60,565 bases of DNA, taken from NCBI GenBank assembly GCA_007128135.1, contig SKYA01000032.1, positions 1-60,565 on the forward strand. Direction: 5' to 3'. The notes beneath the pieces are model-generated. The model had not been told where the DNA came from. It searched no databases and worked only from the letters and a program-made list of their open reading frames with translations. A program made the position numbers and the translations under genes. The DNA comes from Paracoccaceae bacterium. Lineage in GTDB: Bacteria; Pseudomonadota; Alphaproteobacteria; Rhodobacterales; Rhodobacteraceae. The stretch's first letter is position 1, and every line of letters starts with the position of its first letter. Of this stretch, positions 1-60,565 are shown piece by piece.

Positions 1-2
1 CG

Positions 3-359
3 CGTGGCATGTATGCCGCCATGCTGGCTGTCGAGGCCGCCAAGGTCGCACAGGAAATGCACGGCGTTGCCGCGATCACGCCCGCGATGATGCGCGACGG
101 GATGGCCAATCTCGAGATCACCGAGGAACTCATGGCCGATCTGGGCCTGCCCAATTTCGGCCCGGCCTTTTCGGTGGCCTGCGCGAACCACGGCGGCTCG
201 GGTGCGGCGATGATCCAGCAATGGGACGCCAATGCGGGTGAGTGGAACCTGATCACCGACTGGATCGCGCCTGACCGCGACCTGATCATGGAAATGGTGA
301 TGGAGGACAGCCTCGCCTTTGCAGCGGAAAACGACATCACCCCCGCCTGCCTGAACTGA
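3..359 (+). CDS. ABC transporter substrate-binding protein, C-terminal fragment (5' partial)
   Basis: The frame is open from the left edge of the window, so only the last ~119 residues are present. The fragment has the alternating look of the C-terminal lobe of a periplasmic Leu/Ile/Val-type binding protein (ANHGGSGAAMIQQWDA, then EWNLITDWIAPDRD). It is followed 62 bases later by a LivF-like ATPase and then a PaaK-like enzyme, an order seen in alphaproteobacterial branched-chain-type uptake operons that pair transport with acyl-CoA formation. The ligand is likely an amino acid or an aromatic or other carboxylate, but it cannot be read from this fragment. The signal peptide and N-lobe lie outside the window. 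Confidence 0.75.
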   Translation, partial: RGMYAAMLAVEAAKVAQEMHGVAAITPAMMRDGMANLEITEELMADLGLPNFGPAFSVACANHGGSGAAMIQQWDANAGEWNLITDWIAPDRDLIMEMVMEDSLAFAAENDITPACLN

Positions 360-368
360 ACCAGACCG

Positions 369-391
369 GGGGGCGCGCCTGCCGCGCCCCC
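369..391 (+). terminator. GC-rich stem-loop between binding protein and ATPase genes
   Basis: A perfect 9-bp stem (GGGGGCGCG with CGCGCCCCC, 5-nt loop) starts 9 bases after the stop codon of the binding protein. No T-run follows. In operons of this kind such a hairpin often protects or partly terminates the message, giving more binding protein than ATPase. That role is inference. Confidence 0.5.
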
Positions 392-421
392 TGCCCCCTC
401 TCGCGCAGAAGGCCCGGACCC

Positions 422-1246
422 ATGCTCGACGCCAGCCCGACCCAGACCACGCTTCTCGAGGTCAACAATATCGAGGTGCTCTACAATCACGTCATCCTGG
501 CGCTGAAAGGGGTCAGCCTCGATGTGCCCAAGGGAGGCATCACGGCGCTTCTGGGTGGAAACGGTGCGGGCAAATCGACCACGCTCAAGGCGATTTCCAA
601 TCTCATACATTCCGAGCGCGGCGAAGTCACCAAGGGCACGATCCTTTATGAAGGGCGCAACATGGTCGGGCTGGACCCGGCTGATCTGGTGAAATCGGGT
701 GTCGTGCAGGTCATGGAGGGGCGGCATTGCTTCGAGCACCTTACTGTGGAGGAAAACCTGCTTACGGGAGCCTATACCCGCACGGACGGGCGTGGCGCGA
801 CCCAGGCCGATCTCGAGATGGTCTATGAGTATTTCCCGCGACTCAAGGAGCGCCGCAGATCCCAGGCGGGCTATACCTCGGGCGGCGAGCAGCAGATGAC
901 CGCCATCGGGCGGGCGTTGATGTCGCGTCCCAGCATGATCCTGCTGGACGAGCCGTCGATGGGGCTCGCGCCGCAACTGGTCGAGCAGATATTCGAGATC
1001 GTCGCGCGACTGAACCAAGAGCAGGGCGTGACCTTCCTGCTGGCCGAGCAGAACACCAATGTGGCGCTGCGCTATGCGCATACCGGCTTCATCATGGAGA
1101 ACGGGCGTATCGTGATGGAAGGCAACGCCAAGGATCTGCGCGAGAACCCTGACGTCAAGGAATTCTATCTGGGCATGTCGGACAAGGGGCGCAAGTCGTT
1201 CCGCGACGTGCGCAGCTACCGCCGCCGCAAGCGCTGGCTGGCCTGA
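422..1246 (+). CDS. Branched-chain-type ABC transporter ATP-binding protein (LivF-like)
   Basis: This is a 274-residue single-domain ATPase of the high-affinity branched-chain amino acid transporter class, acting at the cytoplasmic face of an inner-membrane importer. Walker A is GGNGAGKST (about residue 43), the signature motif is the variant TSGGEQQ rather than LSGGQ, and Walker B is MILLDEPSMGL. The usual LivF switch sequence LLAEQN is present. The start follows AGAAGG. The C-terminal tail (KSFRDVRSYRRRKRWL) is basic and longer than in standard LivF (~235 residues). It lies between a binding protein and a PaaK-like ligase, so the transporter probably imports a substrate that is then activated to an acyl-CoA or acyl-adenylate. 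Permeases are expected upstream of the window. Confidence 0.88.
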   Translation: MLDASPTQTTLLEVNNIEVLYNHVILALKGVSLDVPKGGITALLGGNGAGKSTTLKAISNLIHSERGEVTKGTILYEGRNMVGLDPADLVKSGVVQVMEGRHCFEHLTVEENLLTGAYTRTDGRGATQADLEMVYEYFPRLKERRRSQAGYTSGGEQQMTAIGRALMSRPSMILLDEPSMGLAPQLVEQIFEIVARLNQEQGVTFLLAEQNTNVALRYAHTGFIMENGRIVMEGNAKDLRENPDVKEFYLGMSDKGRKSFRDVRSYRRRKRWLA

Positions 1247-1289
1247 CATGGCAGACGGACCCGCAACACATCCGCGAGAGGGCAGCGAG

Positions 1290-2507
1290 ATGACCGGCTT
1301 TGATGCTCTGGAAACCCGTTCAGACGAGGCTCGCGCCGCTGACCTCGCCCTTGCGTTGCCCCAAGCCCTGCGCGTGGCGCTGCGTGCGCCGGGGCTGGCC
1401 GCACATCTGGGTAATGTGGTGCCCGATCGGATCACGACACGCGATGCGCTGGCAGACTTACCGGTGCTGCGCAAATCCGCACTGGTCGAGGCGCAGGCCG
1501 CGCAGCCGCCCTTCGGCAGGCTGAACGCCACGCCGCTGGCGGAGTTCGAGCACGTCTTCCAGTCGCCGGGGCCAATCTACGAGCCGGGGCGCGTCGCGCG
1601 CGACTGGTGGCGGCTGGGGCGCTTCCTGCATGCCTCGGGCGTGGGGCCGGGTGATATCGTGCAGAACTGTTTTTCCTATCACCTCGTGCCTGCGGGCATG
1701 ATGTTCGAGAATGCCGCGCGTGCGGTCGGGGCCACGGTCCTGCCCGCTGGCACCGGTCAGACCGAATTGCAGGTGATCGCTGCGCGGGACGTGGGCGCGA
1801 CCACCTATGCAGGCACCCCCGATTTCCTGAAGATCATTCTGGAAAAGGCCGACGAGATGGGGGTCAGCCTTGCCATCACCAAGGCCGTGGTCGGCGGGGG
1901 CGCGCTGTTCCCGTCCCTGCGCGCTTTCTACGAGGAGCGCGGCATCACCTGCCGCCAGTGCTATGCCACCGCTGATCTGGGGAATGTCGCCTATGAGACC
2001 GACGCGCTGGAGGGCATGGTCGTCGATGAAGGCGTGATTGTCGAGATCGTGCGCCCCGGCACGGGCGATCCGGTGCCCGAGGGCGAGGTGGGTGAAGTGG
2101 TCGTGACCACGCTCAATCCCGATTATCCGCTGATCCGCTTCGCCACGGGTGATCTCAGCGCGGTTCTGCCCGGGCCAAGCGCCTGCGGGCGCACCAACAT
2201 ACGCATCAGGGGCTGGATGGGGCGTGCAGACCAGACCACCAAGATCAAGGGCATGTTCGTCCGTCCCGAGCAGGTCGCCGCCCTCGTTGCCCGTCACGCC
2301 GAGATCCACCGCGCCCGCGTCATCGCCAGCCGTGCGGGTGAAAAGGATGTGATGACGGTCCGCATCGAGACCCGCGCCCAGAATCCGGCATTGTATGAAG
2401 CCACGGTGCTGTCTACTCTGAAACTCAAGGGCGAAGTCGAGCTCGTGCCGCCGGGGTCTCTGCCCAATGACGGGCTGGTGATCGAGGATCAGCGCCGCTA
2501 CGACTGA
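1290..2507 (+). CDS. Phenylacetate-CoA ligase-like adenylate-forming enzyme
   Basis: The 405-residue protein belongs to the AMP-dependent synthetase superfamily, PaaK branch. It keeps the late core motifs: FATGDLSAV (the TGD loop) and RGWMGRADQTTKIKGMFV (hinge and lysine region). The normally Ser/Thr/Gly-rich phosphate-binding loop (SSGTTG) is replaced by QSPGPIYEPG, and the usual YG-x-TE motif reads CYATADLG. It could still be a CoA ligase of a divergent subfamily, or an adenylate-binding protein with altered chemistry. I prefer the ATG at 1290, which follows AGAGGG, over the ATG at 1248 that lies one base after the ATPase stop and has no ribosome site. It is the last gene of the uptake operon and probably activates the imported acid. 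Confidence 0.75.
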   Translation: MTGFDALETRSDEARAADLALALPQALRVALRAPGLAAHLGNVVPDRITTRDALADLPVLRKSALVEAQAAQPPFGRLNATPLAEFEHVFQSPGPIYEPGRVARDWWRLGRFLHASGVGPGDIVQNCFSYHLVPAGMMFENAARAVGATVLPAGTGQTELQVIAARDVGATTYAGTPDFLKIILEKADEMGVSLAITKAVVGGGALFPSLRAFYEERGITCRQCYATADLGNVAYETDALEGMVVDEGVIVEIVRPGTGDPVPEGEVGEVVVTTLNPDYPLIRFATGDLSAVLPGPSACGRTNIRIRGWMGRADQTTKIKGMFVRPEQVAALVARHAEIHRARVIASRAGEKDVMTVRIETRAQNPALYEATVLSTLKLKGEVELVPPGSLPNDGLVIEDQRRYD

Positions 2508-2541
2508 CGCTGCCCGGAGATTTCTGGGAGGAGGGGTGGTG

Positions 2542-4170
2542 ATGCGCGGGATTCTGGGTGTGGTATTCGGAGCTGTGCTTGCTGTGCAGGCTCAGGCAGA
2601 AGGCGTGGCGCTGGTCATTGACAATGACCCGGGCTCCGATCTTTCGCGGGCCGTGAGGCTGCTGGAAACCGTCGGGTTTCAGGTCGTCTCGGGCAGCGCG
2701 CTGAACGCCGAGGAAATGCGTGCCCAGCTTGCCGGCGCGCAGGAACAGATCCTGCGATCCGAAGCCGGGCATGTGGTGGTCGTGCTTGCAGGCCCATACG
2801 CGCATTTTTCGGGCGGTGGCTGGTTGCTGGCCGCAGATGCAGATACACCCTCCCTGGCGCTGGCGGATGGACAGGGTCTGCGGCTGGATGTCGTCTTCGA
2901 GATCGCCGCTAGTGCCAGCGAGAGGGCGCTGGTCTGGCTGGGCGGGCAGGATGAGTCTGCCGCCGTGGCCGGGGCGGGTCTGCTGCCGGGTCTGCCCGAC
3001 CGGATCGACCTGCCAGAGGGTCTGGGGCTGATGCGGGGCCTGCCCGCCGACGTGCTGTCCGGTCTGGATGAAATCCTGCAACCGGGAACGACCCCGGCTG
3101 CCATGCTGCGGCGCACACCCGGCCTGACCTCCGACGGCACGCTCGATCTGCGCAGACCCTTCCTGCCCGAAGGGTTCGCGCCCCTGGCGCGCGCGGACCG
3201 GCGCGCTTATGACGCTGCCGTCGCTGCTGACACCGAAGAGGCCTTTCTCGACTATCTTGCGGCCTATCCCAACGGTCTGAACGCGCAGGCTGCCCGCGCC
3301 GCGCTCGAACGTATCCGCACGGCGCCCGACCGGATCGAGGCGGCATTGTTCCTGACTCGCGACGAGCGTCGGGCCATCCAGCGCGACCTGAGCATGCTGG
3401 GCTACGATACACGCGGCATCGATGGTATCTTCGGCCCCGGAACGCGCGGTGCCATCGGTGGTTGGCAGCGTGACACCGGGCGGATGGTCACGAACCATGT
3501 GGATCGCGACCAGATCCTGGCGCTGGCCCGTGATGCGGCCGATCGCGCGGCGGCCATCGAGGCCGAGGAACGCGCACGCCGTGATGCGGCCGAGCGCGCG
3601 GATCGCGATTTCTGGGCCGTGACCGGGGCTGCGGGTGACGAGCCGGGCCTGCGCAGCTATCTGCAGCGCTACCCGCAGGGCATCTTTGCCGATCTGGCAC
3701 GCGAGCGGCTGGACCGGATCGCGCGCGAGGCCGCGCGGGCGCGCGATCTGGAGGCCTGGCGGCGCGCGAGCCGGATCGACACGGCGGCAAGCTACGCCGC
3801 TTATCTGCGCGAATGGCCCGAGGGCGAATTTGCCGATCTCGCGCGCGCAAGGCTGCGCGAGTCCCGCCCGCGTCCGCCTGTGCTGCCGCTGCCGCCTGAA
3901 CCCGAGCCCGACCCCGGTCCCACCCCCGAGGAGGTGGCGCGCGCGACCGAGGCAGCGCTGGGATTGAACCTGACCACGCGCCTTCTGATCGAACGGCGGC
4001 TGGTGAGACTCGGGTTCGACCCCGGACCGGTGGACGGTGTTTTCGACCAGCAGACCCGCGTGGCGATCCGGCAGGCACAGGAGCTTTTCGACCTGCGGCC
4101 GACCGGATATGTCGATCAGGATCTGCTGACCATGCTCATCAGCAACCTGTTCCGCGAATTTTTCAACTGA
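2542..4170 (+). CDS. Secreted pseudo-caspase protein with two peptidoglycan-binding domains
   Basis: Translation from the ATG at 2542 (behind GGGAGGAGGGG) gives 542 residues with a signal peptide (about residues 1-20, cleavage near QAQA-EG). Residues ~22-190 follow the peptidase C14/caspase-like layout (ALVIDND, GFQVV, then VVVVLAGPYAHF). The GHG histidine motif has become GPYAH and the D-x-C motif is absent (ALVWLGGQDES), so protease activity is unlikely. Three ~36-residue repeats of the form Y-x-x-YL-x-x-YP-x-G-x-FADLAR-x-RL lie at about 3200-3318, 3604-3720 and 3751-3858. Two PG_binding_1 domains (DTRGIDGIFGPGTRGAIGGW and DPGPVDGVFDQQTRVAIRQA) flank repeats 2 and 3. It is likely a periplasmic structural or scaffolding protein. 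Confidence 0.75.
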   Translation: MRGILGVVFGAVLAVQAQAEGVALVIDNDPGSDLSRAVRLLETVGFQVVSGSALNAEEMRAQLAGAQEQILRSEAGHVVVVLAGPYAHFSGGGWLLAADADTPSLALADGQGLRLDVVFEIAASASERALVWLGGQDESAAVAGAGLLPGLPDRIDLPEGLGLMRGLPADVLSGLDEILQPGTTPAAMLRRTPGLTSDGTLDLRRPFLPEGFAPLARADRRAYDAAVAADTEEAFLDYLAAYPNGLNAQAARAALERIRTAPDRIEAALFLTRDERRAIQRDLSMLGYDTRGIDGIFGPGTRGAIGGWQRDTGRMVTNHVDRDQILALARDAADRAAAIEAEERARRDAAERADRDFWAVTGAAGDEPGLRSYLQRYPQGIFADLARERLDRIAREAARARDLEAWRRASRIDTAASYAAYLREWPEGEFADLARARLRESRPRPPVLPLPPEPEPDPGPTPEEVARATEAALGLNLTTRLLIERRLVRLGFDPGPVDGVFDQQTRVAIRQAQELFDLRPTGYVDQDLLTMLISNLFREFFN

Positions 4171-4236
4171 CCAGGCTTGCGCCGCAACGATGAGGGGTCT
4201 AGAGCCTGCCGCGCCTGCCAAAGGGGAGTTTGTGCC

Positions 4237-4938
4237 ATGACACGCGCCGATGACCGCCTGATTGTCGCGCTCGACCTGCCAAATGCGCTGGCCGGACTGG
4301 ACCTTGCGGGCAAGCTGGGCGATGCGGTCTCGTTCTACAAGATCGGGCTGGGAATGCTGACCGGCGGCGGGCTGGCGCTTGCGAATGAACTCAAGCAGGA
4401 GCATGGAAAGCGCATCTTCCTTGACATGAAGCTGTTTGACATCGGCGCGACCATCGAGGCTGCCGTGCGCGGGATTGCAGTCCATGATCTGGATTTCCTG
4501 ACCGTGCAGGGCGACCCGCATGTGGTTGCGGCCGCGCGTGAAGGGGCCGGGGGAAGCGGGTTGAAGATCCTTGCCGTCACGGTGCTCACCTCGCTCGACC
4601 GCGCAGATCTCGATGCCAGCCTGATCCGCCCCGGTGATCTCGTCGAGATCACACTGGAGCGGGCCGCGCGCGCGTTCGAGGCCGGGGCCGATGGTGTGAT
4701 CGCCAGCCCGCAGGAAGCGCCCGCCATCCGCGCGCTGCCGCAGGCAGAGGGCAGGCTGGTCGTGACCCCCGGTGTGCGCCCGACTGGGGCCGCACCGGGC
4801 GACCAGAAGCGCATAGCAACCCCTGCGGCCGCGCTTGCCGGGGGGGCCGATCATATCGTGATCGGTCGCCCGATCTGGCAGGCACCTGATCCGCGCGCAG
4901 CCGCGCTGGCGGTCCTGACGGAGATAGCGCCGGTCTGA
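4237..4938 (+). CDS. pyrF: Orotidine 5'-phosphate decarboxylase
   Basis: This 233-residue TIM-barrel enzyme converts OMP to UMP, the last step of de novo pyrimidine synthesis in the cytoplasm. The N-terminus LIVALDLPN and the catalytic Asp-Lys-x-x-Asp signature (FLDMKLFDIGAT) are present, as are the phosphate-binding VTPGVRP and the closing HIVIGRPIW. The ATG at 4237 is preceded by AAGGGGAG; the longer in-frame start at 4177 adds 20 unrelated residues. Length matches the family. It lies 66 bases after the peptidoglycan-binding protein gene and may be transcribed with it. The next gene is convergent. Confidence 0.95.
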   Translation: MTRADDRLIVALDLPNALAGLDLAGKLGDAVSFYKIGLGMLTGGGLALANELKQEHGKRIFLDMKLFDIGATIEAAVRGIAVHDLDFLTVQGDPHVVAAAREGAGGSGLKILAVTVLTSLDRADLDASLIRPGDLVEITLERAARAFEAGADGVIASPQEAPAIRALPQAEGRLVVTPGVRPTGAAPGDQKRIATPAAALAGGADHIVIGRPIWQAPDPRAAALAVLTEIAPV

Positions 4939-5189
4939 GAGATGCGGCCCGGCTGCGCCATGGTGGGAGCGGAGTGCCACCCTGGAGTGCAATCCGACCG
5001 GAGCGACGCGAGGATCGGCAAAATTGCACGTCAAGACAAGAGCGAGAGGCGGCAAGTCGATCCAGCCTGGTCGGCGCCGACTCCGGGGCAGGAACCTTGG
5101 TGCATCCGACCGCGGCTTGCCCATATTGTGCCAGCCCCGAACGGGCCGTTACCTGCAACAAGGGCTCCGACGGTTCTGGCCGGTCTTGC
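4939..5189. other. Spacer between convergent pyrF and export permease genes
   Basis: 251 bases without a convincing gene. Open frames across it are low-complexity shadows rich in Arg, Pro and Ala. I saw no strong hairpin with a T-run. Confidence 0.5.
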
Positions 5190-6011
5190 TCAGTGCTTGG
5201 CGCTCCAGCTGGCAGAGGCGGATTTTCGGGTCACGAATTCCCCCAGCAACCCCAGCACGATCAGCGCAAGCCCGAACAGAACCGGATACATCGGCGAGGT
5301 ATGCATCGGGTTGTAATTGATGAAGGCATAACCGCGCGCCTGGTCGATGGAGTGGAACAACGGGTTCCACATGAAATAGTGCAGATAGGATTCCGGCAGC
5401 GAATTGGCGAGAAAGAACTTGCCCGAGGCCACCATGTTCATCCGGGTGATGAGCATGGTGATCATCTTGCTGGCCCCGGGCATCCATGGCTTGAGCGCAT
5501 AGAGCGCGATCCCGATGGACAGCCCCGCAAACCAGACCGCCAGCAGCATCCCGAAGGCGGCTATCGGCTGATAGATCTCCACCGGTGTCCAGATCACATG
5601 ATAGAAGAACAGGATCACGAAGACCGAGAGCACCTGGATATACAACTCGCCCAGCGCCGCCCCGCCGATTGCGATCAGCGTGTTCATGGGCCGGTGATTC
5701 ATCATCGACGAGTTCGGCCCCTCGGCGCCTGCGACCTGTGCAATCACCTTGACATGGGCCATGAACAGGAAGACGCCGCTCATCAGATAGATCAGCGTAT
5801 CGCCCCGGATGGCCGCAGAGCGCATACCCGCGAAGACGAAGATCACCAGGAACACGGCCACCAGCAGCATGGTCTGGGCGATGTTCAGCAAGAGCCCGAT
5901 GATGGCATTGCCATGTTCCTTGCGCACATTGCGCACGGCCTGGTTGAAGATCAACTCAAGCGTCGTGATCACTTGGGACCAGATCGAACGGGAACGTATC
6001 GGGGCGAGCAT
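5190..6011 (-). CDS. ABC-2 type polysaccharide export permease (KpsM-like, orphan)
   Basis: The 273-residue membrane protein has six or so hydrophobic segments, spread over AIIGLLLNIAQTMLLVAVFL, GMLLAVWFAGLSIGIALYAL and YPVLFGLALIVLGLLGEFV, and the ABC-2 permease layout of capsule and O-antigen exporters. The ATG at 6011 follows an AAAGG site; a longer open frame to 6575 is antisense to cysQ and not credible. It would move a lipid-linked or free polysaccharide across the inner membrane with a KpsT-type ATPase, but no ATPase gene is adjacent. The only one in the window is the KpsT at 25234, which has its own permease at 23084. It faces cysQ across a 129-base divergent spacer. Confidence 0.8.
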   Translation of the reverse strand: MLAPIRSRSIWSQVITTLELIFNQAVRNVRKEHGNAIIGLLLNIAQTMLLVAVFLVIFVFAGMRSAAIRGDTLIYLMSGVFLFMAHVKVIAQVAGAEGPNSSMMNHRPMNTLIAIGGAALGELYIQVLSVFVILFFYHVIWTPVEIYQPIAAFGMLLAVWFAGLSIGIALYALKPWMPGASKMITMLITRMNMVASGKFFLANSLPESYLHYFMWNPLFHSIDQARGYAFINYNPMHTSPMYPVLFGLALIVLGLLGEFVTRKSASASWSAKH

Positions 6012-6140
6012 GTCCGGCCTTTCGTCTTGTCGCACTGCGGCACATACGATAGGCGCCGCAGCAGGACAGAAGATAGGCGCAAAGCCGTTAACGTGCAACA
6101 AATGCGCCACGGACGGAATCGCAAGGGAAAGGACAGGCGC

Positions 6141-6935
6141 ATGGAGCGGGAATTGCAGGCCATCCTGCGCAGGCTGGCACTGGAGGCGGGCGCGGCCATA
6201 ATGGCAGTCTATGAGCGCGGGGATATGGCGGTGCGCAGCAAGTCCGACTCCAGCCCCGTGACCGAGGCCGACGAGGCGGCCGACCGGATCATCAGTGCGG
6301 GGCTGCGCGCGGCCTTTCCCGAGACCGTGCTGGTGACCGAGGAGCAGGCCGCGAGCCACGGTCTCTCGGCCGAAAGGTTCTTCATCGTGGATCCGCTGGA
6401 CGGGACCAGGGAATTCATCCAGCAGCGCGGAGATTTCACCGTCAATATCGCACTGGTCGAGCAGGGCGTGCCGGTACAGGGCGTGGTCTATGCGCCTGCG
6501 CGTGCGCGCATGTTCTACACTTGCGCCGATGGCAACGCCGTCGAGGAGCAAGGCCCCTTCGACCTCGGGCAACAAGGCTTGCTGACGCGGCTTTGCATGC
6601 GAGCGCCCGATCCGAAGGCGCTGGTGGTGGTCGCGTCAAAGTCGCATCGCGACGCGGCAACCGATGCCTATATCGCGCGCTACGATGTGGCCGACATGCG
6701 CAGCGCAGGCTCGTCGCTGAAATTCTGCCTGCTTGCCGCCGGCGAGGCCGACCTCTACCCGCGTCTGGGACGGACGATGGAATGGGATACTGCCGCGGGC
6801 CATGCGGTGCTGCGCGCCGCTGGTGGCGAGGTGCTTGACTTCGACACCCATGCCCCGCTGCGCTATGGCAAGGCCGGCTATGAAAATCCGTTCTTCATTG
6901 CCCGGCACCCTGATGTTGCGCTGGTCCAGGACTGA
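6141..6935 (+). CDS. cysQ: 3'(2'),5'-bisphosphate nucleotidase CysQ
   Basis: A 264-residue member of the inositol-monophosphatase fold. The metal-binding signatures are present in order: SPVTEADEAAD, VTEEQ, DPLDGTREFI (the hallmark DPLDGT) and EWDTAAGHAVL. The GTREFI and GRTMEWD details fit CysQ better than inositol phosphatases. It hydrolyses the PAP left after PAPS reduction or sulfotransfer. The ATG at 6141 is preceded by AAAGGA. CysD and CysNC, which make PAPS, lie at 47228-50028. A sulfotransferase-like gene that would release PAP lies at 27365, so the window holds synthesis, a possible use and recycling of the sulfate donor. Confidence 0.92.
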   Translation: MERELQAILRRLALEAGAAIMAVYERGDMAVRSKSDSSPVTEADEAADRIISAGLRAAFPETVLVTEEQAASHGLSAERFFIVDPLDGTREFIQQRGDFTVNIALVEQGVPVQGVVYAPARARMFYTCADGNAVEEQGPFDLGQQGLLTRLCMRAPDPKALVVVASKSHRDAATDAYIARYDVADMRSAGSSLKFCLLAAGEADLYPRLGRTMEWDTAAGHAVLRAAGGEVLDFDTHAPLRYGKAGYENPFFIARHPDVALVQD

Positions 6936-7071
6936 GGCAGAACACGGCTGCCCTAGACTGGAAAAACCTTGTTTTTGCCATGGTTAGCCCGGCTTTCTTC
7001 ACAAACTCGCCCCGTTTTACCTGTCTTTAGGTTTCCGATGCGACAAGAATACAGACACAGGAACGGAGTGA

Positions 7072-7968
7072 ATGATGCAACGCAAGGTTACCAAGGCCGT
7101 CTTTCCCGTAGCAGGTATGGGCACCCGCTTTCTGCCTGCCACAAAATCGGTTCCCAAGGAAATCATGACGCTGGTGGACCGCCCGCTCATCCAGTACGCG
7201 ATTGACGAGGCACGCGCCGCCGGCATCACCGAGTTCATCTTCGTCACCTCGCGCGGCAAGGGCGCGCTGGAGGATTATTTCGACCGCGCCCCCGAACTGG
7301 AAGCCTCGCTGCGCGCCAAGGGCAAGACCGAACTGCTCGAGGTCCTGGATGCCACGAATATGGACAGCGGCGCGATTGCCTATGTCCGTCAGAACCAGGC
7401 GCTGGGCCTCGGTCACGCCGTCTGGTGCGCCCGCCACCTGATCGGGGACGAACCCTTTGCGGTGCTGCTGCCCGATGACGTCATCGCGGCCGAAACGCCC
7501 TGTCTGAGACAGATGGTCGAAGCCTATGAACAGACCGGCGGCAACATGATCGCGGCCATGGAGGTCTCATCCGAGATGGCGTCGAGCTATGGCATCATGG
7601 ATGTGCCTCCGGCCATCAGCCGCGTGGTGCCCATGCGCGGCATGGTCGAGAAACCGGCACCCGGCACCCAGCCATCGAACCTGGCCGCCATCGGCCGCTA
7701 TATCCTGACACCGGACGTGCTGCGTCACCTTGGCGATATCGACCCTGGCGCAGGGGGCGAGATTCAGCTGACGGACGCCATCGCCCGCGAGATTGTCGAG
7801 CGGCAGAATGTCTACGGCTATCGGTTCGAGGGGCAGCGCTATGACTGCGGCTCCAAGGCCGGATTCCTGCAGGCGACCGTGGCGTTCGGACTGGCACGCC
7901 CCGACCTTGGCGCGGAATTGGCGCAATTCCTGAGCGACATGATGGCCCAGCGGCAGGCCGCCGAGTAG
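7072..7968 (+). CDS. galU: UTP-glucose-1-phosphate uridylyltransferase
   Basis: The 298-residue enzyme makes UDP-glucose from UTP and glucose-1-phosphate. It carries the nucleotidyltransferase signature AVFPVAGMGTRFLPATK, the DRPLIQYAIDEA segment, the LLPDD metal/nucleotide site and the YDCGSKAGFLQA end motif typical of GalU. Two adjacent ATGs (7072 and 7075) follow CGGAG; 7075 has the better spacing, so the protein may start MQRK. UDP-glucose would feed the capsule glycosyltransferases at 25933 and 28724 as well as general envelope synthesis. The gene ends just before a strong hairpin at 7991. Confidence 0.95.
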   Translation: MMQRKVTKAVFPVAGMGTRFLPATKSVPKEIMTLVDRPLIQYAIDEARAAGITEFIFVTSRGKGALEDYFDRAPELEASLRAKGKTELLEVLDATNMDSGAIAYVRQNQALGLGHAVWCARHLIGDEPFAVLLPDDVIAAETPCLRQMVEAYEQTGGNMIAAMEVSSEMASSYGIMDVPPAISRVVPMRGMVEKPAPGTQPSNLAAIGRYILTPDVLRHLGDIDPGAGGEIQLTDAIAREIVERQNVYGYRFEGQRYDCGSKAGFLQATVAFGLARPDLGAELAQFLSDMMAQRQAAE

Positions 7969-7990
7969 ACACCTATTCCGGAAAGGACCG

Positions 7991-8021
7991 GGGGGCGCAG
8001 GGGCAAGGCCCATGCGCCCCC
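7991..8021 (+). terminator. Hairpin after galU
   Basis: GGGGGCGCA pairs perfectly with TGCGCCCCC (9 bp, 13-nt loop) 22 bases after the galU stop. It is followed only by a weak T-rich stretch (ATCTTTC). It is the likely galU terminator. Confidence 0.6.
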
Positions 8022-8097
8022 GAGCGATCTTTCAATGCTGCGCAGCGGAGGCAGTGTATCGAGAGGTCGCGACGGGGAATATGCGTCGCGGCGCGAC

Positions 8098-8130
8098 CCG
8101 ACAGCCCCGCAAGACCGACAGCCCCGCAAG
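8098..8130. repeat. Tandem 16-bp direct repeat (17-bp period)
   Basis: CCGACAGCCCCGCAAG occurs at 8098-8113 and again at 8115-8130, separated by one A. It lies in the galU-rpoD spacer and overlaps no gene. It looks like a slippage duplication. Confidence 0.7.
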
Positions 8131-8170
8131 GCGGTTGACCAACTTCGCGGTCGGGGCGCGCCACATGTGG

Positions 8171-8191
8171 GGTGGGTGCTGTGCACCCACC
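8171..8191 (-). terminator. Hairpin after rpoD
   Basis: GGTGGGTGC and GCACCCACC form a 9-bp perfect stem with a 3-nt loop, five bases after the rpoD stop on the minus strand. A further palindrome, CCACATGTGG, abuts it at 8161-8170. No U-tract follows on the minus strand, so it may work with Rho or as an mRNA 3' cap. Confidence 0.5.
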
Positions 8192-8195
8192 GCTC

Positions 8196-10196
<2,001 letters not shown>

Positions 10197-10356
10197 GGAA
10201 GCTCCCGAAGCTGAGGTGGCAGAACGGCTGCGAATCGTTTTCGCGAATCAGCGCCTGTCTGTCCGTGATTGAGGGTATTTAGGGAAGCGGAGGAGGTTTT
10301 TCCAGTTCCCGCGCCGAGATTCGCGCATCAGAGCGTGCGCAGATGTCGCGATTCGG

Positions 10357-12246
10357 TCACTTTTTGCGCTTCACCCAGATCTGTGATTCGATCAACTTGT
10401 CGAGATGGCCCGCCAGGGCGGCGCGGTCCTCGCCCAGATCGGTCGAATCCGACAGTTGCGAGCGTTCGGCGCGGTTGCGCATTTCGGCCGCCTGTCGCAG
10501 CCGCCATGTCAGCCCTTCATCGGCCAGATGCGCCAGATCCTCGGCCGCCTCGCGCAACTCGGAGGCAGCTCCGCGCCGGGTGAACAGCTTGGCGAATTCC
10601 TCGCGCAGGCAGTTGCGCGCAAGCTCGGGGTCGTCGTCGTGGCGCACCGGGGGCGCTATGCGGACATGGCTCAGACCCAGCAGGTGTCGCACCTCGCTGC
10701 CCCGGGGCGCGATCTCCTCGCCTAGCAGCAATGCCCGGCGCAGCGACTCGTAAGCCGGGTTGCTCATTTCTGCGCGCTCCAGGTCGGTCTCGAATTCGGG
10801 CGCAAGCTGCGGATGGGTGAGCAGTATCGCCAGAATGATCTCTTCGCGCATCTGCTCGGCAATTTCCGGGCCCTGCGTGCTTGCAAGGCGAGTCGCGCGG
10901 GTCGAGGGCAGGGGCTGGGTCGCGGGGGCGTGACGTGCCCGGCCTCTATCGCCCGCGCGCCGGGCCGGGCGGAAGACTTCCGTGCGCAGGCGGCGGAGTT
11001 CCTCGGCGTAGTGACCGCGCAGGCCAGTGTCCGCGATCCTGCCAAGTGCCGCACGCAGCCGCCCGTCGAGTGCCGCGCGCCGCTCGGGGCTGTCAAGGAC
11101 CTGTCCTTCGGTCTCGCGCTGCCACAGAAGCTGCACCAGTGGCACAGCCCGCTCGATCAGCTTGCGCATGGCACCGGCCCCGCTGGTGCGCAAAACATCA
11201 TCCGGGTCCATGCCTCCCGGCAGAATGCAGAAGCGCAGCGATTGCTCGGGCCCCAGATGCGGCAAGGCGAGGTCGATCAGCCGGTAGCCGGCGCGCAGCC
11301 CCGCGGCATCGCCATCGAGCGCGATTACGGGCTCGGGGCTGAGCCGCCAGATCATGCGCAACTGGTCCTCGGTGATGGCTGTCCCCAGAGGCGCGACCGC
11401 CGCCTCCAACCCGGCTGCAACCAGCGCGATCACATCCATGTAGCCCTCGGCCACGATCAGCGGCTGTTTGCCTGCCGCGCCGCGCGCCGGTCCCACATTA
11501 TAGAGCGAGCGCCCCTTGTCAAAGAGTGGTGTCTCGGGCGAGTTGAGGTATTTTGCGCGCGCGTCAGGGTTCATGGCGCGCCCGCCAAAGGCAATGCAGC
11601 GCCCGCGCGCGTCCCGGATCGGAAAGATGATGCGCCCGCGAAACCGGTCGAAGGGCGCGCCGCCATCCTCGGGGGCGATGGCAAGCCCGGCCTCGATGAT
11701 CTTGTCCGGCGAAACGCCTGCACCGGTCAGATGCGACCAGAGCGCATGGCGCGCATCGGGTGCAAAGCCGATCTCGAATCGCTCCAGCATCTCCTGGGTC
11801 AGACCCCGTCCGGCGAGATAGCTGCGCGCTCCCGCCGCCGCGCCTGTCGAAAGCTGCATGCGGAAGAATCTCGCCGCGCCCTCCATCACCTCGACCAGTT
11901 CGCCCATCCGGTCGGCCTTTTCGGCGGCCTTGGGATCGCGCGCGGGCAGTGTCATGCCAGCCTCGCGCGCCAGAACCTCCACCGCCTCCATGAAGTCCAT
12001 GTTCTCTGTCTCGCGCAGGAAAGAAAGTGCATCGCCCTTTGCATGACAGCCGAAGCAGTAGTAGAAGCCCTTGCGGTCATCGACATGGAACGAGGCGGTC
12101 CGTTCCTGGTGAAAGGGGCAGGGCGCCCAGAAGTCGCCCTTCGCCTGGTTGGACTTGCGCATGTCCCACGTGACCTTGCGCCCGACCACCGAAGAGATCG
12201 AGACACGGTTACGCAACTCATCCAGAAAACCGGGGGGAAGACTCAT
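10357..12246 (-). CDS. dnaG: DNA primase DnaG
   Basis: The ~629-residue primase makes RNA primers for DNA replication. It has the N-terminal zinc-binding domain (CPFHQERTASF ... YYCFGCHAKGDA, about residues 43-67), the catalytic core with the primase motif YLNSPETPLFDKG, and a TOPRIM segment (PLIVAEGYMDVIAL, about residue 262, then VIALDGDAAG). The C-terminal third is poorly conserved, as usual for the DnaB-interaction domain. I chose the ATG at 12246 (MSLPPGFLDEL, the usual family N-terminus); an ATG four codons upstream (12258) is possible and neither has a clear ribosome site. It heads the dnaG-rpoD pair. Confidence 0.96.
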   Translation of the reverse strand: MSLPPGFLDELRNRVSISSVVGRKVTWDMRKSNQAKGDFWAPCPFHQERTASFHVDDRKGFYYCFGCHAKGDALSFLRETENMDFMEAVEVLAREAGMTLPARDPKAAEKADRMGELVEVMEGAARFFRMQLSTGAAAGARSYLAGRGLTQEMLERFEIGFAPDARHALWSHLTGAGVSPDKIIEAGLAIAPEDGGAPFDRFRGRIIFPIRDARGRCIAFGGRAMNPDARAKYLNSPETPLFDKGRSLYNVGPARGAAGKQPLIVAEGYMDVIALVAAGLEAAVAPLGTAITEDQLRMIWRLSPEPVIALDGDAAGLRAGYRLIDLALPHLGPEQSLRFCILPGGMDPDDVLRTSGAGAMRKLIERAVPLVQLLWQRETEGQVLDSPERRAALDGRLRAALGRIADTGLRGHYAEELRRLRTEVFRPARRAGDRGRARHAPATQPLPSTRATRLASTQGPEIAEQMREEIILAILLTHPQLAPEFETDLERAEMSNPAYESLRRALLLGEEIAPRGSEVRHLLGLSHVRIAPPVRHDDDPELARNCLREEFAKLFTRRGAASELREAAEDLAHLADEGLTWRLRQAAEMRNRAERSQLSDSTDLGEDRAALAGHLDKLIESQIWVKRKK

Positions 12247-12362
12247 GGTGTCGATCATGCCAGATCACGAAGGCTTGTTGAAGGCAGGATCGGTCCGGGC
12301 GCTATAACTGAAACAAATCCGTATCGGCTGCGTATCCGTAATGGACGCAACAGGAGGACCGC

Positions 12363-12887
12363 ATGTTCAACCGACGCTCTTTTCTGCTGACCACCGGGAT
12401 CGCGCTGATGAGTGCAAGGGCCGCCACGGCCAGCGACGGGGACTTTCCCTTCATCCTGTCCGACGACGAATGGCGTGCGCGCCTGACACCGGCGCAATAT
12501 GCCGTTCTGCGCGACCATGCGACCGAGCGCGCCTTTACCAACGCGCTGATGGGCGAGCGTTCGCCCTTGCTGAACGAGGCACGCGTGGGCACGTACAATT
12601 GCGCAGGCTGTGGCAATGCGCTGTATCGCTCGGAGACGAAATACGACAGTCGCACCGGCTGGCCGAGCTACTGGGAGGCCATCGAAGGCGCGGTCGGAAC
12701 CAAGACCGACCGCAGTTTCTTCATGGTTCGCACGGAAGTGCATTGCGCCAATTGCGGCGGCCATCTGGGGCATGTCTTTGACGATGGCCCGCCGCCGACG
12801 GGCAAGCGCCATTGCATCAATGGCCTGGCCATGACGTTCACGCCCGATGCAACGGGCGAGGTCGAGGGACATCCGGTCGGCGCCTGA
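12363..12887 (+). CDS. msrB: Peptide-methionine (R)-S-oxide reductase, Tat-exported
   Basis: A 174-residue MsrB that reduces methionine-R-sulfoxide in proteins. The first ~24 residues are a twin-arginine signal ([14 protein letters not shown], then AATA), so it should act in the periplasm. The catalytic domain keeps both zinc CxxC pairs (CAGCG and [10 protein letters not shown]) and the catalytic cysteine in RHCINGLAM. The start follows a clear AGGAGG. A TATAAC at 12303-12308 is a possible -10 element. It is divergent from dnaG and ends in a very long hairpin. MsrP-type systems are the more usual periplasmic route, so the Tat signal on MsrB is worth noting. Confidence 0.93.
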
Positions 12888-12897
12888 CCCCGCGCGC

Positions 12898-12976
12898 AAA
12901 AGCCCCGGCAATCCCGCTGCGGACCACGCCCCACCTGCCCTCACGCGCGGTCCGCAGTCGGGCTGCCGGGGCTTTT
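12898..12976 (+). terminator. Long imperfect hairpin terminator after msrB
   Basis: Two 28-base arms (12898-12925 and 12949-12976) pair almost throughout around a 23-base loop. The outer AAAAGCCCCGGCA matches TGCCGGGGCTTTT and the inner CTGCGGACC matches GGTCCGCAG, with two mismatches and two G-T pairs between. The 3' arm ends in TTTT. It is a strong intrinsic terminator and could act in both directions. Confidence 0.75.
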
Positions 12977-13025
12977 GCTCCACCCGCGTCGAGGCTAGGG
13001 TGCGGCAAACGATAGGGGCAGGCGC

Positions 13026-14846
13026 ATGTCACCGCTGGTCATGGTTCTCGGGTTGCTGGTCGCGGCCGTCGTGATGTTCGCCATCGGGCGGCCCCGAATG
13101 GATGTGGTGGCACTGGTCATGCTGGTGGCGCTGCCTTTCACGGGTGTCATCACTGTGCCCGAGGCGCTGGCGGGGTTTGCAGACCCCAACGTGATCCTGA
13201 TCGCGGCCCTGTTCGTACTTGGCGAGGCGCTGGTGCGCACGGGTGTCACGCAGGCGATGGGTGACTGGATGCAGGCGCGCGCCGGACTCTCCGAAGGCCG
13301 GCTGATCGTGCTGCTGATGCTCTCGGCGGCAAGCCTGAGCGCGATCATGTCCTCGACCGGGGTGGTGGCCATCTTCATTCCCATCGTTCTGCGCATGGCG
13401 CAGCGCATGGGGGTCGCACCTGCCCGGTTCATGATGCCGCTGGCCATTGCGGCGATGATCGCGGGCATGACCACGCTGATCGCCACCGCACCCAATCTGG
13501 TCGTGCATGGTGAACTTGTGCGGCGTGGAATGGAAGGCTTCGGCTTTTTCGCCTTTGCCCCGTTCGGAGTGCCCGTGCTGATCCTCGGTATCCTCTACAT
13601 GACATTCGCGCGGCGATGGCTGGACAGAGCGGATGTCACCGTGCCGCCCATGTCGGTCAGCCTGCGCGACCTTGTGCGCGACTATGCGCTGGAAGGGCGC
13701 GAGTTGCGCCTGCGGGTGCGCCCGGAGTCGCGGCTGGTCGGGCGCAGGCTGGATGTACTGGATTTGCGTGCCTCGGAGGGGGTTCATATCGTCGCGATCG
13801 AACGACTGGGGCGGATGGGGCCGTCAATGGTCGTGCCGCGTGCCGAAACCCGGCTGGAAGCGAATGACCTGCTGATGCTTGACCTCCGCATCGCCCGCGC
13901 GGACATGGAGGCCTTCTGCAAGGCACATGCGCTCTGCCCTGTGCCGCTGCCGCAGGGCTATTTCAGTGACCATACGCGCGAGATCGGGCTGGCGCAGGTG
14001 ATGGTGCCGCCGGGGTCCCATTACACCGGCAAGACGCTCGAGGATCTTCGTTTCCGCACCACCCATGACCTGACCGTGATCGGTCTGCGGCGGGGCGCCA
14101 CGCCGGTCGAGGGGCCGATCACTGATCTGCAGTTGCGGGCGGGCGATACGATGCTGGTCGTCGGTCGCTGGCGTGCGATTCGGCGGCTTGCGGATGCGCG
14201 GCGCGACATGGTGCTGCTCGACCTGCCGGTCGAGGCCGCCGATATCGCCCCGGCGGCATCGCGCGCGCCGCTGGCGCTGAGTGTGCTGGCTCTGGTTGTG
14301 GGGCTGATGGTCTGGGGGGTCATTCCCAATGTGCAGGCCGCCCTGCTGGGTTGTTTGCTGATGGGGCTGTTTCGCTGCATCGACATCGCCGCGGCCTATC
14401 GCGCGATCAACTGGCAGACATTGGTCCTGATAGTCGGGATGCTGCCCTTTTCGCTTGCCCTGCAGCGCACCGGCGGGGTCGATCTGGCAGCAGAGGCGCT
14501 GGTACAGATGACCGGCGAGGCCAGCCCGCGCGTGGCGCTGGCGGCGATATTCATCGTGACCACAGCGCTCAGCCTGTTCATCTCGAACACGGCAACCGCG
14601 GTGCTGATGGCGCCAGTGGCCTTTGCCATTGCCGACACGCTTGGGCTCTCGCCCTATCCGTTCATGATGACAGTGGCATTGGCAGCCTCGGCAGCCTTCA
14701 TGACGCCGGTTTCCTCGCCCATCAATACGCTGGTCGTGGGGCCGGGAAACTATGGTTTTTTCGATTTTGTGCGAATCGGCACGCCACTCTGGCTCATCAC
14801 GCTTGCGGTTCTGGTGGTGCTTGTGCCCTGGGTGCTGCCGTTCTGA
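13026..14846 (+). CDS. SLC13-family permease with central RCK_C (TrkA-C) domains
   Basis: This 606-residue inner-membrane transporter has the divided layout of the DASS/SLC13 family: hydrophobic helices in residues 1-200, a soluble middle of ~200-400, then helices to the end. The middle carries two TrkA-C-like regulatory domains (GRELRLRVRPESRLVGRRL and SHYTGKTLEDLRFRTTHDL). The membrane halves contain the paired ASLSAIMSSTGVVAIF and FISNTATAVLMAPVAFAI hairpin motifs. Substrates in this family include dicarboxylates, sulfate and sulfonates; the substrate here cannot be read. It is separated from msrB by a long terminator and is probably a single-gene transcript. Confidence 0.85.
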   Translation: MSPLVMVLGLLVAAVVMFAIGRPRMDVVALVMLVALPFTGVITVPEALAGFADPNVILIAALFVLGEALVRTGVTQAMGDWMQARAGLSEGRLIVLLMLSAASLSAIMSSTGVVAIFIPIVLRMAQRMGVAPARFMMPLAIAAMIAGMTTLIATAPNLVVHGELVRRGMEGFGFFAFAPFGVPVLILGILYMTFARRWLDRADVTVPPMSVSLRDLVRDYALEGRELRLRVRPESRLVGRRLDVLDLRASEGVHIVAIERLGRMGPSMVVPRAETRLEANDLLMLDLRIARADMEAFCKAHALCPVPLPQGYFSDHTREIGLAQVMVPPGSHYTGKTLEDLRFRTTHDLTVIGLRRGATPVEGPITDLQLRAGDTMLVVGRWRAIRRLADARRDMVLLDLPVEAADIAPAASRAPLALSVLALVVGLMVWGVIPNVQAALLGCLLMGLFRCIDIAAAYRAINWQTLVLIVGMLPFSLALQRTGGVDLAAEALVQMTGEASPRVALAAIFIVTTALSLFISNTATAVLMAPVAFAIADTLGLSPYPFMMTVALAASAAFMTPVSSPINTLVVGPGNYGFFDFVRIGTPLWLITLAVLVVLVPWVLPF

Positions 14847-14937
14847 GCCCTTGTCGCCGGTTACCTTGGACCACGATCACGCGAAACCGTGACATGCGAA
14901 GAGTGGTCTTTGCCAGCGCGCCCCCTATCTGTTCATC

Positions 14938-15399
14938 ATGCAGCAAAATGCCTTCGACTGGATGCAATCGCTCTTTGGCCGGCGCCCACCGCCCGATCGA
15001 CCCGCTATCACGGGGCGCCTGGCCATAGCGGCGCTGCTTGTGCGCGCCGCGCGGGCCAATGGCGATTATGACCCGCGCCAGAAGGCTGGGATTGACCGCG
15101 TGAGCGCCACGCGCTTCGCGGTTGGCGCCTGGGAACAGGTTGCGCTGCGCCGCGAAGCCGAGGCGCTTGAGGCCACCATCGGTGACACGGTTCACCTCAC
15201 GCGCCGTATCAAGGACGTGGTGGCGCTGGAGGACCGGCCGGCGTTGTTGCGCGACCTGTGGTCGGTCATCCTGGCCGATGGCAAGCGCCACTACGAGGAG
15301 GATGGTCTGATGCGGCTGGTTTCGAATCTTCTGGGCCTGACAGACCGCGATTCGGCCTTTGCGCGCCAGAGCGTGCAGGCAGGGCGCGACGCGATGTGA
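14938..15399 (+). CDS. TerB-like helical protein
   Basis: The 153-residue cytoplasmic protein has the all-helical TerB/DjlA-N type domain. Acidic metal-site-like residues sit in repeated turns (ARANGDYDPRQ and ILADGKRHYEEDGLMRLVSNLLG). No other tellurite-resistance genes are nearby, so a role in tellurite resistance should not be assumed; these domains are common in small stress- or membrane-associated proteins. No clear ribosome site precedes the ATG at 14938. It is convergent with glutamate dehydrogenase, with a 9-base gap. Confidence 0.7.
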   Translation: MQQNAFDWMQSLFGRRPPPDRPAITGRLAIAALLVRAARANGDYDPRQKAGIDRVSATRFAVGAWEQVALRREAEALEATIGDTVHLTRRIKDVVALEDRPALLRDLWSVILADGKRHYEEDGLMRLVSNLLGLTDRDSAFARQSVQAGRDAM

Positions 15400-15408
15400 G
15401 CCTTGCCC

Positions 15409-16839
15409 TCAGAGTCCCTTGGCGCGATAGCTTGCGGCCACCCTCTCGATCGCGACGATGAAAGCTGCGGTGCGCAGGTCCTTCACGTCCGGGCGGCGGT
15501 GCCATTCCTCCGAGATTGACTGATAGGCATTGCGCATCGTGTCATCGAGTCCCGAGCGCACAAGCTGCAACTCATCCGCGCCCTGAAGGTAGCGGCGCTT
15601 GAAATTGGGCGAGAGTTCCCAGCCGAGCTCCTTGTCCGCCGACAGCCGTTCGAGTTCGCTGATCAGCAGCAGGGCATGTGCCTCCTCGTTGCGGCGCTGC
15701 ATCCTGCCAAAGCGTATATGGCTCAGATTCTTGACCCATTCGAAATAGGAAACAGTCACCCCCCCGGCATTGGCATAAAGATCGGGAATGATGACGATGT
15801 CCTTCTCGCGCAGGATCTCGTCGGCACTTGCCGTGATCGGCCCGTTGGCCGCCTCGATGATGAGCGGAGCGCGAATGCGGGCGGCATTGTTGATATTGAT
15901 CACGCCCTCCAGTGCGGCAGGGATCAGGATGTCGCATTCGGCCTCCAGGACGGATGCGCCATTTTCCACATACTCGACGCCATGGAAGCCGCGCACGCCC
16001 CCTGTTTGCACGATCCAGTCGCGCACCGCATCCGGGTCAAGCCCCTTTTCACTGACCAGCGCGCCATCGCGTTCGATGATGCCGATGATGATCGCGTCAT
16101 TTTCCTCGCGCAGGAACTTGGCGGCGTGATACCCCACATTTCCCAGCCCCTGAACGATGATCCGCTTGCCCGAGAGCGACCCCTTCAGCCCGGTCCGTGC
16201 CACGTCGTCCGGATGACGGAAGAATTCCTGCAAGGCATATTGCACGCCGCGGCCCGTCGCCTCGACCCGGCCCTTGATGCCGCCGGCATTGAGCGGTTTG
16301 CCGGTGACACAGGCGCGGGCGTTGATGTCGGTCGTGTTCATCCGGGCATACTGGTCGGCAATCCAGGCCATTTCGCGCTCGCCCGTTCCCATGTCGGGGG
16401 CAGGCACGTTCTGGGCCGGGTTGATCAGGTCGCGCTTGGCCAGTTCATAGGCGAAGCGACGGGTGATCTGTTCCAGTTCATGCTCCTCGTACTTCCTCGG
16501 GTCGATGCACAGCCCGCCCTTGGAGCCGCCGAAGGGGGTTTCGACCAGGGCGCATTTGTAGGTCATCAGCGCGGCCAGGGCCTCGACCTCGTTCTGATGC
16601 ACTTCGGGGGCGTAGCGGATGCCGCCCTTGACGGGTTCCATATGCTCGGAATGCACCGAGCGATAGCCCACGAAGGTCTCGATCTTGCCACGCAGGCGCA
16701 CACCAAAGCGCACCGTATAGGTCGAATTGCATATCTGGATTTTCTCGGCCAGCCCCGGCGGCAGATCGAGATGCGCGACAGCGCGCCTGAACATCAGATC
16801 GACATTTTCGCGAAAGCCGGGTTCCTTGGTGTCGAGCAT
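15409..16839 (-). CDS. Glu/Leu/Phe/Val family dehydrogenase (NAD-type glutamate dehydrogenase)
   Basis: The 476-residue enzyme interconverts glutamate and 2-oxoglutarate plus ammonia. It has the active-site signature VETPFGGSKGGLCIDP with the catalytic lysine, the partner motif PAPDMGTGEREM, and the Rossmann segment RIIVQGLGNVGYHAAKFL. Start ATG 16839 lies 7 bases after GGGAGG; the upstream TTG at 16860 is not needed. Length and motifs fit catabolic glutamate dehydrogenase of this group, though a leucine or valine dehydrogenase role cannot be excluded by eye. A TetR-type gene lies upstream on the same strand with a 110-base spacer and may be unrelated. Confidence 0.88.
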   Translation of the reverse strand: MLDTKEPGFRENVDLMFRRAVAHLDLPPGLAEKIQICNSTYTVRFGVRLRGKIETFVGYRSVHSEHMEPVKGGIRYAPEVHQNEVEALAALMTYKCALVETPFGGSKGGLCIDPRKYEEHELEQITRRFAYELAKRDLINPAQNVPAPDMGTGEREMAWIADQYARMNTTDINARACVTGKPLNAGGIKGRVEATGRGVQYALQEFFRHPDDVARTGLKGSLSGKRIIVQGLGNVGYHAAKFLREENDAIIIGIIERDGALVSEKGLDPDAVRDWIVQTGGVRGFHGVEYVENGASVLEAECDILIPAALEGVININNAARIRAPLIIEAANGPITASADEILREKDIVIIPDLYANAGGVTVSYFEWVKNLSHIRFGRMQRRNEEAHALLLISELERLSADKELGWELSPNFKRRYLQGADELQLVRSGLDDTMRNAYQSISEEWHRRPDVKDLRTAAFIVAIERVAASYRAKGL

Positions 16840-16949
16840 GTGATTTCCTCCCAGGATCAAGTTGAGGGCGGCTGTGACTGTCGCTTTTGCCCCTGACCAG
16901 ACAATAACAGGTTAAATCGAGACCGAAAGCACCAGCTTTTGCCTGAAAA

Positions 16950-17537
16950 TCAGGCGCCGACCGCCTTTTGCACCATGTCCCAGTAGATATCCTCCACTCG
17001 CGCAAGGCTCAGCGGCCCGCCCTCGCGATACCATGTCGTCACGCCGGTCAGCATGGCGATAAGCGCGTAGGCCGCGAGCTTGGCATCGGGCAGATCAAAG
17101 GTGCCTGTCGCCTTGCCGCGCGCCAGGATTCCGGCAAGATGCGCTTCATAGGCGCGGCGCATTGCCTCGATCCGCTCGAAATTCTCGGGCTCCAGATTGC
17201 GCAACTCCATGTAGGAGATGAAGACGGCGTCCTGCCGGGCGCGGTGATGGCGCAGGTGAAAGCGTGTGAACTGCTCGAGCGCGGCGAGCGGATCGTCCTG
17301 GGCGGGCAGGGCGGCCAGCGCCGCGAGCAGGTCCTGCATATGGGCCTGCATCAGGTCGAACAGCAGCGTCTGCTTGTCGGCCGTGTAGAGGTAGAGCGTG
17401 CCGGCCTGCACGCCGACCTCGGTCGCGATCTGGCGCATCGAGACAGCAGCGTAGCCATGGCGCGCGAAAAGCCGGAGCGCCGCCTCGCGGATTCGCGGGC
17501 GAGTGGTTTCGGCAGAGGAGTTCTTCTTGCGCGCCAT
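16950..17537 (-). CDS. TetR/AcrR family transcriptional regulator
   Basis: A 195-residue repressor-type protein. The helix-turn-helix is in residues ~15-60 (RIREAALRLFARHGYAAVSM, ATEVGVQAGTLYLYTADKQ), followed by a ligand-binding helical domain. The ATG at 17537 opens MARKKNS; longer starts to 17624 look non-coding. It is divergent from a small lipoprotein gene at 17646. Inverted CTTGCGC (17579-17585) and GCGCAAG (17612-17618) in that spacer could be its operator, but the 26-base separation is large. The ligand is unknown. Confidence 0.85.
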   Translation of the reverse strand: MARKKNSSAETTRPRIREAALRLFARHGYAAVSMRQIATEVGVQAGTLYLYTADKQTLLFDLMQAHMQDLLAALAALPAQDDPLAALEQFTRFHLRHHRARQDAVFISYMELRNLEPENFERIEAMRRAYEAHLAGILARGKATGTFDLPDAKLAAYALIAMLTGVTTWYREGGPLSLARVEDIYWDMVQKAVGA

Positions 17538-17645
17538 GGACGCTTCATGCCCCCGTTCTGCCGTGCAGTTCAAGTCCGCTTGCGCATGGGTCAATTCTGG
17601 CGCACTCTCTCGCGCAAGATACAAAAGGCTGACTGACGCCCCCGA

Positions 17646-17939
17646 ATGTTCCGTGCATTCAGATATGGCCGCTGGCTGCTGCCAGTGATGCTGACGGCCT
17701 GTCTGGCCCCACCCGACCTGCCCCCGCGTCAGGCAGCGTCGGATGTCGAGAGCCCGCGACTGCTGCCGCTTTCCGTGCTGCTGGCGCAGGGTGCCGACGG
17801 TCCCAATGCGCCGCGACTGACTGATGCGCCCGATGCGCGCGCCGCAGCACTTCGCGCGCGCGCAGCGCGTTTACGCGGCCAGGTGATTGCTTCGGGCGAA
17901 CGCCAGCGGATGCTGGGTTCAGACGCGCGGTTGCGTTGA
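17646..17939 (+). CDS. Small predicted lipoprotein
   Basis: A 97-residue protein with a short positive N-terminus, a hydrophobic segment and a lipobox, LTAC, placing the lipidated cysteine at residue 19. The mature part is rich in Pro, Ala and Arg (RAAALRARAARLRGQ) and shows no domain I recognise. It overlaps the convergent DUF3445 gene by 21 bases at its 3' end. No good ribosome site was seen. Lipobox and codon usage support a real gene, but the function is unknown. Confidence 0.6.
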   Translation: MFRAFRYGRWLLPVMLTACLAPPDLPPRQAASDVESPRLLPLSVLLAQGADGPNAPRLTDAPDARAAALRARAARLRGQVIASGERQRMLGSDARLR

Positions 17940-18728
17940 ACCTTGTGCCGCATCCTCGATCTCGCGCAGAGCGGCTGCCTCGTCGGGCGAAAGTCCCGAG
18001 CGGTGAATGACCGCCGTATGGATCGAGAAGACCACCGCCCCGCTACGCGCCAGTTTCAGCAGGCACTGGCGTTCGGAACGGATATAGGCGCCGCCATGGT
18101 TCACTGAACCTTGGGTGCGCTCGGACCGGGGCTGGAACAGCGTCGGGTCGTCATAATGAAGCAGATTGGCCCGCCAGAGCGGCTGCTCGGGCCGCATCAG
18201 GTCGAACATGCGCTGCACGCGCGCGCCCATCTGTGTGTCATAGCGCGCCACGGGACGATGAATCCGCATCATCGGCCTGCCCAGCTTTTCGGCAAGCGTC
18301 CAGTGCGAGGGAAAGCACAGCACGGCGCCGGTCAGGATATGTTCCGGGCTGCCTTCGGGCTTTTGCAGCAGGCAGAAATCAGCTTGCAAGAGGTGACCGA
18401 GAGTCCAGAGCGGGCGGTCAGGATCAAGCGTGACCGCGCGTCCGTCGGGACATCGCACGGCATCGCCCGACACGCTGAATCCGTGCGCAGGCAGGTCGCG
18501 CAGCACTTCCCGCAGCAGTTCGCGCGCAGCAGCCTCGGCCTCGGGGAGAAGGCCGATAACCTCGCCAGGGTGCTCGGCAAGAAGCCGTGCGCGCTCGGTC
18601 ATCTGTGGTGCATACGCGGCATCCACGAACACCCAGTCGGCCCGCGCCAGCGGCATGATCCCGGGCAGTCGGCGGCCCGCAGGACGCGTCCAGGGAGCAT
18701 AGGGCAGGGCAGGGTGCAGGATCGGCAT
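17919..18728 (-). CDS. DUF3445 family protein (haem-dependent oxidative N-demethylase-like)
   Basis: The 269-residue protein matches the layout of DUF3445: an N-terminal PYAPWTRPAG...PGIMPL segment, central DRPLWTLGHLLQADFCLL, SPEHILTGAVLCFPSHWTL, and RIHRPVARYD. Known members bind haem and some work in methylamine or dimethylamine demethylation. No methylamine genes are near, so the substrate is open. The ATG at 18728 (MPILHP) gives the family N-terminus; the frame open to 18806 is ignored. It is head-to-head with the YbdK-type ligase across only 77 bases, so the two may share control. Confidence 0.8.
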   Translation of the reverse strand: MPILHPALPYAPWTRPAGRRLPGIMPLARADWVFVDAAYAPQMTERARLLAEHPGEVIGLLPEAEAAARELLREVLRDLPAHGFSVSGDAVRCPDGRAVTLDPDRPLWTLGHLLQADFCLLQKPEGSPEHILTGAVLCFPSHWTLAEKLGRPMMRIHRPVARYDTQMGARVQRMFDLMRPEQPLWRANLLHYDDPTLFQPRSERTQGSVNHGGAYIRSERQCLLKLARSGAVVFSIHTAVIHRSGLSPDEAAALREIEDAAQGSTQPRV

Positions 18729-18805
18729 GATCAGACTGGTAGGCCGCGCCCTTGCCCGCGTCAATTCCTGCTTGCAGGAAGATGAAACCGCGATAGGCTT
18801 GAGCA

Positions 18806-19939
18806 ATGAAAGAGATCTCTCCCGACTACACTCTGGGCATCGAGGAAGAGTATCTTCTGGTTGATGCCGAAACCTGTGCGCTGGTCGATGTGCCCGATGC
18901 GCTGATGCAGGATTGTGTGCGCGAACTGGGCGACAAGGTCTCTCCCGAATTCCTGGCCTGCCAGATCGAGGTCGGCACAGGGGTCTGCGCCGATATTGCC
19001 GAGGCCCGTGCGGATCTGGGCCATCTGCGGCGCACCATTGCCGATTGCGCAGCGCAATACGGCATGGCGCCGCTGGCGGTTTCCTGCCATCCGTTCGCAG
19101 ACTGGCATACCCGCAGGCATACCGAAAGGCAGCGCTACAACGAGCTTGCGCGCGATCTGGCGGGCGTGGTGCGCCGCATGCTGATCTGCGGGATGCATGT
19201 TCATGTCGGCCTGCCCGACGATGACCTGCGCATCGACATCATGCGCCAGGTCACCTATTTCTTGCCGCATCTGCTGGCGCTCTCGACCTCGTCGCCCTTC
19301 TGGGGCGGGCAGGATACCGGGCTGAACAGCTATCGCCTGACCATCTTCGACAACCTGCCGCGCACCGGCCTGCCGCCCGAATTCATCAGCTATGGTGAGT
19401 ATCGTCGTTCGGTCGACACGATCATCAAGGCCGGGCTGATCGAGGACACGACCAAGATCTGGTGGGATATCCGTCCCTCGCATCGCTTCCCCACGCTTGA
19501 AGCCCGTATCTGTGACGTGATGCCATTGATGGAGCATGCGCTGACGGTCGCCGCCCTGGTGCAGTCCATTGCCCGGATGCTGGTGGAACTGCGCCAGCGC
19601 AACCAGCGCTGGCGGATCTATGACCGCTTCCTGATTGCCGAAAACCGCTGGCGTGCGCAGCGTTACGGGCCGCGCGAGGGGCTGCTGGATATCGGCAAGG
19701 GCGAGGTCGTGCCGGTGCCGCAACTGGTCGCGGAACTCATCGAGTTGCTTGAGGCCGATGCCATGGTTCTGGGCTGCCTCAACGAGGTAAGGGCGGCGCA
19801 GGATATCCTGACCCTGGGCACCAGCGCCGAGCGGCAGCGCGCTGTCCATGGTGCGGCGCGCGCCGAAGGCGCGGATGATCACGAGGCGCTGCACGCGGTC
19901 GTGCTCGGGCTGATCGACGAGTTCCGCGAGGGGCTGTGA
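18806..19939 (+). CDS. ybdK: YbdK-type carboxylate-amine ligase (glutamate-cysteine ligase 2 family)
   Basis: The 377-residue protein belongs to the GCS2 family of the glutamine-synthetase-like ATP-dependent ligases. The opening [13 protein letters not shown] supplies the metal-binding GxEEE motif. CGMHVHVGL carries the conserved HVHV, and [20 protein letters not shown] is the family's substrate-site segment. It would join a carboxylate (often glutamate) to an amine. In E. coli YbdK the gamma-glutamylcysteine activity is weak and the true substrate is unsettled. Its divergent partner is the DUF3445 gene. Other amide-bond enzymes in this window are the ATP-grasp at 30573 and its cluster. Confidence 0.88.
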
Positions 19940-20025
19940 GCGCGGCGTGACTGCCTTGGCGTTGGACAACCGTGCGCGTCCCGCCATCGGCGCAGACACG
20001 GTTCCGTCTCGCCTTTATGAACCTG

Positions 20026-20688
20026 TCAAATCAGCGCGGCGAGACGTGCGGCCTCGACAGCGCAGGGGGTCAGCGCGTCACGGTTCTCGCCGGGAAAGAA
20101 ACGCGCGCGCGTGGCAGTGGGCATCGGCGCCGCGGCCTCCACCAGCACGCGCGGCCCTGTCCTTGCGCATTCCGCCTGCCACGCGCGCGCGAGCGCCATC
20201 TGCGCCGCTTTCGAGGCCCCATAGGCCCCCATGAACTTGCCGGTCGCGGCGGGGTCATCGACCAGCAGCGCCGTCGCCCGCTGCGGGGCCGCAGCCAGCA
20301 GGGGGGAAACCATCGGGATCAGCACGCCGGGCGCGCGGATATTGGTCGCCACGCATCTTTCCCAGTCCTTCAGGGCGACATGATCGGCCGGGCTCATTGG
20401 CGGGGCATGGATGGCGGTATGCGCCCACAAGTCCAGATGCCCCCAGCGGTCATGGATGTCGCGGCACAGATGGCGCATCGCGTCATCGATCGTGATGTCC
20501 AGCGCGGCCAGCGTGGCGGTGCCGCCGCGCGCCTTGATCCGGTCGTCAAGCTCTTCGAGCGCGCCCATGGTGCGCCCCAGCGCAACCACATGCCAGCCGG
20601 CAGGTGCCAGATGCTCGGCCAGCGCCGCACCCAGCCCGCGCGACGCGCCGGTGACCAGCGCGATCTTCCTGTAGGTTGTGTCGCTCAT
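20026..20688 (-). CDS. Short-chain dehydrogenase/reductase
   Basis: A 220-residue Rossmann-fold oxidoreductase. The cofactor loop is VTGASRGLGAALAEHL and the catalytic Tyr-Lys pair is in AYGASKAAQMALA. The usual catalytic serine on the strand before it is not obvious (ATALLVDDPAATGK), so activity may be altered. Start ATG 20688 (MSDTTYRK). It lies alone on the minus strand between ybdK and an L,D-transpeptidase. The substrate is not readable from sequence. Confidence 0.82.
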   Translation of the reverse strand: MSDTTYRKIALVTGASRGLGAALAEHLAPAGWHVVALGRTMGALEELDDRIKARGGTATLAALDITIDDAMRHLCRDIHDRWGHLDLWAHTAIHAPPMSPADHVALKDWERCVATNIRAPGVLIPMVSPLLAAAPQRATALLVDDPAATGKFMGAYGASKAAQMALARAWQAECARTGPRVLVEAAAPMPTATRARFFPGENRDALTPCAVEAARLAALI

Positions 20689-20857
20689 GCGGCCTCTTAC
20701 CCGTGCTTTGGCGCCAAAGGCAAGAGATGCCGCAATGCCACGCACGCTTCGCCATCCGGAGGCTCATCGGCGGAAATCCGCTTGACTCGAATCCCTTTCT
20801 GCCGCGCATTTGGAATCCTTGGAGTTTTCAACATTTGTCATTCAAGGGGAGGAGTTG

Positions 20858-21289
20858 ATGCTGCGCAAACACGCTGCCACGTTGCTTGCTGCATTTGTAT
20901 TCTTCTGGTCTGCCCAGCAGGCTGTCGCGGACCGTCTGGTCGCGCGCGTCAGCCTGAGCGGGCAGGTCATGCATGTCTATCATCATGGCCAGTTGCTGTA
21001 TGAATGGCCGGTCTCGACTGCGCGCGCCGGCAAGGTGACGCCGACCGGACAGTGGCGGCCGCAATGGCTGTCGCGCAATCATCGTTCCAGCCGCTACAAC
21101 AATGCCCCCATGCCCTATTCGGTGTTCTATTCCGGGCATTATGCGATTCACGGCACCAACGAGATCAGCCGTCTGGGCCGTCCGGCCTCGGCCGGATGCG
21201 TGCGTCTGCACCCGGACAATGCGCGACGGTTCTTCGAGATGGTCCGCGCCGAGGGCATGGATCAGACCCGCGTCATCGTGGTGCGCTGA
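20858..21289 (+). CDS. L,D-transpeptidase (YkuD domain), secreted
   Basis: A 143-residue protein with a signal peptide (about residues 1-24, VADRL at the cleavage region) and a compact YkuD domain. The catalytic segment is AIHGTNEISRLGRPASAGCV, with the nucleophilic Cys in SAGCVRL; many YkuD proteins have SHGC here, and SAGC is a known variant. It would form 3-3 crosslinks or attach proteins to peptidoglycan in the periplasm. The start follows GGGGAGGAG. TTGACT at about 20781 is a possible -35 element with a poor -10. Confidence 0.88.
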   Translation: MLRKHAATLLAAFVFFWSAQQAVADRLVARVSLSGQVMHVYHHGQLLYEWPVSTARAGKVTPTGQWRPQWLSRNHRSSRYNNAPMPYSVFYSGHYAIHGTNEISRLGRPASAGCVRLHPDNARRFFEMVRAEGMDQTRVIVVR

Positions 21290-21425
21290 CAACTGCATGC
21301 CGCTGAGTCCTGCCTGCAACAGCCGCCCCCCTTGATATGGTGGGCGGTTTTTGGCGCTACCCAACGGGTCGGGGTTTGCCTATAGTGCTGGGAAAAGACC
21401 GACAAGGCTAACCGAGGGAGAGGAC

Positions 21426-21893
21426 ATGCGCTGTCCGTTTTGCGGAAATACCGACACGCAGGTGAAGGACTCACGCCCTGCCGAAGACCATGGTGCCATC
21501 CGTCGACGGCGCTTCTGTCCTGCCTGTGGCGGGCGCTTCACCACCTATGAGCGTGTGCAGCTGCGCGATCTGGTGGTGATCAAGTCGAACGGGCGACGAG
21601 AGGCGTTCGACCGCGAGAAGCTGGAACGCTCGATCCGCATCGCCATGCAGAAGCGCCCCATCGAACATGAGCGGATCGACCAGATGATCTCGGGGATCGT
21701 GCGACGGCTGGAAAGCCTGGGGGATACCGACATCCCGTCCTCGATGATCGGCGAGATCGTGATGGAGACGCTGGCGCGGATCGACACTGTCGCCTATGTG
21801 CGCTTCGCCAGCGTCTACAAGAACTTCCAGGAAGCGGATGATTTCGACAAGTTCGTCTCGGAGTTGCGCCCCGAAACGAAGGGGGCAGACTGA
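21426..21893 (+). CDS. nrdR: Transcriptional repressor NrdR
   Basis: The 155-residue repressor controls ribonucleotide reductase genes. It has a four-cysteine zinc ribbon (MRCPFCGN ... [14 protein letters not shown]) followed by the ATP-cone domain ([17 protein letters not shown] ... [11 protein letters not shown]). Start ATG 21426 follows GAGGGAGAGG. It is three bases from ribD, a common alphaproteobacterial pairing that continues into riboflavin genes elsewhere. Confidence 0.97.
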
Positions 21894-21896
21894 GAC

Positions 21897-22994
21897 TTGC
21901 GCGACGAGGCCGATCGCCGCTTCATGCGTCTGGCCATTGCGATGGGCGCGCGCGGGCTTGGCCAGGTATGGCCGAACCCCGCGGTCGGCTGTGTCATCGT
22001 CCGTGACGGTCGCGTTCTTGCGCGCGGCTGGACACAGCCTGGCGGTCGGCCCCATGCCGAGGCGATGGCGCTGAGCCAGTGCGATGCACGCGGCGCCACG
22101 GCCTATGTGAGTCTCGAACCCTGCGCCCACCATGGCAAGACCCCGCCCTGTGCCGAGGCGCTGGTCCGGGCCGGTGTGGCGCGCGTTGTCACTGCATTGA
22201 CCGACCCTGACCCGCGTGTTGCCGGACGTGGTCATGCGATGCTGCTTGCTGGCGGGATCGAGGTGGTCGAAGGGGTCGAGGCAGCGGCGGCACAGCGCGT
22301 CCAGGCGGGTTTTCTGCGTCGCGTGCAGGAGGGGCGGCCAATGGTGACGCTGAAACTCGCGCTGACGCTCGACGGACGGATTGCCACGAGCTCGGGGGAA
22401 AGCCGCTGGATTACCGGTGCGCCGGCCCGTCACCTCGTGCATGGTTTGCGCGCCCGCCATGATGCCGTGCTGGTGGGCGCCGGAACGGCGCGCGCGGACG
22501 ATCCGGACCTGCGCGTGCGCGGGCTGGGCGTTTCGCATCAGCCGGTGCGGATCGTGGCAAGCACGCGGCTTGACTTGCCGGTTGCGGGACGGCTGGGTTC
22601 AAGTGCGCGCCAGGTGCCGGTCTGGCTGGTGCACGGACCTGACGCAGCCGCCACCGCAAGGGCGGATTGGCAGGCCGCAGGGGCCGAACTGATCGACTGT
22701 CCGCTGGCCGAAGAAGGACTGGATGTGGCGGTAATGCTGCGCGGACTCGGGGCGCGCGGGCTGACTCGGGTCTTCTGTGAAGGGGGCGGCACGCTTGCTG
22801 CCAGATTGCTGCGCGCTGATCTGGTCGATGAACTGGTGGTTTTTGCTGCTGGCAAGCTGATCGGCGCCGAAGGGAGCGCGGGCATTGGTCCGCTCGGCCT
22901 GAGCGCCCTTGCAGATGCACCCCGCTTCGATCTGATCGCGCTGCGCGCCGTCGGCGGGGATGTGATGCAGCACTGGCGCCGCGCGCGCGCGTGA
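21897..22994 (+). CDS. ribD: Bifunctional riboflavin biosynthesis deaminase/reductase RibD
   Basis: The 365-residue enzyme carries out the second and third steps of riboflavin synthesis from GTP. The N-terminal deaminase has the zinc motifs HAEAMAL and EPCAHHGKTPPCAEAL. The C-terminal reductase shows LKLALTLDGRIATSSGESRW and the NADPH-site motif FCEGGGTLAARLL. The frame starts at a TTG (21897) three bases after nrdR; the next in-frame ATG is 21924, but the TTG start restores the usual ~8 residues before the first helix. No ribE or ribBA follows: a capsule cluster begins instead, and the last 27 bases of the gene are partly duplicated downstream. Confidence 0.95.
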   Translation: MRDEADRRFMRLAIAMGARGLGQVWPNPAVGCVIVRDGRVLARGWTQPGGRPHAEAMALSQCDARGATAYVSLEPCAHHGKTPPCAEALVRAGVARVVTALTDPDPRVAGRGHAMLLAGGIEVVEGVEAAAAQRVQAGFLRRVQEGRPMVTLKLALTLDGRIATSSGESRWITGAPARHLVHGLRARHDAVLVGAGTARADDPDLRVRGLGVSHQPVRIVASTRLDLPVAGRLGSSARQVPVWLVHGPDAAATARADWQAAGAELIDCPLAEEGLDVAVMLRGLGARGLTRVFCEGGGTLAARLLRADLVDELVVFAAGKLIGAEGSAGIGPLGLSALADAPRFDLIALRAVGGDVMQHWRRARA

Positions 22995-23055
22995 CGCCGG
23001 CACCCCGAAGCCAGGCATCCCGGTATCGGACGACTGGCGCCGCGCGCGTGACGCC
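22972..23055. repeat. Direct repeat of the ribD 3' end
   Basis: The segment at 22972-22998, which includes the ribD stop codon, recurs at 23033-23055 as ACTGGCGCC, a CG run and TGACGCC. The second copy lacks one CGCG unit. The copies flank about 34 unrelated bases at the junction between the riboflavin gene and the capsule cluster. Confidence 0.7.
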
Positions 23056-23083
23056 AGCCATTGTCGGAGAGCAGCGCGCTTGC

Positions 23084-23884
23084 TCAGCGCAGTCGCGTCA
23101 GCAACGCGCGATGATGCAGCCGCATCAGCATCATCCCGATGACGAGCGGAATGAGGCACCAGAGGCCAAGATACCACAGCGACACATAATCGGGCCGATA
23201 GACCGGGTAGAAGGCGGCGCGCATCAGCCCGGTCAGATGCAGCACCGGATTGAACCAGAGCGTGTCCTGCGCAATCGCGGGCATGTCTTCATAGAGCAGG
23301 ATCACCCCCGAGATGATGAACAGGGGCGCCGTGATGATTCCCCAGGCCTGTTGCCAGATCTCGAAACGGTGGAACAGATAGCTGTTGAGCAGCCCGACCG
23401 AGAACCCCGTTGCCGCAGTCAGAACGACTGCCAGCACCAGAAGCGGCCAGTCGATGAAGGTGGCAATCCCGTCATGAAGGAATATTCCCCCGAGAATCAG
23501 CGCCATGACCCCGACCTGGACCAGCAGGTTCAGGACAAGACGCGCCAGCACCGCGTCGAACCAGTTGACACGGGGGTAAAGCAGAAGGCTGCGCGAGAAG
23601 GACAGCGCGTGGCCCGTCACGGAACTGAGCACCACGAAAGCGCGCAGGATCAGGACGCCGGTTGCCTTGAACAGCAGGAAAGAGGTGCCGAGGGCAGGGC
23701 TTTTCTGTAACAGGGCAAAGGCATAGGCGAGAACGACAATCATGCCCAGCGGTTGCAGCACCGCCCAGAGATAGCCGCCCGGCGTGCGTCCGTAGCGCGT
23801 GGCCATCTCGCGCAGCACCAGCGCGCCTATGGCGCGCAGCGCGGTCACGGGCCAGCGGGTGGCGAGGGGCATGCGTGCTGACAT
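23084..23884 (-). CDS. kpsM: Capsule polysaccharide ABC export permease (KpsM-like)
   Basis: A ~266-residue ABC-2 permease. The N-terminal cytoplasmic helix ALVLREMATRYGRTPGGYLW is the KpsM/Wzm signature, followed by six hydrophobic segments. With KpsT (25234) and KpsE (23991) it would export capsular polysaccharide. The start is uncertain: ATGs at 23941, 23905, 23884 and 23872 are in frame, and I chose 23884 because AAGAGA precedes it and an AT-rich, promoter-like stretch (23911-23950) is left outside the gene. It is transcribed away from kpsE and kpsT, unlike the usual kpsMT order. Confidence 0.87.
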   Translation of the reverse strand: MSARMPLATRWPVTALRAIGALVLREMATRYGRTPGGYLWAVLQPLGMIVVLAYAFALLQKSPALGTSFLLFKATGVLILRAFVVLSSVTGHALSFSRSLLLYPRVNWFDAVLARLVLNLLVQVGVMALILGGIFLHDGIATFIDWPLLVLAVVLTAATGFSVGLLNSYLFHRFEIWQQAWGIITAPLFIISGVILLYEDMPAIAQDTLWFNPVLHLTGLMRAAFYPVYRPDYVSLWYLGLWCLIPLVIGMMLMRLHHRALLTRLR

Positions 23885-23990
23885 CGGGTCTCTTGATCCG
23901 GACATGGGGTTACGCACTTTTAACACCGATTTGCTAGCCATGACTTAACGCGCCGGGGTGGTGCGGGTTTGGCACAGGATCGTCTCTCGC

Positions 23991-25220
23991 ATGACCGCAA
24001 CTCCGATGGCGCGACACTCCAGAACGCGGCCCCAGCCGGGCCGGGCGGGGCCTGTGCCCGAAACCGGCCCACCGGAAGTGCCCCCGCCCCCGCCGCTCGC
24101 GCGCGCTGCGCGCCCGGCCGCGCGCCATCGCGGACTGGCGCTTGCAATGGTGCTTGTCGTGGTGATGCCGGTCATTGTCGTTTCAGGCTATCTGTTTTTC
24201 GCAGCGCAGGACCAGTATGCCTCGCGCGCGGGCTTCACGATCCGGCAGGATGACAGTGCCAGCGCCTCGGACATCCTGGGCGGGATGTCGCAACTGCTGT
24301 CAGGCAGCGGCGGCAGCCATGCCGACCTGCTGTTCGAATACCTGCACAGCCAGGAACTGGTCATGCAGGTCGATGCGAGGCTTGATCTGCGTGCACATTT
24401 TGCGCTTGCCTGGCCGCGCGACCCGGTCTTTGCCCTGCCGCCCCGGGGCTCGGTCGATCAGCTCGTGCGTTTCTGGCAACGCATCCTGCGGGTGTCCTTC
24501 GACCGAAATACAGGGTTGCTGCTGGTCGAGGCGCGTGCCAATGATCCGGCCTATGCGCGCGAGATCATCCTTGCGATCGTGGCCTCCAGCGAAGCGATGA
24601 TCAACCAGCTGAACCTGCAGGCGCGGCGCGACCGGATGCGTCTGGCCGAGGCTGATCTGCAACAGGCCGTCACCCGGCTGCGCACTGCGCGCGAGGACCT
24701 GGCCGAGTTCCGAGCCCGCACGCAGATTGTCGATCCCGAGGCCGATATCCAGGGCAGGATGGGCGTACTGAACAACCTGCAACAGAAACTGGCCGAGGCA
24801 TTGGTCGAACATGACCTACTGGCGCTGATCACCGATGCGAATGATCCCCGCCTGCGCCAGTCTGCGCGCCGCGTCGATGTCATCCGCGAGCGCATCGTCG
24901 AAGAGCGCGCGACCTTCGCGCGGCAGGACACCAGCACCGCCGAAACCGACTACCCGCGGCTGATCGCCCAGTTCGAGAGTCTGCTCGTGGAACAGGAGAT
25001 TGCCCAGCAGGGCTACGGCGCCGCGCTGCGCGCGCTGGACCTCGCGCGCTCCAATGCCGAACGCCAGAGCCTGTTTGTCGCCCTGTTCATCCGCCCGACG
25101 CTGACCCAGGAGCCGGGCTATCCGAAGCGGCTCCTGCTGATCGGAATGACGGCGCTTTTCAGCCTGCTGGTATGGGTCTTTGGCGCGCTGGCCTATTATT
25201 CGCTTCGTGACCGGACCTGA
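23991..25220 (+). CDS. kpsE: Capsule export inner-membrane/periplasmic protein (KpsE/Wzz-like)
   Basis: The 409-residue protein has a proline-rich cytoplasmic N-terminus, a first membrane helix (LALAMVLVVVMPVIVVSGYL), a long periplasmic part with coiled-coil character (MRLAEADLQQAVTRLRTARE ... FRARTQIVDPEADIQ), and a second helix near the C-terminus (LLLIGMTALFSLLVWVFGAL). The PxxP-like TLTQEPGYPKR before the last helix is typical of KpsE and polysaccharide co-polymerases. ATG 23991 was chosen over the GTG at 23958. It links the inner-membrane exporter to the outer-membrane channel. The stop overlaps the ribosome site of kpsT. Confidence 0.87.
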   Translation: MTATPMARHSRTRPQPGRAGPVPETGPPEVPPPPPLARAARPAARHRGLALAMVLVVVMPVIVVSGYLFFAAQDQYASRAGFTIRQDDSASASDILGGMSQLLSGSGGSHADLLFEYLHSQELVMQVDARLDLRAHFALAWPRDPVFALPPRGSVDQLVRFWQRILRVSFDRNTGLLLVEARANDPAYAREIILAIVASSEAMINQLNLQARRDRMRLAEADLQQAVTRLRTAREDLAEFRARTQIVDPEADIQGRMGVLNNLQQKLAEALVEHDLLALITDANDPRLRQSARRVDVIRERIVEERATFARQDTSTAETDYPRLIAQFESLLVEQEIAQQGYGAALRALDLARSNAERQSLFVALFIRPTLTQEPGYPKRLLLIGMTALFSLLVWVFGALAYYSLRDRT

Positions 25221-25233
25221 GGGGAATATCCGC

Positions 25234-25929
25234 ATGCCTGCCCCCATGCCCATTCTGGAATTTGACGATGTTACCAAGGGTTTTTGGCTGCATGGCGCCT
25301 GGCGCGCCGTCATCCGCGGACTGACCCTGTCGCTGCCGCCCGGGCGGGCGCTGGGGCTTCTGGGGCGCAATGGCGCGGGCAAGACCACTCTGCTCGATCT
25401 GGTCGCAGGCAGGCTGCGCCCCGACTCGGGGCGGATCTGGCGCGGGGGCAGCGTGTCCTTCCCGGTGGGCTTCGCGGCCGGGTTCCACCGCGACCTGAGC
25501 GGCGCGCAGAACATCCGTTTCCTTGCGCGGGTCTACGGCGTCGATTCGGATGCGCTGGTCGCTTTCGTCGAGGATTTCACCGAGCTTGGCGCGCAGTTCC
25601 ACGCGCCCTTGCGCAGCTATTCGACAGGAATGCGCGCCAGGCTGGGCTTTGGTGCCTCGATGGGGCTGCCCTTTGACCTCTACCTGATTGACGAGGCAAC
25701 GGCCGTTGGCGATGTGCAGTTCAGACACAAGAGCAGGGCCCTGTTTCGGGCCCGGATGCGTGCGGCCAGCGGGATCATGGTCAGCCACAACCCGAACGAC
25801 CTGCGCAAGTTCTGTGATGGCGGAATCGTGCTGCACCAGGGCCGGCTGCTGTATTTCGACCAGATCGATGAGGCGATCCGCACGCATGAGGACCTGCTGC
25901 GCCGCACGCCTGCCGGTCCGGAGGGCTGA
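25234..25929 (+). CDS. kpsT: Capsule polysaccharide ABC exporter ATPase (KpsT-like)
   Basis: The 231-residue ATPase has Walker A GRNGAGKTT, the KpsT-type signature YSTGMRARLGFGASM, Walker B DLYLIDEATAVGD and the switch histidine in MVSHN. ATG 25234 follows GAGGGG 9 bases upstream. It pairs with the KpsM permease at 23084, and possibly also with the orphan permease at 5190. The gene is tightly linked to kpsE (13 bases) and to the glycosyltransferase (3 bases), so they form one operon. Confidence 0.92.
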   Translation: MPAPMPILEFDDVTKGFWLHGAWRAVIRGLTLSLPPGRALGLLGRNGAGKTTLLDLVAGRLRPDSGRIWRGGSVSFPVGFAAGFHRDLSGAQNIRFLARVYGVDSDALVAFVEDFTELGAQFHAPLRSYSTGMRARLGFGASMGLPFDLYLIDEATAVGDVQFRHKSRALFRARMRAASGIMVSHNPNDLRKFCDGGIVLHQGRLLYFDQIDEAIRTHEDLLRRTPAGPEG

Positions 25930-25932
25930 TCC

Positions 25933-27504
25933 ATGCGGGTGCTGCATTACAACTGGGTGGACCCGGCCGACCCTGCCGGACGTGGTGGCGGCGTGCGCAG
26001 TTACATGGCTGCGCTTGTCGCCGAACAGGTGCGGACGCCCGGATACCGCGTCACCACGCTCGCCTCGGGTCTGCTGCATGACCTGCGCCCGCGCCCGCCA
26101 CGCTGGCAGCGGATCAGGCAAGACCATCACGAGATCGTCAATGCGCGCCCGCTCGCCCCCTCGCAGGTCGATTTTGGCGCACGCGCCCAGCACAGCCATC
26201 CGGGTACCGAGGCCGCCTTTGCCGATTTCCTGCGCGCGACTGGCCCCTATGACGTCGTGCATTTCCACACGCTTGAGGGCTTGCCCGCGCGGGTGCTCGA
26301 AATCGCAGCAGAGGTGCCCGGTCAGAAGGTCTGCCTGAGCCTGCACAATTACCACCCGTTTTGCCCGCAGGTGAACCTGTGGTGGCGGGAGTTCGCGCAT
26401 TGCACCGATTTCGAGGGTGGGGTGCGCTGTGCCACCTGCCTGCCGCTGAAGCCCAACCCGAATTCGGTGCTGCGTGCCTATCAGATCGAGACGTCCTGCA
26501 CGCGTGCAGGGTTCGGGCCGGGGCACTGGCTGCATGACCGGCTGCTGCGCCCGGGCCTGCGTCAGGGCTGGCACCTGCTCAAACGGCTGGCGCGGCGCAA
26601 TCCGCCTGCACCGCGGCCCGCAGAAACGGAAGGGACCGCCTTTGCGGCCCGGCGCGCGCGGATGATCACGCTCATCAATGCGCATTGCGCGCGCGTGCTC
26701 GCGGTCTCGCAGCGGACGCAACAACTGGCGCAGGCCTTCGGGCTCGAGCGGGTCGAGACACTCTATATCGGCACCCCCCATGCCCGTGCCTGGACCAGGA
26801 CCGCACCGCGTCCCTGGCCCACGCGATTCAGCCCCGAGTCCCCCTTGCACCTGTGCTATCTGGGCTACATGCGCGCCGACAAGGGCTTTTCCTTCCTGCT
26901 CGAGGCGCTGGCCGCGCTGCCGCGTGCACAGGCCGCGCGCGTGCATCTCAGCGTCGCCGCTCGCCGCGGCCCGCCCGGTATGATGGCACAGATGACAGCG
27001 CTGCGCGACCATCTGGCCGGGCTCGACTGGCGCGACGGTTATACTGCAGCCGATCTCGATACGATCCTCGCGCGGACGGATCTGGGCGTTGTCCCGCCGC
27101 TATGGCAGGACAACCTGCCCCAGACCGCGCTCGAGATGCATGCGCGTCACATCCCGCTTCTGACTTCGGACCGCGGCGGTGCCCGGGAACTGGGCGGCAC
27201 GGATGAGCTGACCTTTCGCGCGGGCGACCCTCGCGATTTCTCAGCCTGTCTTGCGCGCGTGCTCGACGGTCGGTCGGATCTGGCGGCTTATTGGGCACAG
27301 GCGCGCGTTCCGCAGGACATGGTGCAGCATGTGCGGGCATTGCATCACTGCTATGAGGAACTGCATGAAGGCATTGATTCACATCGGAATTCCCAAATCC
27401 GGCACATCCACGATCCAGGCCTTTCTCTCGATGAATCGGGACGCGCTGGCCACGCAGGGGCTGCTGCATGCGCCCTTCAACCCGGATTTCGGCAGTCAGT
27501 ATGA
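25933..27504 (+). CDS. Glycosyltransferase, GT-B fold (GT4-like)
   Basis: A 523-residue cytoplasmic glycosyltransferase of the capsule operon. The N-terminal Rossmann half starts VLHYNWVDPADPAGRGGGVR, with DVVHFHTLEGLPA. The C-terminal donor domain shows LCYLGYMRADKGFSFLLEAL and the late PPLWQDNLPQTALEMHARHI, which occupies the usual E-x7-E position. A cysteine-rich loop (CTDFEGGVRCATC) is unusual. Sequence up to about 27363 looks like protein; the last ~46 residues (from HEGIDSHRN) run through the start of the next gene in another frame. The true C-terminus probably lay near 27366, so the 140-base overlap suggests a late one-base shift. Confidence 0.85.
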   Translation: MRVLHYNWVDPADPAGRGGGVRSYMAALVAEQVRTPGYRVTTLASGLLHDLRPRPPRWQRIRQDHHEIVNARPLAPSQVDFGARAQHSHPGTEAAFADFLRATGPYDVVHFHTLEGLPARVLEIAAEVPGQKVCLSLHNYHPFCPQVNLWWREFAHCTDFEGGVRCATCLPLKPNPNSVLRAYQIETSCTRAGFGPGHWLHDRLLRPGLRQGWHLLKRLARRNPPAPRPAETEGTAFAARRARMITLINAHCARVLAVSQRTQQLAQAFGLERVETLYIGTPHARAWTRTAPRPWPTRFSPESPLHLCYLGYMRADKGFSFLLEALAALPRAQAARVHLSVAARRGPPGMMAQMTALRDHLAGLDWRDGYTAADLDTILARTDLGVVPPLWQDNLPQTALEMHARHIPLLTSDRGGARELGGTDELTFRAGDPRDFSACLARVLDGRSDLAAYWAQARVPQDMVQHVRALHHCYEELHEGIDSHRNSQIRHIHDPGLSLDESGRAGHAGAAACALQPGFRQSV

Positions 27505-28285
27505 ACTGCCCGTCACGGCGCTGGAGGCCTGCGATTGCGAGATCGCGCCCGATCTGGAGCGCCGGCGCCTTGGGTTTTGCAGCCGCGCCGACCAGAGTGC
27601 TTATGTCGCGGCCTATGCCCGGTTTCTGGATGCGATGCTGGCCGACACGTCGCTGCCGCGTTTCATTGCCTCGAGCGAGCATATTCATGCCTGGATCACC
27701 ACGCCCGAACGCATTGCCGCGCTGGACCTCTTTCTGCGTACACGGTTTTCGCGGGTTGATTATCTGCTGTATCTGCGCCCGCAGGAGGAACTCGTGACAA
27801 GCGGATATTCAGAAGCCGTCCGCCGCGGTGCACGACATGATTTCGCGACCCATCTTGCCCGGAACGGGCGCATCGATCACTGGCGCGCGATCAAGCCGTG
27901 GCTGGAAGTCGTCGGGCGCGACCGGCTGAGATTGCGACTGATGGTGCCGAATGCGCTGGAAAAGCAGGACCTGCTCGAGGATTTCTGTGCAGCTGCCGGG
28001 CTCGACCTGACAGGGCTGGCGCGGCCCGACAGGGTCAACACAGCGCTGACGCAGGGTGAGATCGCGCTGCGGCGCAGGCTCAATGCCGTGCTGCCCGTGC
28101 AGGCGCCGACAGGTGGGCCGAACCCGCATTATGCGCGAATCCTGCGCCTGTTGGGTCCGCTCTGGTCCGGGTCGGCGCGGCTGGAACTGAGCGCGGCCCA
28201 GATCGCGGATTTGCGCGCCCGTAATGCCGCGGGCAACGAGAAGATCCGCAAGCGCTTTTTCCATCACCGGCCCGCGTTGTTCTGA
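27365..28285 (+). CDS. Sulfotransferase-like protein of the capsule cluster
   Basis: The 306-residue protein opens with ALIHIGIPKSGTSTIQAFL, which fits the PAPS 5'-phosphosulfate loop of sulfotransferases (H-x-G-x-x-K-x-GT-x-x-x-Q). A middle YLRPQEELVTSGYSEAV segment resembles the 3'-phosphate-binding R...S motif. Distant P-loop proteins of capsule clusters share this pattern, so the activity is probable, not proven. It would transfer sulfate to a sugar of the exported polysaccharide. Its start lies 140 bases inside the preceding glycosyltransferase frame. PAPS supply (CysD, CysNC) and PAP removal (CysQ) are encoded in the same window. Confidence 0.68.
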   Translation: MKALIHIGIPKSGTSTIQAFLSMNRDALATQGLLHAPFNPDFGSQYELPVTALEACDCEIAPDLERRRLGFCSRADQSAYVAAYARFLDAMLADTSLPRFIASSEHIHAWITTPERIAALDLFLRTRFSRVDYLLYLRPQEELVTSGYSEAVRRGARHDFATHLARNGRIDHWRAIKPWLEVVGRDRLRLRLMVPNALEKQDLLEDFCAAAGLDLTGLARPDRVNTALTQGEIALRRRLNAVLPVQAPTGGPNPHYARILRLLGPLWSGSARLELSAAQIADLRARNAAGNEKIRKRFFHHRPALF

Positions 28286-28723
28286 CTGCGACATCGGTCC
28301 GGGTCCGGTCCTGTCTGCGTTGCGCCAACTGGCTCAGGACAGGCGGGGGGCTTTCGGTGACCTGTCGGTCACGCTCGCCGCCCGGGATGAGATGCCGGTC
28401 CCGGCTGGCGGGCCGATACGGGATGGACCAAGCGTTCCGTGGTCTGACGCAGTTGTGCGCGCAGTGTCCCTGGAGGCGGCGCGGCGAAGGGCCGTGCCGC
28501 AAGGCGGTACCGGGGCGACCTGTCCGACGACCTGTTATAGTCCGGGCGCCCATGCCATGCGGACATGGTCCCGGTCCGGCCATCCCGAGGGAGGGCCTCA
28601 GCGGCAGGCAAGTGCAGCGAGGGCACGCTGATCCCTCCGCGTGGTCACTCGACCCTCCGTCGGGGAGTTCGGGCGCGGCGCGGCCTGGACCAAACCACGC
28701 CCGACATGGCTGCCTCAGGGTCA
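28286..28723. other. 438-base gap between convergent capsule genes
   Basis: No convincing gene on either strand; the open frames are Arg/Pro/Gly-rich shadows. Features seen are a small hairpin (GTGACC/GGTCAC near 28357-28372) and an isolated TTATAGT near 28540 with no matching -35. Composition is as GC-rich as the coding neighbours. It may be decayed coding DNA. Confidence 0.5.
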
Positions 28724-30397
28724 CTATGCGGTGCGCTGCCAGAGGGTCAGCCGCAAAGACCGGCCGATATGCGGCGCAGGAGGGGGCGGGTCGAGTCCGG
28801 CCGTCATCCGGGCGAACCCCGCAGCCAGCGCGAGCCGGCAGCGCGCAAGTCGGTCGGGTGTGGATGCCAGCCTGATCTGCGCCAGATGCGCGAAAATGGC
28901 CGCGCGCTCGGTCGGGGCAAGCGGTGTTTGCGCAAGTGCCTTCGCCAGTGCGCGCATTGTCAGGGCAGGGCGGGGTGCCAGCGTCAGCAGGCTGGCGGGG
29001 AGCGCGATGATCCGGCTTGTGTCTGGGCAGAGCAGGCGCGCGAGCATGGCCATGGCAACAGGTTCGGGCATTGCACAGAGCGCATCGCGTCGCGCAGGAT
29101 ATGCGGCGCAGAACCGGCGCAGCCCCGAGCGCCGGATCAGCAGCATCGCCGGATCGCAGGCGACTGGACCGGACACCCTTGCCCGCCCGTTGTCCGCCCC
29201 CGCCCCGACCACGACCAGCCGGGCCTTTTGCCGGCATGCCTGCTCCAGAGCGCGCGCAGCCCAGTCGGGGGAAGGACAATCGCCGGCGCGCAGCAGCGTG
29301 ACCCATGGGCTGCGCGCCTGGCAGGCGACATCGAGGCGCGATCGGAGATCCTGCGCATCGATGGCGTGAATCTCGGTGACCGGCAGGGTTTGCACGGCCA
29401 GCGCCCTGCGTGTCTCGCGGGCGGCTGCAGCATCGGTCCCGGCCAGCAGCACGCCCAGCCGCATCTCCGGATCGAGTATCGGAGCGGGGGTGAGCGCGAT
29501 CTCGGGGGCGCCAGCGCGGTCCCAGCGCCAGCCCTGTGCGGCAAACAGCGCGCCGGCTGCGTTCAGGAAGCGCGCCCGCTGCGCGGGTGCGGGGTCCATG
29601 CGCAGGCGTTCGTCCACGGCGCGCGTGGCAAGGCGCGACAGTCCCTTGCGCTGACGGGTCATTCCCGTATCGCGGACGCATTCCGCAACCTCGCGCAACC
29701 GTTCGAGATGCTCGAGCATGCGCCCATCCGCCTGCGCGGTGATCTGGCCCGGACGCCCGAGCCGGTAGCGGTAGAGCGGGCGCGGAAGGTAGCGGATGCG
29801 CCGCGCGCGCACGGCCAGTTCCCAGAAGAAGGGGTGATCCTCATAGAGCGCGCCCTCGCGAAAGCGGGTCGCACCGATGAAGTCGCGGCGATAGAGCTTG
29901 TTCCAGGCCGACGGAAAATGAGCCGCCACGTCGCAGGCATCGAGCAGCGGCAGCCAGCGCGGCCCGCCTTGCACCCCGGCTGCGCCATGGATACCGGAAT
30001 GTGCCACCCGACGGCCATCTGGCCAGGCGAGTATCAATGCCGATGCCGTCCATGGTGAATTCGATCGGACGAGTTCTTCGTGGTGATCGCGCAGGAAGCC
30101 GGGTTCATAGCTGTCGTCGCCATCGAGAAAGGCCACCATGGCCCCGCGCGCCGCGTCAAGCCCGTGATTTCGCGCCGCCGAAAGGCCGCGATGGGGGCTC
30201 GCGATCAGGCGAAAGCGCGCGTCCCCGGCGATGGCGCGCAGCGCAGCATTGCGGGTGCCATCACGCGAGCCATCATCGATGACCAGCGCTTCGAATGCCG
30301 TAAAACTCTGCCCGCGCAGCGAGTCGATGGCCGTGCCGATCAGCCCCTCAAGATCGTGGCAGGGAAGGATGACCGAGATGGCGGGGCTGTCATGCAT
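28724..30397 (-). CDS. GT2-family glycosyltransferase with a degenerate second domain
   Basis: The 557-residue protein has a complete GT2 domain in residues 1-~290: SVILPCHDLEGLIGTAIDSL, VIDDGSRDGT, the nucleotide-sugar FLDGDDS, and AWNKLYRRDFI with EDHPFFWELA. A second ~200-residue unit follows (LGVLLAGTDAAAARETRRAL ... WVTLLRAGDCPSPDWAARAL) that resembles the fold of a GT2 domain but lacks a DxD motif. It likely adds sugars to the capsule or another surface polymer, with the second unit binding or scaffolding. It is convergent with the sulfotransferase-like gene and divergent from the Anbu cluster. Confidence 0.83.
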   Translation of the reverse strand: MHDSPAISVILPCHDLEGLIGTAIDSLRGQSFTAFEALVIDDGSRDGTRNAALRAIAGDARFRLIASPHRGLSAARNHGLDAARGAMVAFLDGDDSYEPGFLRDHHEELVRSNSPWTASALILAWPDGRRVAHSGIHGAAGVQGGPRWLPLLDACDVAAHFPSAWNKLYRRDFIGATRFREGALYEDHPFFWELAVRARRIRYLPRPLYRYRLGRPGQITAQADGRMLEHLERLREVAECVRDTGMTRQRKGLSRLATRAVDERLRMDPAPAQRARFLNAAGALFAAQGWRWDRAGAPEIALTPAPILDPEMRLGVLLAGTDAAAARETRRALAVQTLPVTEIHAIDAQDLRSRLDVACQARSPWVTLLRAGDCPSPDWAARALEQACRQKARLVVVGAGADNGRARVSGPVACDPAMLLIRRSGLRRFCAAYPARRDALCAMPEPVAMAMLARLLCPDTSRIIALPASLLTLAPRPALTMRALAKALAQTPLAPTERAAIFAHLAQIRLASTPDRLARCRLALAAGFARMTAGLDPPPPAPHIGRSLRLTLWQRTA

Positions 30398-30572
30398 GGG
30401 CTGGCGCCGTGTCGCGGGCGGGAACTCGGGTCAGACACTAGGGCAGGACCGTGAAGAAGCCGTTAAGCCGGGCCGGCATGGTCTGCCTGTTTTTTCGGCA
30501 GGCCTGTCGCACATGCTTTACATTCCGCCACGACCTGTCTTTGATGAGGCAAAGCAGGGGAGTTTCCGCTCG

Positions 30573-31991
30573 ATGGCAGAGTCGTTCTTCAACGAGATGT
30601 ATGATCCCAATGGTTTGCGCGCGCCCTATCGGCGGCTCGAGGGCTGGTATCAGGACATGCCCAACGAATTCCGCGCCCTCAAGCAGGCCGAGGCCGAGGA
30701 CCTGTTTCGCCGCTACGGCATCACCTTCGCTGTCTATGGGGAAGGGGGGGACCCGGACCGGCTGATCCCGTTCGACATGTTCCCGCGTGTCTTTGCCGCC
30801 GATGAGTGGCGCAGGCTGGAGCGCGGTATCAAGCAGCGGGCGCGGGCGCTCAATGCGTTTCTTTCGGATGTCTATGACCGGGGCGAAATCATTCGTGCCG
30901 GCCGGATTCCGGCGGATCTGGTCTATCGCAACGAGGCATTCGAGATTGCGGTCGCGGGTTTCCGCCCGCCGCTGGGCGTTTTCAGCCATATCGTCGGTAT
31001 CGATCTGGTACGCACCGGACCGGACCAGTTCTATGTGCTGGAGGATAACTGCCGCACGCCTTCGGGGGTCTCCTACATGCTGGAGAATCGCGAAGTGATG
31101 ATGCGCATGTTCCCCCATCTGTTTCAGGCGAACCGCGTGGCACCGGTGGACAATTACGCGCGGCTGCTGAAGCGCACGCTGGCCTCTGTCGCGCCGGCAA
31201 AATGCGACCGCGACCCCAATATCGTGATCCTGACACCAGGACATTTCAACTCGGCCTATTACGAGCACAGTTTCCTGGCCGACCTGATGGGAGTCGAACT
31301 TGTCGAAGGACAGGACCTGTTCGTCGATGGCGATTTCTGCTGGATGCGGACCACGCAGGGCCCGCGCAAGGTCGATGTCATCTACCGCCGGATCGACGAT
31401 GCCTTCCTCGACCCGCTGTGTTTCCGGCCGGACTCGTCGTTGGGCGTGCCGGGGCTGATGAATGTCTATCGATCGGGTGGCGTGACAATCTGCTCGGCGC
31501 CCGGAGCCGGCGTGGCGGATGACAAGGCGATCTATACCTATGTGCCCGAAATGGTGCGTTTCTATCTGGGCGAGGCGCCGATCCTGGAGAATGTGCCCAC
31601 CTGGCAATGCGCCAGGGCGGATGAACTGAAATATGTTCAGGAACATCTGTCCGAACTGGTGGTGAAGGAGGTCCATGGCTCGGGCGGCTACGGGATGCTT
31701 GTCGGGCCGCGCGCCGACAAGGCCACGATCGAGGCCTTTGCCGCCAAGCTGGCCGAGAATCCGTCCAACTACATCGCCCAGCCGACGCTCGCGCTGTCGA
31801 CCTGCCCCACATTCGTCGAGGATGGCATTGCGCCGCGTCATGTCGATCTGCGGCCCTACTGTCTTGTCGGGCGTGATGTGGAACTGGTTCCCGGGGGGCT
31901 GACGCGCGTGGCGCTGACCGAGGGCTCGCTGGTGGTGAACTCGTCGCAGGGCGGGGGCGTCAAGGATACCTGGGTCATCGCGGAGGAATGA
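30573..31991 (+). CDS. Circularly permuted ATP-grasp protein (Anbu cluster)
   Basis: A 472-residue member of the circularly permuted ATP-grasp type 2 family. The N-terminus FFNEMYDPNG and the segments FYVLEDNCRTPSGVSYMLEN (acidic metal/nucleotide site) and VVKEVHGSGGYGMLVGP (glycine-rich loop) define it. ATG 30573 lies 10 bases after AGGGGAG and gives the usual family N-terminus; an ATG at 30513 would add 20 residues. The family is predicted to form amide or peptide bonds using ATP. It is the first gene of a tightly linked four-gene set with alpha-E, transglutaminase and Anbu; the next ATG is one base past its stop. Confidence 0.9.
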   Translation: MAESFFNEMYDPNGLRAPYRRLEGWYQDMPNEFRALKQAEAEDLFRRYGITFAVYGEGGDPDRLIPFDMFPRVFAADEWRRLERGIKQRARALNAFLSDVYDRGEIIRAGRIPADLVYRNEAFEIAVAGFRPPLGVFSHIVGIDLVRTGPDQFYVLEDNCRTPSGVSYMLENREVMMRMFPHLFQANRVAPVDNYARLLKRTLASVAPAKCDRDPNIVILTPGHFNSAYYEHSFLADLMGVELVEGQDLFVDGDFCWMRTTQGPRKVDVIYRRIDDAFLDPLCFRPDSSLGVPGLMNVYRSGGVTICSAPGAGVADDKAIYTYVPEMVRFYLGEAPILENVPTWQCARADELKYVQEHLSELVVKEVHGSGGYGMLVGPRADKATIEAFAAKLAENPSNYIAQPTLALSTCPTFVEDGIAPRHVDLRPYCLVGRDVELVPGGLTRVALTEGSLVVNSSQGGGVKDTWVIAEE

Positions 31992-31992
31992 G

Positions 31993-32946
31993 ATGCTGAG
32001 CCGCACCGCCGCCAATCTGTTCTGGATGGCCCGTTATCTCGAACGGTCGGAAACGACCGCGCGCCTGCTGGATCTGGGGTTCCGAAATGCGCTGATGCCC
32101 AATACCGGCGGGGGCTACCGCAACGAATGGAGCGCGATCCTGCAGAGCAAGGGGACGTTGCAGAACTTCACCGAGAAATACGGCGAGTTGAAGCAGCGCA
32201 ATGTCGAGAGCTTCCTGTTCTTCGATCAGGACAACCCCTCTTCCGTGGCCAGCTGCATCACCGCGGCGCGCGAGAATGCCCGGATCGTGCGCACCGCGCT
32301 GACCACGCAGGTCTGGGATGCCATCAACACCAGCTTTCAGGAACTCAAGGCGCTCATGCGGCGCGAACGCTCGTCACTGGAAGTGCCCGAACTGACGGAT
32401 TGGACCCTGCGCACGGCGGCACTGATCCGCGGTGCCATTGAGACCACGCAGTTGCGCAATGACGGCTACCGGTTCATGAATCTGGGCTATGCGGTCGAGC
32501 GCGCGGACAACACCGCGCGACTGCTGGACGTGAAATACTATGTGCTGCTGCCTTCGGTCGCCTATGTCGGCTCGGGGCTGGACAACTACCAATGGACGAC
32601 GCTGCTGCGCGCGCTTTCGGCGCACCGTGCCTATAACTGGGCCTATGGCGGCGAACTCAGCGCCGCGCAGATTGCGCATTTCCTGATCCTGAACCCGAAA
32701 TTCCCGCGCTCGCTTCTGTCCTGCTGTCTGGAAGTCAACGAGCATCTCGACCATCTGGCGCGCATCTATGATCGCACGACCACGGCGCAGGAAGCCGCCC
32801 GCAGGCTGCTGGCCGAGCTTGTCGAGGCGCAGATCGAGGATGTGTTCGACGAGGGGCTGCATGAATTCCTGACCCGGATGATCTCGCAGAATGCCGGGCT
32901 GGGTCAGTGCATACATGACCAGTATCTGACCGGAGAGGCGCGATGA
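31993..32946 (+). CDS. Alpha-E domain protein (DUF403), Anbu cluster
   Basis: The 317-residue all-helical protein starts MLSRTAANLFWMARYLERSE, the diagnostic alpha-E opening, and continues with ARENARIVRTALTTQVWDAI and LGYAVERADNTARLLDVKYY. Its function is not established. The constant association with the circularly permuted ATP-grasp suggests it is a partner or processing factor for that enzyme's product. It starts one base after the ATP-grasp stop and overlaps the transglutaminase start by 4 bases, so translation is probably coupled. Confidence 0.92.
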   Translation: MLSRTAANLFWMARYLERSETTARLLDLGFRNALMPNTGGGYRNEWSAILQSKGTLQNFTEKYGELKQRNVESFLFFDQDNPSSVASCITAARENARIVRTALTTQVWDAINTSFQELKALMRRERSSLEVPELTDWTLRTAALIRGAIETTQLRNDGYRFMNLGYAVERADNTARLLDVKYYVLLPSVAYVGSGLDNYQWTTLLRALSAHRAYNWAYGGELSAAQIAHFLILNPKFPRSLLSCCLEVNEHLDHLARIYDRTTTAQEAARRLLAELVEAQIEDVFDEGLHEFLTRMISQNAGLGQCIHDQYLTGEAR

Positions 32947-33761
32947 TCCTGAATGTGCTGCACAAGACCCGCTACGAATTCGCAACCCCTGTCGGCGGCA
33001 TCATCCAGAGCCTCAGGCTGATCCCAGCGCGCTGTGAGGGACAGACCGTGATCGACTGGAGGGTCGAGGTGGCGGGCGCGGTGATGGGCGAGGTGTTCCG
33101 CGACGGGGCAGGGGACTACATCCAGACCGCATCGCTGCGCACCCGGACCAGTAATATCGAGGTCATCGTCAACGGAACGATCGAGACGCGGGATTGTGCA
33201 GGGGTGTTGCGGGGCCATCGCGAGCGGGTACCGCCGCGCGCCTATATGCGCAACACCCCACGCACCGCACCGAACCGCGCCATCCGCGAACTGGCCGAGC
33301 AGGCTCTGGCCGGGATGGAGGCGGCCAGTGCGCTGGAGCAGGCGCATGCACTGGCCTCTGCGGTGCACGGGGCGCTGCCCTATCTGCCGGGCGCGACTCA
33401 TGCCCATACCACCGCCGCCGAGGCGATGAACGAAGGCGCGGGCGTCTGTCAGGATCATACGCATGTCCTGATTGCCTGTGCGCATCTGGCCGACCTACCC
33501 GCGCGCTATGTCTCGGGCTATCTGAATGCCAGTGAGGACGGCACACCGCATGAGGCGAGCCATGCCTGGGCCGAGATTTTCGTGGACGGGCTGGGCTGGG
33601 TGGGGTTCGATGCATCGAACGAATCCTGTCCGAACGAGCATTACATCCGTCTTGGTTCCGGGCTCGATGCGCAGGATGCCGCGCCGATCCGCGGTCTGGT
33701 CCTGGGCGGGACAGAGGAGAGTCTGGATGTGACGGTCGTGATCGAGGCACAGCAGCAATGA
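32943..33761 (+). CDS. Transglutaminase-like cysteine protein, Anbu cluster
   Basis: The 272-residue protein has the N-terminal beta-rich cap typical of this family (LNVLHKTRYEFATPVGGIIQ) and a papain-like catalytic core. The triad is visible as Cys in GVCQDHTHVLI, His in ASHAWAEIF and Asp in VGFDASN. Bacterial members are more likely peptidases or amide-exchange enzymes than crosslinkers. Its start overlaps the alpha-E stop (ATGA). It lies 67 bases before the Anbu gene, so the two could act on the same peptide product. Confidence 0.9.
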   Translation: MILNVLHKTRYEFATPVGGIIQSLRLIPARCEGQTVIDWRVEVAGAVMGEVFRDGAGDYIQTASLRTRTSNIEVIVNGTIETRDCAGVLRGHRERVPPRAYMRNTPRTAPNRAIRELAEQALAGMEAASALEQAHALASAVHGALPYLPGATHAHTTAAEAMNEGAGVCQDHTHVLIACAHLADLPARYVSGYLNASEDGTPHEASHAWAEIFVDGLGWVGFDASNESCPNEHYIRLGSGLDAQDAAPIRGLVLGGTEESLDVTVVIEAQQQ

Positions 33762-33828
33762 GGCGCTTGCGCGGGCCTGCCTGCGGGGCTACCACCTGAC
33801 AGTCGTACCGAAAAAGGAAGAGGACGCA

Positions 33829-34551
33829 ATGACCTATTGCGTGGGGCTGAGGCTGAACGCCGGACTTGTGCTGTTGTCGGACACGCGCACCAATGCCGGA
33901 CTCGACAATATCTCGACCTATCGCAAGATGTTCACCTTCCAGGAACCGGGTGAACGGGTCATCGTGATGATGACCGCAGGCAATCTCTCGGTCACGCAGA
34001 CCACGCTGGCACGCCTTCAGGAGGCCATCGATGATGTGGACGCCACGCATGAGACCTCGATCCTGAAGGCGGAGAACATGCTCGCGGTCGCCACGATCGT
34101 GGGCGAAATGCTCTCGCGGGTGACTGCGGAGACGCGCACGCGGATGGACCGGATGGAGCAGGCCGCCTCGGCCTCGATGATTGTCGCGGGCCAGCGCAAG
34201 GGCGGGCAGATGCGGCTGTTCCTGATCTATCCAGAGGGCAATTTCATCGAGGCCACCGAGGACACGCCGTATCTGCAGATCGGCGAGCACAAATACGGCA
34301 AGCCGATCCTTGACCGGGTTATTACGGTGAACACGCCTCTTGTGGACGCGAAGAAAGCTGCCCTGCTGTCGATGGATTCGACCCTGCGCTCGAACCTGAG
34401 CGTGGGCATGCCGCTCGATCTGGTCGTGATCGAGGCAGATACGATGCGTATTGCCGAGCAGCGCCGGATCAGCGCCAATGACGAGGATTTCGCCGCCATG
34501 TCGGCGGCCTGGTCGCAAGCGCTGCGCGATGCTTTCACGCAGATCGGCTGA
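33829..34551 (+). CDS. Anbu-type proteasome-like Ntn-hydrolase
   Basis: The 240-residue protein matches the Anbu family, distant relatives of proteasome beta subunits and HslV. It starts MTYCVGLRLNAGLVLLSDTR, placing the predicted nucleophile Thr at residue 2, Asp at 18 and Lys at 33 (STYRKMF). Unlike many beta subunits it has no propeptide beyond Met1. Anbu proteins form open-ring or helical assemblies and no partner ATPase is present here. The physiological substrate is unknown. It is preceded by AAAAGGAAGAGG and is the last gene of the cluster; a hairpin follows at 34609. Confidence 0.92.
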   Translation: MTYCVGLRLNAGLVLLSDTRTNAGLDNISTYRKMFTFQEPGERVIVMMTAGNLSVTQTTLARLQEAIDDVDATHETSILKAENMLAVATIVGEMLSRVTAETRTRMDRMEQAASASMIVAGQRKGGQMRLFLIYPEGNFIEATEDTPYLQIGEHKYGKPILDRVITVNTPLVDAKKAALLSMDSTLRSNLSVGMPLDLVVIEADTMRIAEQRRISANDEDFAAMSAAWSQALRDAFTQIG

Positions 34552-34608
34552 GGCGCCTGTCCCGGCACGGAAAGGAGTGCCCGGCCGAAATGTTGCGGGT
34601 GGGTGAAC

Positions 34609-34626
34609 CTGTCCCTGTCGGGACAG
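34609..34626. terminator. Hairpin between convergent Anbu and ArsR genes
   Basis: CTGTCCC and GGGACAG form a 7-bp perfect stem around TGTC, midway in the 106-base convergent spacer. There is no T-run on either side. It could end transcription from both directions. Confidence 0.45.
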
Positions 34627-34657
34627 AACCACACCACCCTACAGGTGCTGCGGGGGC

Positions 34658-35002
34658 TCACGGCTCCGGGGTGCCGAGTTCCTTCGCCAGAAACCGTTCG
34701 AACGCATCGAGATTGACCGCCTCGAACTGCCCGAAGGCCTGCATCCAGACCGAAGCCTCGCGCAGCGCGTCCGGTTCCAGCTTGCACCACTTCACGCGGC
34801 CGCGTTTTTCCTGGCTGATCAGTCCGGCATTGGCGAGGATCATCAGGTGCTTCGAGATGGCGGCGAGCGACATGGAAAAGGGTTCGGCCACATCGGTCAC
34901 GGCCATGTCGTCCTCGAGCAGCATCGCAAGGATGGCGCGCCGCGTGGGGTCGGCAAGAGCCATGAAGACCTGATCAAGCGAGGGTGCAGGGAGCCGCATC
35001 AT
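34658..35002 (-). CDS. ArsR-family winged-helix regulator
   Basis: The 114-residue protein is a compact helix-turn-helix repressor (FMALADPTRRAILAMLLEDD, VTDVAEPFSMSLAAISKHL, then the wing RGRVKWCKLEP). Only one cysteine is present, so it lacks the classic metal-site Cys pairs and is closer to the SdpR-like group than to arsenic sensors. The first two codons are both ATG; either could be used. A TCAAC-N6-GTTGA inverted repeat 31 bases upstream is a likely autoregulatory operator. The gene it may once have controlled divergently seems to be missing. Confidence 0.85.
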   Translation of the reverse strand: MMRLPAPSLDQVFMALADPTRRAILAMLLEDDMAVTDVAEPFSMSLAAISKHLMILANAGLISQEKRGRVKWCKLEPDALREASVWMQAFGQFEAVNLDAFERFLAKELGTPEP

Positions 35003-35032
35003 GGCCGCATCTTGCCTGCGCCGGGGAAAAGG

Positions 35033-35048
35033 TCAACTCATCGGTTGA
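35033..35048. promoter_or_regulatory. Putative ArsR operator
   Basis: TCAAC-TCATCG-GTTGA is a 5-bp inverted repeat with a 6-base spacer in the divergent region upstream of the ArsR gene. The position fits autorepression. Confidence 0.5.
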
Positions 35049-35104
35049 ATATGCTGCAGCCGCGAATGGCGGGCCTGGTATGCAGTCCGTCGCAGGAGGC
35101 TTTT

Positions 35105-35122
35105 ATGAAAATTGTTTTATAA
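35105..35122 (+). pseudogene. Five-codon ORF (MKIVL) with strong ribosome site; possible gene remnant
   Basis: AGGAGG at 35094-35099 lies 5 bases before ATG, and the frame reads Met-Lys-Ile-Val-Leu then TAA. The surrounding 35101-35141 is only about 17% GC, in sharp contrast to the window. MKIVL is a common start for Rossmann-fold proteins. It could be the remnant of a deleted gene divergent from ArsR, a tiny leader peptide, or chance. Confidence 0.35.
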
Positions 35123-35160
35123 CAGCTAATTAAGAGATTTTCCCGACCTGCTTTCCTGCC

Positions 35161-35189
35161 TTGACTCTGCGACCTGCCCTGCCTAGCTT
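35161..35189 (+). promoter_or_regulatory. Sigma-70 promoter of the atp operon
   Basis: TTGACT (35161-35166), a 17-base spacer and TAGCTT (35184-35189) predict a start near 35196, 24 bases before the atpI ATG. An AT-rich tract ends 20 bases upstream of the -35 box and might help as an UP-like element. Confidence 0.6.
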
Positions 35190-35219
35190 GCGCGCAACTT
35201 GCAGCCGGAGGTGGCGGGC

Positions 35220-35573
35220 ATGGCAGAGCGGGACGAACTGGAGCGACTCCGCGCGCTCGAGGAACGGATCGCAAAGGCCAGATCCGCACTGGAACCACCC
35301 CCGGCCCCGAAGGACCACCATTCGATGGCCCAGATCGGCTGGCGCATGGTGATTGAGCTGGTGTCCGGACTGGCCATCGGCGCGGCATTCGGATACGGGC
35401 TCGACGTGCTTTTCGGCACGTTGCCATTGTTTCTGGTGCTGCTGACATTGCTGGGTTTCGCTGCGGGCGTGCAGACCATGTTGCGCACCGCACGCGAATT
35501 CGGCCAGAACGACCATGACAAGGCTCCGCCACAGGCGGGTGCGGAACAGAGGGACGACGACGGTGGCAGGTGA
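35220..35573 (+). CDS. atpI: ATP synthase accessory protein AtpI
   Basis: The 117-residue protein has an amphipathic, charged N-terminus ([20 protein letters not shown]) and two membrane helices ([20 protein letters not shown] and [19 protein letters not shown]). AtpI helps assemble the c-ring and is the usual first gene of alphaproteobacterial F0 operons. The start at 35220 follows CGGAGG. The stop codon overlaps the GTG start region of atpB by 11 bases. Confidence 0.9.
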
Positions 35574-36306
35574 GAATAGCGGTCTCGTGATCAAGCCGAT
35601 GGACCAGTTTCAGGTCAAGGCGCTGTTTGGCGGCGATGTGAACTGGTACACACCAACGAATGTGACCCTCTGGATGGCTCTCACGATCCTTGCGGCAACG
35701 GCGCTGATGGTCTATGGAGCCCGTGGTCGCGCGCTGGTGCCGAACCGAGGGCAATCGGCCGCAGAGATGACCTACGGCTTCATCTACAAGATGGTCGAGG
35801 ATGTGGCGGGCAAGGACGCCGTGCGGTTCTTCCCGCATATCTTCACGCTGTTCATGTTCGTCTTCTTCGCCAATATCCTTGGCCTGATCCCCTTTGCCTT
35901 CACCACCACCTCGCATATCGCCGTGACCGCAGTGCTTGCGCTGACTGTGTTCTTCAGCGTGACCGCGCTGGGGTTCATCCTGCACGGCACCAAGTTTCTT
36001 GGCCTGTTCTGGATTTCCAGCGCGCCTCTCGCGCTGCGTCCCGTGCTGGCGCTGATCGAGCTGATTTCCTATTGCGTGCGCCCGGTCAGCCATTCCATTC
36101 GTCTTGCCGGGGCCATGATGGCCGGCCACGCGGTGGCGAAGGTGTTTGCAGGGTTCACCGCCGCGATGGGCGCGGCCTTCTTCCTGCCGATTCTGGCCGT
36201 GACCGCGCTTTATGCTCTGGAGCTTCTGGTCGCCGTCATTCAGGCCTATGTGTTCACCATCCTGACCTGCGTCTATCTGAAGGACGCGCTGCATCCGTCG
36301 CACTGA
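35563..36306 (+). CDS. atpB: ATP synthase F0 subunit a
   Basis: A 247-residue membrane subunit that forms the proton half-channels. The key arginine is in [14 protein letters not shown], the hallmark of helix 4. [18 protein letters not shown] at the N-terminus fits rhodobacterial AtpB. I chose GTG 35563, behind GAGGGAC, overlapping atpI by 11 bases; an ATG at 35599 would cut the conserved start. It is in operon with atpI, atpE, atpF' and atpF. Confidence 0.96.
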
Positions 36307-36365
36307 CGCGCGCAGACCCGGGTCAGACTCACAATCCAGCCAATTCCACTGTAAGGAGAGATAAC

Positions 36366-36602
36366 ATGGAAGGCAGTATCGCAGAAATGGGCAAGTACAT
36401 CGGTGTCGGTCTGACCGCCATCGGCATGGGTGGCGCAGCCATCGGTGTGGGCAACATTGCCGGCAACTTCCTGGCAGGTGCCCTGCGCAATCCCTCGGCC
36501 GCACCTGGCCAGACCGCCATGCTGTTCATCGGCATCGCATTCGCAGAGGCACTCGGGATCTTTTCGTTCCTGGTCGCACTTCTGCTGATGTTCGCCGTCT
36601 GA
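36366..36602 (+). CDS. atpE: ATP synthase F0 subunit c
   Basis: The 78-residue proteolipid forms the rotor ring. It has two membrane helices, the loop [12 protein letters not shown] (R-N-P polar loop), and the ion-carrying Glu in [13 protein letters not shown]. The start follows AAGGAGAG, the strongest ribosome site in this operon, fitting the high copy number of subunit c. Confidence 0.97.
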
Positions 36603-36680
36603 GGCCTTCCCGACAGGATCCTTACGCCCGGAAGGGCCGTACGCGGCCTTTCCGGTGAAATCAGGGCTTAGGGGGATGAC

Positions 36681-37199
36681 ATGGCAGACAATGCCGCCTC
36701 GGGGCCAGGCATGCCCCAACTTGATATCACCACCTTCTCGAACCAGATCTTCTGGCTCGTGGTTGCTATGGTGGTGCTTTATTTCATCATGTCGCGCATG
36801 GCGCTGCCGCGTATCGCGGCCGTGCTGGCGGATCGGCGTGGCACGATTACGAGTGACATTGCCATAGCCGAAGAGCTCAAGCTCAAGGCTCAGGCCGCAG
36901 AGGAGGCCTACAGAAAGGCGCTTGCTGAAGCCCGCGCCGAGGCCGGTCGCATCATCGAGGCCGCGAAGGTCGAAATGCAGGTCGAACTCGATGGTCAGAT
37001 GGCGAAGGCCGAAGCCGAGATTGCTGCGCGCACGGCAGAGTCCGAGCGGCGCATCCGCGAGATCCGCGACAGTGCGATGGACATGGTCAGCGACGTTTCG
37101 AAAGACGCGACCAAGGACATTCTCGAACTGTTCGGCGCCAAGGTCGATGCGCGCAGCGTGAACGCCGCTGTTGCCGCGCGTCTGAAAGGGGGCGCATGA
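36681..37199 (+). CDS. atpF2: ATP synthase F0 subunit b' (second stator subunit)
   Basis: A 172-residue stalk protein with one N-terminal membrane helix (FWLVVAMVVLYFIMSRMAL) and a long helical, Ala/Glu/Arg-rich coiled coil. Phototrophic bacteria and most alphaproteobacteria carry this diverged b' next to atpF, forming a b-b' heterodimer that holds F1 against rotation. It overlaps atpF by 4 bases (ATGATG at the junction). Confidence 0.93.
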   Translation: MADNAASGPGMPQLDITTFSNQIFWLVVAMVVLYFIMSRMALPRIAAVLADRRGTITSDIAIAEELKLKAQAAEEAYRKALAEARAEAGRIIEAAKVEMQVELDGQMAKAEAEIAARTAESERRIREIRDSAMDMVSDVSKDATKDILELFGAKVDARSVNAAVAARLKGGA

Positions 37200-37756
37200 T
37201 GCTTCGCTTGAGTGTGATTGCCCTGTTCATCGCAAGCCCGGCACTTGCGGCCGGGGACTATCCGTTCTTCTCGCTGCGCAACACGGATATTGTTGTGCTG
37301 ATTGCCTTCCTTCTCTTTGGCGGCATCCTGGTCTATTTCAAGGTTCCTGCGAAGATTACCGGCTTTCTCGATGCACGTGCCGAAGGTATCCAGTCCGAAC
37401 TGGCCGAAGCCCGCAGGCTGCGCGAGGAGGCGCTCGAACTGCACGCCTCGTTCGAGCGCAGGCAGGCCGATGTCAAGGACGAGGCCGCGCGGATCGTCGA
37501 GAAGGCCAGGACCGACGCACATCTCGTGGCCGAGCAGGCAAAGGCGGATATCGAAGCCTCGATCGTGCGCCGCCTCAAGGCTGCGGAGGATCAGATTGCT
37601 TCGGCCGAGGCCGGCGCCATACGCGATGTGCGCAACAAGGCCGTCTCGGTGGCGGTTGCCGCCGCGGGCGACCTGCTGGCGCGGCAGATGGATGAAGAGC
37701 GCAGCGATGCGCTGGTCCGCAAGGCGATTGCCACGGCCGAGCAGCGACTGCACTGA
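37196..37756 (+). CDS. atpF: ATP synthase F0 subunit b
   Basis: The 186-residue subunit has a signal-like or extra N-terminal hydrophobic stretch (LSVIALFIASPALAAGDYPF) before the membrane helix (IVVLIAFLLFGGILVYFKVP) and a long helical stalk. The start may be either of two tandem ATGs (37196 or 37199). It is last in the operon and is followed by a GC-rich terminator. The F1 genes are not in this window, as usual where F0 and F1 operons are separate. Confidence 0.94.
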   Translation: MMLRLSVIALFIASPALAAGDYPFFSLRNTDIVVLIAFLLFGGILVYFKVPAKITGFLDARAEGIQSELAEARRLREEALELHASFERRQADVKDEAARIVEKARTDAHLVAEQAKADIEASIVRRLKAAEDQIASAEAGAIRDVRNKAVSVAVAAAGDLLARQMDEERSDALVRKAIATAEQRLH

Positions 37757-37781
37757 GTGCTGCATCGGCACGGATGTCAGG

Positions 37782-37804
37782 AACCCCGGCCACTGGCCGG
37801 GGTT
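37782..37804 (+). terminator. Terminator of the atp operon
   Basis: AACCCCGGCC pairs with GGCCGGGGTT (10 bp) around a 3-base loop, 25 bases after the atpF stop, and is followed by TTG. It lies between convergent genes and may serve both. Confidence 0.75.
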
Positions 37805-37819
37805 TGCCGTTGCGCGGTG

Positions 37820-38587
37820 CTACATTTCCTGCGCATGCACGAAACGCAGCCGCGCGATCGCCTCATTGCGCGCGCTGCGCTTCATGTCGTTCATCATCCG
37901 CTCGACAAAATCCAGATGCGCCTCGGCCGCCGCGCGCGCGGCCAGCGGATCGCGTTTCTGCAGTGCTGCATTGATCGCGCCGTGCTGGGCCAGCAGGTCA
38001 TCGCGGGTGGCGCGCTGGCGAAAGATCATCTGACGGTTGTAGAACACCCCCTGATGCAGAAGATTGAACATCGCCCGCATCATGTGCAGCATGATGATGT
38101 TGTGCGATGCCTCGACGATGGAGAGGTGAAACTCGGCGTCCAGCTGGGCTTCCTCGCTGGGGTCGCGGTTCAGATGTGCGGCCTCCATCTTGCGGTAGAT
38201 CGTATCGATCACCTTCAGATCCATCTCCGAGCCATGGCGGGCCGCACGTTCGGCGGCCATGCCCTCCAGGTCTCGGCGGAAGCTGATATAGTCGAACAGC
38301 GCCTCGTCATGCTGTGCAAAGAGATTGACCAGTGAATCCGAGAAGGCAGAATCCAGTAGTTCCGCCACATAGATGCCCGCACCTGCCCGCGTCGTCAGCA
38401 GGCCACGGGCCTGCAACTCGGCAATCGCGTCACGCAGCGAGGGGCGCGAGACGCCCAGTTTCTCGGCAAGTTCGCGTTCTGAAGGCAGGCGCTCGCCGGG
38501 GCGCAGGATTCCGCGCAGCAGCAGCAACTCGATCTGGCGCACGACGCTTTGCGAGAGTCTTTCGGGTTGGATGCGCTGGAACGGCAT
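37820..38587 (-). CDS. GntR-family regulator, FadR/PdhR subgroup (FCD domain)
   Basis: The 255-residue regulator has an N-terminal winged helix-turn-helix (GERLPSERELAEKLGVSRPS, then DAIAELQARGLLTTRAGAGI) and an all-helical FCD effector domain. That domain has metal-ligand candidates in DAEFHLSIVEASHN and QHGAINA. PdhR and LldR-type regulators answer to pyruvate or lactate; the ligand here is not certain. A TGGTCA-N7-TGACCA palindrome upstream at 38650 is a probable operator. It is convergent with the atp operon, and the gene behind it (OmpA) is on the same strand but has its own terminator. Confidence 0.87.
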   Translation of the reverse strand: MPFQRIQPERLSQSVVRQIELLLLRGILRPGERLPSERELAEKLGVSRPSLRDAIAELQARGLLTTRAGAGIYVAELLDSAFSDSLVNLFAQHDEALFDYISFRRDLEGMAAERAARHGSEMDLKVIDTIYRKMEAAHLNRDPSEEAQLDAEFHLSIVEASHNIIMLHMMRAMFNLLHQGVFYNRQMIFRQRATRDDLLAQHGAINAALQKRDPLAARAAAEAHLDFVERMMNDMKRSARNEAIARLRFVHAQEM

Positions 38588-38649
38588 GGGGCCTCCGACA
38601 GGGTCTGACCGCGCACAGTCGGGGCATTGCCCAAAATCCGTGCATCAAC

Positions 38650-38668
38650 TGGTCAACAGATATGACCA
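38650..38668. promoter_or_regulatory. Putative FadR/PdhR-type operator
   Basis: TGGTCA-ACAGATA-TGACCA resembles the TGGT...ACCA operators of FadR, PdhR and LldR. It lies 63-81 bases upstream of the GntR-type gene, so autoregulation is likely. Confidence 0.6.
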
Positions 38669-38687
38669 CATTTCCCGATGCGCAACG

Positions 38688-38716
38688 AAAAAGGCCAGCC
38701 CGATGCGGACTGGCCT
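38688..38716 (-). terminator. Intrinsic terminator of the OmpA gene
   Basis: On the minus strand AGGCCAG, an 11-base loop and CTGGCCT are followed by TTTT. It starts 22 bases after the stop of the OmpA-family gene. This is the most canonical terminator in the window. Confidence 0.85.
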
Positions 38717-38737
38717 GCCTGATGGGGAGAGTTGCGA

Positions 38738-39385
38738 TCAGCTCGGCTGGTGGGGCCGGATGAAGATCTCGACTCGCCGGTTCTGCCGCCGCCCCTCGGG
38801 CGTGGCATTGCTGGCGATGGGCTGGGTCAGGCCACGCCCGATGGTCTGGATGCGGTTGGCGGCGACACCCTGGCTGCGCAGGACCTGTGCCACGGAAGCC
38901 GCGCGACGTTCGGACAAGCTCTGATTGTAGGCGGCCGTGCCGGTATTGTCGGTATGGCCGATGACGATCACATCGCTGCGCGGGTAATTGACCAGATTGA
39001 CCGCGATCACGCGCAGGTCACTCTGCAGATCGGGGCGGAGTGTCGCGCTGTCCACGGCAAACAGCAGATCCTGTGGCAGGGTCAGGATGAGTTCCTGCCC
39101 GGTATTGCGGATATCGACATTATCCCCGAGCTGACGGCGCAGGTCCTCGGCCTGACGGTCCAGTTGCTGGCCGATCAGCGCGCCGGCGGTGCCGCCGATG
39201 ATCGCACCGCCAACGGCGCGGCGGGCAGATCCATCGCCGGTCGCGGCGCCGACGATTCCGCCCACGGCGGCGCCGGTAAGCGCACCTGTCATCGTGCGGT
39301 TCTGGGGGTTGTTGGGGTCGGGTGCACAGGCAGCCACGAACAGGGCGGCTGCGCCGACAAGCAGAACGGGTCTCGAGTAAGGCAT
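38738..39385 (-). CDS. OmpA-family outer-membrane lipoprotein
   Basis: The 215-residue protein has a lipobox (VAAC, Cys at ~20) and a glycine-zipper region (ALTGAAVGGIVGAATGDG and AIIGGTAGALIGQQ). A C-terminal OmpA peptidoglycan-binding domain shows VIGHTDNTGTAAYNQSLSER and the NRRVEIFI end. It would anchor the outer membrane to peptidoglycan, like YiaD/YfiB proteins. The same-strand regulator upstream in coordinates is separated by a terminator. Confidence 0.92.
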   Translation of the reverse strand: MPYSRPVLLVGAAALFVAACAPDPNNPQNRTMTGALTGAAVGGIVGAATGDGSARRAVGGAIIGGTAGALIGQQLDRQAEDLRRQLGDNVDIRNTGQELILTLPQDLLFAVDSATLRPDLQSDLRVIAVNLVNYPRSDVIVIGHTDNTGTAAYNQSLSERRAASVAQVLRSQGVAANRIQTIGRGLTQPIASNATPEGRRQNRRVEIFIRPHQPS

Positions 39386-39444
39386 GTGATGTCCTTCGGT
39401 TTGTTCACGATGGTGTATACAAGCAGATAACGCGCAGCGTCACT

Positions 39445-40341
39445 TCAAGTTCCGTTGACTGGCCGACTCCTGTGCGTCGCTCCGGCTCCGGCTCCGGCTT
39501 CGAGGCGCGCGGCCTCCCAGCCGAGCATGGCGCGTTTGCGCGCCAGGCCCCAGTGATACCCGCCCAGACCTGCGCCCGCGCCGCGCAGGCAGCGATGGCA
39601 CGGGATCAGGAAACCGACCGGATTGCGCCCCACGGCGGAACCTACCGCGCGTGCGGCCTGTGGTGCGCGGATGCGCCGCCCGATTTCGCCATAGCTGGTG
39701 ACATGGCCCGACGGCACCTGCATCAGCGCCTCCCAGACCTTGATCTGGAAGGGCGTGCCGATCATGTGGAGCGCGGCCTCTCCCGACTGGGCAAAGGCCG
39801 CTGCGACATGAGGGGCGGCAGCGCCGGGGTCCGGAAGGAAGTCTGCCTCGGGCCAGCGCGCGCGCATATCCGCGAGTATTGCGACCTCTTCGCCCGGCTC
39901 GGCAAAGGCCAGCCCGCACAATCCCCGCCCGGTCGCCATGCCCAGCGCGCGCCCAAAGGGCGAGTCGAACCAGCCATGGCGGATGGTGAGCCCGGCCCCG
40001 CGCCGCGCATATTCACCCGGGGTCATGGCCTCCCAGCGAAGGAACAGGTCATGCAGACGCGCCTGCCCCGAGAGGCCCAGATGATGCGCGGCCTCAAGCG
40101 TGGTGAACCGTTCAGCCAGCAAGCTGCGCGCCTGCCCCAGCGTCAGGTATTGCTGGTAGCGCTTGGGCGAGACGCCCACCCACTGGCTGAACAGGCGCTG
40201 GAAATGCGCGGCGCTCATGCCCATGGCACTGGCCAGGTCCGAGAGTTCCAGTTGCGTGCCCCCGGGCGCGTCGATCAGGGAAATCGCGCGCGCGATCACG
40301 CGGTAATGGTAGCTGGCGCCAAGTTCCGATGCCTCATCCAT
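39445..40341 (-). CDS. Ada-like protein: AraC-type HTH fused to methylated-DNA-cysteine methyltransferase
   Basis: The 298-residue protein starts with an AraC-type DNA-binding domain (ISLIDAPGGTQLELSDLASA ... LSGQARLHDLFLRWEAMTPG) and ends in an O6-methylguanine methyltransferase domain with the acceptor in IPCHRCLRG. The zinc-binding methylphosphotriester domain of E. coli Ada is absent, so the sensing route differs. ATG 40341 follows GAGGA; another ATG lies five codons upstream. The C-terminus carries an Ala-Gly run encoded by a short tandem repeat. Confidence 0.88.
   Translation of the reverse strand: MDEASELGASYHYRVIARAISLIDAPGGTQLELSDLASAMGMSAAHFQRLFSQWVGVSPKRYQQYLTLGQARSLLAERFTTLEAAHHLGLSGQARLHDLFLRWEAMTPGEYARRGAGLTIRHGWFDSPFGRALGMATGRGLCGLAFAEPGEEVAILADMRARWPEADFLPDPGAAAPHVAAAFAQSGEAALHMIGTPFQIKVWEALMQVPSGHVTSYGEIGRRIRAPQAARAVGSAVGRNPVGFLIPCHRCLRGAGAGLGGYHWGLARKRAMLGWEAARLEAGAGAGATHRSRPVNGT
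39481..39498. repeat. TCCGGC triplicate in the 3' end of the Ada-like gene
   Basis: Three tandem TCCGGC units encode the Gly-Ala run near the C-terminus of the methyltransferase. In-frame slippage would change the tail length without harming the active site. Confidence 0.6.
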
Positions 40342-40483
40342 GACCTTTTTCCTCATGCTGCGCGCCCGTTCTAACCGGCGTCCGTGCTCCGCGCGACACG
40401 AAAGCTGCGCAAAGCTGCTGTTGCACTTGCTTCACAGGTTCACTAGTCATGTGCCTCGTCTGCATGATTCCTGGGCAAGCTGC

Positions 40484-41662
40484 ATGAAAACCGGGCTGTT
40501 CTTCCTGATTCTGGGCTATCTGCTCAGCCAGTTCTATCGCGCCTTTCTGGCCGTTCTGGCAGGGCTGCTGAAATCCGATATCGGAGTGAGCGCCGATGAT
40601 CTGGCCCTGGCCTCGGGGCTGTGGTTTCTCAGTTTCGCGCTCATGCAACTGCCTGTGGGAGAGGCGCTCGACCGCTATGGGCCGCGCCGGACCACTGCGC
40701 TGATGCTGGGGTTGGGGGGCACGGGCGGGGCGCTGGTGATGGGGCTGGCGCAGAATGCACTGCATGTCAATCTGGCGATGGTGCTGCTCGGGATCGGCTG
40801 TGCACCCGTGCTGATGGCGGCTTACTACATCTTTGCGCGTGTCTATCCTGCCGCCATCTTTGCCACGCTGGCCGGCGCTGTCATCGGCATCGGCTCTCTC
40901 GGGAACATCCTGAGCGCACTGCCTCTTGCCTGGGCCGCAGAGGCCATCGGTTGGCGCGCCTCACTCTTTTTCATGGGCGCGCTGACGGCGCTGGTCGCTC
41001 TGGTGATCTGGATGACGGTGAACGACCCGCCGCAGGCCGAAACGAGCGATGGCGAAAAAGGCAGACTGCGCGACGTGCTGCGCATTCCGGCGTTGTGGCT
41101 GATCGTGCCGCTGATGGTGGTGAATTACGCGCCCGCGGCAGGGCTGCGCGGGCTGTGGGTCGGGCCGTTCTACACTGACCTGCACGGGGCCAATGCCACC
41201 GGAATCGGACAGGTCACGCTTCTGATGGCAGTGGCCATGATTCTGGGGAATTTCGCCTATGGCCCGCTCGACCGCTGGCTGGGCACGCGCAAATGGGTTG
41301 TGCTGGCGGGCAATCTTGCGGGGGTGTCCTGTCTGGGATTGCTCTGGGCGGTGCCGATGGCGGGCTATTGGCAGGCCGCGCTGCTGTTCGCGGGGGTCGG
41401 CTTTTTCGGCGCCTCCTTCCCGATGATGATGGCCCATGGCCGCGCATTCATCCCTGCGCATCTCACCGGGCGCGGCATCACGCTGCTGAACCTGTGCTCC
41501 ATCGGCGGTGTGGGCCTGATGCAGATGATCAGCGGCTGGGTGCATCGCGCCGCACCCGACCTGCCGCCCGAAGCAGCCTATCAGGCATTGTTCGCCTTTT
41601 TCGGGCTGAGCCTGCTGCTGGGTTGCGTCATTTATGCCCTTGCGCGCGACCGGACCGACTAG
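40484..41662 (+). CDS. MFS transporter
   Basis: The 392-residue protein has about 12 membrane helices and the major-facilitator loop motif between helices 2 and 3 (GEALDRYGPRRTT). The start ATG 40484 opens directly into helix 1 (KTGLFFLILGYLLSQFYRAF). Helix 4-5 motif IGCAPVLMAAYYIFARVYPA is typical of organic-anion or nitrate/cyanate-type MFS proteins, but the substrate cannot be assigned. It is divergent from the Ada-like gene and 63 bases from asd. Confidence 0.85.
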   Translation: MKTGLFFLILGYLLSQFYRAFLAVLAGLLKSDIGVSADDLALASGLWFLSFALMQLPVGEALDRYGPRRTTALMLGLGGTGGALVMGLAQNALHVNLAMVLLGIGCAPVLMAAYYIFARVYPAAIFATLAGAVIGIGSLGNILSALPLAWAAEAIGWRASLFFMGALTALVALVIWMTVNDPPQAETSDGEKGRLRDVLRIPALWLIVPLMVVNYAPAAGLRGLWVGPFYTDLHGANATGIGQVTLLMAVAMILGNFAYGPLDRWLGTRKWVVLAGNLAGVSCLGLLWAVPMAGYWQAALLFAGVGFFGASFPMMMAHGRAFIPAHLTGRGITLLNLCSIGGVGLMQMISGWVHRAAPDLPPEAAYQALFAFFGLSLLLGCVIYALARDRTD

Positions 41663-41725
41663 CGCCCCTTCACCTCTGCGCGGGTTTGCGATACACCGCG
41701 CCCGACACGCGCATAGGAGACCGAA

Positions 41726-42748
41726 ATGGGCTACAAGGTCGTCGTCGCAGGTGCCACTGGCAATGTGGGCCGCGAAATGCTGAACATACTGGCCGAGCGG
41801 GAATTCCCGGTTGACGAGATCGTGGCGCTTGCCTCGCGCCGCAGCCTCGGCACCGAGGTCAGCTTTGGCGACAGGACCCTCAAGTGCAAGGATCTAGACA
41901 CGTTCGATTTCACTGGCTGGGATATCGCCTTCTTCGCCATCGGGTCTGATGCCACCAAGCAATATGCCCCCAAGGCTGCTTCGCAGGGCTGTGTGGTGAT
42001 CGACAATTCCTCGCTCTACCGCTACGATCCCGATGTGCCGCTGGTGGTGCCCGAAGTGAACGCCGCCGCTGTCGATGGCTATGCGAAGAAGAACATCATC
42101 GCGAACCCGAATTGTTCTACAGCGCAGATGGTCGTGGCGCTCAAGCCGCTGCATGATCGCGCGCGGATAAAGCGGGTGGTGGTCAGCACCTACCAGTCGG
42201 TCTCGGGCACCGGCAAGGAGGCGATTGACGAACTCTGGGACCAGACCAAGGCAATCTACAATCCCACTTCGGAAGTTCCGCCGAAAGTCTATCCCAAGCA
42301 GATCGCCTTCAACGTGATTCCGCATATCGATGTCTTCATGGAAGACGGCTCGACCAAGGAAGAATGGAAGATGGTGGCCGAGACAAAGAAGATCATGGAC
42401 CCGTCGATCAGGCTTACCGCGACCTGCGTTCGCGTGCCGGTGTTCGTGGGCCATTCGGAGGCGATCAATGTCGAGTTCGAGGATTTCCTCGACGAGGACG
42501 AGGCACGCGACATCCTGCGCGAGGCGCCAGGAGTGCTGGTCGTCGACAAGCGCGAGCCGGGCGGCTATATCACGCCGATTGACTGCGTCGGGGAATACGC
42601 GACCTTCGTCAGCCGCATCCGGCAGGATTCGACTGTCGAGAACGGGCTGAACATTTGGGTGGTCAGCGACAACCTGCGCAAGGGTGCCGCGTTGAACGCG
42701 GTCCAGATTGCCGAAGTGCTGGGTTCACGCTGCCTCAAGAAGGGCTGA
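41726..42748 (+). CDS. asd: Aspartate-semialdehyde dehydrogenase
   Basis: The 340-residue enzyme reduces aspartyl phosphate to the semialdehyde on the way to lysine/diaminopimelate, threonine and methionine. The NADP loop is VVVAGATGNVGREML. The catalytic cysteine is in NPNCSTAQM, and the substrate-binding histidine is in PVFVGHSEAINVEF. The ribosome site is AGGAGA. It is followed by a 190-base spacer with a structured element before fhs. Confidence 0.96.
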   Translation: MGYKVVVAGATGNVGREMLNILAEREFPVDEIVALASRRSLGTEVSFGDRTLKCKDLDTFDFTGWDIAFFAIGSDATKQYAPKAASQGCVVIDNSSLYRYDPDVPLVVPEVNAAAVDGYAKKNIIANPNCSTAQMVVALKPLHDRARIKRVVVSTYQSVSGTGKEAIDELWDQTKAIYNPTSEVPPKVYPKQIAFNVIPHIDVFMEDGSTKEEWKMVAETKKIMDPSIRLTATCVRVPVFVGHSEAINVEFEDFLDEDEARDILREAPGVLVVDKREPGGYITPIDCVGEYATFVSRIRQDSTVENGLNIWVVSDNLRKGAALNAVQIAEVLGSRCLKKG

Positions 42749-42805
42749 GGCCTGCACCATTGCCGTGCGGATAAGGGCTGCTTCCCTGCCCGATACGGTG
42801 CATTG

Positions 42806-42886
42806 GCGCTGTCACGACAGGATGCAGGAGCATCAGGCAGGGCGCATCCGGTGTGCGAAATGTCGCAATCGCTGGCGTGACAGCGC
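42806..42886 (+). promoter_or_regulatory. Structured leader upstream of fhs (candidate riboswitch)
   Basis: An 11-bp perfect stem (GCGCTGTCACG at 42806-42816 with CGTGACAGCGC at 42876-42886) encloses 59 bases. Those bases hold a GATGC-AGGA-GCATC hairpin (42821-42834) and a TGCGA-AATG-TCGCA hairpin (42854-42867). GGATGC (42820-42825) can pair instead with GCATCC (42844-42849), so two mutually exclusive folds exist. The element ends 53 bases before the fhs ATG. I could not match it to a riboswitch class from memory. No T-run follows it, which argues against a plain asd terminator. Confidence 0.5.
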
Positions 42887-42939
42887 AGGTGGACCGGTAT
42901 AGCGGGGACGAAGCGGCATCACAGCGCAGGGACAGGACC

Positions 42940-44616
42940 ATGGCATTCAAGACCGATATCGAAATCGCCCGCGAGGCACAGAAGCGTCCCATCCAGGAGA
43001 TCGGCGCGAAGCTGGGCATACCGTCGGAGCACCTTCTGCCCTTCGGCCATGACAAGGCCAAGGTCAGTCAGGAGTTTGTGGCGAAGGCGCGGGGTGGCAA
43101 ACAGGGCAAGCTGATCCTTGTGACTGCGATCAATCCCACACCGGCCGGCGAAGGCAAGACCACGACGACCGTGGGGCTTGGCGACGGGCTGAACGCTATC
43201 GGGAAGAAGACCGCAATCTGTATCCGGGAGGCCTCGCTTGGTCCGAATTTCGGGATGAAGGGGGGCGCGGCCGGGGGCGGCTATGCGCAGATCGTGCCGA
43301 TGGAAGACATGAACCTTCATTTCACGGGCGATTTCCACGCCATAACCTCGGCGCATAACCTGCTGTCGGCGATGATCGACAACCATATCTACTGGGGCAA
43401 CGAACTGGCCATCGACGAGCGCCGCATCACCTGGCGTCGGGTGATGGACATGAATGATCGCGCGCTGCGCGACATGGTGATCAATCTGGGGGGTGTCGCG
43501 AACGGTTTTCCGCGCCAGACAGGGTTCGACATCACGGTGGCGTCGGAAGTGATGGCGATCCTGTGCCTTGCAGCAGACCTTGGCGATCTGGAGCGCCGGC
43601 TGGGCGATATCGTGGTGGCCTATCGGCGCGACAAGACCCCGATCTGCTGCAGTGACATCGGCGCCCAGGGGGCGATGGCGGTGCTTCTTAAGGACGCGAT
43701 GCAGCCCAATCTGGTGCAGACGCTCGAGAACAACCCCGCCTTTGTCCATGGCGGCCCCTTTGCCAATATCGCGCATGGCTGCAATTCGGTGGTGGCGACG
43801 CAGACGGCGCTTGGACTGGCGGATTACGTCGTCACCGAAGCCGGGTTCGGGGCTGACCTCGGGGCAGAGAAATTCTTCAACATCAAGTGTCGGAAGGCCG
43901 GCCTGAAACCGGCGGTGGCGGTGATCGTGGCGACCGTGCGGGCGATGAAGATGAATGGCGGTGTCGCGCGCGCGGACCTGGGGACCGAGAACGTTGCCGC
44001 CGTGCAGCGGGGCTGCCCCAATCTCGGGCGCCATATCGAGAATGTGAAATCCTTTGGCGTTCCGGTGGTTGTGGCGATCAACCATTTCCATTCTGACACC
44101 GAGGCGGAAATCGCGGCTGTAACGGACTATGTCGCAGGCCTCGGGGCCGAGGCGATCCTGTGCAGGCACTGGGCCGAGGGCTCAAGGGGGATCACGGAAC
44201 TTGCAACCCGCGTGGCTGAGCTGGCCGATGCCGACATGTCGCAATTCGCACCGCTCTATCCTGATGAGATGTCGCTTTTCGACAAGATCGAAACCATCGC
44301 GCGGCGGATCTATCGTGCTGACGAAGTCCTCGCCGATGCGAAGATCCGCGCGCAATTGCGCGAGTGGGAAGCTGCCGGTTATGGCAACCTGCCGATCTGC
44401 ATGGCCAAGACGCAATACTCCTTTTCGACCGACCCTGATCTGCGCGGGGCACCGGTGAACCATTCGGTGCCGGTGCGGGAAGTGCGGCTGTCGGCAGGAG
44501 CGGGGTTCATCGTGGTGATCTGCGGCGAGATCATGACCATGCCCGGGCTCCCGCGCCGACCGGCCGCCGAGACGATCCGGTTCAATGCAGACGGGGTAAT
44601 CGAGGGATTGTTCTGA
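42940..44616 (+). CDS. fhs: Formate-tetrahydrofolate ligase
   Basis: The 558-residue enzyme makes 10-formyl-THF from formate, THF and ATP. It has the P-loop [18 protein letters not shown], the glycine-rich [14 protein letters not shown], and the family segments [18 protein letters not shown] and YADYV-like [18 protein letters not shown] 42940 follows AGGGACAGGACC. Chorismate mutase and folD lie downstream; folD links the product to methylene-THF, so the operon serves one-carbon metabolism. In this bacterial group Fhs often assimilates or balances formate from methylated-compound breakdown. Confidence 0.96.
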
Positions 44617-44620
44617 GCGC

Positions 44621-44675
44621 GGATGGCGGGACGGCGCTCGCGCGGCTGCGCCGCGCGTCGCCCCACCCGCCATCC
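44621..44675 (+). terminator. Large stem-loop after fhs
   Basis: GGATGGCGGG (44621-44630) pairs with CCCGCCATCC (44666-44675). Inside, CGCGCGGC-TGC-GCCGCGCG (44639-44657) forms an 8-bp stem and GGCG/CGCC extends it. A GGCGGTTTT follows. It could reduce expression of the two downstream genes relative to fhs. Confidence 0.65.
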
Positions 44676-44741
44676 CGCAGGGGCGGTTTTCGTGGTACTG
44701 GTGGCGCTGCGTCTGGCGGGAAGTGGACGAAAGGACAGCTG

Positions 44742-45059
44742 ATGATATCGAGCGCAGACAGGTGCAAGGACATGACCGAATTGCGCGCCGAGATCGACCG
44801 GATTGACCGCGCGCTGATTGCTCTTCTCGGTGAACGGGTTGCCTGCATCGACCGAGCGGTGGAATTGAAACGCGCCGAAGGCCTGCCTGCGCGGATTGAT
44901 GCGCGTGTCGCCGAGGTTCTGGAGAATGTGCGCTGTGAGGCAGGGCGCAAGGGGCTGGATGCAGCACTTGCAGAGCGCTTGTGGTCGGAAATGATCGAAT
45001 GGTCGATCACGCGTGAAGAGCGGGTTCTCGGGTCGGGCCAGGGGAGAACAGACGCATGA
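44742..45059 (+). CDS. Chorismate mutase, AroQ/PchB-like
   Basis: A 105-residue all-helical protein of the AroQ fold. By eye it keeps the arginine in LRAEID, the GER arginine, the lysine in VELK and the arginine in IDARV. The E. coli active-site Glu52 position is Val and Gln88 is Glu, and the second half (RVAEVLENV ... [19 protein letters not shown]) is close in style to PchB isochorismate-pyruvate lyase. It may be a chorismate mutase, a lyase, or have a folate-linked role. AAAGGACAGCTG precedes the ATG. Its stop overlaps the folD start (ATGA). Confidence 0.8.
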
Positions 45060-45946
45060 GCGCGACACTGATCGACGGCAAGGCATTCGCGGCGAAGGTG
45101 CGGGAGCGCATTGCCGGTCATGTGGCGCGGCTGGACGAGGCGCATGGGCTGGTGCCGGGTCTGGCGGTGGTGCTGGTGGGCGCAGACCCGGCCAGCGAGG
45201 TCTATGTGCGCGCGAAGGGCAAGCAGACGGTCGAGGTCGGCATGGCCTCGTTCGAGCACAGGCTGGCGGCAGAGACTTCTGAGGCCGACCTTCTGGCGCT
45301 TATCAGGCGGCTGAATGCGGATCCGAAAGTTCACGGAATTCTCGTCCAGCTGCCATTGCCCGCGCATCTGAATTCCGACCTGGTGATCAATGCGATTGAT
45401 CCGGCAAAGGATGTCGATGGCTTCCACATTTCCAATGTGGGCCTGCTGAACACCGGGCAGAGGGCCATGGTGCCCTGCACACCGCTGGGCTGTCTGATGA
45501 TGCTGCGCGATCATCTTGGCGGCCTCGCCGGGCTGGAGGCCGTGGTGGTGGGGCGCTCGAATATCGTGGGCAAGCCCATGGCGCAGCTATTGCTGGGCGA
45601 GAGTTGCACGGTCACCATCGCTCATTCGCGGACCCGCAATCTGGCCGAGGTCTGCCAGCGTGCCGACATTCTCGTGGCGGCCGTAGGGCGGGCGGAAATG
45701 ATCCCGGGTGACTGGGTCAAGCCGGGCGCTACGGTTATCGATGTCGGTATCAACCGCATTGCCGAGGGTGACAGGACACGGCTGGTGGGCGATGTGCATT
45801 TCGGGACCGCGGTCCGAGTGGCAGGGGCGATAACGCCCGTTCCGGGCGGAGTCGGGCCGATGACGATTGCCTGTCTTCTGGCCAATACCCTGACTGCGGC
45901 CTGCCGTGCCAATGGCCTGCCCGAACCTGACGGGCTTACCGCCTAG
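45056..45946 (+). CDS. folD: Methylenetetrahydrofolate dehydrogenase/cyclohydrolase FolD
   Basis: The 296-residue bifunctional enzyme interconverts 5,10-methylene-, methenyl- and 10-formyl-THF. Hallmarks are [15 protein letters not shown] (with catalytic Tyr and Lys), [19 protein letters not shown], the Rossmann [17 protein letters not shown], and [15 protein letters not shown]. Its start overlaps the chorismate mutase gene by four bases. Fhs upstream gives a complete formate-to-methylene-THF route in one operon. Its stop overlaps the convergent DUF2306 gene by four bases. Confidence 0.97.
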
Positions 45947-46341
45947 CCACCAAGAATGACGGCGTGCATGACCCGGCCGGGCAGCAGCGTGAACAGCCCG
46001 GCCACGACCAGCCCGCCCCAGACCATCCCGACCATCCAGCCGCGGTGCCCTGCCACATCGCCGCGACGGATATGTCGCAGCGCGAGCACGATCCCAGCGA
46101 GGACGAAGACAGACAGCATGTGAATCCAGCTCAGTCCGAACAGGGGGCCAGACCCCCTGATCTGGAAGCTGGTGATCGCGACCAGTGCCATCGCGCCAAT
46201 CCAGACCCATCCCAGCAGTCGATGCGCGCGTGTTCCCCGCGCGCGGGTGAAGATCAGAAACGTGGCGATTATGGCGACAAGGGCTGCCGCCGTATGAAGC
46301 TGGATCGCCGGAGCGGCATATGTCAGCGGGTCAAGGGGCAT
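45943..46341 (-). CDS. DUF2306 membrane protein
   Basis: The 132-residue protein has four membrane helices ([71 protein letters not shown]) with the histidines in AHRLLGW, SWIHML and GHRGWM that mark DUF2306. Such histidine patterns suggest haem or quinone contact, but no function is established. ATG 46341 was chosen. It is divergent from a LytTR regulator with a ~97-base spacer. Confidence 0.82.
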
Positions 46342-46438
46342 CCCGGGCCTTTCTGTCTGAATGAATATGGCTTCAGGTTTGCAAACGCCCCGCCGACGGG
46401 GCAATAATGGCTGCGTGAATTGCGAACAGGTGACGTGC

Positions 46439-47179
46439 ATGGTCAGGCCATCAGGCAGGATGCAACTCGCGTTTCGTGAATGGCAGGGCCCACTGGGGCT
46501 GTGGCTTGGCCTGAGCGGACTTGCGACTCTGGCGGGGCCGTTCGGCACCATGGAGGCGCTGACGGCGGGGCCGCGGACACTCTACTGGTTCGGCGTGACA
46601 GGGGTTGCGATCGGTCTGGATCGTGCACTCACAAGGCTCGAGTCGCGCCTGACCGGCACTCCGGTCGTCGCCGCTGCAATGGTGGGCCTGTATGCGGTGA
46701 TCATGGCGAGCCTTGTCTTTGCGCTGAACACCTGGCTGTTCGAGAGTTGGGGACGTCTGGGGCAATGGCTGTGGCTGCTTCTTATCGTGCTGGCCATTTC
46801 CGCGGCTGTGCATGCGCTGATGTTCTGGCTGGACCCTGCGACCGGCAAGGGCCAGGACACCCTGCAGGACCGCTTTCTTGCGCGTCTCAGGCCCGAGGCC
46901 CGGGGCGCGCTGATCCGGATCGAGGCGCAGGACCATTACCTGCTTGTCGTCACGCGGAAAGGGCAGGACATGATCCTGATGCGCATGGGCGACGCCGAGG
47001 CGGAACTGGGCGCACTGGGCCAGCGAGTCCATCGCTCGCACTGGATCGCGCCGGATGCTATCGTCAGGACCCAACGTGCGCAGGGCCAATTGCGGCTGCT
47101 TATGGCCGATGGCACCGAGGTTCCCGTCAGCCGGGGCTATCGCGACGCGGCGCGCAAGACGGGTTTGCTGCCCGGCTGA
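46439..47179 (+). CDS. Membrane-anchored LytTR DNA-binding regulator
   Basis: The 246-residue protein has four hydrophobic helices in residues ~15-130 (including VVAAAMVGLYAVIMASLVFA and LWLLLIVLAISAAVHALMFW) and a C-terminal LytTR DNA-binding domain (LIRIEAQDHYLLVVTRKGQD, RVHRSHWIA, GTEVPVSRGY). It probably senses a membrane or envelope signal and binds DNA directly, without a response-regulator domain. ATG 46439 has a weak ribosome site; ATG 46460 is an alternative. The divergent DUF2306 gene is the first candidate target. Confidence 0.85.
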   Translation: MVRPSGRMQLAFREWQGPLGLWLGLSGLATLAGPFGTMEALTAGPRTLYWFGVTGVAIGLDRALTRLESRLTGTPVVAAAMVGLYAVIMASLVFALNTWLFESWGRLGQWLWLLLIVLAISAAVHALMFWLDPATGKGQDTLQDRFLARLRPEARGALIRIEAQDHYLLVVTRKGQDMILMRMGDAEAELGALGQRVHRSHWIAPDAIVRTQRAQGQLRLLMADGTEVPVSRGYRDAARKTGLLPG

Positions 47180-47227
47180 AGGCGCCGCGCGGGGTTTCAG
47201 CCGCGCAGCGCGGGCCGGAAGCCATGC

Positions 47228-49126
47228 TTACGGGATAAGTTTCGAGATGATCAGATCTGCTGCCTCTTCGGCGTTCATGCGTGTGGTATCGATCCGGATC
47301 TGGGGTGTTTCGGGCGGCTCATAAGGCGAGTCAATGCCTGTGAAGTTCTTCAGTTGCCCCGCGCGCGCCTTGGCATAGAGCCCCTTCACATCGCGCTTCT
47401 CGGCCTCGGCAAGCGGGGTGTCGATAAAGATCTCGACAAATTCTCCCGGCTGCATCATCGCGCGCACCATCTCGCGTTCGGAACGGAAGGGCGAGATGAA
47501 CGCCGTGATCACGATGAGCCCGGCATCGGTCATGAGTTTGGCGACTTCGCCCACGCGGCGGATATTCTCCACGCGGTCGGCATCGGTGAAACCCAGATCC
47601 TTGTTCAGGCCGTGGCGCACATTGTCGCCATCGAGCAGGAAGGTATGCCGGTTCATCCGCGCGAGCTTCTTTTCGACCAGATTGGCGATGGTCGACTTGC
47701 CGGAGCCCGAAAGCCCGGTCATCCACAGAACCATGGGCTGCTGGTTCTTCATCGCCGCGTGATGGTCGCGGGAAATGTCGGTTGCCTGCCAGTGGATGTT
47801 CTGTGCCCGGCGCAGGGCGAAATGGATCAGGCCGGCGCCGACCGTGCGGTTGGTCAGCCTGTCGATCAGAATGAAGCCACCCAGATCGCGGCTGTCTTCA
47901 TAGGGCGCAAAGGGAATATCGCGGTCGGTGGTCACTGTCGCCACACCGATTGCGTTGAGATCCAGCGTCTTTGCGGCCAGATGCTCCATCGTGTTGACAT
48001 TGACCTGGTATTTCGGCTGGGCAACCGTGGCGCCGACCGTCTGTGCACCGATCTTCAGCCAGTAGGCGCGCCCCGGCACCATGTTGTCCTCATCCATCCA
48101 GATGATGGTTGCCTCGAACTGGTCAGCGACTTCCACCGGGCTTCTTGCAGCGGTGATGACTTGCCCTCGCGAGCAGTCGATCTCGTCCGCAAGGCACAGG
48201 GTCACGGCCTGCCCGGCCACGGCGCGGTCCTGATCGCCGTCGAAGGTGACGATCCGCGCGACTGTCGAGGTCTTGCCCGACGGCAGGACGCGCACCTCGT
48301 CGCCCGGATGCACCTGACCCGCGGCAATTGTGCCGGAAAAACCGCGGAAGTCGAGATTCGGGCGATTGACCCATTGCACGGGCAGGCGGAAAGGCTTGCG
48401 CTGATCGGCACTCTGATCGAGATCGACCGTTTCCAGATGCGCAAGCAGGGTTGGGCCGTCATACCAGTCCATATTCGCGCTGGGCGCCGCGATATTGTCA
48501 CCGGCCAGCCCGGAGATGGGGATGGCGGCAAAGTCGATGATTCCGATGGATTCGGCAAAGTCGCGGTAATCCTTCACGATCTGCTCGAAAACAGCCCAAT
48601 CATACCCCACCAGATCCATCTTGTTCACGGTCAGCACGATGTGGCGCAGTCCCAGCAGATGCGCCAGATAGCTGTGCCGTCTGGTCTGTGTCAGCACGCC
48701 CTTGCGCGCATCTATCAGGATCACGGCCAGATCGGCTGTGGATGCCCCGGTGACCATGTTGCGGGTATATTGTTCATGTCCCGGCGTGTCAGCCACGATG
48801 AATTTGCGCTTTTCTGTCGCGAAGAAGCGATAGGCGACGTCAATCGTGATGCCCTGCTCCCGCTCTGCGGCCAGACCATCAACCAGAAGGGCGAAGTCGA
48901 TATTCTCGCCCTGCGTGCCCACGCGCCTGCTGTCGTTCTCGAGGGCTGCGAGCTGGTCCTCGAAGATCATCTTGCTGTCATAGAGAAGCCGCCCGATCAG
49001 CGTGGACTTGCCGTCATCGACCGAGCCACAGGTGATGAAGCGCAGCATGGTCTTGTGCTGATGGGTTTCGAGATAGCTGTCGATGTCCTCGGCAATCAGG
49101 GCGTCGGTCTTGTAGATCTCGTTCAT
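47228..49126 (-). CDS. cysN: Bifunctional sulfate adenylyltransferase subunit 1 / adenylylsulfate kinase (CysNC)
   Basis: The 632-residue fusion has a GTPase CysN part (residues 1-~440: [39 protein letters not shown]) and an APS-kinase CysC part from about residue 460 ([27 protein letters not shown]-type [18 protein letters not shown]). With CysD it makes APS and then PAPS. The fusion is the NodQ-type arrangement common in alphaproteobacteria. Its ATG overlaps the cysD stop by one base (TGATG). Products go to sulfate assimilation and possibly to polysaccharide sulfation. Confidence 0.96.
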
Positions 49127-50028
49127 CAGAAATAGCCCTCCTGCTTCTTCTTCTCCATCGACGCGGATTGATCGTGGTCGATCGCGCGCCCCTGACGTTC
49201 GGATGTAGTGGTCAGCAGCATCTCCTGGATGATCTGGGGCAGCGTCCTGGCGTGGCTTTCCACCGCGCCGGTCAGCGGATAGCAGCCCAATGTGCGAAAG
49301 CGCACCGAGCGCATGACCGGGGTTTCGCCATTCAGCGGGAAACGTTCATCATCGACCATCAGCAGAAGCCCGTCGCGGATGACAGTCGGGCGCTCTGCCG
49401 CGAAATAGAGCGGCACGATCTCGATGTTCTCGAGGTGGATATACTGCCAGATGTCGAGTTCGGTCCAGTTCGACAGCGGAAAGACCCGCATCGATTCCCC
49501 CTTGGCCTTGCGCGCGTTAAAGACGCGCCAGAGCTCCGGGCGCTGGGCCTTCGGGTCCCAGCGATGGTTTGTGGTTCGGAAGCTGAAGATACGCTCCTTG
49601 GCGCGGCTCTTTTCCTCGTCGCGCCGCGCACCGCCAAAGGCCGCGTCAAATCCGTGCAGGTCAAGCGCCTGTTTCAACCCTTCGGTCTTCCACATGTCGG
49701 TATGCATTGATCCATGATCGAAGGGGTTGATGCCGCGCTTCACGGCTTCGGGGTTCTGATAGACGATAAGCTGCATGCCGGCCTTGCGCGCGGCGCGGTC
49801 GCGCAATGCGTACATGTCGCGGAATTTCCATGTGGTATCGACATGCAATAGCGGAAAAGGCGGGGGAGAGGGGTAGAACGCCTTGCGGGCCAGATGCAGC
49901 ATCACGGCGCTGTCCTTGCCCACCGAGTAGAGCATCACGGGGTTCGCGGCCTCCGAGACCACTTCGCGCAGGATATGGATCGCTTCGGCTTCGAGTCGTT
50001 GCAGGTGAGTAAGCGAGTACAGCGTCAT
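49126..50028 (-). CDS. cysD: Sulfate adenylyltransferase subunit 2
   Basis: The 300-residue enzyme forms APS from sulfate and ATP. It has the PP-motif [32 protein letters not shown], and the [20 protein letters not shown] segment typical of CysD. ATG 50028 follows AAGGA. It leads the cysD-cysNC operon and is divergent from a LuxR-type gene, with about 90 bases between them that hold a promoter and palindrome. Confidence 0.96.
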
Positions 50029-50059
50029 GCGGGAGCGTTCCTTTTCGATACGTCGCGGC

Positions 50060-50088
50060 TTGGCAGGTTTATAATGCTGCGCTAGACT
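50060..50088 (+). promoter_or_regulatory. Promoter of the LuxR-type gene
   Basis: TTGGCA (50060-50065), a 17-base spacer and TAGACT (50083-50088) predict a start near 50095. The -10 box is flanked by TGCGC and GCGCA. A TATAAT at 50070-50075 lies inside the spacer and may serve another start or the divergent cysD promoter. Confidence 0.5.
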
Positions 50089-50095
50089 GCGCACA

Positions 50096-50111
50096 CCTCC
50101 CATATGGGAGG
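50096..50111. promoter_or_regulatory. Perfect 16-bp palindrome containing the ribosome-binding site
   Basis: CCTCCCATATGGGAGG starts right at the predicted transcription start. Its GGGAGG half is the ribosome site of the LuxR-type gene. As RNA it can fold into a 6-bp hairpin that hides this site; as DNA it is a dimer operator candidate. Confidence 0.65.
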
Positions 50112-50118
50112 TAAAGGA

Positions 50119-51009
50119 ATGGGCATGATCACACCACAGGACACGACGCTGCTACTCGCCATTGCCCGGGCAGGTTCTGACGGGGCTGACTGGTCAGCCA
50201 TGCTGTGCGAACTGGCGGCTCGGACACAGGCAGATTCGGCGCAATTCTGGTTCGGCGCTCGGGTCTGGGACCTGGTGGAGGGACAGCCTGCGCAGCTTCC
50301 TCTGCCGCTGGCGGGGCTGCGTCCCGGTCGTGTCTATACTGGCGAGGAACTGGCCGAACGCGCGCTCGGGGCCGAACTGGCAGGCGACCAGCGCGCGCTG
50401 CGGCTGACGGCTTCTGTGGGGGACGCATGGCTTCTTCTGGGCCGCTTGCGCGGAGAGTTTCGCGCCGTGGACTCGGCGCTGCTCTCCAGCCTCGTGCCGC
50501 ATCTGGAACAGGCGATGCATTTGGCAACACAGATGCAGCGGTTGCAGGACGAAGTCGCCCAGGCCACCATGCTTGCACGGCGTATGCAGGTGGGGCGGGT
50601 GCGTTTTGGCGCGCGTGGCGATTTAGTAGAACAGGATGCCGTCGCACGTGACCTGCTTGCCCGTGCCGGGGTCGTGCTGCCGGCCAAGGGCTTGGCCGGG
50701 GCAGGGCTGGTCATGCTGGCGCCGGGTCTGGAAATGCTGTGCCTTTCCGACACAGGTTACCTGCGCGCCACCGGCTCTGCCCTGCCCGCGCCCGAGATGA
50801 TCGCCCGCAGCCTCGGCCTCAGTCTGCCCGAGGCGCGACTCGCGCGCGCACTGGGTCACGGAGCGAGTCTTGTTCAGGCGGCCAAGGCCCTCGGGCTGAC
50901 CATCGAGACCGCGCGATATTACTCGAAGCAGATCTTCGCCAAGACCGGCCTGCGCGGGCAGCCGGACCTGATGCGCAGGCTCTGGTCGGGAGCGCTGGTC
51001 CTGGCTTGA
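50119..51009 (+). CDS. LuxR-type HTH regulator
   Basis: The ~296-residue protein ends in a LuxR/GerE-like helix-turn-helix ([40 protein letters not shown]). The first ~200 residues form a possible GAF/PAS-like sensor with no recognisable ligand motif. Starts at 50104, 50119 and 50125 are in frame; 50119 has GGGAGG 7 bases upstream and 50125 has AAAGGA 6 bases upstream. It is divergent from cysDNC, which makes it a candidate regulator of sulfate activation, though this is only positional. Confidence 0.8.
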
Positions 51010-51090
51010 GGGGTGAACAGCCTTGTTGCGGAACCCGGTTTCGTGCAGTGCGGCATGAACCCGTGGTGCTGGGCACGAGCCATTGCAGGT

Positions 51091-51112
51091 GCAAGGCGCG
51101 GATATGCCTTGC
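51091..51112. terminator. Hairpin between convergent LuxR-type and kinase genes
   Basis: GCAAGGC and GCCTTGC form a 7-bp stem with an 8-base loop in the 173-base convergent spacer. No T-run follows. The rest of the spacer shows nothing else. Confidence 0.45.
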
Positions 51113-51182
51113 ATTGGCCACAGACGAACGCGAAATTCATTCGCAGCGGGGCTGGCCCATCCGACATGTCACGCCCTGTCTG

Positions 51183-52814
51183 TCAAACCTGACTGGCCCG
51201 CCGCGCAACGGACTGGAGTTGCTCGAAGATTTCGAATCTTGCCGTGTGCAGCGCGGCGATTTCGGGCCCTTTGGGTTCAAATCTGCCGGCAAATGACGAC
51301 ATTTCCGCCATCGCCGTGGGGGTGTCCGGATAAACCCCAGCGGCCACGGCCCCCAGAATGGCCGCACCAAGCAGGACCGGCTCTTCCGTAGCTGGTACGG
51401 CAATCTGAACCCCCGTCGCGTCGGCCAGAAGCTGCCGGATGAATGTGCTGCGCCCCGCGCCGCCACTTATGGCGATCTGCCGGATCGGTGCGCCGACGCT
51501 GGCTTTGGCGCCAATGATCTGTCGCAATCCGTATCCGATTCCGCACAGCCCGGCGATGTAGAGCACGACGAGGTTTTCGAGATCCCGATCCATGCCCAAA
51601 CCGGCGACGACGGCGCGTGTATGCGGATCAGCGTGCGGTGCGCGATTGCCCAGGAATTCAGGCACGACATGGACACCTTTCGCCATCTGCACCGGATCGG
51701 CATCCCGTTGCTCAAGAATCTTTGCGGCCTGATCTGCCAGCCATGATGGCAGCGACTGGCCGTTCGCGGCGGCGTGTTGATGGGCCGTGGTAGCGTAGGG
51801 ATGAAACTCCAGCAACTGGTCGATGGCGGCGCCTGCTGCGGATTGACCGCCCTCGTTCAACCACATGCCCGGCACCATGGCAGAGAAATACGGCCCCCAG
51901 ACGCCGGGCACGAAGACAGGCTCGCGTGTTGTCGTCATCGTACAGGAGGATGTGCCGAACACATAGGCCAGATTGGCCTCGGCCCCGCCGCCATCGCGCG
52001 CCCCGACAGTTCCGATGCCACCCGCATGGGCGTCGATCAATCCGGCCGCTACGGGCGTGCCGGCACAAAGCCCCAGTTCTGTTGCGGCCTGCGCAGTCAG
52101 GCCCGAGCCAAGCGCGGAACCTGCCTCGACGACGCGCGCGCCGATGCGCTCGAAATTGCCGACCGCCAGATCGCCCAGCCCTGCGGTCTCGAAAAAACTG
52201 CGATCCCAGCCGCGCTCATGGGCAAGGAACGTCCATTTGCACGTCACGGTGCAGATCGAGCGCGCCAGATCGCCGGAGGCCCGCCATGTCAGGAAATCCG
52301 TCAGGTCGAGAAACTGCCATGCCCTGTCATAGGTCTCGGGCCGGTTTTCCCTGAGCCAGAGCAGCTTCGGAGTTTCCATCTCGGGCGAAATCCGTCCGCC
52401 GACATGGTCGAGAACTCGGTGGCCCGTCCTGTTGATGCGCTCGGCCTGTTCAACCGCGCGATGATCCATCCAGACAATGACATTGCGTTCCGGGTGGGCC
52501 GGATCCCCGACGGGCAGTGGTTGTCCTTCGGGCCCCAGCACGACCAGCGAGCAGGTTGCGTCAAAACCGATCCCCCTTATGTCTTCCGCCCTGACCGAGG
52601 CGACATCGAGCGCGCCTCTCACCGATGCGCTGACAGCCTTCCAGATGTCTTTGCTGGACTGTTCGACGAATGTGCCGTCGCGGTAAACCTCGATGGCGCA
52701 GGTTTCGCTGGCGATCAGCCGACCTGCCATCGAGAAGACGCCGGCGCGCGCGCTCCCCGTGCCGACATCGACGCCGATGACATAGCCGTATGCGGCAGAT
52801 GCGTTCCGGGTCAT
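51183..52814 (-). CDS. FGGY-family carbohydrate kinase (ribulokinase-like)
   Basis: The 543-residue kinase has the ASKHA opening YVIGVDVGTGSARAGVFSMA, the family's GFDATCSLVVLG, VIVWMDHRAVEQA, AGLIDAHAGGIGTVGA and the adenosine motif ISGGAGRS. These traits fit the D-ribulokinase/FGGY group. It would phosphorylate a ketopentose such as ribulose made by the dehydrogenase next to it. ATG 52814 sits behind AGGAG; the upstream GTG/ATG pair at 52832-52835 overlaps the preceding stop. It is last in a minus-strand sugar operon. Confidence 0.88.
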   Translation of the reverse strand: MTRNASAAYGYVIGVDVGTGSARAGVFSMAGRLIASETCAIEVYRDGTFVEQSSKDIWKAVSASVRGALDVASVRAEDIRGIGFDATCSLVVLGPEGQPLPVGDPAHPERNVIVWMDHRAVEQAERINRTGHRVLDHVGGRISPEMETPKLLWLRENRPETYDRAWQFLDLTDFLTWRASGDLARSICTVTCKWTFLAHERGWDRSFFETAGLGDLAVGNFERIGARVVEAGSALGSGLTAQAATELGLCAGTPVAAGLIDAHAGGIGTVGARDGGGAEANLAYVFGTSSCTMTTTREPVFVPGVWGPYFSAMVPGMWLNEGGQSAAGAAIDQLLEFHPYATTAHQHAAANGQSLPSWLADQAAKILEQRDADPVQMAKGVHVVPEFLGNRAPHADPHTRAVVAGLGMDRDLENLVVLYIAGLCGIGYGLRQIIGAKASVGAPIRQIAISGGAGRSTFIRQLLADATGVQIAVPATEEPVLLGAAILGAVAAGVYPDTPTAMAEMSSFAGRFEPKGPEIAALHTARFEIFEQLQSVARRASQV

Positions 52815-52831
52815 GGACTGCTCCTGCGGCA

Positions 52832-53560
52832 TCACAGGTCAACGCTGTTGGGCAGGATGACGAGGTCGCGGATCACGACGCCCCTGGGCCGAGTGAGCAT
52901 GAACAGCACCGCCTCGGCAACCTCACGCGGCTGCATGAGCGATCCGTTGGCAAGCGCCTCTTCCAACTTCTCCCTGGGCCAGTCGTCCAGCAGGGCGGTG
53001 ACAACGGGACCCGGCAGGACAGCCCCCATCCGGATACCATGCCCGGAGACCTGCCTGCGGGTGCTGTGCATGAAAGCCTGCACCGCGAATTTCGACGCTG
53101 TATAGACCGGCTCCCAGACCACGGGGACCACCCCGGCCACCGAGGACGTGAACAGGATGTCCCCGGTCTTGCGCTCGATCATGTGCGGCAGAACCGCCTG
53201 CACCGTCCGGAATGCGGCGTTGATGTTCAGGTTCAGGACCTTGTCCCACGCATCCGGGTCTCCTTCGGCCGCCGGGCCGCCGATATAGGCACCGGCATTG
53301 GCATGGAAGATGTCCAGCCTGCCGGTCATTTCCAGAATCCGGGGCAACATGCCGGATACGGCCCTGTTGTCGAGAAGATCAAGCGTCAGGGCGTGGGCGC
53401 TCGGCCCCATTTCGGCGCAAATCGTCACCAGACGGTCGCTCTCGCGGTCGATCAGGACCACTTCGGCACCATTCTCGACAAGGATGCGCGCACATTCCAG
53501 TCCGATCCCCGAAGCTGCCCCCGTGATGGCAGCGGTCTGCCCTTTCAGTGCCTGAGTCAT
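52832..53560 (-). CDS. SDR-family sugar alcohol dehydrogenase (ribitol dehydrogenase-like)
   Basis: The 242-residue enzyme has the NAD loop [26 protein letters not shown], and the catalytic Ser-Tyr-Lys set (ILFTSSVAG ... [11 protein letters not shown]). VPGPV-type substrate loop [13 protein letters not shown] is present. With an adjacent ribulokinase-type kinase and a ribose-type ABC importer, oxidation of a pentitol (ribitol, arabitol or xylitol) is the best guess. The start follows GAGGA. Confidence 0.85.
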
Positions 53561-53571
53561 GGTGTTTTCCT

Positions 53572-54825
53572 CTAGCCGCGCCCGTGATTTGCGCGTGACT
53601 GCCGCGCCATCGAGTCGATGATGACAGCGATGGCCAGAACGCCACCGGTAATCATGTAGCGCAGCGATGAACTGAGATTGAGCAGCGTCAGTCCGTTTGA
53701 AATCGCCTGGATGACAAGGATTCCGAACAAGGCTGCCCAGGCTGTGCCGCGCCCGCCGAAGAGCGAGGTGCCGCCAATCACTGCCGCAGCGATCGCATTC
53801 AGATTGACATCTGCCGTGCCTGCCTGCTGGCTTGCAGAGGCAAGGCGTGCTGCACCGAATATCCCGCCGGCGGTTGCAAACATCGAGCACAGGACAAAGG
53901 CGCTCATCCGGATACGTTCGACTTTGATGCCGGCACGCCGCGCTGCCTCGGGGTTGCCGCCGACGGCATAGACCGAGCGGCCCCATTTGGTGCGCGTCAG
54001 CGCGTAATGCATGATCATGACGAACAGCACGAACAGGGCGAACATCCACGGTATGCCACGGCCGAGGTTCAGGTAATGGACCGCGAACTGCAGCCCGACC
54101 GTGAAGGTGAACAGCCGCAGGATCAGCAGACTGGCGGCTTCATGCGACAGATTTGCCGCGCTGCGCAGCGCCATTTTCCGCAATCCGTTGAACAGCAGGA
54201 ATGCGCCAGGCAGAAGCGCCAGCAGGTGCGACAGCCAAGCGGGCATCACCATCACCTGACCGAAGCGTACCAGCGAGGAGCTGAAGGGCAGGTTGATGGA
54301 CCCGGTTGGCCCCAGAATATAGAGTTGCGCCCCCAGCAGCGCGAGTAACCCGGCAAGCGTGGCAACGAAACTGGGCATGCCGAAACGGTTCCGCAGCAAG
54401 GCATAGACAAGCCCCATCGCGACGCCGGCAGCCAGCGCGCCGCCCACCGCAACAGGCATCGGCAGACCGCTGCGCACCCAGAGCACGCCGATCATTGCAG
54501 AGGCCAGCCCGCTCATGGACCCGACGGACAGGTCGATCTCTCCCAGCAGCAGGACGCAGACCACCCCAAGCGCGATGAACCCGATGGCAGAGGCATCGAA
54601 AAGCAGGTTGACCAGATTGTTGGGCGCCAGAAAGACCGGATTCAGGATCGAGAACACGGTCGAGATCACCAGCAGTCCGATGGCCACGGGCAATAGCCCG
54701 AGTTCACCAGAGCGCACCCGGTCGATGAAGCCGCGCAGCGCCCCGCTCATGCCTTCGTCCTGACGCAGGCGTGTATCCGACCGGTCGAGCTTCTGGCGGG
54801 TTTTTCCGCTATCGGTTTGTGTCAT
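53572..54825 (-). CDS. Sugar ABC transporter permease (RbsC/XylH-like)
   Basis: The 417-residue inner-membrane protein has about ten membrane helices and the [20 protein letters not shown] motif of carbohydrate-uptake transporter 2 permeases. The cytoplasmic loop [20 protein letters not shown] contacts the ATPase. [20 protein letters not shown] near the end is typical. It is longer than RbsC (~320), close to XylH. It works with the ATPase at 54829 and the binding protein at 55717. Confidence 0.93.
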
Positions 54826-54828
54826 GTC

Positions 54829-55623
54829 TTACGCCTCCTGACTGGCCGTCATGCGCGCCTGCCTGCGCGAAACGGAATTGTCGGTTGCTCCGGTAATGGC
54901 CGCGACCAGATCGGACTGCGATGTGTCGGCCTTGAACACGCCGTTGTTGCGACCCAGACGCAGTACAACGATCCGGTCTGCAACCGCGCGGACATCTTCC
55001 ATGTTGTGCGAGATCAGGATGACCCCATGCCCGCGATCACGCACGCGCTCGATCAGGTTGAGGACTTCGGCAGTCTGTGCGACACCAAGCGCAGCCGTGG
55101 GTTCGTCGAGCATGATGATCCTGGGATCAAGCAACAGCGAACGCGCAATCGCCACGGTCTGACGCTGACCGCCCGACAAGGCCGCGATGGGTTCGCGCAC
55201 CGATGGAATGCGCGCCGAAAGCTCCTGCAGCAGGGTCCAGGCACGAACCTCCATCTGGATTTCATCCAGCGCGAAGGGCGACAGTTCCTGCCCGAGAAAC
55301 AGGTTCGCCACGACATCCAGGTTCTCGCAAAGGGCAAGATCCTGATAGACCGTGGCAATCCCGAGCTCCAGCGCGCGGCTTGGTGACTCGAGCACGACTT
55401 TCTGCCCGCACCATTCGATCGTGCCTGCGCTGGGCTGGTGCACGCCTGCAAGCACTTTCACCAAGGTCGATTTCCCAGCGCCATTGTCGCCCACGAGCGC
55501 AACAACCTCACCTGCATGTACGTCAAGCTCGATATCGCTGAGCGCCGAGACCGCGCCGAATTGCTTCGAAATACCGCGCAGACGCAGGATACAGTCCTTC
55601 TCGTTGCCGTCTTGCCTCGTCAT
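54829..55623 (-). CDS. Sugar ABC transporter ATP-binding protein (single domain)
   Basis: The 264-residue protein has Walker A VGDNGAGKSTLVKVL, signature ALSGGQRQTVAIARSLL and Walker B IIMLDEPTAALG. Most ribose/xylose-type ATPases (RbsA, XylG) are tandem ~500-residue proteins; this has one domain and presumably works as a homodimer, as in the FrcA type. It is three bases from the permease gene. Confidence 0.92.
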   Translation of the reverse strand: MTRQDGNEKDCILRLRGISKQFGAVSALSDIELDVHAGEVVALVGDNGAGKSTLVKVLAGVHQPSAGTIEWCGQKVVLESPSRALELGIATVYQDLALCENLDVVANLFLGQELSPFALDEIQMEVRAWTLLQELSARIPSVREPIAALSGGQRQTVAIARSLLLDPRIIMLDEPTAALGVAQTAEVLNLIERVRDRGHGVILISHNMEDVRAVADRIVVLRLGRNNGVFKADTSQSDLVAAITGATDNSVSRRQARMTASQEA

Positions 55624-55716
55624 GTTTCCAGACCTCTGCTTGTGATGCGTCCCGGCCCGAAAGCCGGAGCGCGATGGGTATCAATCCGACGGGGAGTGTT
55701 TTGCGCCATTCGGGCG

Positions 55717-56769
55717 TTAGTCAATGATACCCAGTTCCCGGCAAGCAGCCGCATACTCCGCCGTGCAGACTGTTTCCGGCGACTGGATCGCGGCATCGAA
55801 GATTTCCGCCTTGATGTTTTCGCGCGTCACGACCGCAGGGACAAAGAGTTGAGAGGGTGTATTGTAGAGTTCTGTCGTTGCCTCGGGGGTGCCGCCCTGC
55901 ATGAAGGTGACAGCCACATCAGCAGCAGCGGCGGCAACGATCTCGGACGGCTTCGAGATGGTATTGTACTGGTCGCCGGCGATGATCAGCTGCAGGGCCG
56001 CAATGGTCGCGTCATTGCCGGTGACAGGTGGCAACGGGTCGACTCCGGCTGCCTTGAGCGCGGCAATCGCGCCCCCGGCCGTGCCGTCATTGGCCGCGAC
56101 GATGCCGGTGATCTGATCGCCAAAGCGCGTGATCTGGCCTGCCGCCCATTCCTGCGCGCGCGGAGGGGCCCAGTCGGGCGTGTCGAATTCAGCAAGCGTC
56201 TCGTAATCGGAGGCACGAAGGGCACGATGAATGCCGTCACGGATCAGTCCGGCGGCCGCATCGGTCGGGGAGCCGTTGATCTGCAGCACGCCCGACCCGG
56301 CCGGGATGCCCGAGGCTTCCATATGCTGCACGAGCGACTCGGCAATGGCAAAGCCGATGCCCTCATTGTCGAAGGAAACATAGAAGTCGGCGACATTGTC
56401 AGGGATCGGACGGTCATAGGCGATCACCTGCACGCCCTGCGACTGTGCTATCGACACCATTGCCGCCCCGGCGGAGGAATCGACCGGGTTCAGAACGACG
56501 ACCTCGGCCCCCTGCGCGATGACCGAATTGAACTGCTGTTGCTGAAGCGTCGCGTCGGCATTCGCGTTCTGATAGATCACGTTGCAGTCAGGGCACAATT
56601 CCGACATCGCCGCCACGAATCCGGGATGATCGTGCTCTTCGTATCGCGTGGATGCCTGATCCGGCATCAAGAAGGCGACGGTCGCGTTTTGCTGGGCCAG
56701 TGCCGGTGCTCCCGCCATGATTGCGCCAACGCTGGTGGCTGCAAGGCAAAGTGTCAGTTTCTTGGTCAT
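55717..56769 (-). CDS. Sugar-binding periplasmic protein (ribose/xylose type)
   Basis: The 350-residue protein has a signal peptide (MTKKLTLCLAATSVGAIMAG, cleavage near ALAQQ) and a type I periplasmic-binding fold of the RbsB/XylF class (VAFLMPDQASTRYEEHDHPG, VVVLNPVDSSAG, VIAYDRPIPD, GSPTDAAAGLIRDG, VAANDGTAGGAIAALKAAG). The YDRP motif and aromatic contacts fit a pentose or polyol ligand. ATG 56769 follows GAGGAGGAACCC. It is first in the operon and regulated by the divergent LacI gene. Confidence 0.93.
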   Translation of the reverse strand: MTKKLTLCLAATSVGAIMAGAPALAQQNATVAFLMPDQASTRYEEHDHPGFVAAMSELCPDCNVIYQNANADATLQQQQFNSVIAQGAEVVVLNPVDSSAGAAMVSIAQSQGVQVIAYDRPIPDNVADFYVSFDNEGIGFAIAESLVQHMEASGIPAGSGVLQINGSPTDAAAGLIRDGIHRALRASDYETLAEFDTPDWAPPRAQEWAAGQITRFGDQITGIVAANDGTAGGAIAALKAAGVDPLPPVTGNDATIAALQLIIAGDQYNTISKPSEIVAAAAADVAVTFMQGGTPEATTELYNTPSQLFVPAVVTRENIKAEIFDAAIQSPETVCTAEYAAACRELGIID

Positions 56770-56882
56770 GGGTTCCTCCTCTTGTCTGCCTTTCTTGGCG
56801 CGCATGCTTTCTGTCCTTGCCGAAAATCTCGGCAATACGTGGCGATGCGCCTCCTCCCAAAGGCCCGACATCTCTGTTGCTG

Positions 56883-56912
56883 CATCGATTGAGCAAGCAT
56901 GCGCAATCGATG
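56883..56912. promoter_or_regulatory. Twin LacI-type operators
   Basis: CATCGATTG (56883-56891) and CAATCGATG (56904-56912) are inverted copies, each centred on ATCGAT. The centres are 22 bp apart, close to two helical turns. They lie at and just after the predicted start of the sugar operon. Confidence 0.65.
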
Positions 56913-56916
56913 AAGC

Positions 56917-56946
56917 AGTATTGATTGGACCTTGCTTAGGTGTCAA
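56917..56946 (-). promoter_or_regulatory. Promoter of the sugar ABC operon
   Basis: On the minus strand a consensus -35 TTGACA (56946-56941) is followed after 18 bases by AATACT (56922-56917). Predicted transcription starts near 56910, inside the LacI operator pair. Confidence 0.6.
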
Positions 56947-56976
56947 GATGGTTTTCGAGAGTGAAGGAGAGCGTTC

Positions 56977-58011
56977 GTGAATTCAGGCGATGAGGCAGGG
57001 TCCGGCCCAGCGATTTCTGGAAAGCGAACAACGATTTACGATATTGCCCAAACTGTCGGAACCTCTGCAAGCGCGGTCAGTGCAGTGCTGAACGGGACAT
57101 GGCGCAAGCGCCGAATCAGCCAGAAACTGGCAGACAGGATCTCGGCGGTCGCGGTCGAAAAGGGGTATTCGATCAATCTTCAGGCCAGTGTCCTGCGTCG
57201 CGAGAGATCGAACATCATCGGCATGATCGTACCCAAATACGACAACCGCTACTTCGGTGCGATTGCCGAGCAATTCGAGGAGGGCGCCCGCAAGGCAGGG
57301 TATTTCCCGGTCATCACCTGCACACAGCGCGACCCCAATCTGGAACTCGAAGCAGCGCGGATGCTTCTTTCCTATCAGGTCGAGTGCCTCATCGTCACCG
57401 GGGCGACAGATCCGGATCGTATCAGCGACCTGTGTCATGCGGCCGGTGTCAAGGTGGTGAATCTCGATCTTCCCGGTTCCAAGGCACATTCGGTCATCTC
57501 GGACAATCATCAGGGTGCGCTTGAGCTTACAAGGGTTCTGCTGTCTGTGCGAAGCGCACAGACAGGCCGCGATGAATGCCTGTATTTCGTCGGCGGGCGG
57601 ACCAATGATCACAACACGTCCGAACGGGTCCGGGGTTTCCTGCAGGCCCATTCCGAGCGCGGCATGACGGTTCCTGCCGCCAATGTTCTTGCCTGCGGAT
57701 ATGCTGCGCAGAAGGCGTATGACAGTCTGTCCGCACTCGGGCATGTCCCGAAGGGAATCTTCGTCAACTCGACCATATCGCTGGAAGGGGCGGTCAGGTG
57801 GCTTACGGATCTGCCGGCACAGGACCGGCAGGACATCCTGTATTGCTGTTTCGACTGGGACCCCTTCGCCGCCCTGATGCCGAATTGCGTGGGGATGGCA
57901 CAGCAGGACGTACCCGCCTTGCTGGAGCGAGTGTTTGCATGGGTCGCGACCGGAAAGACGTCAACAACGGTCGAGCTTGTTCCATGTCGCCTGCGTCTGC
58001 AGCAGCCATAG
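56977..58011 (+). CDS. LacI-family transcriptional regulator
   Basis: The 344-residue repressor has the LacI headpiece (TTIYDIAQTVGTSASAVSAV, hinge region LQASVLRRERSNIIGMIVP) and a periplasmic-binding-like effector domain. GTG 56977 lies 6 bases after AAGGAGAG. It is divergent from the sugar ABC operon and is expected to repress it until the sugar or pentitol binds. The headpiece carries the longer loop WRKRRIS compared with classic LacI (positions ~42-48). Confidence 0.93.
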   Translation: MNSGDEAGSGPAISGKRTTIYDIAQTVGTSASAVSAVLNGTWRKRRISQKLADRISAVAVEKGYSINLQASVLRRERSNIIGMIVPKYDNRYFGAIAEQFEEGARKAGYFPVITCTQRDPNLELEAARMLLSYQVECLIVTGATDPDRISDLCHAAGVKVVNLDLPGSKAHSVISDNHQGALELTRVLLSVRSAQTGRDECLYFVGGRTNDHNTSERVRGFLQAHSERGMTVPAANVLACGYAAQKAYDSLSALGHVPKGIFVNSTISLEGAVRWLTDLPAQDRQDILYCCFDWDPFAALMPNCVGMAQQDVPALLERVFAWVATGKTSTTVELVPCRLRLQQP

Positions 58012-58103
58012 GCGTCCGCAGACCGGAGTTCGTGATCGGCAAATAACTGATTCATCCCGACTCGCGGCTGCGGACGCGCCGACGGGTCAGATGGTCTGCC
58101 GAC

Positions 58104-60455
58104 TCATTCTGGTGCAAGCAACCGCTGAAGAAGTGCACCGAGTTCTGCGCGCCGGAAAGGTTTGCGCAGAAAGTTGCGGCCTTCCTGAAGCGTTGCGTCG
58201 CCGTCGGCAAGGGACTCGGAATAGCCGGAAGTAAAGGCCACCGGAACGCCGGGGCGCAGGTCGCAGACCTTCCGGGCGAGGTCCAGCCCGGATTCGCCAC
58301 CGGGCAATACGATGTCAGTGAGGACGAGGTCGATCGCAAGGTTCGAGGCGAGCACAGTGACGGCTTCCGCAACCGTACCGCTGGACGTTACGGTATAGCC
58401 CAGATGCTCGAGCAGATTGACCACATGCTCGCGCAGCATGTCCTGATCCTCGACGAGCAGGACATGTCCCGAGCCGCGCTGGCGGTCAGTGCCGGATGGC
58501 ATGGCGGCTGCCGTTTCCACAGACCCGGGGGCAGCCAGCGCGGGCAGGTAGAGTGCCACCATGGTGCCGCTACCCGGTTCGGAGTGGATCTGCGCGATGC
58601 CTTGTGACTGCTGCGCGAAGCCCTGCACCATCGACAGGCCAAGCCCGCTGCCCGCCCCCACCTCCTTGGTCGTGAAGAAGGGGTCAAACGCTGCCTGCAG
58701 GGTCGCGGCATCCATGCCGTGGCCGGTATCGGTCACCGTCAGCACTGCGTAGTTCCCCGGGACCAGTCCCTGTGCGGCGAGGGCATGCGCCGCCCCGATC
58801 TCGGCATTGCGCATCATGATGGTCAGTCTGCCACCCTCACGCATCGCATCGCGGGCATTCAGACAGAGGTTGAGCAGCGCGCTCTCGAACTGGCCGGGAT
58901 CGGCGCGACACATCCACAGACCGGACTCGTTGCTGATCGAGATCTCGATCTGTTCGCCGAGCGTGCGCGCGATAACCTGGCGCATCTCGCCCACCAGATG
59001 CGCCATGTCGATGGCCTGCGGTGCCATTGGCCGCTGCCGGGCATAGGACAGGAGCTGGCTTATCAGTTGCGCGCTGCGGTCAACCGCGCGCGTCGCGACG
59101 TCCAGATGCCGTCGCGCTTCGGTATCTGCGCCAACATGTTCTTCAAGCCCTTCGAGGCTGCCCAGAACGATCGTGAGCAGGTTATTGAAATCATGTGCCA
59201 TGCCACCGGTGAGCTTGCCGATCGCCTCGAGTTTCTGCGATTGCAGCAGCCGCTCTTCCAGCCGCCGCTGTTCGGTGATGTCAACGAGACTGCCGACCAT
59301 GCGAATGGCAGCGCCCTCGGCGTCGCGCAGGATGAAGCCTTCATCGCGCACCCAGGCATAGGTGCCTTCGCCGGTACGAAACCGGTATTCCTGTTCCCAC
59401 AGATCGTTGCCCTGGTTCAGGACGGCATCGTAGTGGCGCATGACACGGTCAATGTCATCAGGATGAATGCGCACAGTCCATTTCTCGAGCCCCGAAAGCA
59501 AATCTGACGGTTCCAGACCGAAGATCCGTTTCAGACCCTCGCTGGCCCAGAGCGTATCGCGGACGATGTCGAAGTCCCAGATCACGTCCGAAGTCGCCCG
59601 AATGACGAGCTCCTCGCGTTCCTTTGCTTTCTGGATATCGCTGATATCCATCTCGGTGATGACGACATGCGCATCACCGTCATGGAGCCCGGGCAGGGCG
59701 ATCCGGTATTTCACATGAAACCGCTCACCACCCAGCCGCCGAAGGGTGGTGACTCCCTCGATCCGGCGCTGCCCGCGCAGGATCGCATCCAGCGCGGTCA
59801 GGAAGACGGAATGTGGCTGGTCCGCATCAAACACCTCGGTGGCGCGGGCAATCAGTTCCTGTGCGTTGGGTGCATGAAACATCTCGACCGCGCCCGGATT
59901 GACCGCAAGAATCTCCAGCCGTGCAAGCAAGTCGTTGACGAAACCCGGAGTCTGGCGTGCATGCTCTAGCATATTCTCGATGCCCTGGGCTTGCAGGTTG
60001 CGTAGTTCGGCCAGAACGCCTGTCCAGTCCTCTTCCCATATCGCGACATGAACCAGATCGTAGAGTTTGCGGAAATGCGCGTTCTGTCGGCTGGCCGCCT
60101 CGAGTTGCTCGCGATGCTCGACCAGATGGGTGACGTCGATCATGACGCCTGACAGTGTCGCGTGCGCGCCCTCGTCCAAGACCCGTACATTGTCCTGCAA
60201 CCAGATCGTGCGCCCGTCGGCCGTTATCATGCGGTAGGTCAGCCGGTACGGCAGGCGCTGGCGACTGAAATCGGTCCTGGTGCCGATGACCCATTCTGCG
60301 TCCTCGGGATGGAGCCTTGCCTGCCAGAAGCCGCCTTCGGCCAGCCATTCTTCGGGGCTGTAGCCCAGGATTTCACGGACATTGCCTTCGACGAGATCGA
60401 ACCGAAGCGTATCCGCGTCGGCCCGCCAGATGATGCCGTCGATGGCTGTGGTCAT
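58104..60455 (-). CDS. Hybrid PAS sensor histidine kinase with C-terminal receiver
   Basis: The 783-residue soluble protein has a PAS domain at ~5-115 (DGIIWRADADTLRFDLVEGN), a second PAS-like unit to ~270 (VNPGAVEMFHAPNAQEL), and a PAS/PAC domain at ~285-405 (SDVIWDFDIVRDTLWASEGL). The histidine box follows at ~418 (GKLTGGMAHDFNNLLTI), then the HATPase (GQFESALLNLCLNARDAMRE, GHGMDAATLQAAFDPFFTTK, GSGLGLSMVQGF) and a receiver with the phospho-Asp near 711 (LVLTDIVLPGGESG). No membrane helix is seen. ATG 60455 was chosen over TTG 60464. The signal and output are unknown; it is convergent with the LacI gene. Confidence 0.92.
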   Translation of the reverse strand: MTTAIDGIIWRADADTLRFDLVEGNVREILGYSPEEWLAEGGFWQARLHPEDAEWVIGTRTDFSRQRLPYRLTYRMITADGRTIWLQDNVRVLDEGAHATLSGVMIDVTHLVEHREQLEAASRQNAHFRKLYDLVHVAIWEEDWTGVLAELRNLQAQGIENMLEHARQTPGFVNDLLARLEILAVNPGAVEMFHAPNAQELIARATEVFDADQPHSVFLTALDAILRGQRRIEGVTTLRRLGGERFHVKYRIALPGLHDGDAHVVITEMDISDIQKAKEREELVIRATSDVIWDFDIVRDTLWASEGLKRIFGLEPSDLLSGLEKWTVRIHPDDIDRVMRHYDAVLNQGNDLWEQEYRFRTGEGTYAWVRDEGFILRDAEGAAIRMVGSLVDITEQRRLEERLLQSQKLEAIGKLTGGMAHDFNNLLTIVLGSLEGLEEHVGADTEARRHLDVATRAVDRSAQLISQLLSYARQRPMAPQAIDMAHLVGEMRQVIARTLGEQIEISISNESGLWMCRADPGQFESALLNLCLNARDAMREGGRLTIMMRNAEIGAAHALAAQGLVPGNYAVLTVTDTGHGMDAATLQAAFDPFFTTKEVGAGSGLGLSMVQGFAQQSQGIAQIHSEPGSGTMVALYLPALAAPGSVETAAAMPSGTDRQRGSGHVLLVEDQDMLREHVVNLLEHLGYTVTSSGTVAEAVTVLASNLAIDLVLTDIVLPGGESGLDLARKVCDLRPGVPVAFTSGYSESLADGDATLQEGRNFLRKPFRRAELGALLQRLLAPE

Positions 60456-60565
60456 ACGGCCCAAACCGGTTTCAAGGAACTCTCGCAGACGCTATCCGAA
60501 GCGACATGATGAGGGCAAGACATTATCCGATGACTTGCGGAGTTCCGCCTCCTTGAAACATCCTC

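Follow-up and report, generated by a model that had tools for sequence, protein, structure and literature searches.

The presence of a proteasome-like hydrolase, Anbu, in one gene cluster with a predicted amide ligase raises the question of what such a gene cluster makes, and on what Anbu acts. The cluster studied here lies in a 60,565-nucleotide stretch from a Paracoccaceae bacterium (hereafter the window), where four intact genes share one strand at 30573–34551. The features, in window positions, are as follows:

30398..30572, + strand: upstream region, common to the cluster and a divergent glycosyltransferase gene, scanned for promoter and terminator patterns
30573..31991, + strand: CP-ATP-grasp (CP_ATPgrasp_2), predicted amide/peptide ligase, 472 aa, PF14403
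31993..32946, + strand: Alpha-E protein, 317 aa, PF04168
32943..33761, + strand: transglutaminase-like (papain-fold) enzyme with Bact_transglu_N, 272 aa, PF08379 and PF01841
33829..34551, + strand: Anbu, proteasome-like Ntn-hydrolase, 240 aa, PF00227 and solved Anbu chains

Successive genes are spaced by 1, −4 and 67 bases, and the places and tight packing given in an earlier note on this DNA were all confirmed by the open reading frame coordinates and Pfam. The mechanical reading frame of the ATP-grasp gene opens at 30231, and the ATG at 30573 is preceded by a GGGGAG stretch. The Pfam scan matched PF14403 on the ATP-grasp (542 bits, E 1.2e-162), PF04168 on Alpha-E (309 bits, E 6e-92), PF08379 and PF01841 on the transglutaminase-like protein (53.5 and 71 bits) and PF00227 on Anbu (32 bits, the cut-off being 22.4); none of the four proteins matched NCBIfam. 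In alignments of 100 (ATP-grasp), 99 (Alpha-E), 87 (transglutaminase) and 95 (Anbu) rows within length limits, window included, the window has the consensus residue at all columns whose conservation reaches 95%. The cluster is an intact copy of the published, widespread Anbu operon of Pseudomonas, Yersinia and others (PMC5666114, PMC6376114), with which it shares the four families, their order, the conserved Anbu residues and an operon free of any AAA+ gene. It differs in having no convincing sigma54-type promoter and no rpoN that we could find, and no further difference was found. Valas and Bourne 2008 is cited there for the operon, as is Iyer et al. 2009.

By sequence, the identification of the fourth protein as Anbu is firm, given its alignment with the solved Anbu chains 5loy, 5nyj, 5nyf, 5nyw and 5lox (E 9.5e-76 to 4e-62). 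It begins with Met-Thr and carries T2, D18 and K33, which are conserved in 99%, 100% and 100% of the 95 Anbu rows, so that the earlier description of these residues as intact holds in both sequence and alignment. HslV and the 20S proteasome beta subunits resemble Anbu in their Ntn fold and Thr/Asp/Lys site (PMC6376114), but HslVU and the 20S proteasome have a cognate unfoldase alongside, whereas the window Anbu has none beside it. AAA+ unfoldase families were detected by Pfam neither in the cluster nor among a sample of window ORFs (Lon- and FtsH-type ATPases were outside this search), and the seven PF07724 (AAA_2) matches in the genome all fall on contigs other than the window's, bearing out the observation that no unfoldase accompanies Anbu. 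The other PF00227 protein of the genome, which adjoins an AAA_2 protein on contig C1, is probably HslV. However, the small-peptide substrate that the earlier note derived from the missing unfoldase does not follow, since no AAA+ partner is reported for any Anbu in the operon literature covered and its absence is therefore normal (PMC5666114, PMC6376114). Fuchs et al. 2017 in fact took inhibitor binding to indicate protein degradation, the opposite of a small peptide (PMC5666114). Crystal structures of relatives' Anbu show a dodecameric open split ring (PMC5666114). Anbu from Yersinia, Pseudomonas and one further source cleaved 0 of 3 peptide substrates, and for the Yersinia protein, YbAnbu, no complex with the other products of its operon was detected, nor any stimulation of the ATP-grasp (PMC6376114).

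The CP-ATP-grasp at 30573 is the sole match of its kind in the genome. Its solved relative, PDB 3n6x, aligns over nearly the whole protein (E 4.8e-191 across residues 6–470) and is a glutathionylspermidine synthase in putative name only; we know of no substrate for it. Alpha-E, judging from comparisons between its parts, is built by internal duplication and consists of two homologous halves, defined here by a cut at 152/153. Each half carries an E-R-x5-R motif (E17, R18 and R24; E169, R170 and R176). Aligning half to half with hhalign gave a probability of 99.3, an E-value of 1.2e-20 and a score of 122.8 versus 9.6–16.1 for 20 column-shuffled controls, and blastp (E<=1e-3) matched the halves in 67 of 99 sequences and in 0 of 99 shuffled ones. 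Foldseek with the structure model (mean pLDDT 89.7, pTM 0.89) returned no relative at E <= 0.001 in PDB or BFVD, leaving Alpha-E with no solved or viral fold relative by this method, an absent match being no proof of a new fold. Our literature search found no report of the duplication or of an operon substrate; its scope did not take in Iyer et al. 2009 and Hervas et al. 2009, which may say more. At three loci (L170, L172 and L173) a second ATP-grasp/Alpha-E paralogue forms a single open frame. The Yersinia ATP-grasp (YbATP-grasp) is described as releasing Pi from ATP (PMC6376114).

In the transglutaminase-like protein, C169, H207 and D223, which we take to be the catalytic triad, are kept in 99–100% of the 87 rows, and 3isr is a distant solved relative (E 1.2e-13). 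Presence of this enzyme at each locus was scored by tblastn with the window protein, which divergent copies can escape. Five Anbu loci (L144, L149, L156, L160 and L162) had ATP-grasp and Alpha-E and no transglutaminase match in the fetched stretch, and two of these five genomes (G031 and G230) had 0 Bact_transglu_N matches genome-wide. The cluster is complete, as claimed earlier, in that all four genes are present, but the transglutaminase seems dispensable at some other Anbu loci.

The partners of Anbu were examined across a sample of 299 Pseudomonadota genomes. CP-ATP-grasp was above the cut-off in 171 and Alpha-E in the same 171, the listed genomes being identical, with three further ATP-grasp matches below threshold. 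Anbu was present in 115 genomes, 113 with Alpha-E and 2 among the 128 without it (Fisher p 1e-35, kinship uncorrected), and the two proteins occur together in 32 of the 47 Alpha-E-bearing families. Since 113 of the 115 Anbu genomes fall among the 171 with the pair, these counts suggest that Anbu depends on the ATP-grasp/Alpha-E pair and not vice versa; 58 genomes have the pair and no Anbu match. In the two exceptions (G094 and G248), from one genus and rated 100% complete, Anbu retains T2, D18 and K33, and searches for ATP-grasp, Alpha-E and Bact_transglu_N gave no match.

Gene order gave a similar picture. At each of the 30 best Alpha-E loci ATP-grasp lies 5′ of Alpha-E and shares its strand. 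The four genes follow one another as ATP-grasp, Alpha-E, transglutaminase, Anbu on one strand at 82 of the 116 loci with Anbu, a count that includes the window; over 81 loci the gaps have medians of 7, 9 and 53 bp. Among named near relatives we compared the best 80 of at least 583, and 68 have the same order; the conservation that the earlier note proposed to check is there. At 15 of the 116 loci Anbu has no partner in the stretch fetched, and several named Paracoccaceae also have a solitary Anbu. We read ATP-grasp and Alpha-E as what these data suggest is an inseparable core, with Anbu as an add-on. The joint amide-forming pathway put forward for this locus is a published proposal; its functional link among the four genes is supported by co-occurrence and gene order, and bond formation itself is what we infer.

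No additional component emerged from the surroundings. We clustered 10948 ORFs of at least 60 aa that flank 196 loci without overlapping the four genes, and the 60 largest clusters were local synteny of near relatives or broad families in varying places, leading us to reject a fifth conserved gene; two members scanned were an ABC transporter ATPase and a short-chain dehydrogenase. The GCS2-type ligase at 18806, which had been singled out as a second amide-forming activity, is real by Pfam and is a YbdK-type carboxylate-amine ligase (NF010039, 503 bits), but we found no link tying it to the cluster, which lies 10.6 kb away beyond ribD, KpsE-like and glycosyltransferase genes. In the Anbu tree, with which we looked for horizontal transfer, the window groups with Roseinatronobacter and Natronohydrobacter in a well-supported clade, and the larger clade around it also contains one genome of another class (G180). 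A distant clade holds 13 of the 16 other members of the same family, which on our reading of the tree may represent two old Anbu lineages within one family.

Published expression data connect the operon with nitrogen. The B. cenocepacia cluster I35_5080-83 has ATP-grasp (DUF404/407), Alpha-E (DUF403) and transglutaminase in the same locus-number order as the window, with a second, large transglutaminase in the fourth place where the window has Anbu; nitrogen control has been shown there by experiment, whereas the window is known from sequence alone (PMC5491218). In the ntrC mutant log2 changes were −8.2 (DUF404/407), −9.4 (DUF403) and −9.4 and −6.0 (transglutaminases) (PMC5491218). In P. putida, PP_2686-2688 rose 11 to 15-fold under nitrogen limitation and were still induced, 14 to 20-fold, in an rpoN mutant, and the Anbu gene PP_2685 showed no induction in the wild type (1.12-fold) (PMC7801951). 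In metagenomes these domains were associated with urea metabolism (PMC3597751). Among the 92 loci that we scanned, a sigma54-type match stands 5′ of ATP-grasp in 34 and is missing from 58; the 34 come from ten families, two of which supply 17. In the controls, the counts out of 92 were 0 for the reverse complement, 3 and 2 for stretches downstream of Anbu, and 1 and 1 for stretches within the gene. A strict form was found upstream at 7 of 92 and in 0 of every control, and with a looser pattern the contrast narrowed to 38 of 92 versus 3–16. Matches were weakly associated with rpoN, occurring in 32 of 76 genomes with it and 2 of 16 without (p 0.04), or 28 of 76 and 1 of 16 with a tighter pattern (p 0.02), kinship uncorrected in both. 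NtrC-type dyads were rejected as an upstream feature for want of clear enrichment (7 of 92 upstream, 9 inside the gene and 0 downstream; 5, 2 and 0 in a tighter form). COG3484, taken here as the Anbu COG, is listed in a predicted sigma54 regulon (PMC12316311). This body of data suggests that some relatives switch the cluster on under nitrogen scarcity.

The window's own copy is unlikely to be under sigma54 control. Sigma54 pattern searches had no hit in its upstream region, and the best match there, a degenerate one lying 66 bases ahead of the ATG, agrees at 9 of the 11 specified bases and has neither the GG nor the GC dinucleotide. With no PF04963 (rpoN) match in the 95%-complete assembly and no −24/−12 promoter, the cluster falls outside the NtrC/sigma54 group, and nitrogen control here, if any, must differ. 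The sigma70 consensus had no match in 30398–30572, which contains one terminator-like hairpin (30469–30485).

We favour, at roughly even odds, a module for amide conjugation, linked to nitrogen limitation, in which Anbu is the dedicated hydrolase. ATP-grasp and Alpha-E, as an obligatory pair, would use ATP to form an amide (peptide or isopeptide) bond, the papain-fold enzyme would trim, deamidate or transfer the product, and Anbu would be an optional, ATP-independent Ntn-hydrolase acting on the conjugate or its carrier. In many lineages the pathway would be part of the nitrogen-shortage response, making its likeliest use a reversible amide conjugation that stores or recycles amino nitrogen or marks proteins for that. 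Speaking against this reading are the uncleaved peptides, the failure to detect a YbAnbu complex or stimulation, and Anbu without partners in G094, G248 and the solitary loci; on the nitrogen side, so do the uninduced PP_2685, the induction that persists in the P. putida rpoN mutant, the 58 loci lacking a sigma54-type match, the smaller contrast with the looser pattern, the weak rpoN association and the NtrC-type dyad counts. The bond, its direction, the order of steps and the role of Anbu are those we infer.

Anbu could instead be a general ATP-independent degradative protease, resembling an uncapped 20S particle and raising protein turnover under nitrogen shortage, with partners that merely regulate or modify it. 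Fuchs et al. 2017 argued for such activity from proteasome-inhibitor binding and the many identical sites of the ring (PMC5666114), and Anbu stands without partners in G094 and G248; we consider it unlikely, though a serious candidate, as a free-standing protease would not need the pair found in 113 of 115 Anbu genomes and the three proteasome substrates went uncleaved (PMC6376114). Somewhat less probable is the protein tagging proposed by Iyer et al. 2009 (as cited in PMC6376114), in which proteins would receive an amino acid or peptide from the ligase and transglutaminase and lose it again to Anbu, acting in the manner of deubiquitinating or depupylating enzymes. The nesting of Anbu within the ligase pair is consistent with this, but no tag precursor sits at a fixed place among the 60 largest flanking clusters, and the available Anbu operon literature reports no tagged protein. 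Very improbable, in our view, is Anbu as a transferase that re-ligates a Thr-held acyl group onto a second amine. The proteasome homologue connectase acts as a protein ligase (PMC8665760), and Anbu keeps its catalytic residues yet has no peptidase activity on the substrates tried (PMC6376114); however, connectase is a monomer with a helical insertion and Anbu an open split ring (PMC8665760), and the literature covered reports no Anbu transfer. The conjugation module, with its dedicated hydrolase, may also be drawn more sharply, as a doubtful extension: ATP-grasp and Alpha-E may be an uncharacterised two-component ligase in which Alpha-E, duplicated, all-helical and bearing two quasi-equivalent E-R-x5-R sites, carries the substrate, the product being a nitrogen-starvation conjugate and Anbu its dedicated deconjugase, in a reversible ubiquitin- or Pup-like cycle that has no protein tag or unfoldase.

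The operon is very common, Alpha-E having been detected in 171 of the 299 Pseudomonadota genomes sampled and Anbu in 115, and the literature covered gives it no established function. To the published operon this analysis adds the nesting of Anbu within the pair, the order counts, the Alpha-E duplication and the sigma54-type matches in relatives. These results narrow the question to ATP-grasp and Alpha-E as one enzyme, to nitrogen limitation, and to Anbu acting on the product of the pair rather than on proteasome peptides. The two genomes with Anbu alone and the 58 with the pair and no Anbu match provide natural controls.

The earlier note had described a complete four-gene set with an intact Anbu active site, and both parts of that observation were confirmed. 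The CP-ATP-grasp, Alpha-E, transglutaminase-like and Anbu genes are spaced by 1, −4 and 67 bases, and each protein gave a strong family match, the exception being Anbu against the general Pfam proteasome model (32 bits); solved Anbu chains match the window's Anbu at E 9.5e-76 to 4e-62, and NCBIfam returned no match to any of the four. The four families were aligned across Pseudomonadota (100, 99, 87 and 95 rows counting the window, once rows beyond fixed length limits had been removed). Wherever a column is at least 95% conserved, the window has the consensus residue; these positions include T2, D18 and K33 of Anbu and C169, H207 and D223 of the transglutaminase. Nothing in the sequence suggests decay of this cluster, which is an already known system. 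The interpretation placed on it was supported in part. The lack of a dedicated ATPase is the usual condition for an Anbu cluster and not special to this copy. Elsewhere in the same genome, on contig C1, an AAA_2 protein is encoded next to another member of the proteasome family, probably HslV.

Gene order, which the earlier note proposed comparing among relatives, proved conserved. The four genes lie in the window's order on one strand at 82 of 116 Anbu loci (the window's and 115 from other genomes, each in a stretch of up to ~9 kb per side of Anbu, some shortened by contig ends), 80 with nothing else and 2 with an extra transglutaminase match. Anbu stands alone within the fetched stretch at 15 of the 116, and the remainder are rearranged or have no transglutaminase match. 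The same order occurs at 68 of 80 named loci. These are the best 80 out of 583 or more; most are Rhodobacteraceae-type records, and contig ends cut some of the other 12. For named loci with Anbu alone, an ATP-grasp was found elsewhere in five of six genomes searched (L220, L228, L230, L233, L255 and L215; a seventh such locus, L200, was left out). ATP-grasp sits directly 5′ of Alpha-E in all of the 30 best Alpha-E loci. The transglutaminase–Anbu gap widens to 0.7 to 3.2 kb at six of nine loci of family f8 (L103, L104, L109, L111, L115, L118).

Across the sample of 299 Pseudomonadota genomes, Alpha-E (PF04168) occurs in 171 and CP-ATP-grasp (PF14403) is above cut-off in 171; the two lists are identical, with three weak ATP-grasp matches in addition (genomes G021, G135, G296). 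Anbu occurs in 115 genomes, 113 of them inside the 171. In this set of genomes, then, ATP-grasp and Alpha-E form an indivisible pair, to which Anbu looks like an add-on. Anbu and Alpha-E occur together in 32 of 47 Alpha-E-bearing families, and the Fisher value for their co-occurrence (1e-35) overstates independence because the sampled genomes are related. The operon rule is broken most clearly by two genomes of one genus, G094 and G248 (loci L164, L165), both rated 100% complete and the sole Anbu genomes outside the 171. Their Anbu keeps its catalytic residues, and no ATP-grasp, Alpha-E or Bact_transglu_N match was found genome-wide; reading frames scanned near the G248 Anbu include a short-chain dehydrogenase, a beta-hexosaminidase and two sensor kinases.

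In the Anbu tree, strong support unites the window with Roseinatronobacter and Natronohydrobacter; the sister of this clade comprises other, mostly Paracoccaceae rows, and G205 (of the same class) and G180 (of another) come next. The window's family has 16 further members in the sample, and 13 of them sit in a separate, distant Anbu clade. A deep second clade holds 20 of 125 rows, and at eight of its loci (L166, L167, L170, L172, L173, L175, L176, L177) Anbu has in its vicinity, in addition to a more canonical pair, a second ATP-grasp and extra transglutaminase matches. At three of these (L170, L172, L173) the second ATP-grasp and Alpha-E form a single continuous frame, which argues for ATP-grasp and Alpha-E being physical partners.

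Alpha-E consists of two mutually homologous halves. Profile–profile comparison of half against half gave a probability of 99.3, E 1.2e-20 and a score of 122.8, against 9.6 to 16.1 for 20 column-shuffled controls, and blastp on single sequences picked up the repeat for 67 of the 99 proteins versus 0 of 99 shuffled. An E-R-x5-R motif occurs in both halves, and each of its residues is shared by 95 to 99 of the 99 sequences; the Pfam entry notes a conserved ER motif but treats Alpha-E as a single 294-position domain. No solved structure was clearly related by sequence (one match, E 0.63). An AlphaFold2 model from 67 sequences was good (pLDDT 89.7, pTM 0.89), and Foldseek with this model gave no match at E ≤ 0.001 in PDB or viral models. 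No published mention of the duplication was found in the literature searched, a set outside which the key 2009 paper falls.

The cluster's neighbourhood gives no functional hint. A glycosyltransferase gene lies upstream, and an ArsR-type regulator and ATP synthase F0 genes lie downstream. Polysaccharide-type genes occupy 23958-30397, and the GCS2 ligase singled out by the earlier note lies further upstream:

17919-18806, minus strand, HODM-like haem demethylase gene, beside the GCS2 gene
18806-19939, plus strand, GCS2 protein, a YbdK-type carboxylate-amine ligase (NF010039, 503 bits, cut-off 371)
23958-25220, KpsE-like gene (188 bits, under its cut-off)
25933-27504, glycosyltransferase gene
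28724-30397, GT2 gene

A 343-aa reading frame beside the GCS2 gene had no Pfam match, and contig C105 of the genome holds another GCS2 match, stronger than this one. A terminator-like hairpin with a T run lies at 30469-30506, upstream of the window's ATP-grasp gene; a similar CTGCCTGTTTTTT stretch occurs upstream at locus L181 and not at L179 or L183.

Nitrogen control of the cluster or of its Anbu-less sister is described for P. putida (PMC7801951) and B. cenocepacia (PMC5491218). We searched the 300 bases 5′ of ATP-grasp for −24/−12 promoters at 92 loci, namely the 116 minus those lacking a same-strand upstream ATP-grasp within 7 kb or having too little sequence. The pattern [TC]GGC[AGC][CT]-N5-[TA]TGC was found at 34 of the 92, spanning ten families (9 loci from f2, 8 from f8). 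The same stretches read as reverse complement gave 0, the two strands downstream of Anbu 3 and 2, and the interior of the gene 1 and 1. The strict form TGGCAC-N5-TTGC occurred at 7 of 92 loci and in no control, a looser sigma54-type pattern at 38 of 92 versus 5, 9, 3, 16 and 7 in controls, and identity to the consensus at 9 or 10 of 11 bases (GG and GC required) at 29 of 152 loci, where shuffles expect 3.6. The pattern is present in 32 of 76 rpoN-positive versus 2 of 16 rpoN-negative genomes (p 0.04, 92 loci). Counting against a sigma54/nitrogen reading, 58 of the 92 loci have no pattern, and in the P. putida study the Anbu gene PP_2685 is uninduced in wild type and its neighbours are still induced in an rpoN mutant (PMC7801951). 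A Bradyrhizobium RpoN study predicts a site 5′ of an ATP-grasp gene that may or may not belong to the CP-ATP-grasp family (PMC13207237). Few of the window's named near relatives have the pattern: 7 of 66, with 0 to 3 in controls. The window's own upstream region has no match, its best sigma54-type candidate agreeing at 9 of 11 bases with neither the GG nor the GC; no sigma54 protein (PF04963) was found in its genome (95% complete), and 10 of the 16 further Anbu-bearing genomes sampled from its family likewise gave none.

The account with the best support is a ligase pair with processing enzymes, linked to nitrogen shortage in several lineages, in which Anbu acts on the product; architecture, dependency and promoter signals are the parts of it observed directly. 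The ATP-grasp/Alpha-E pair would form a bond that Anbu would hydrolyse, and the product could be a small molecule or could be a protein conjugate. One Anbu study reports no peptidase activity and no complex (PMC6376114), which is compatible with an unusual substrate and no demonstration of one. The value of these results lies less in this particular copy than in putting an old question in a sharper, testable form.
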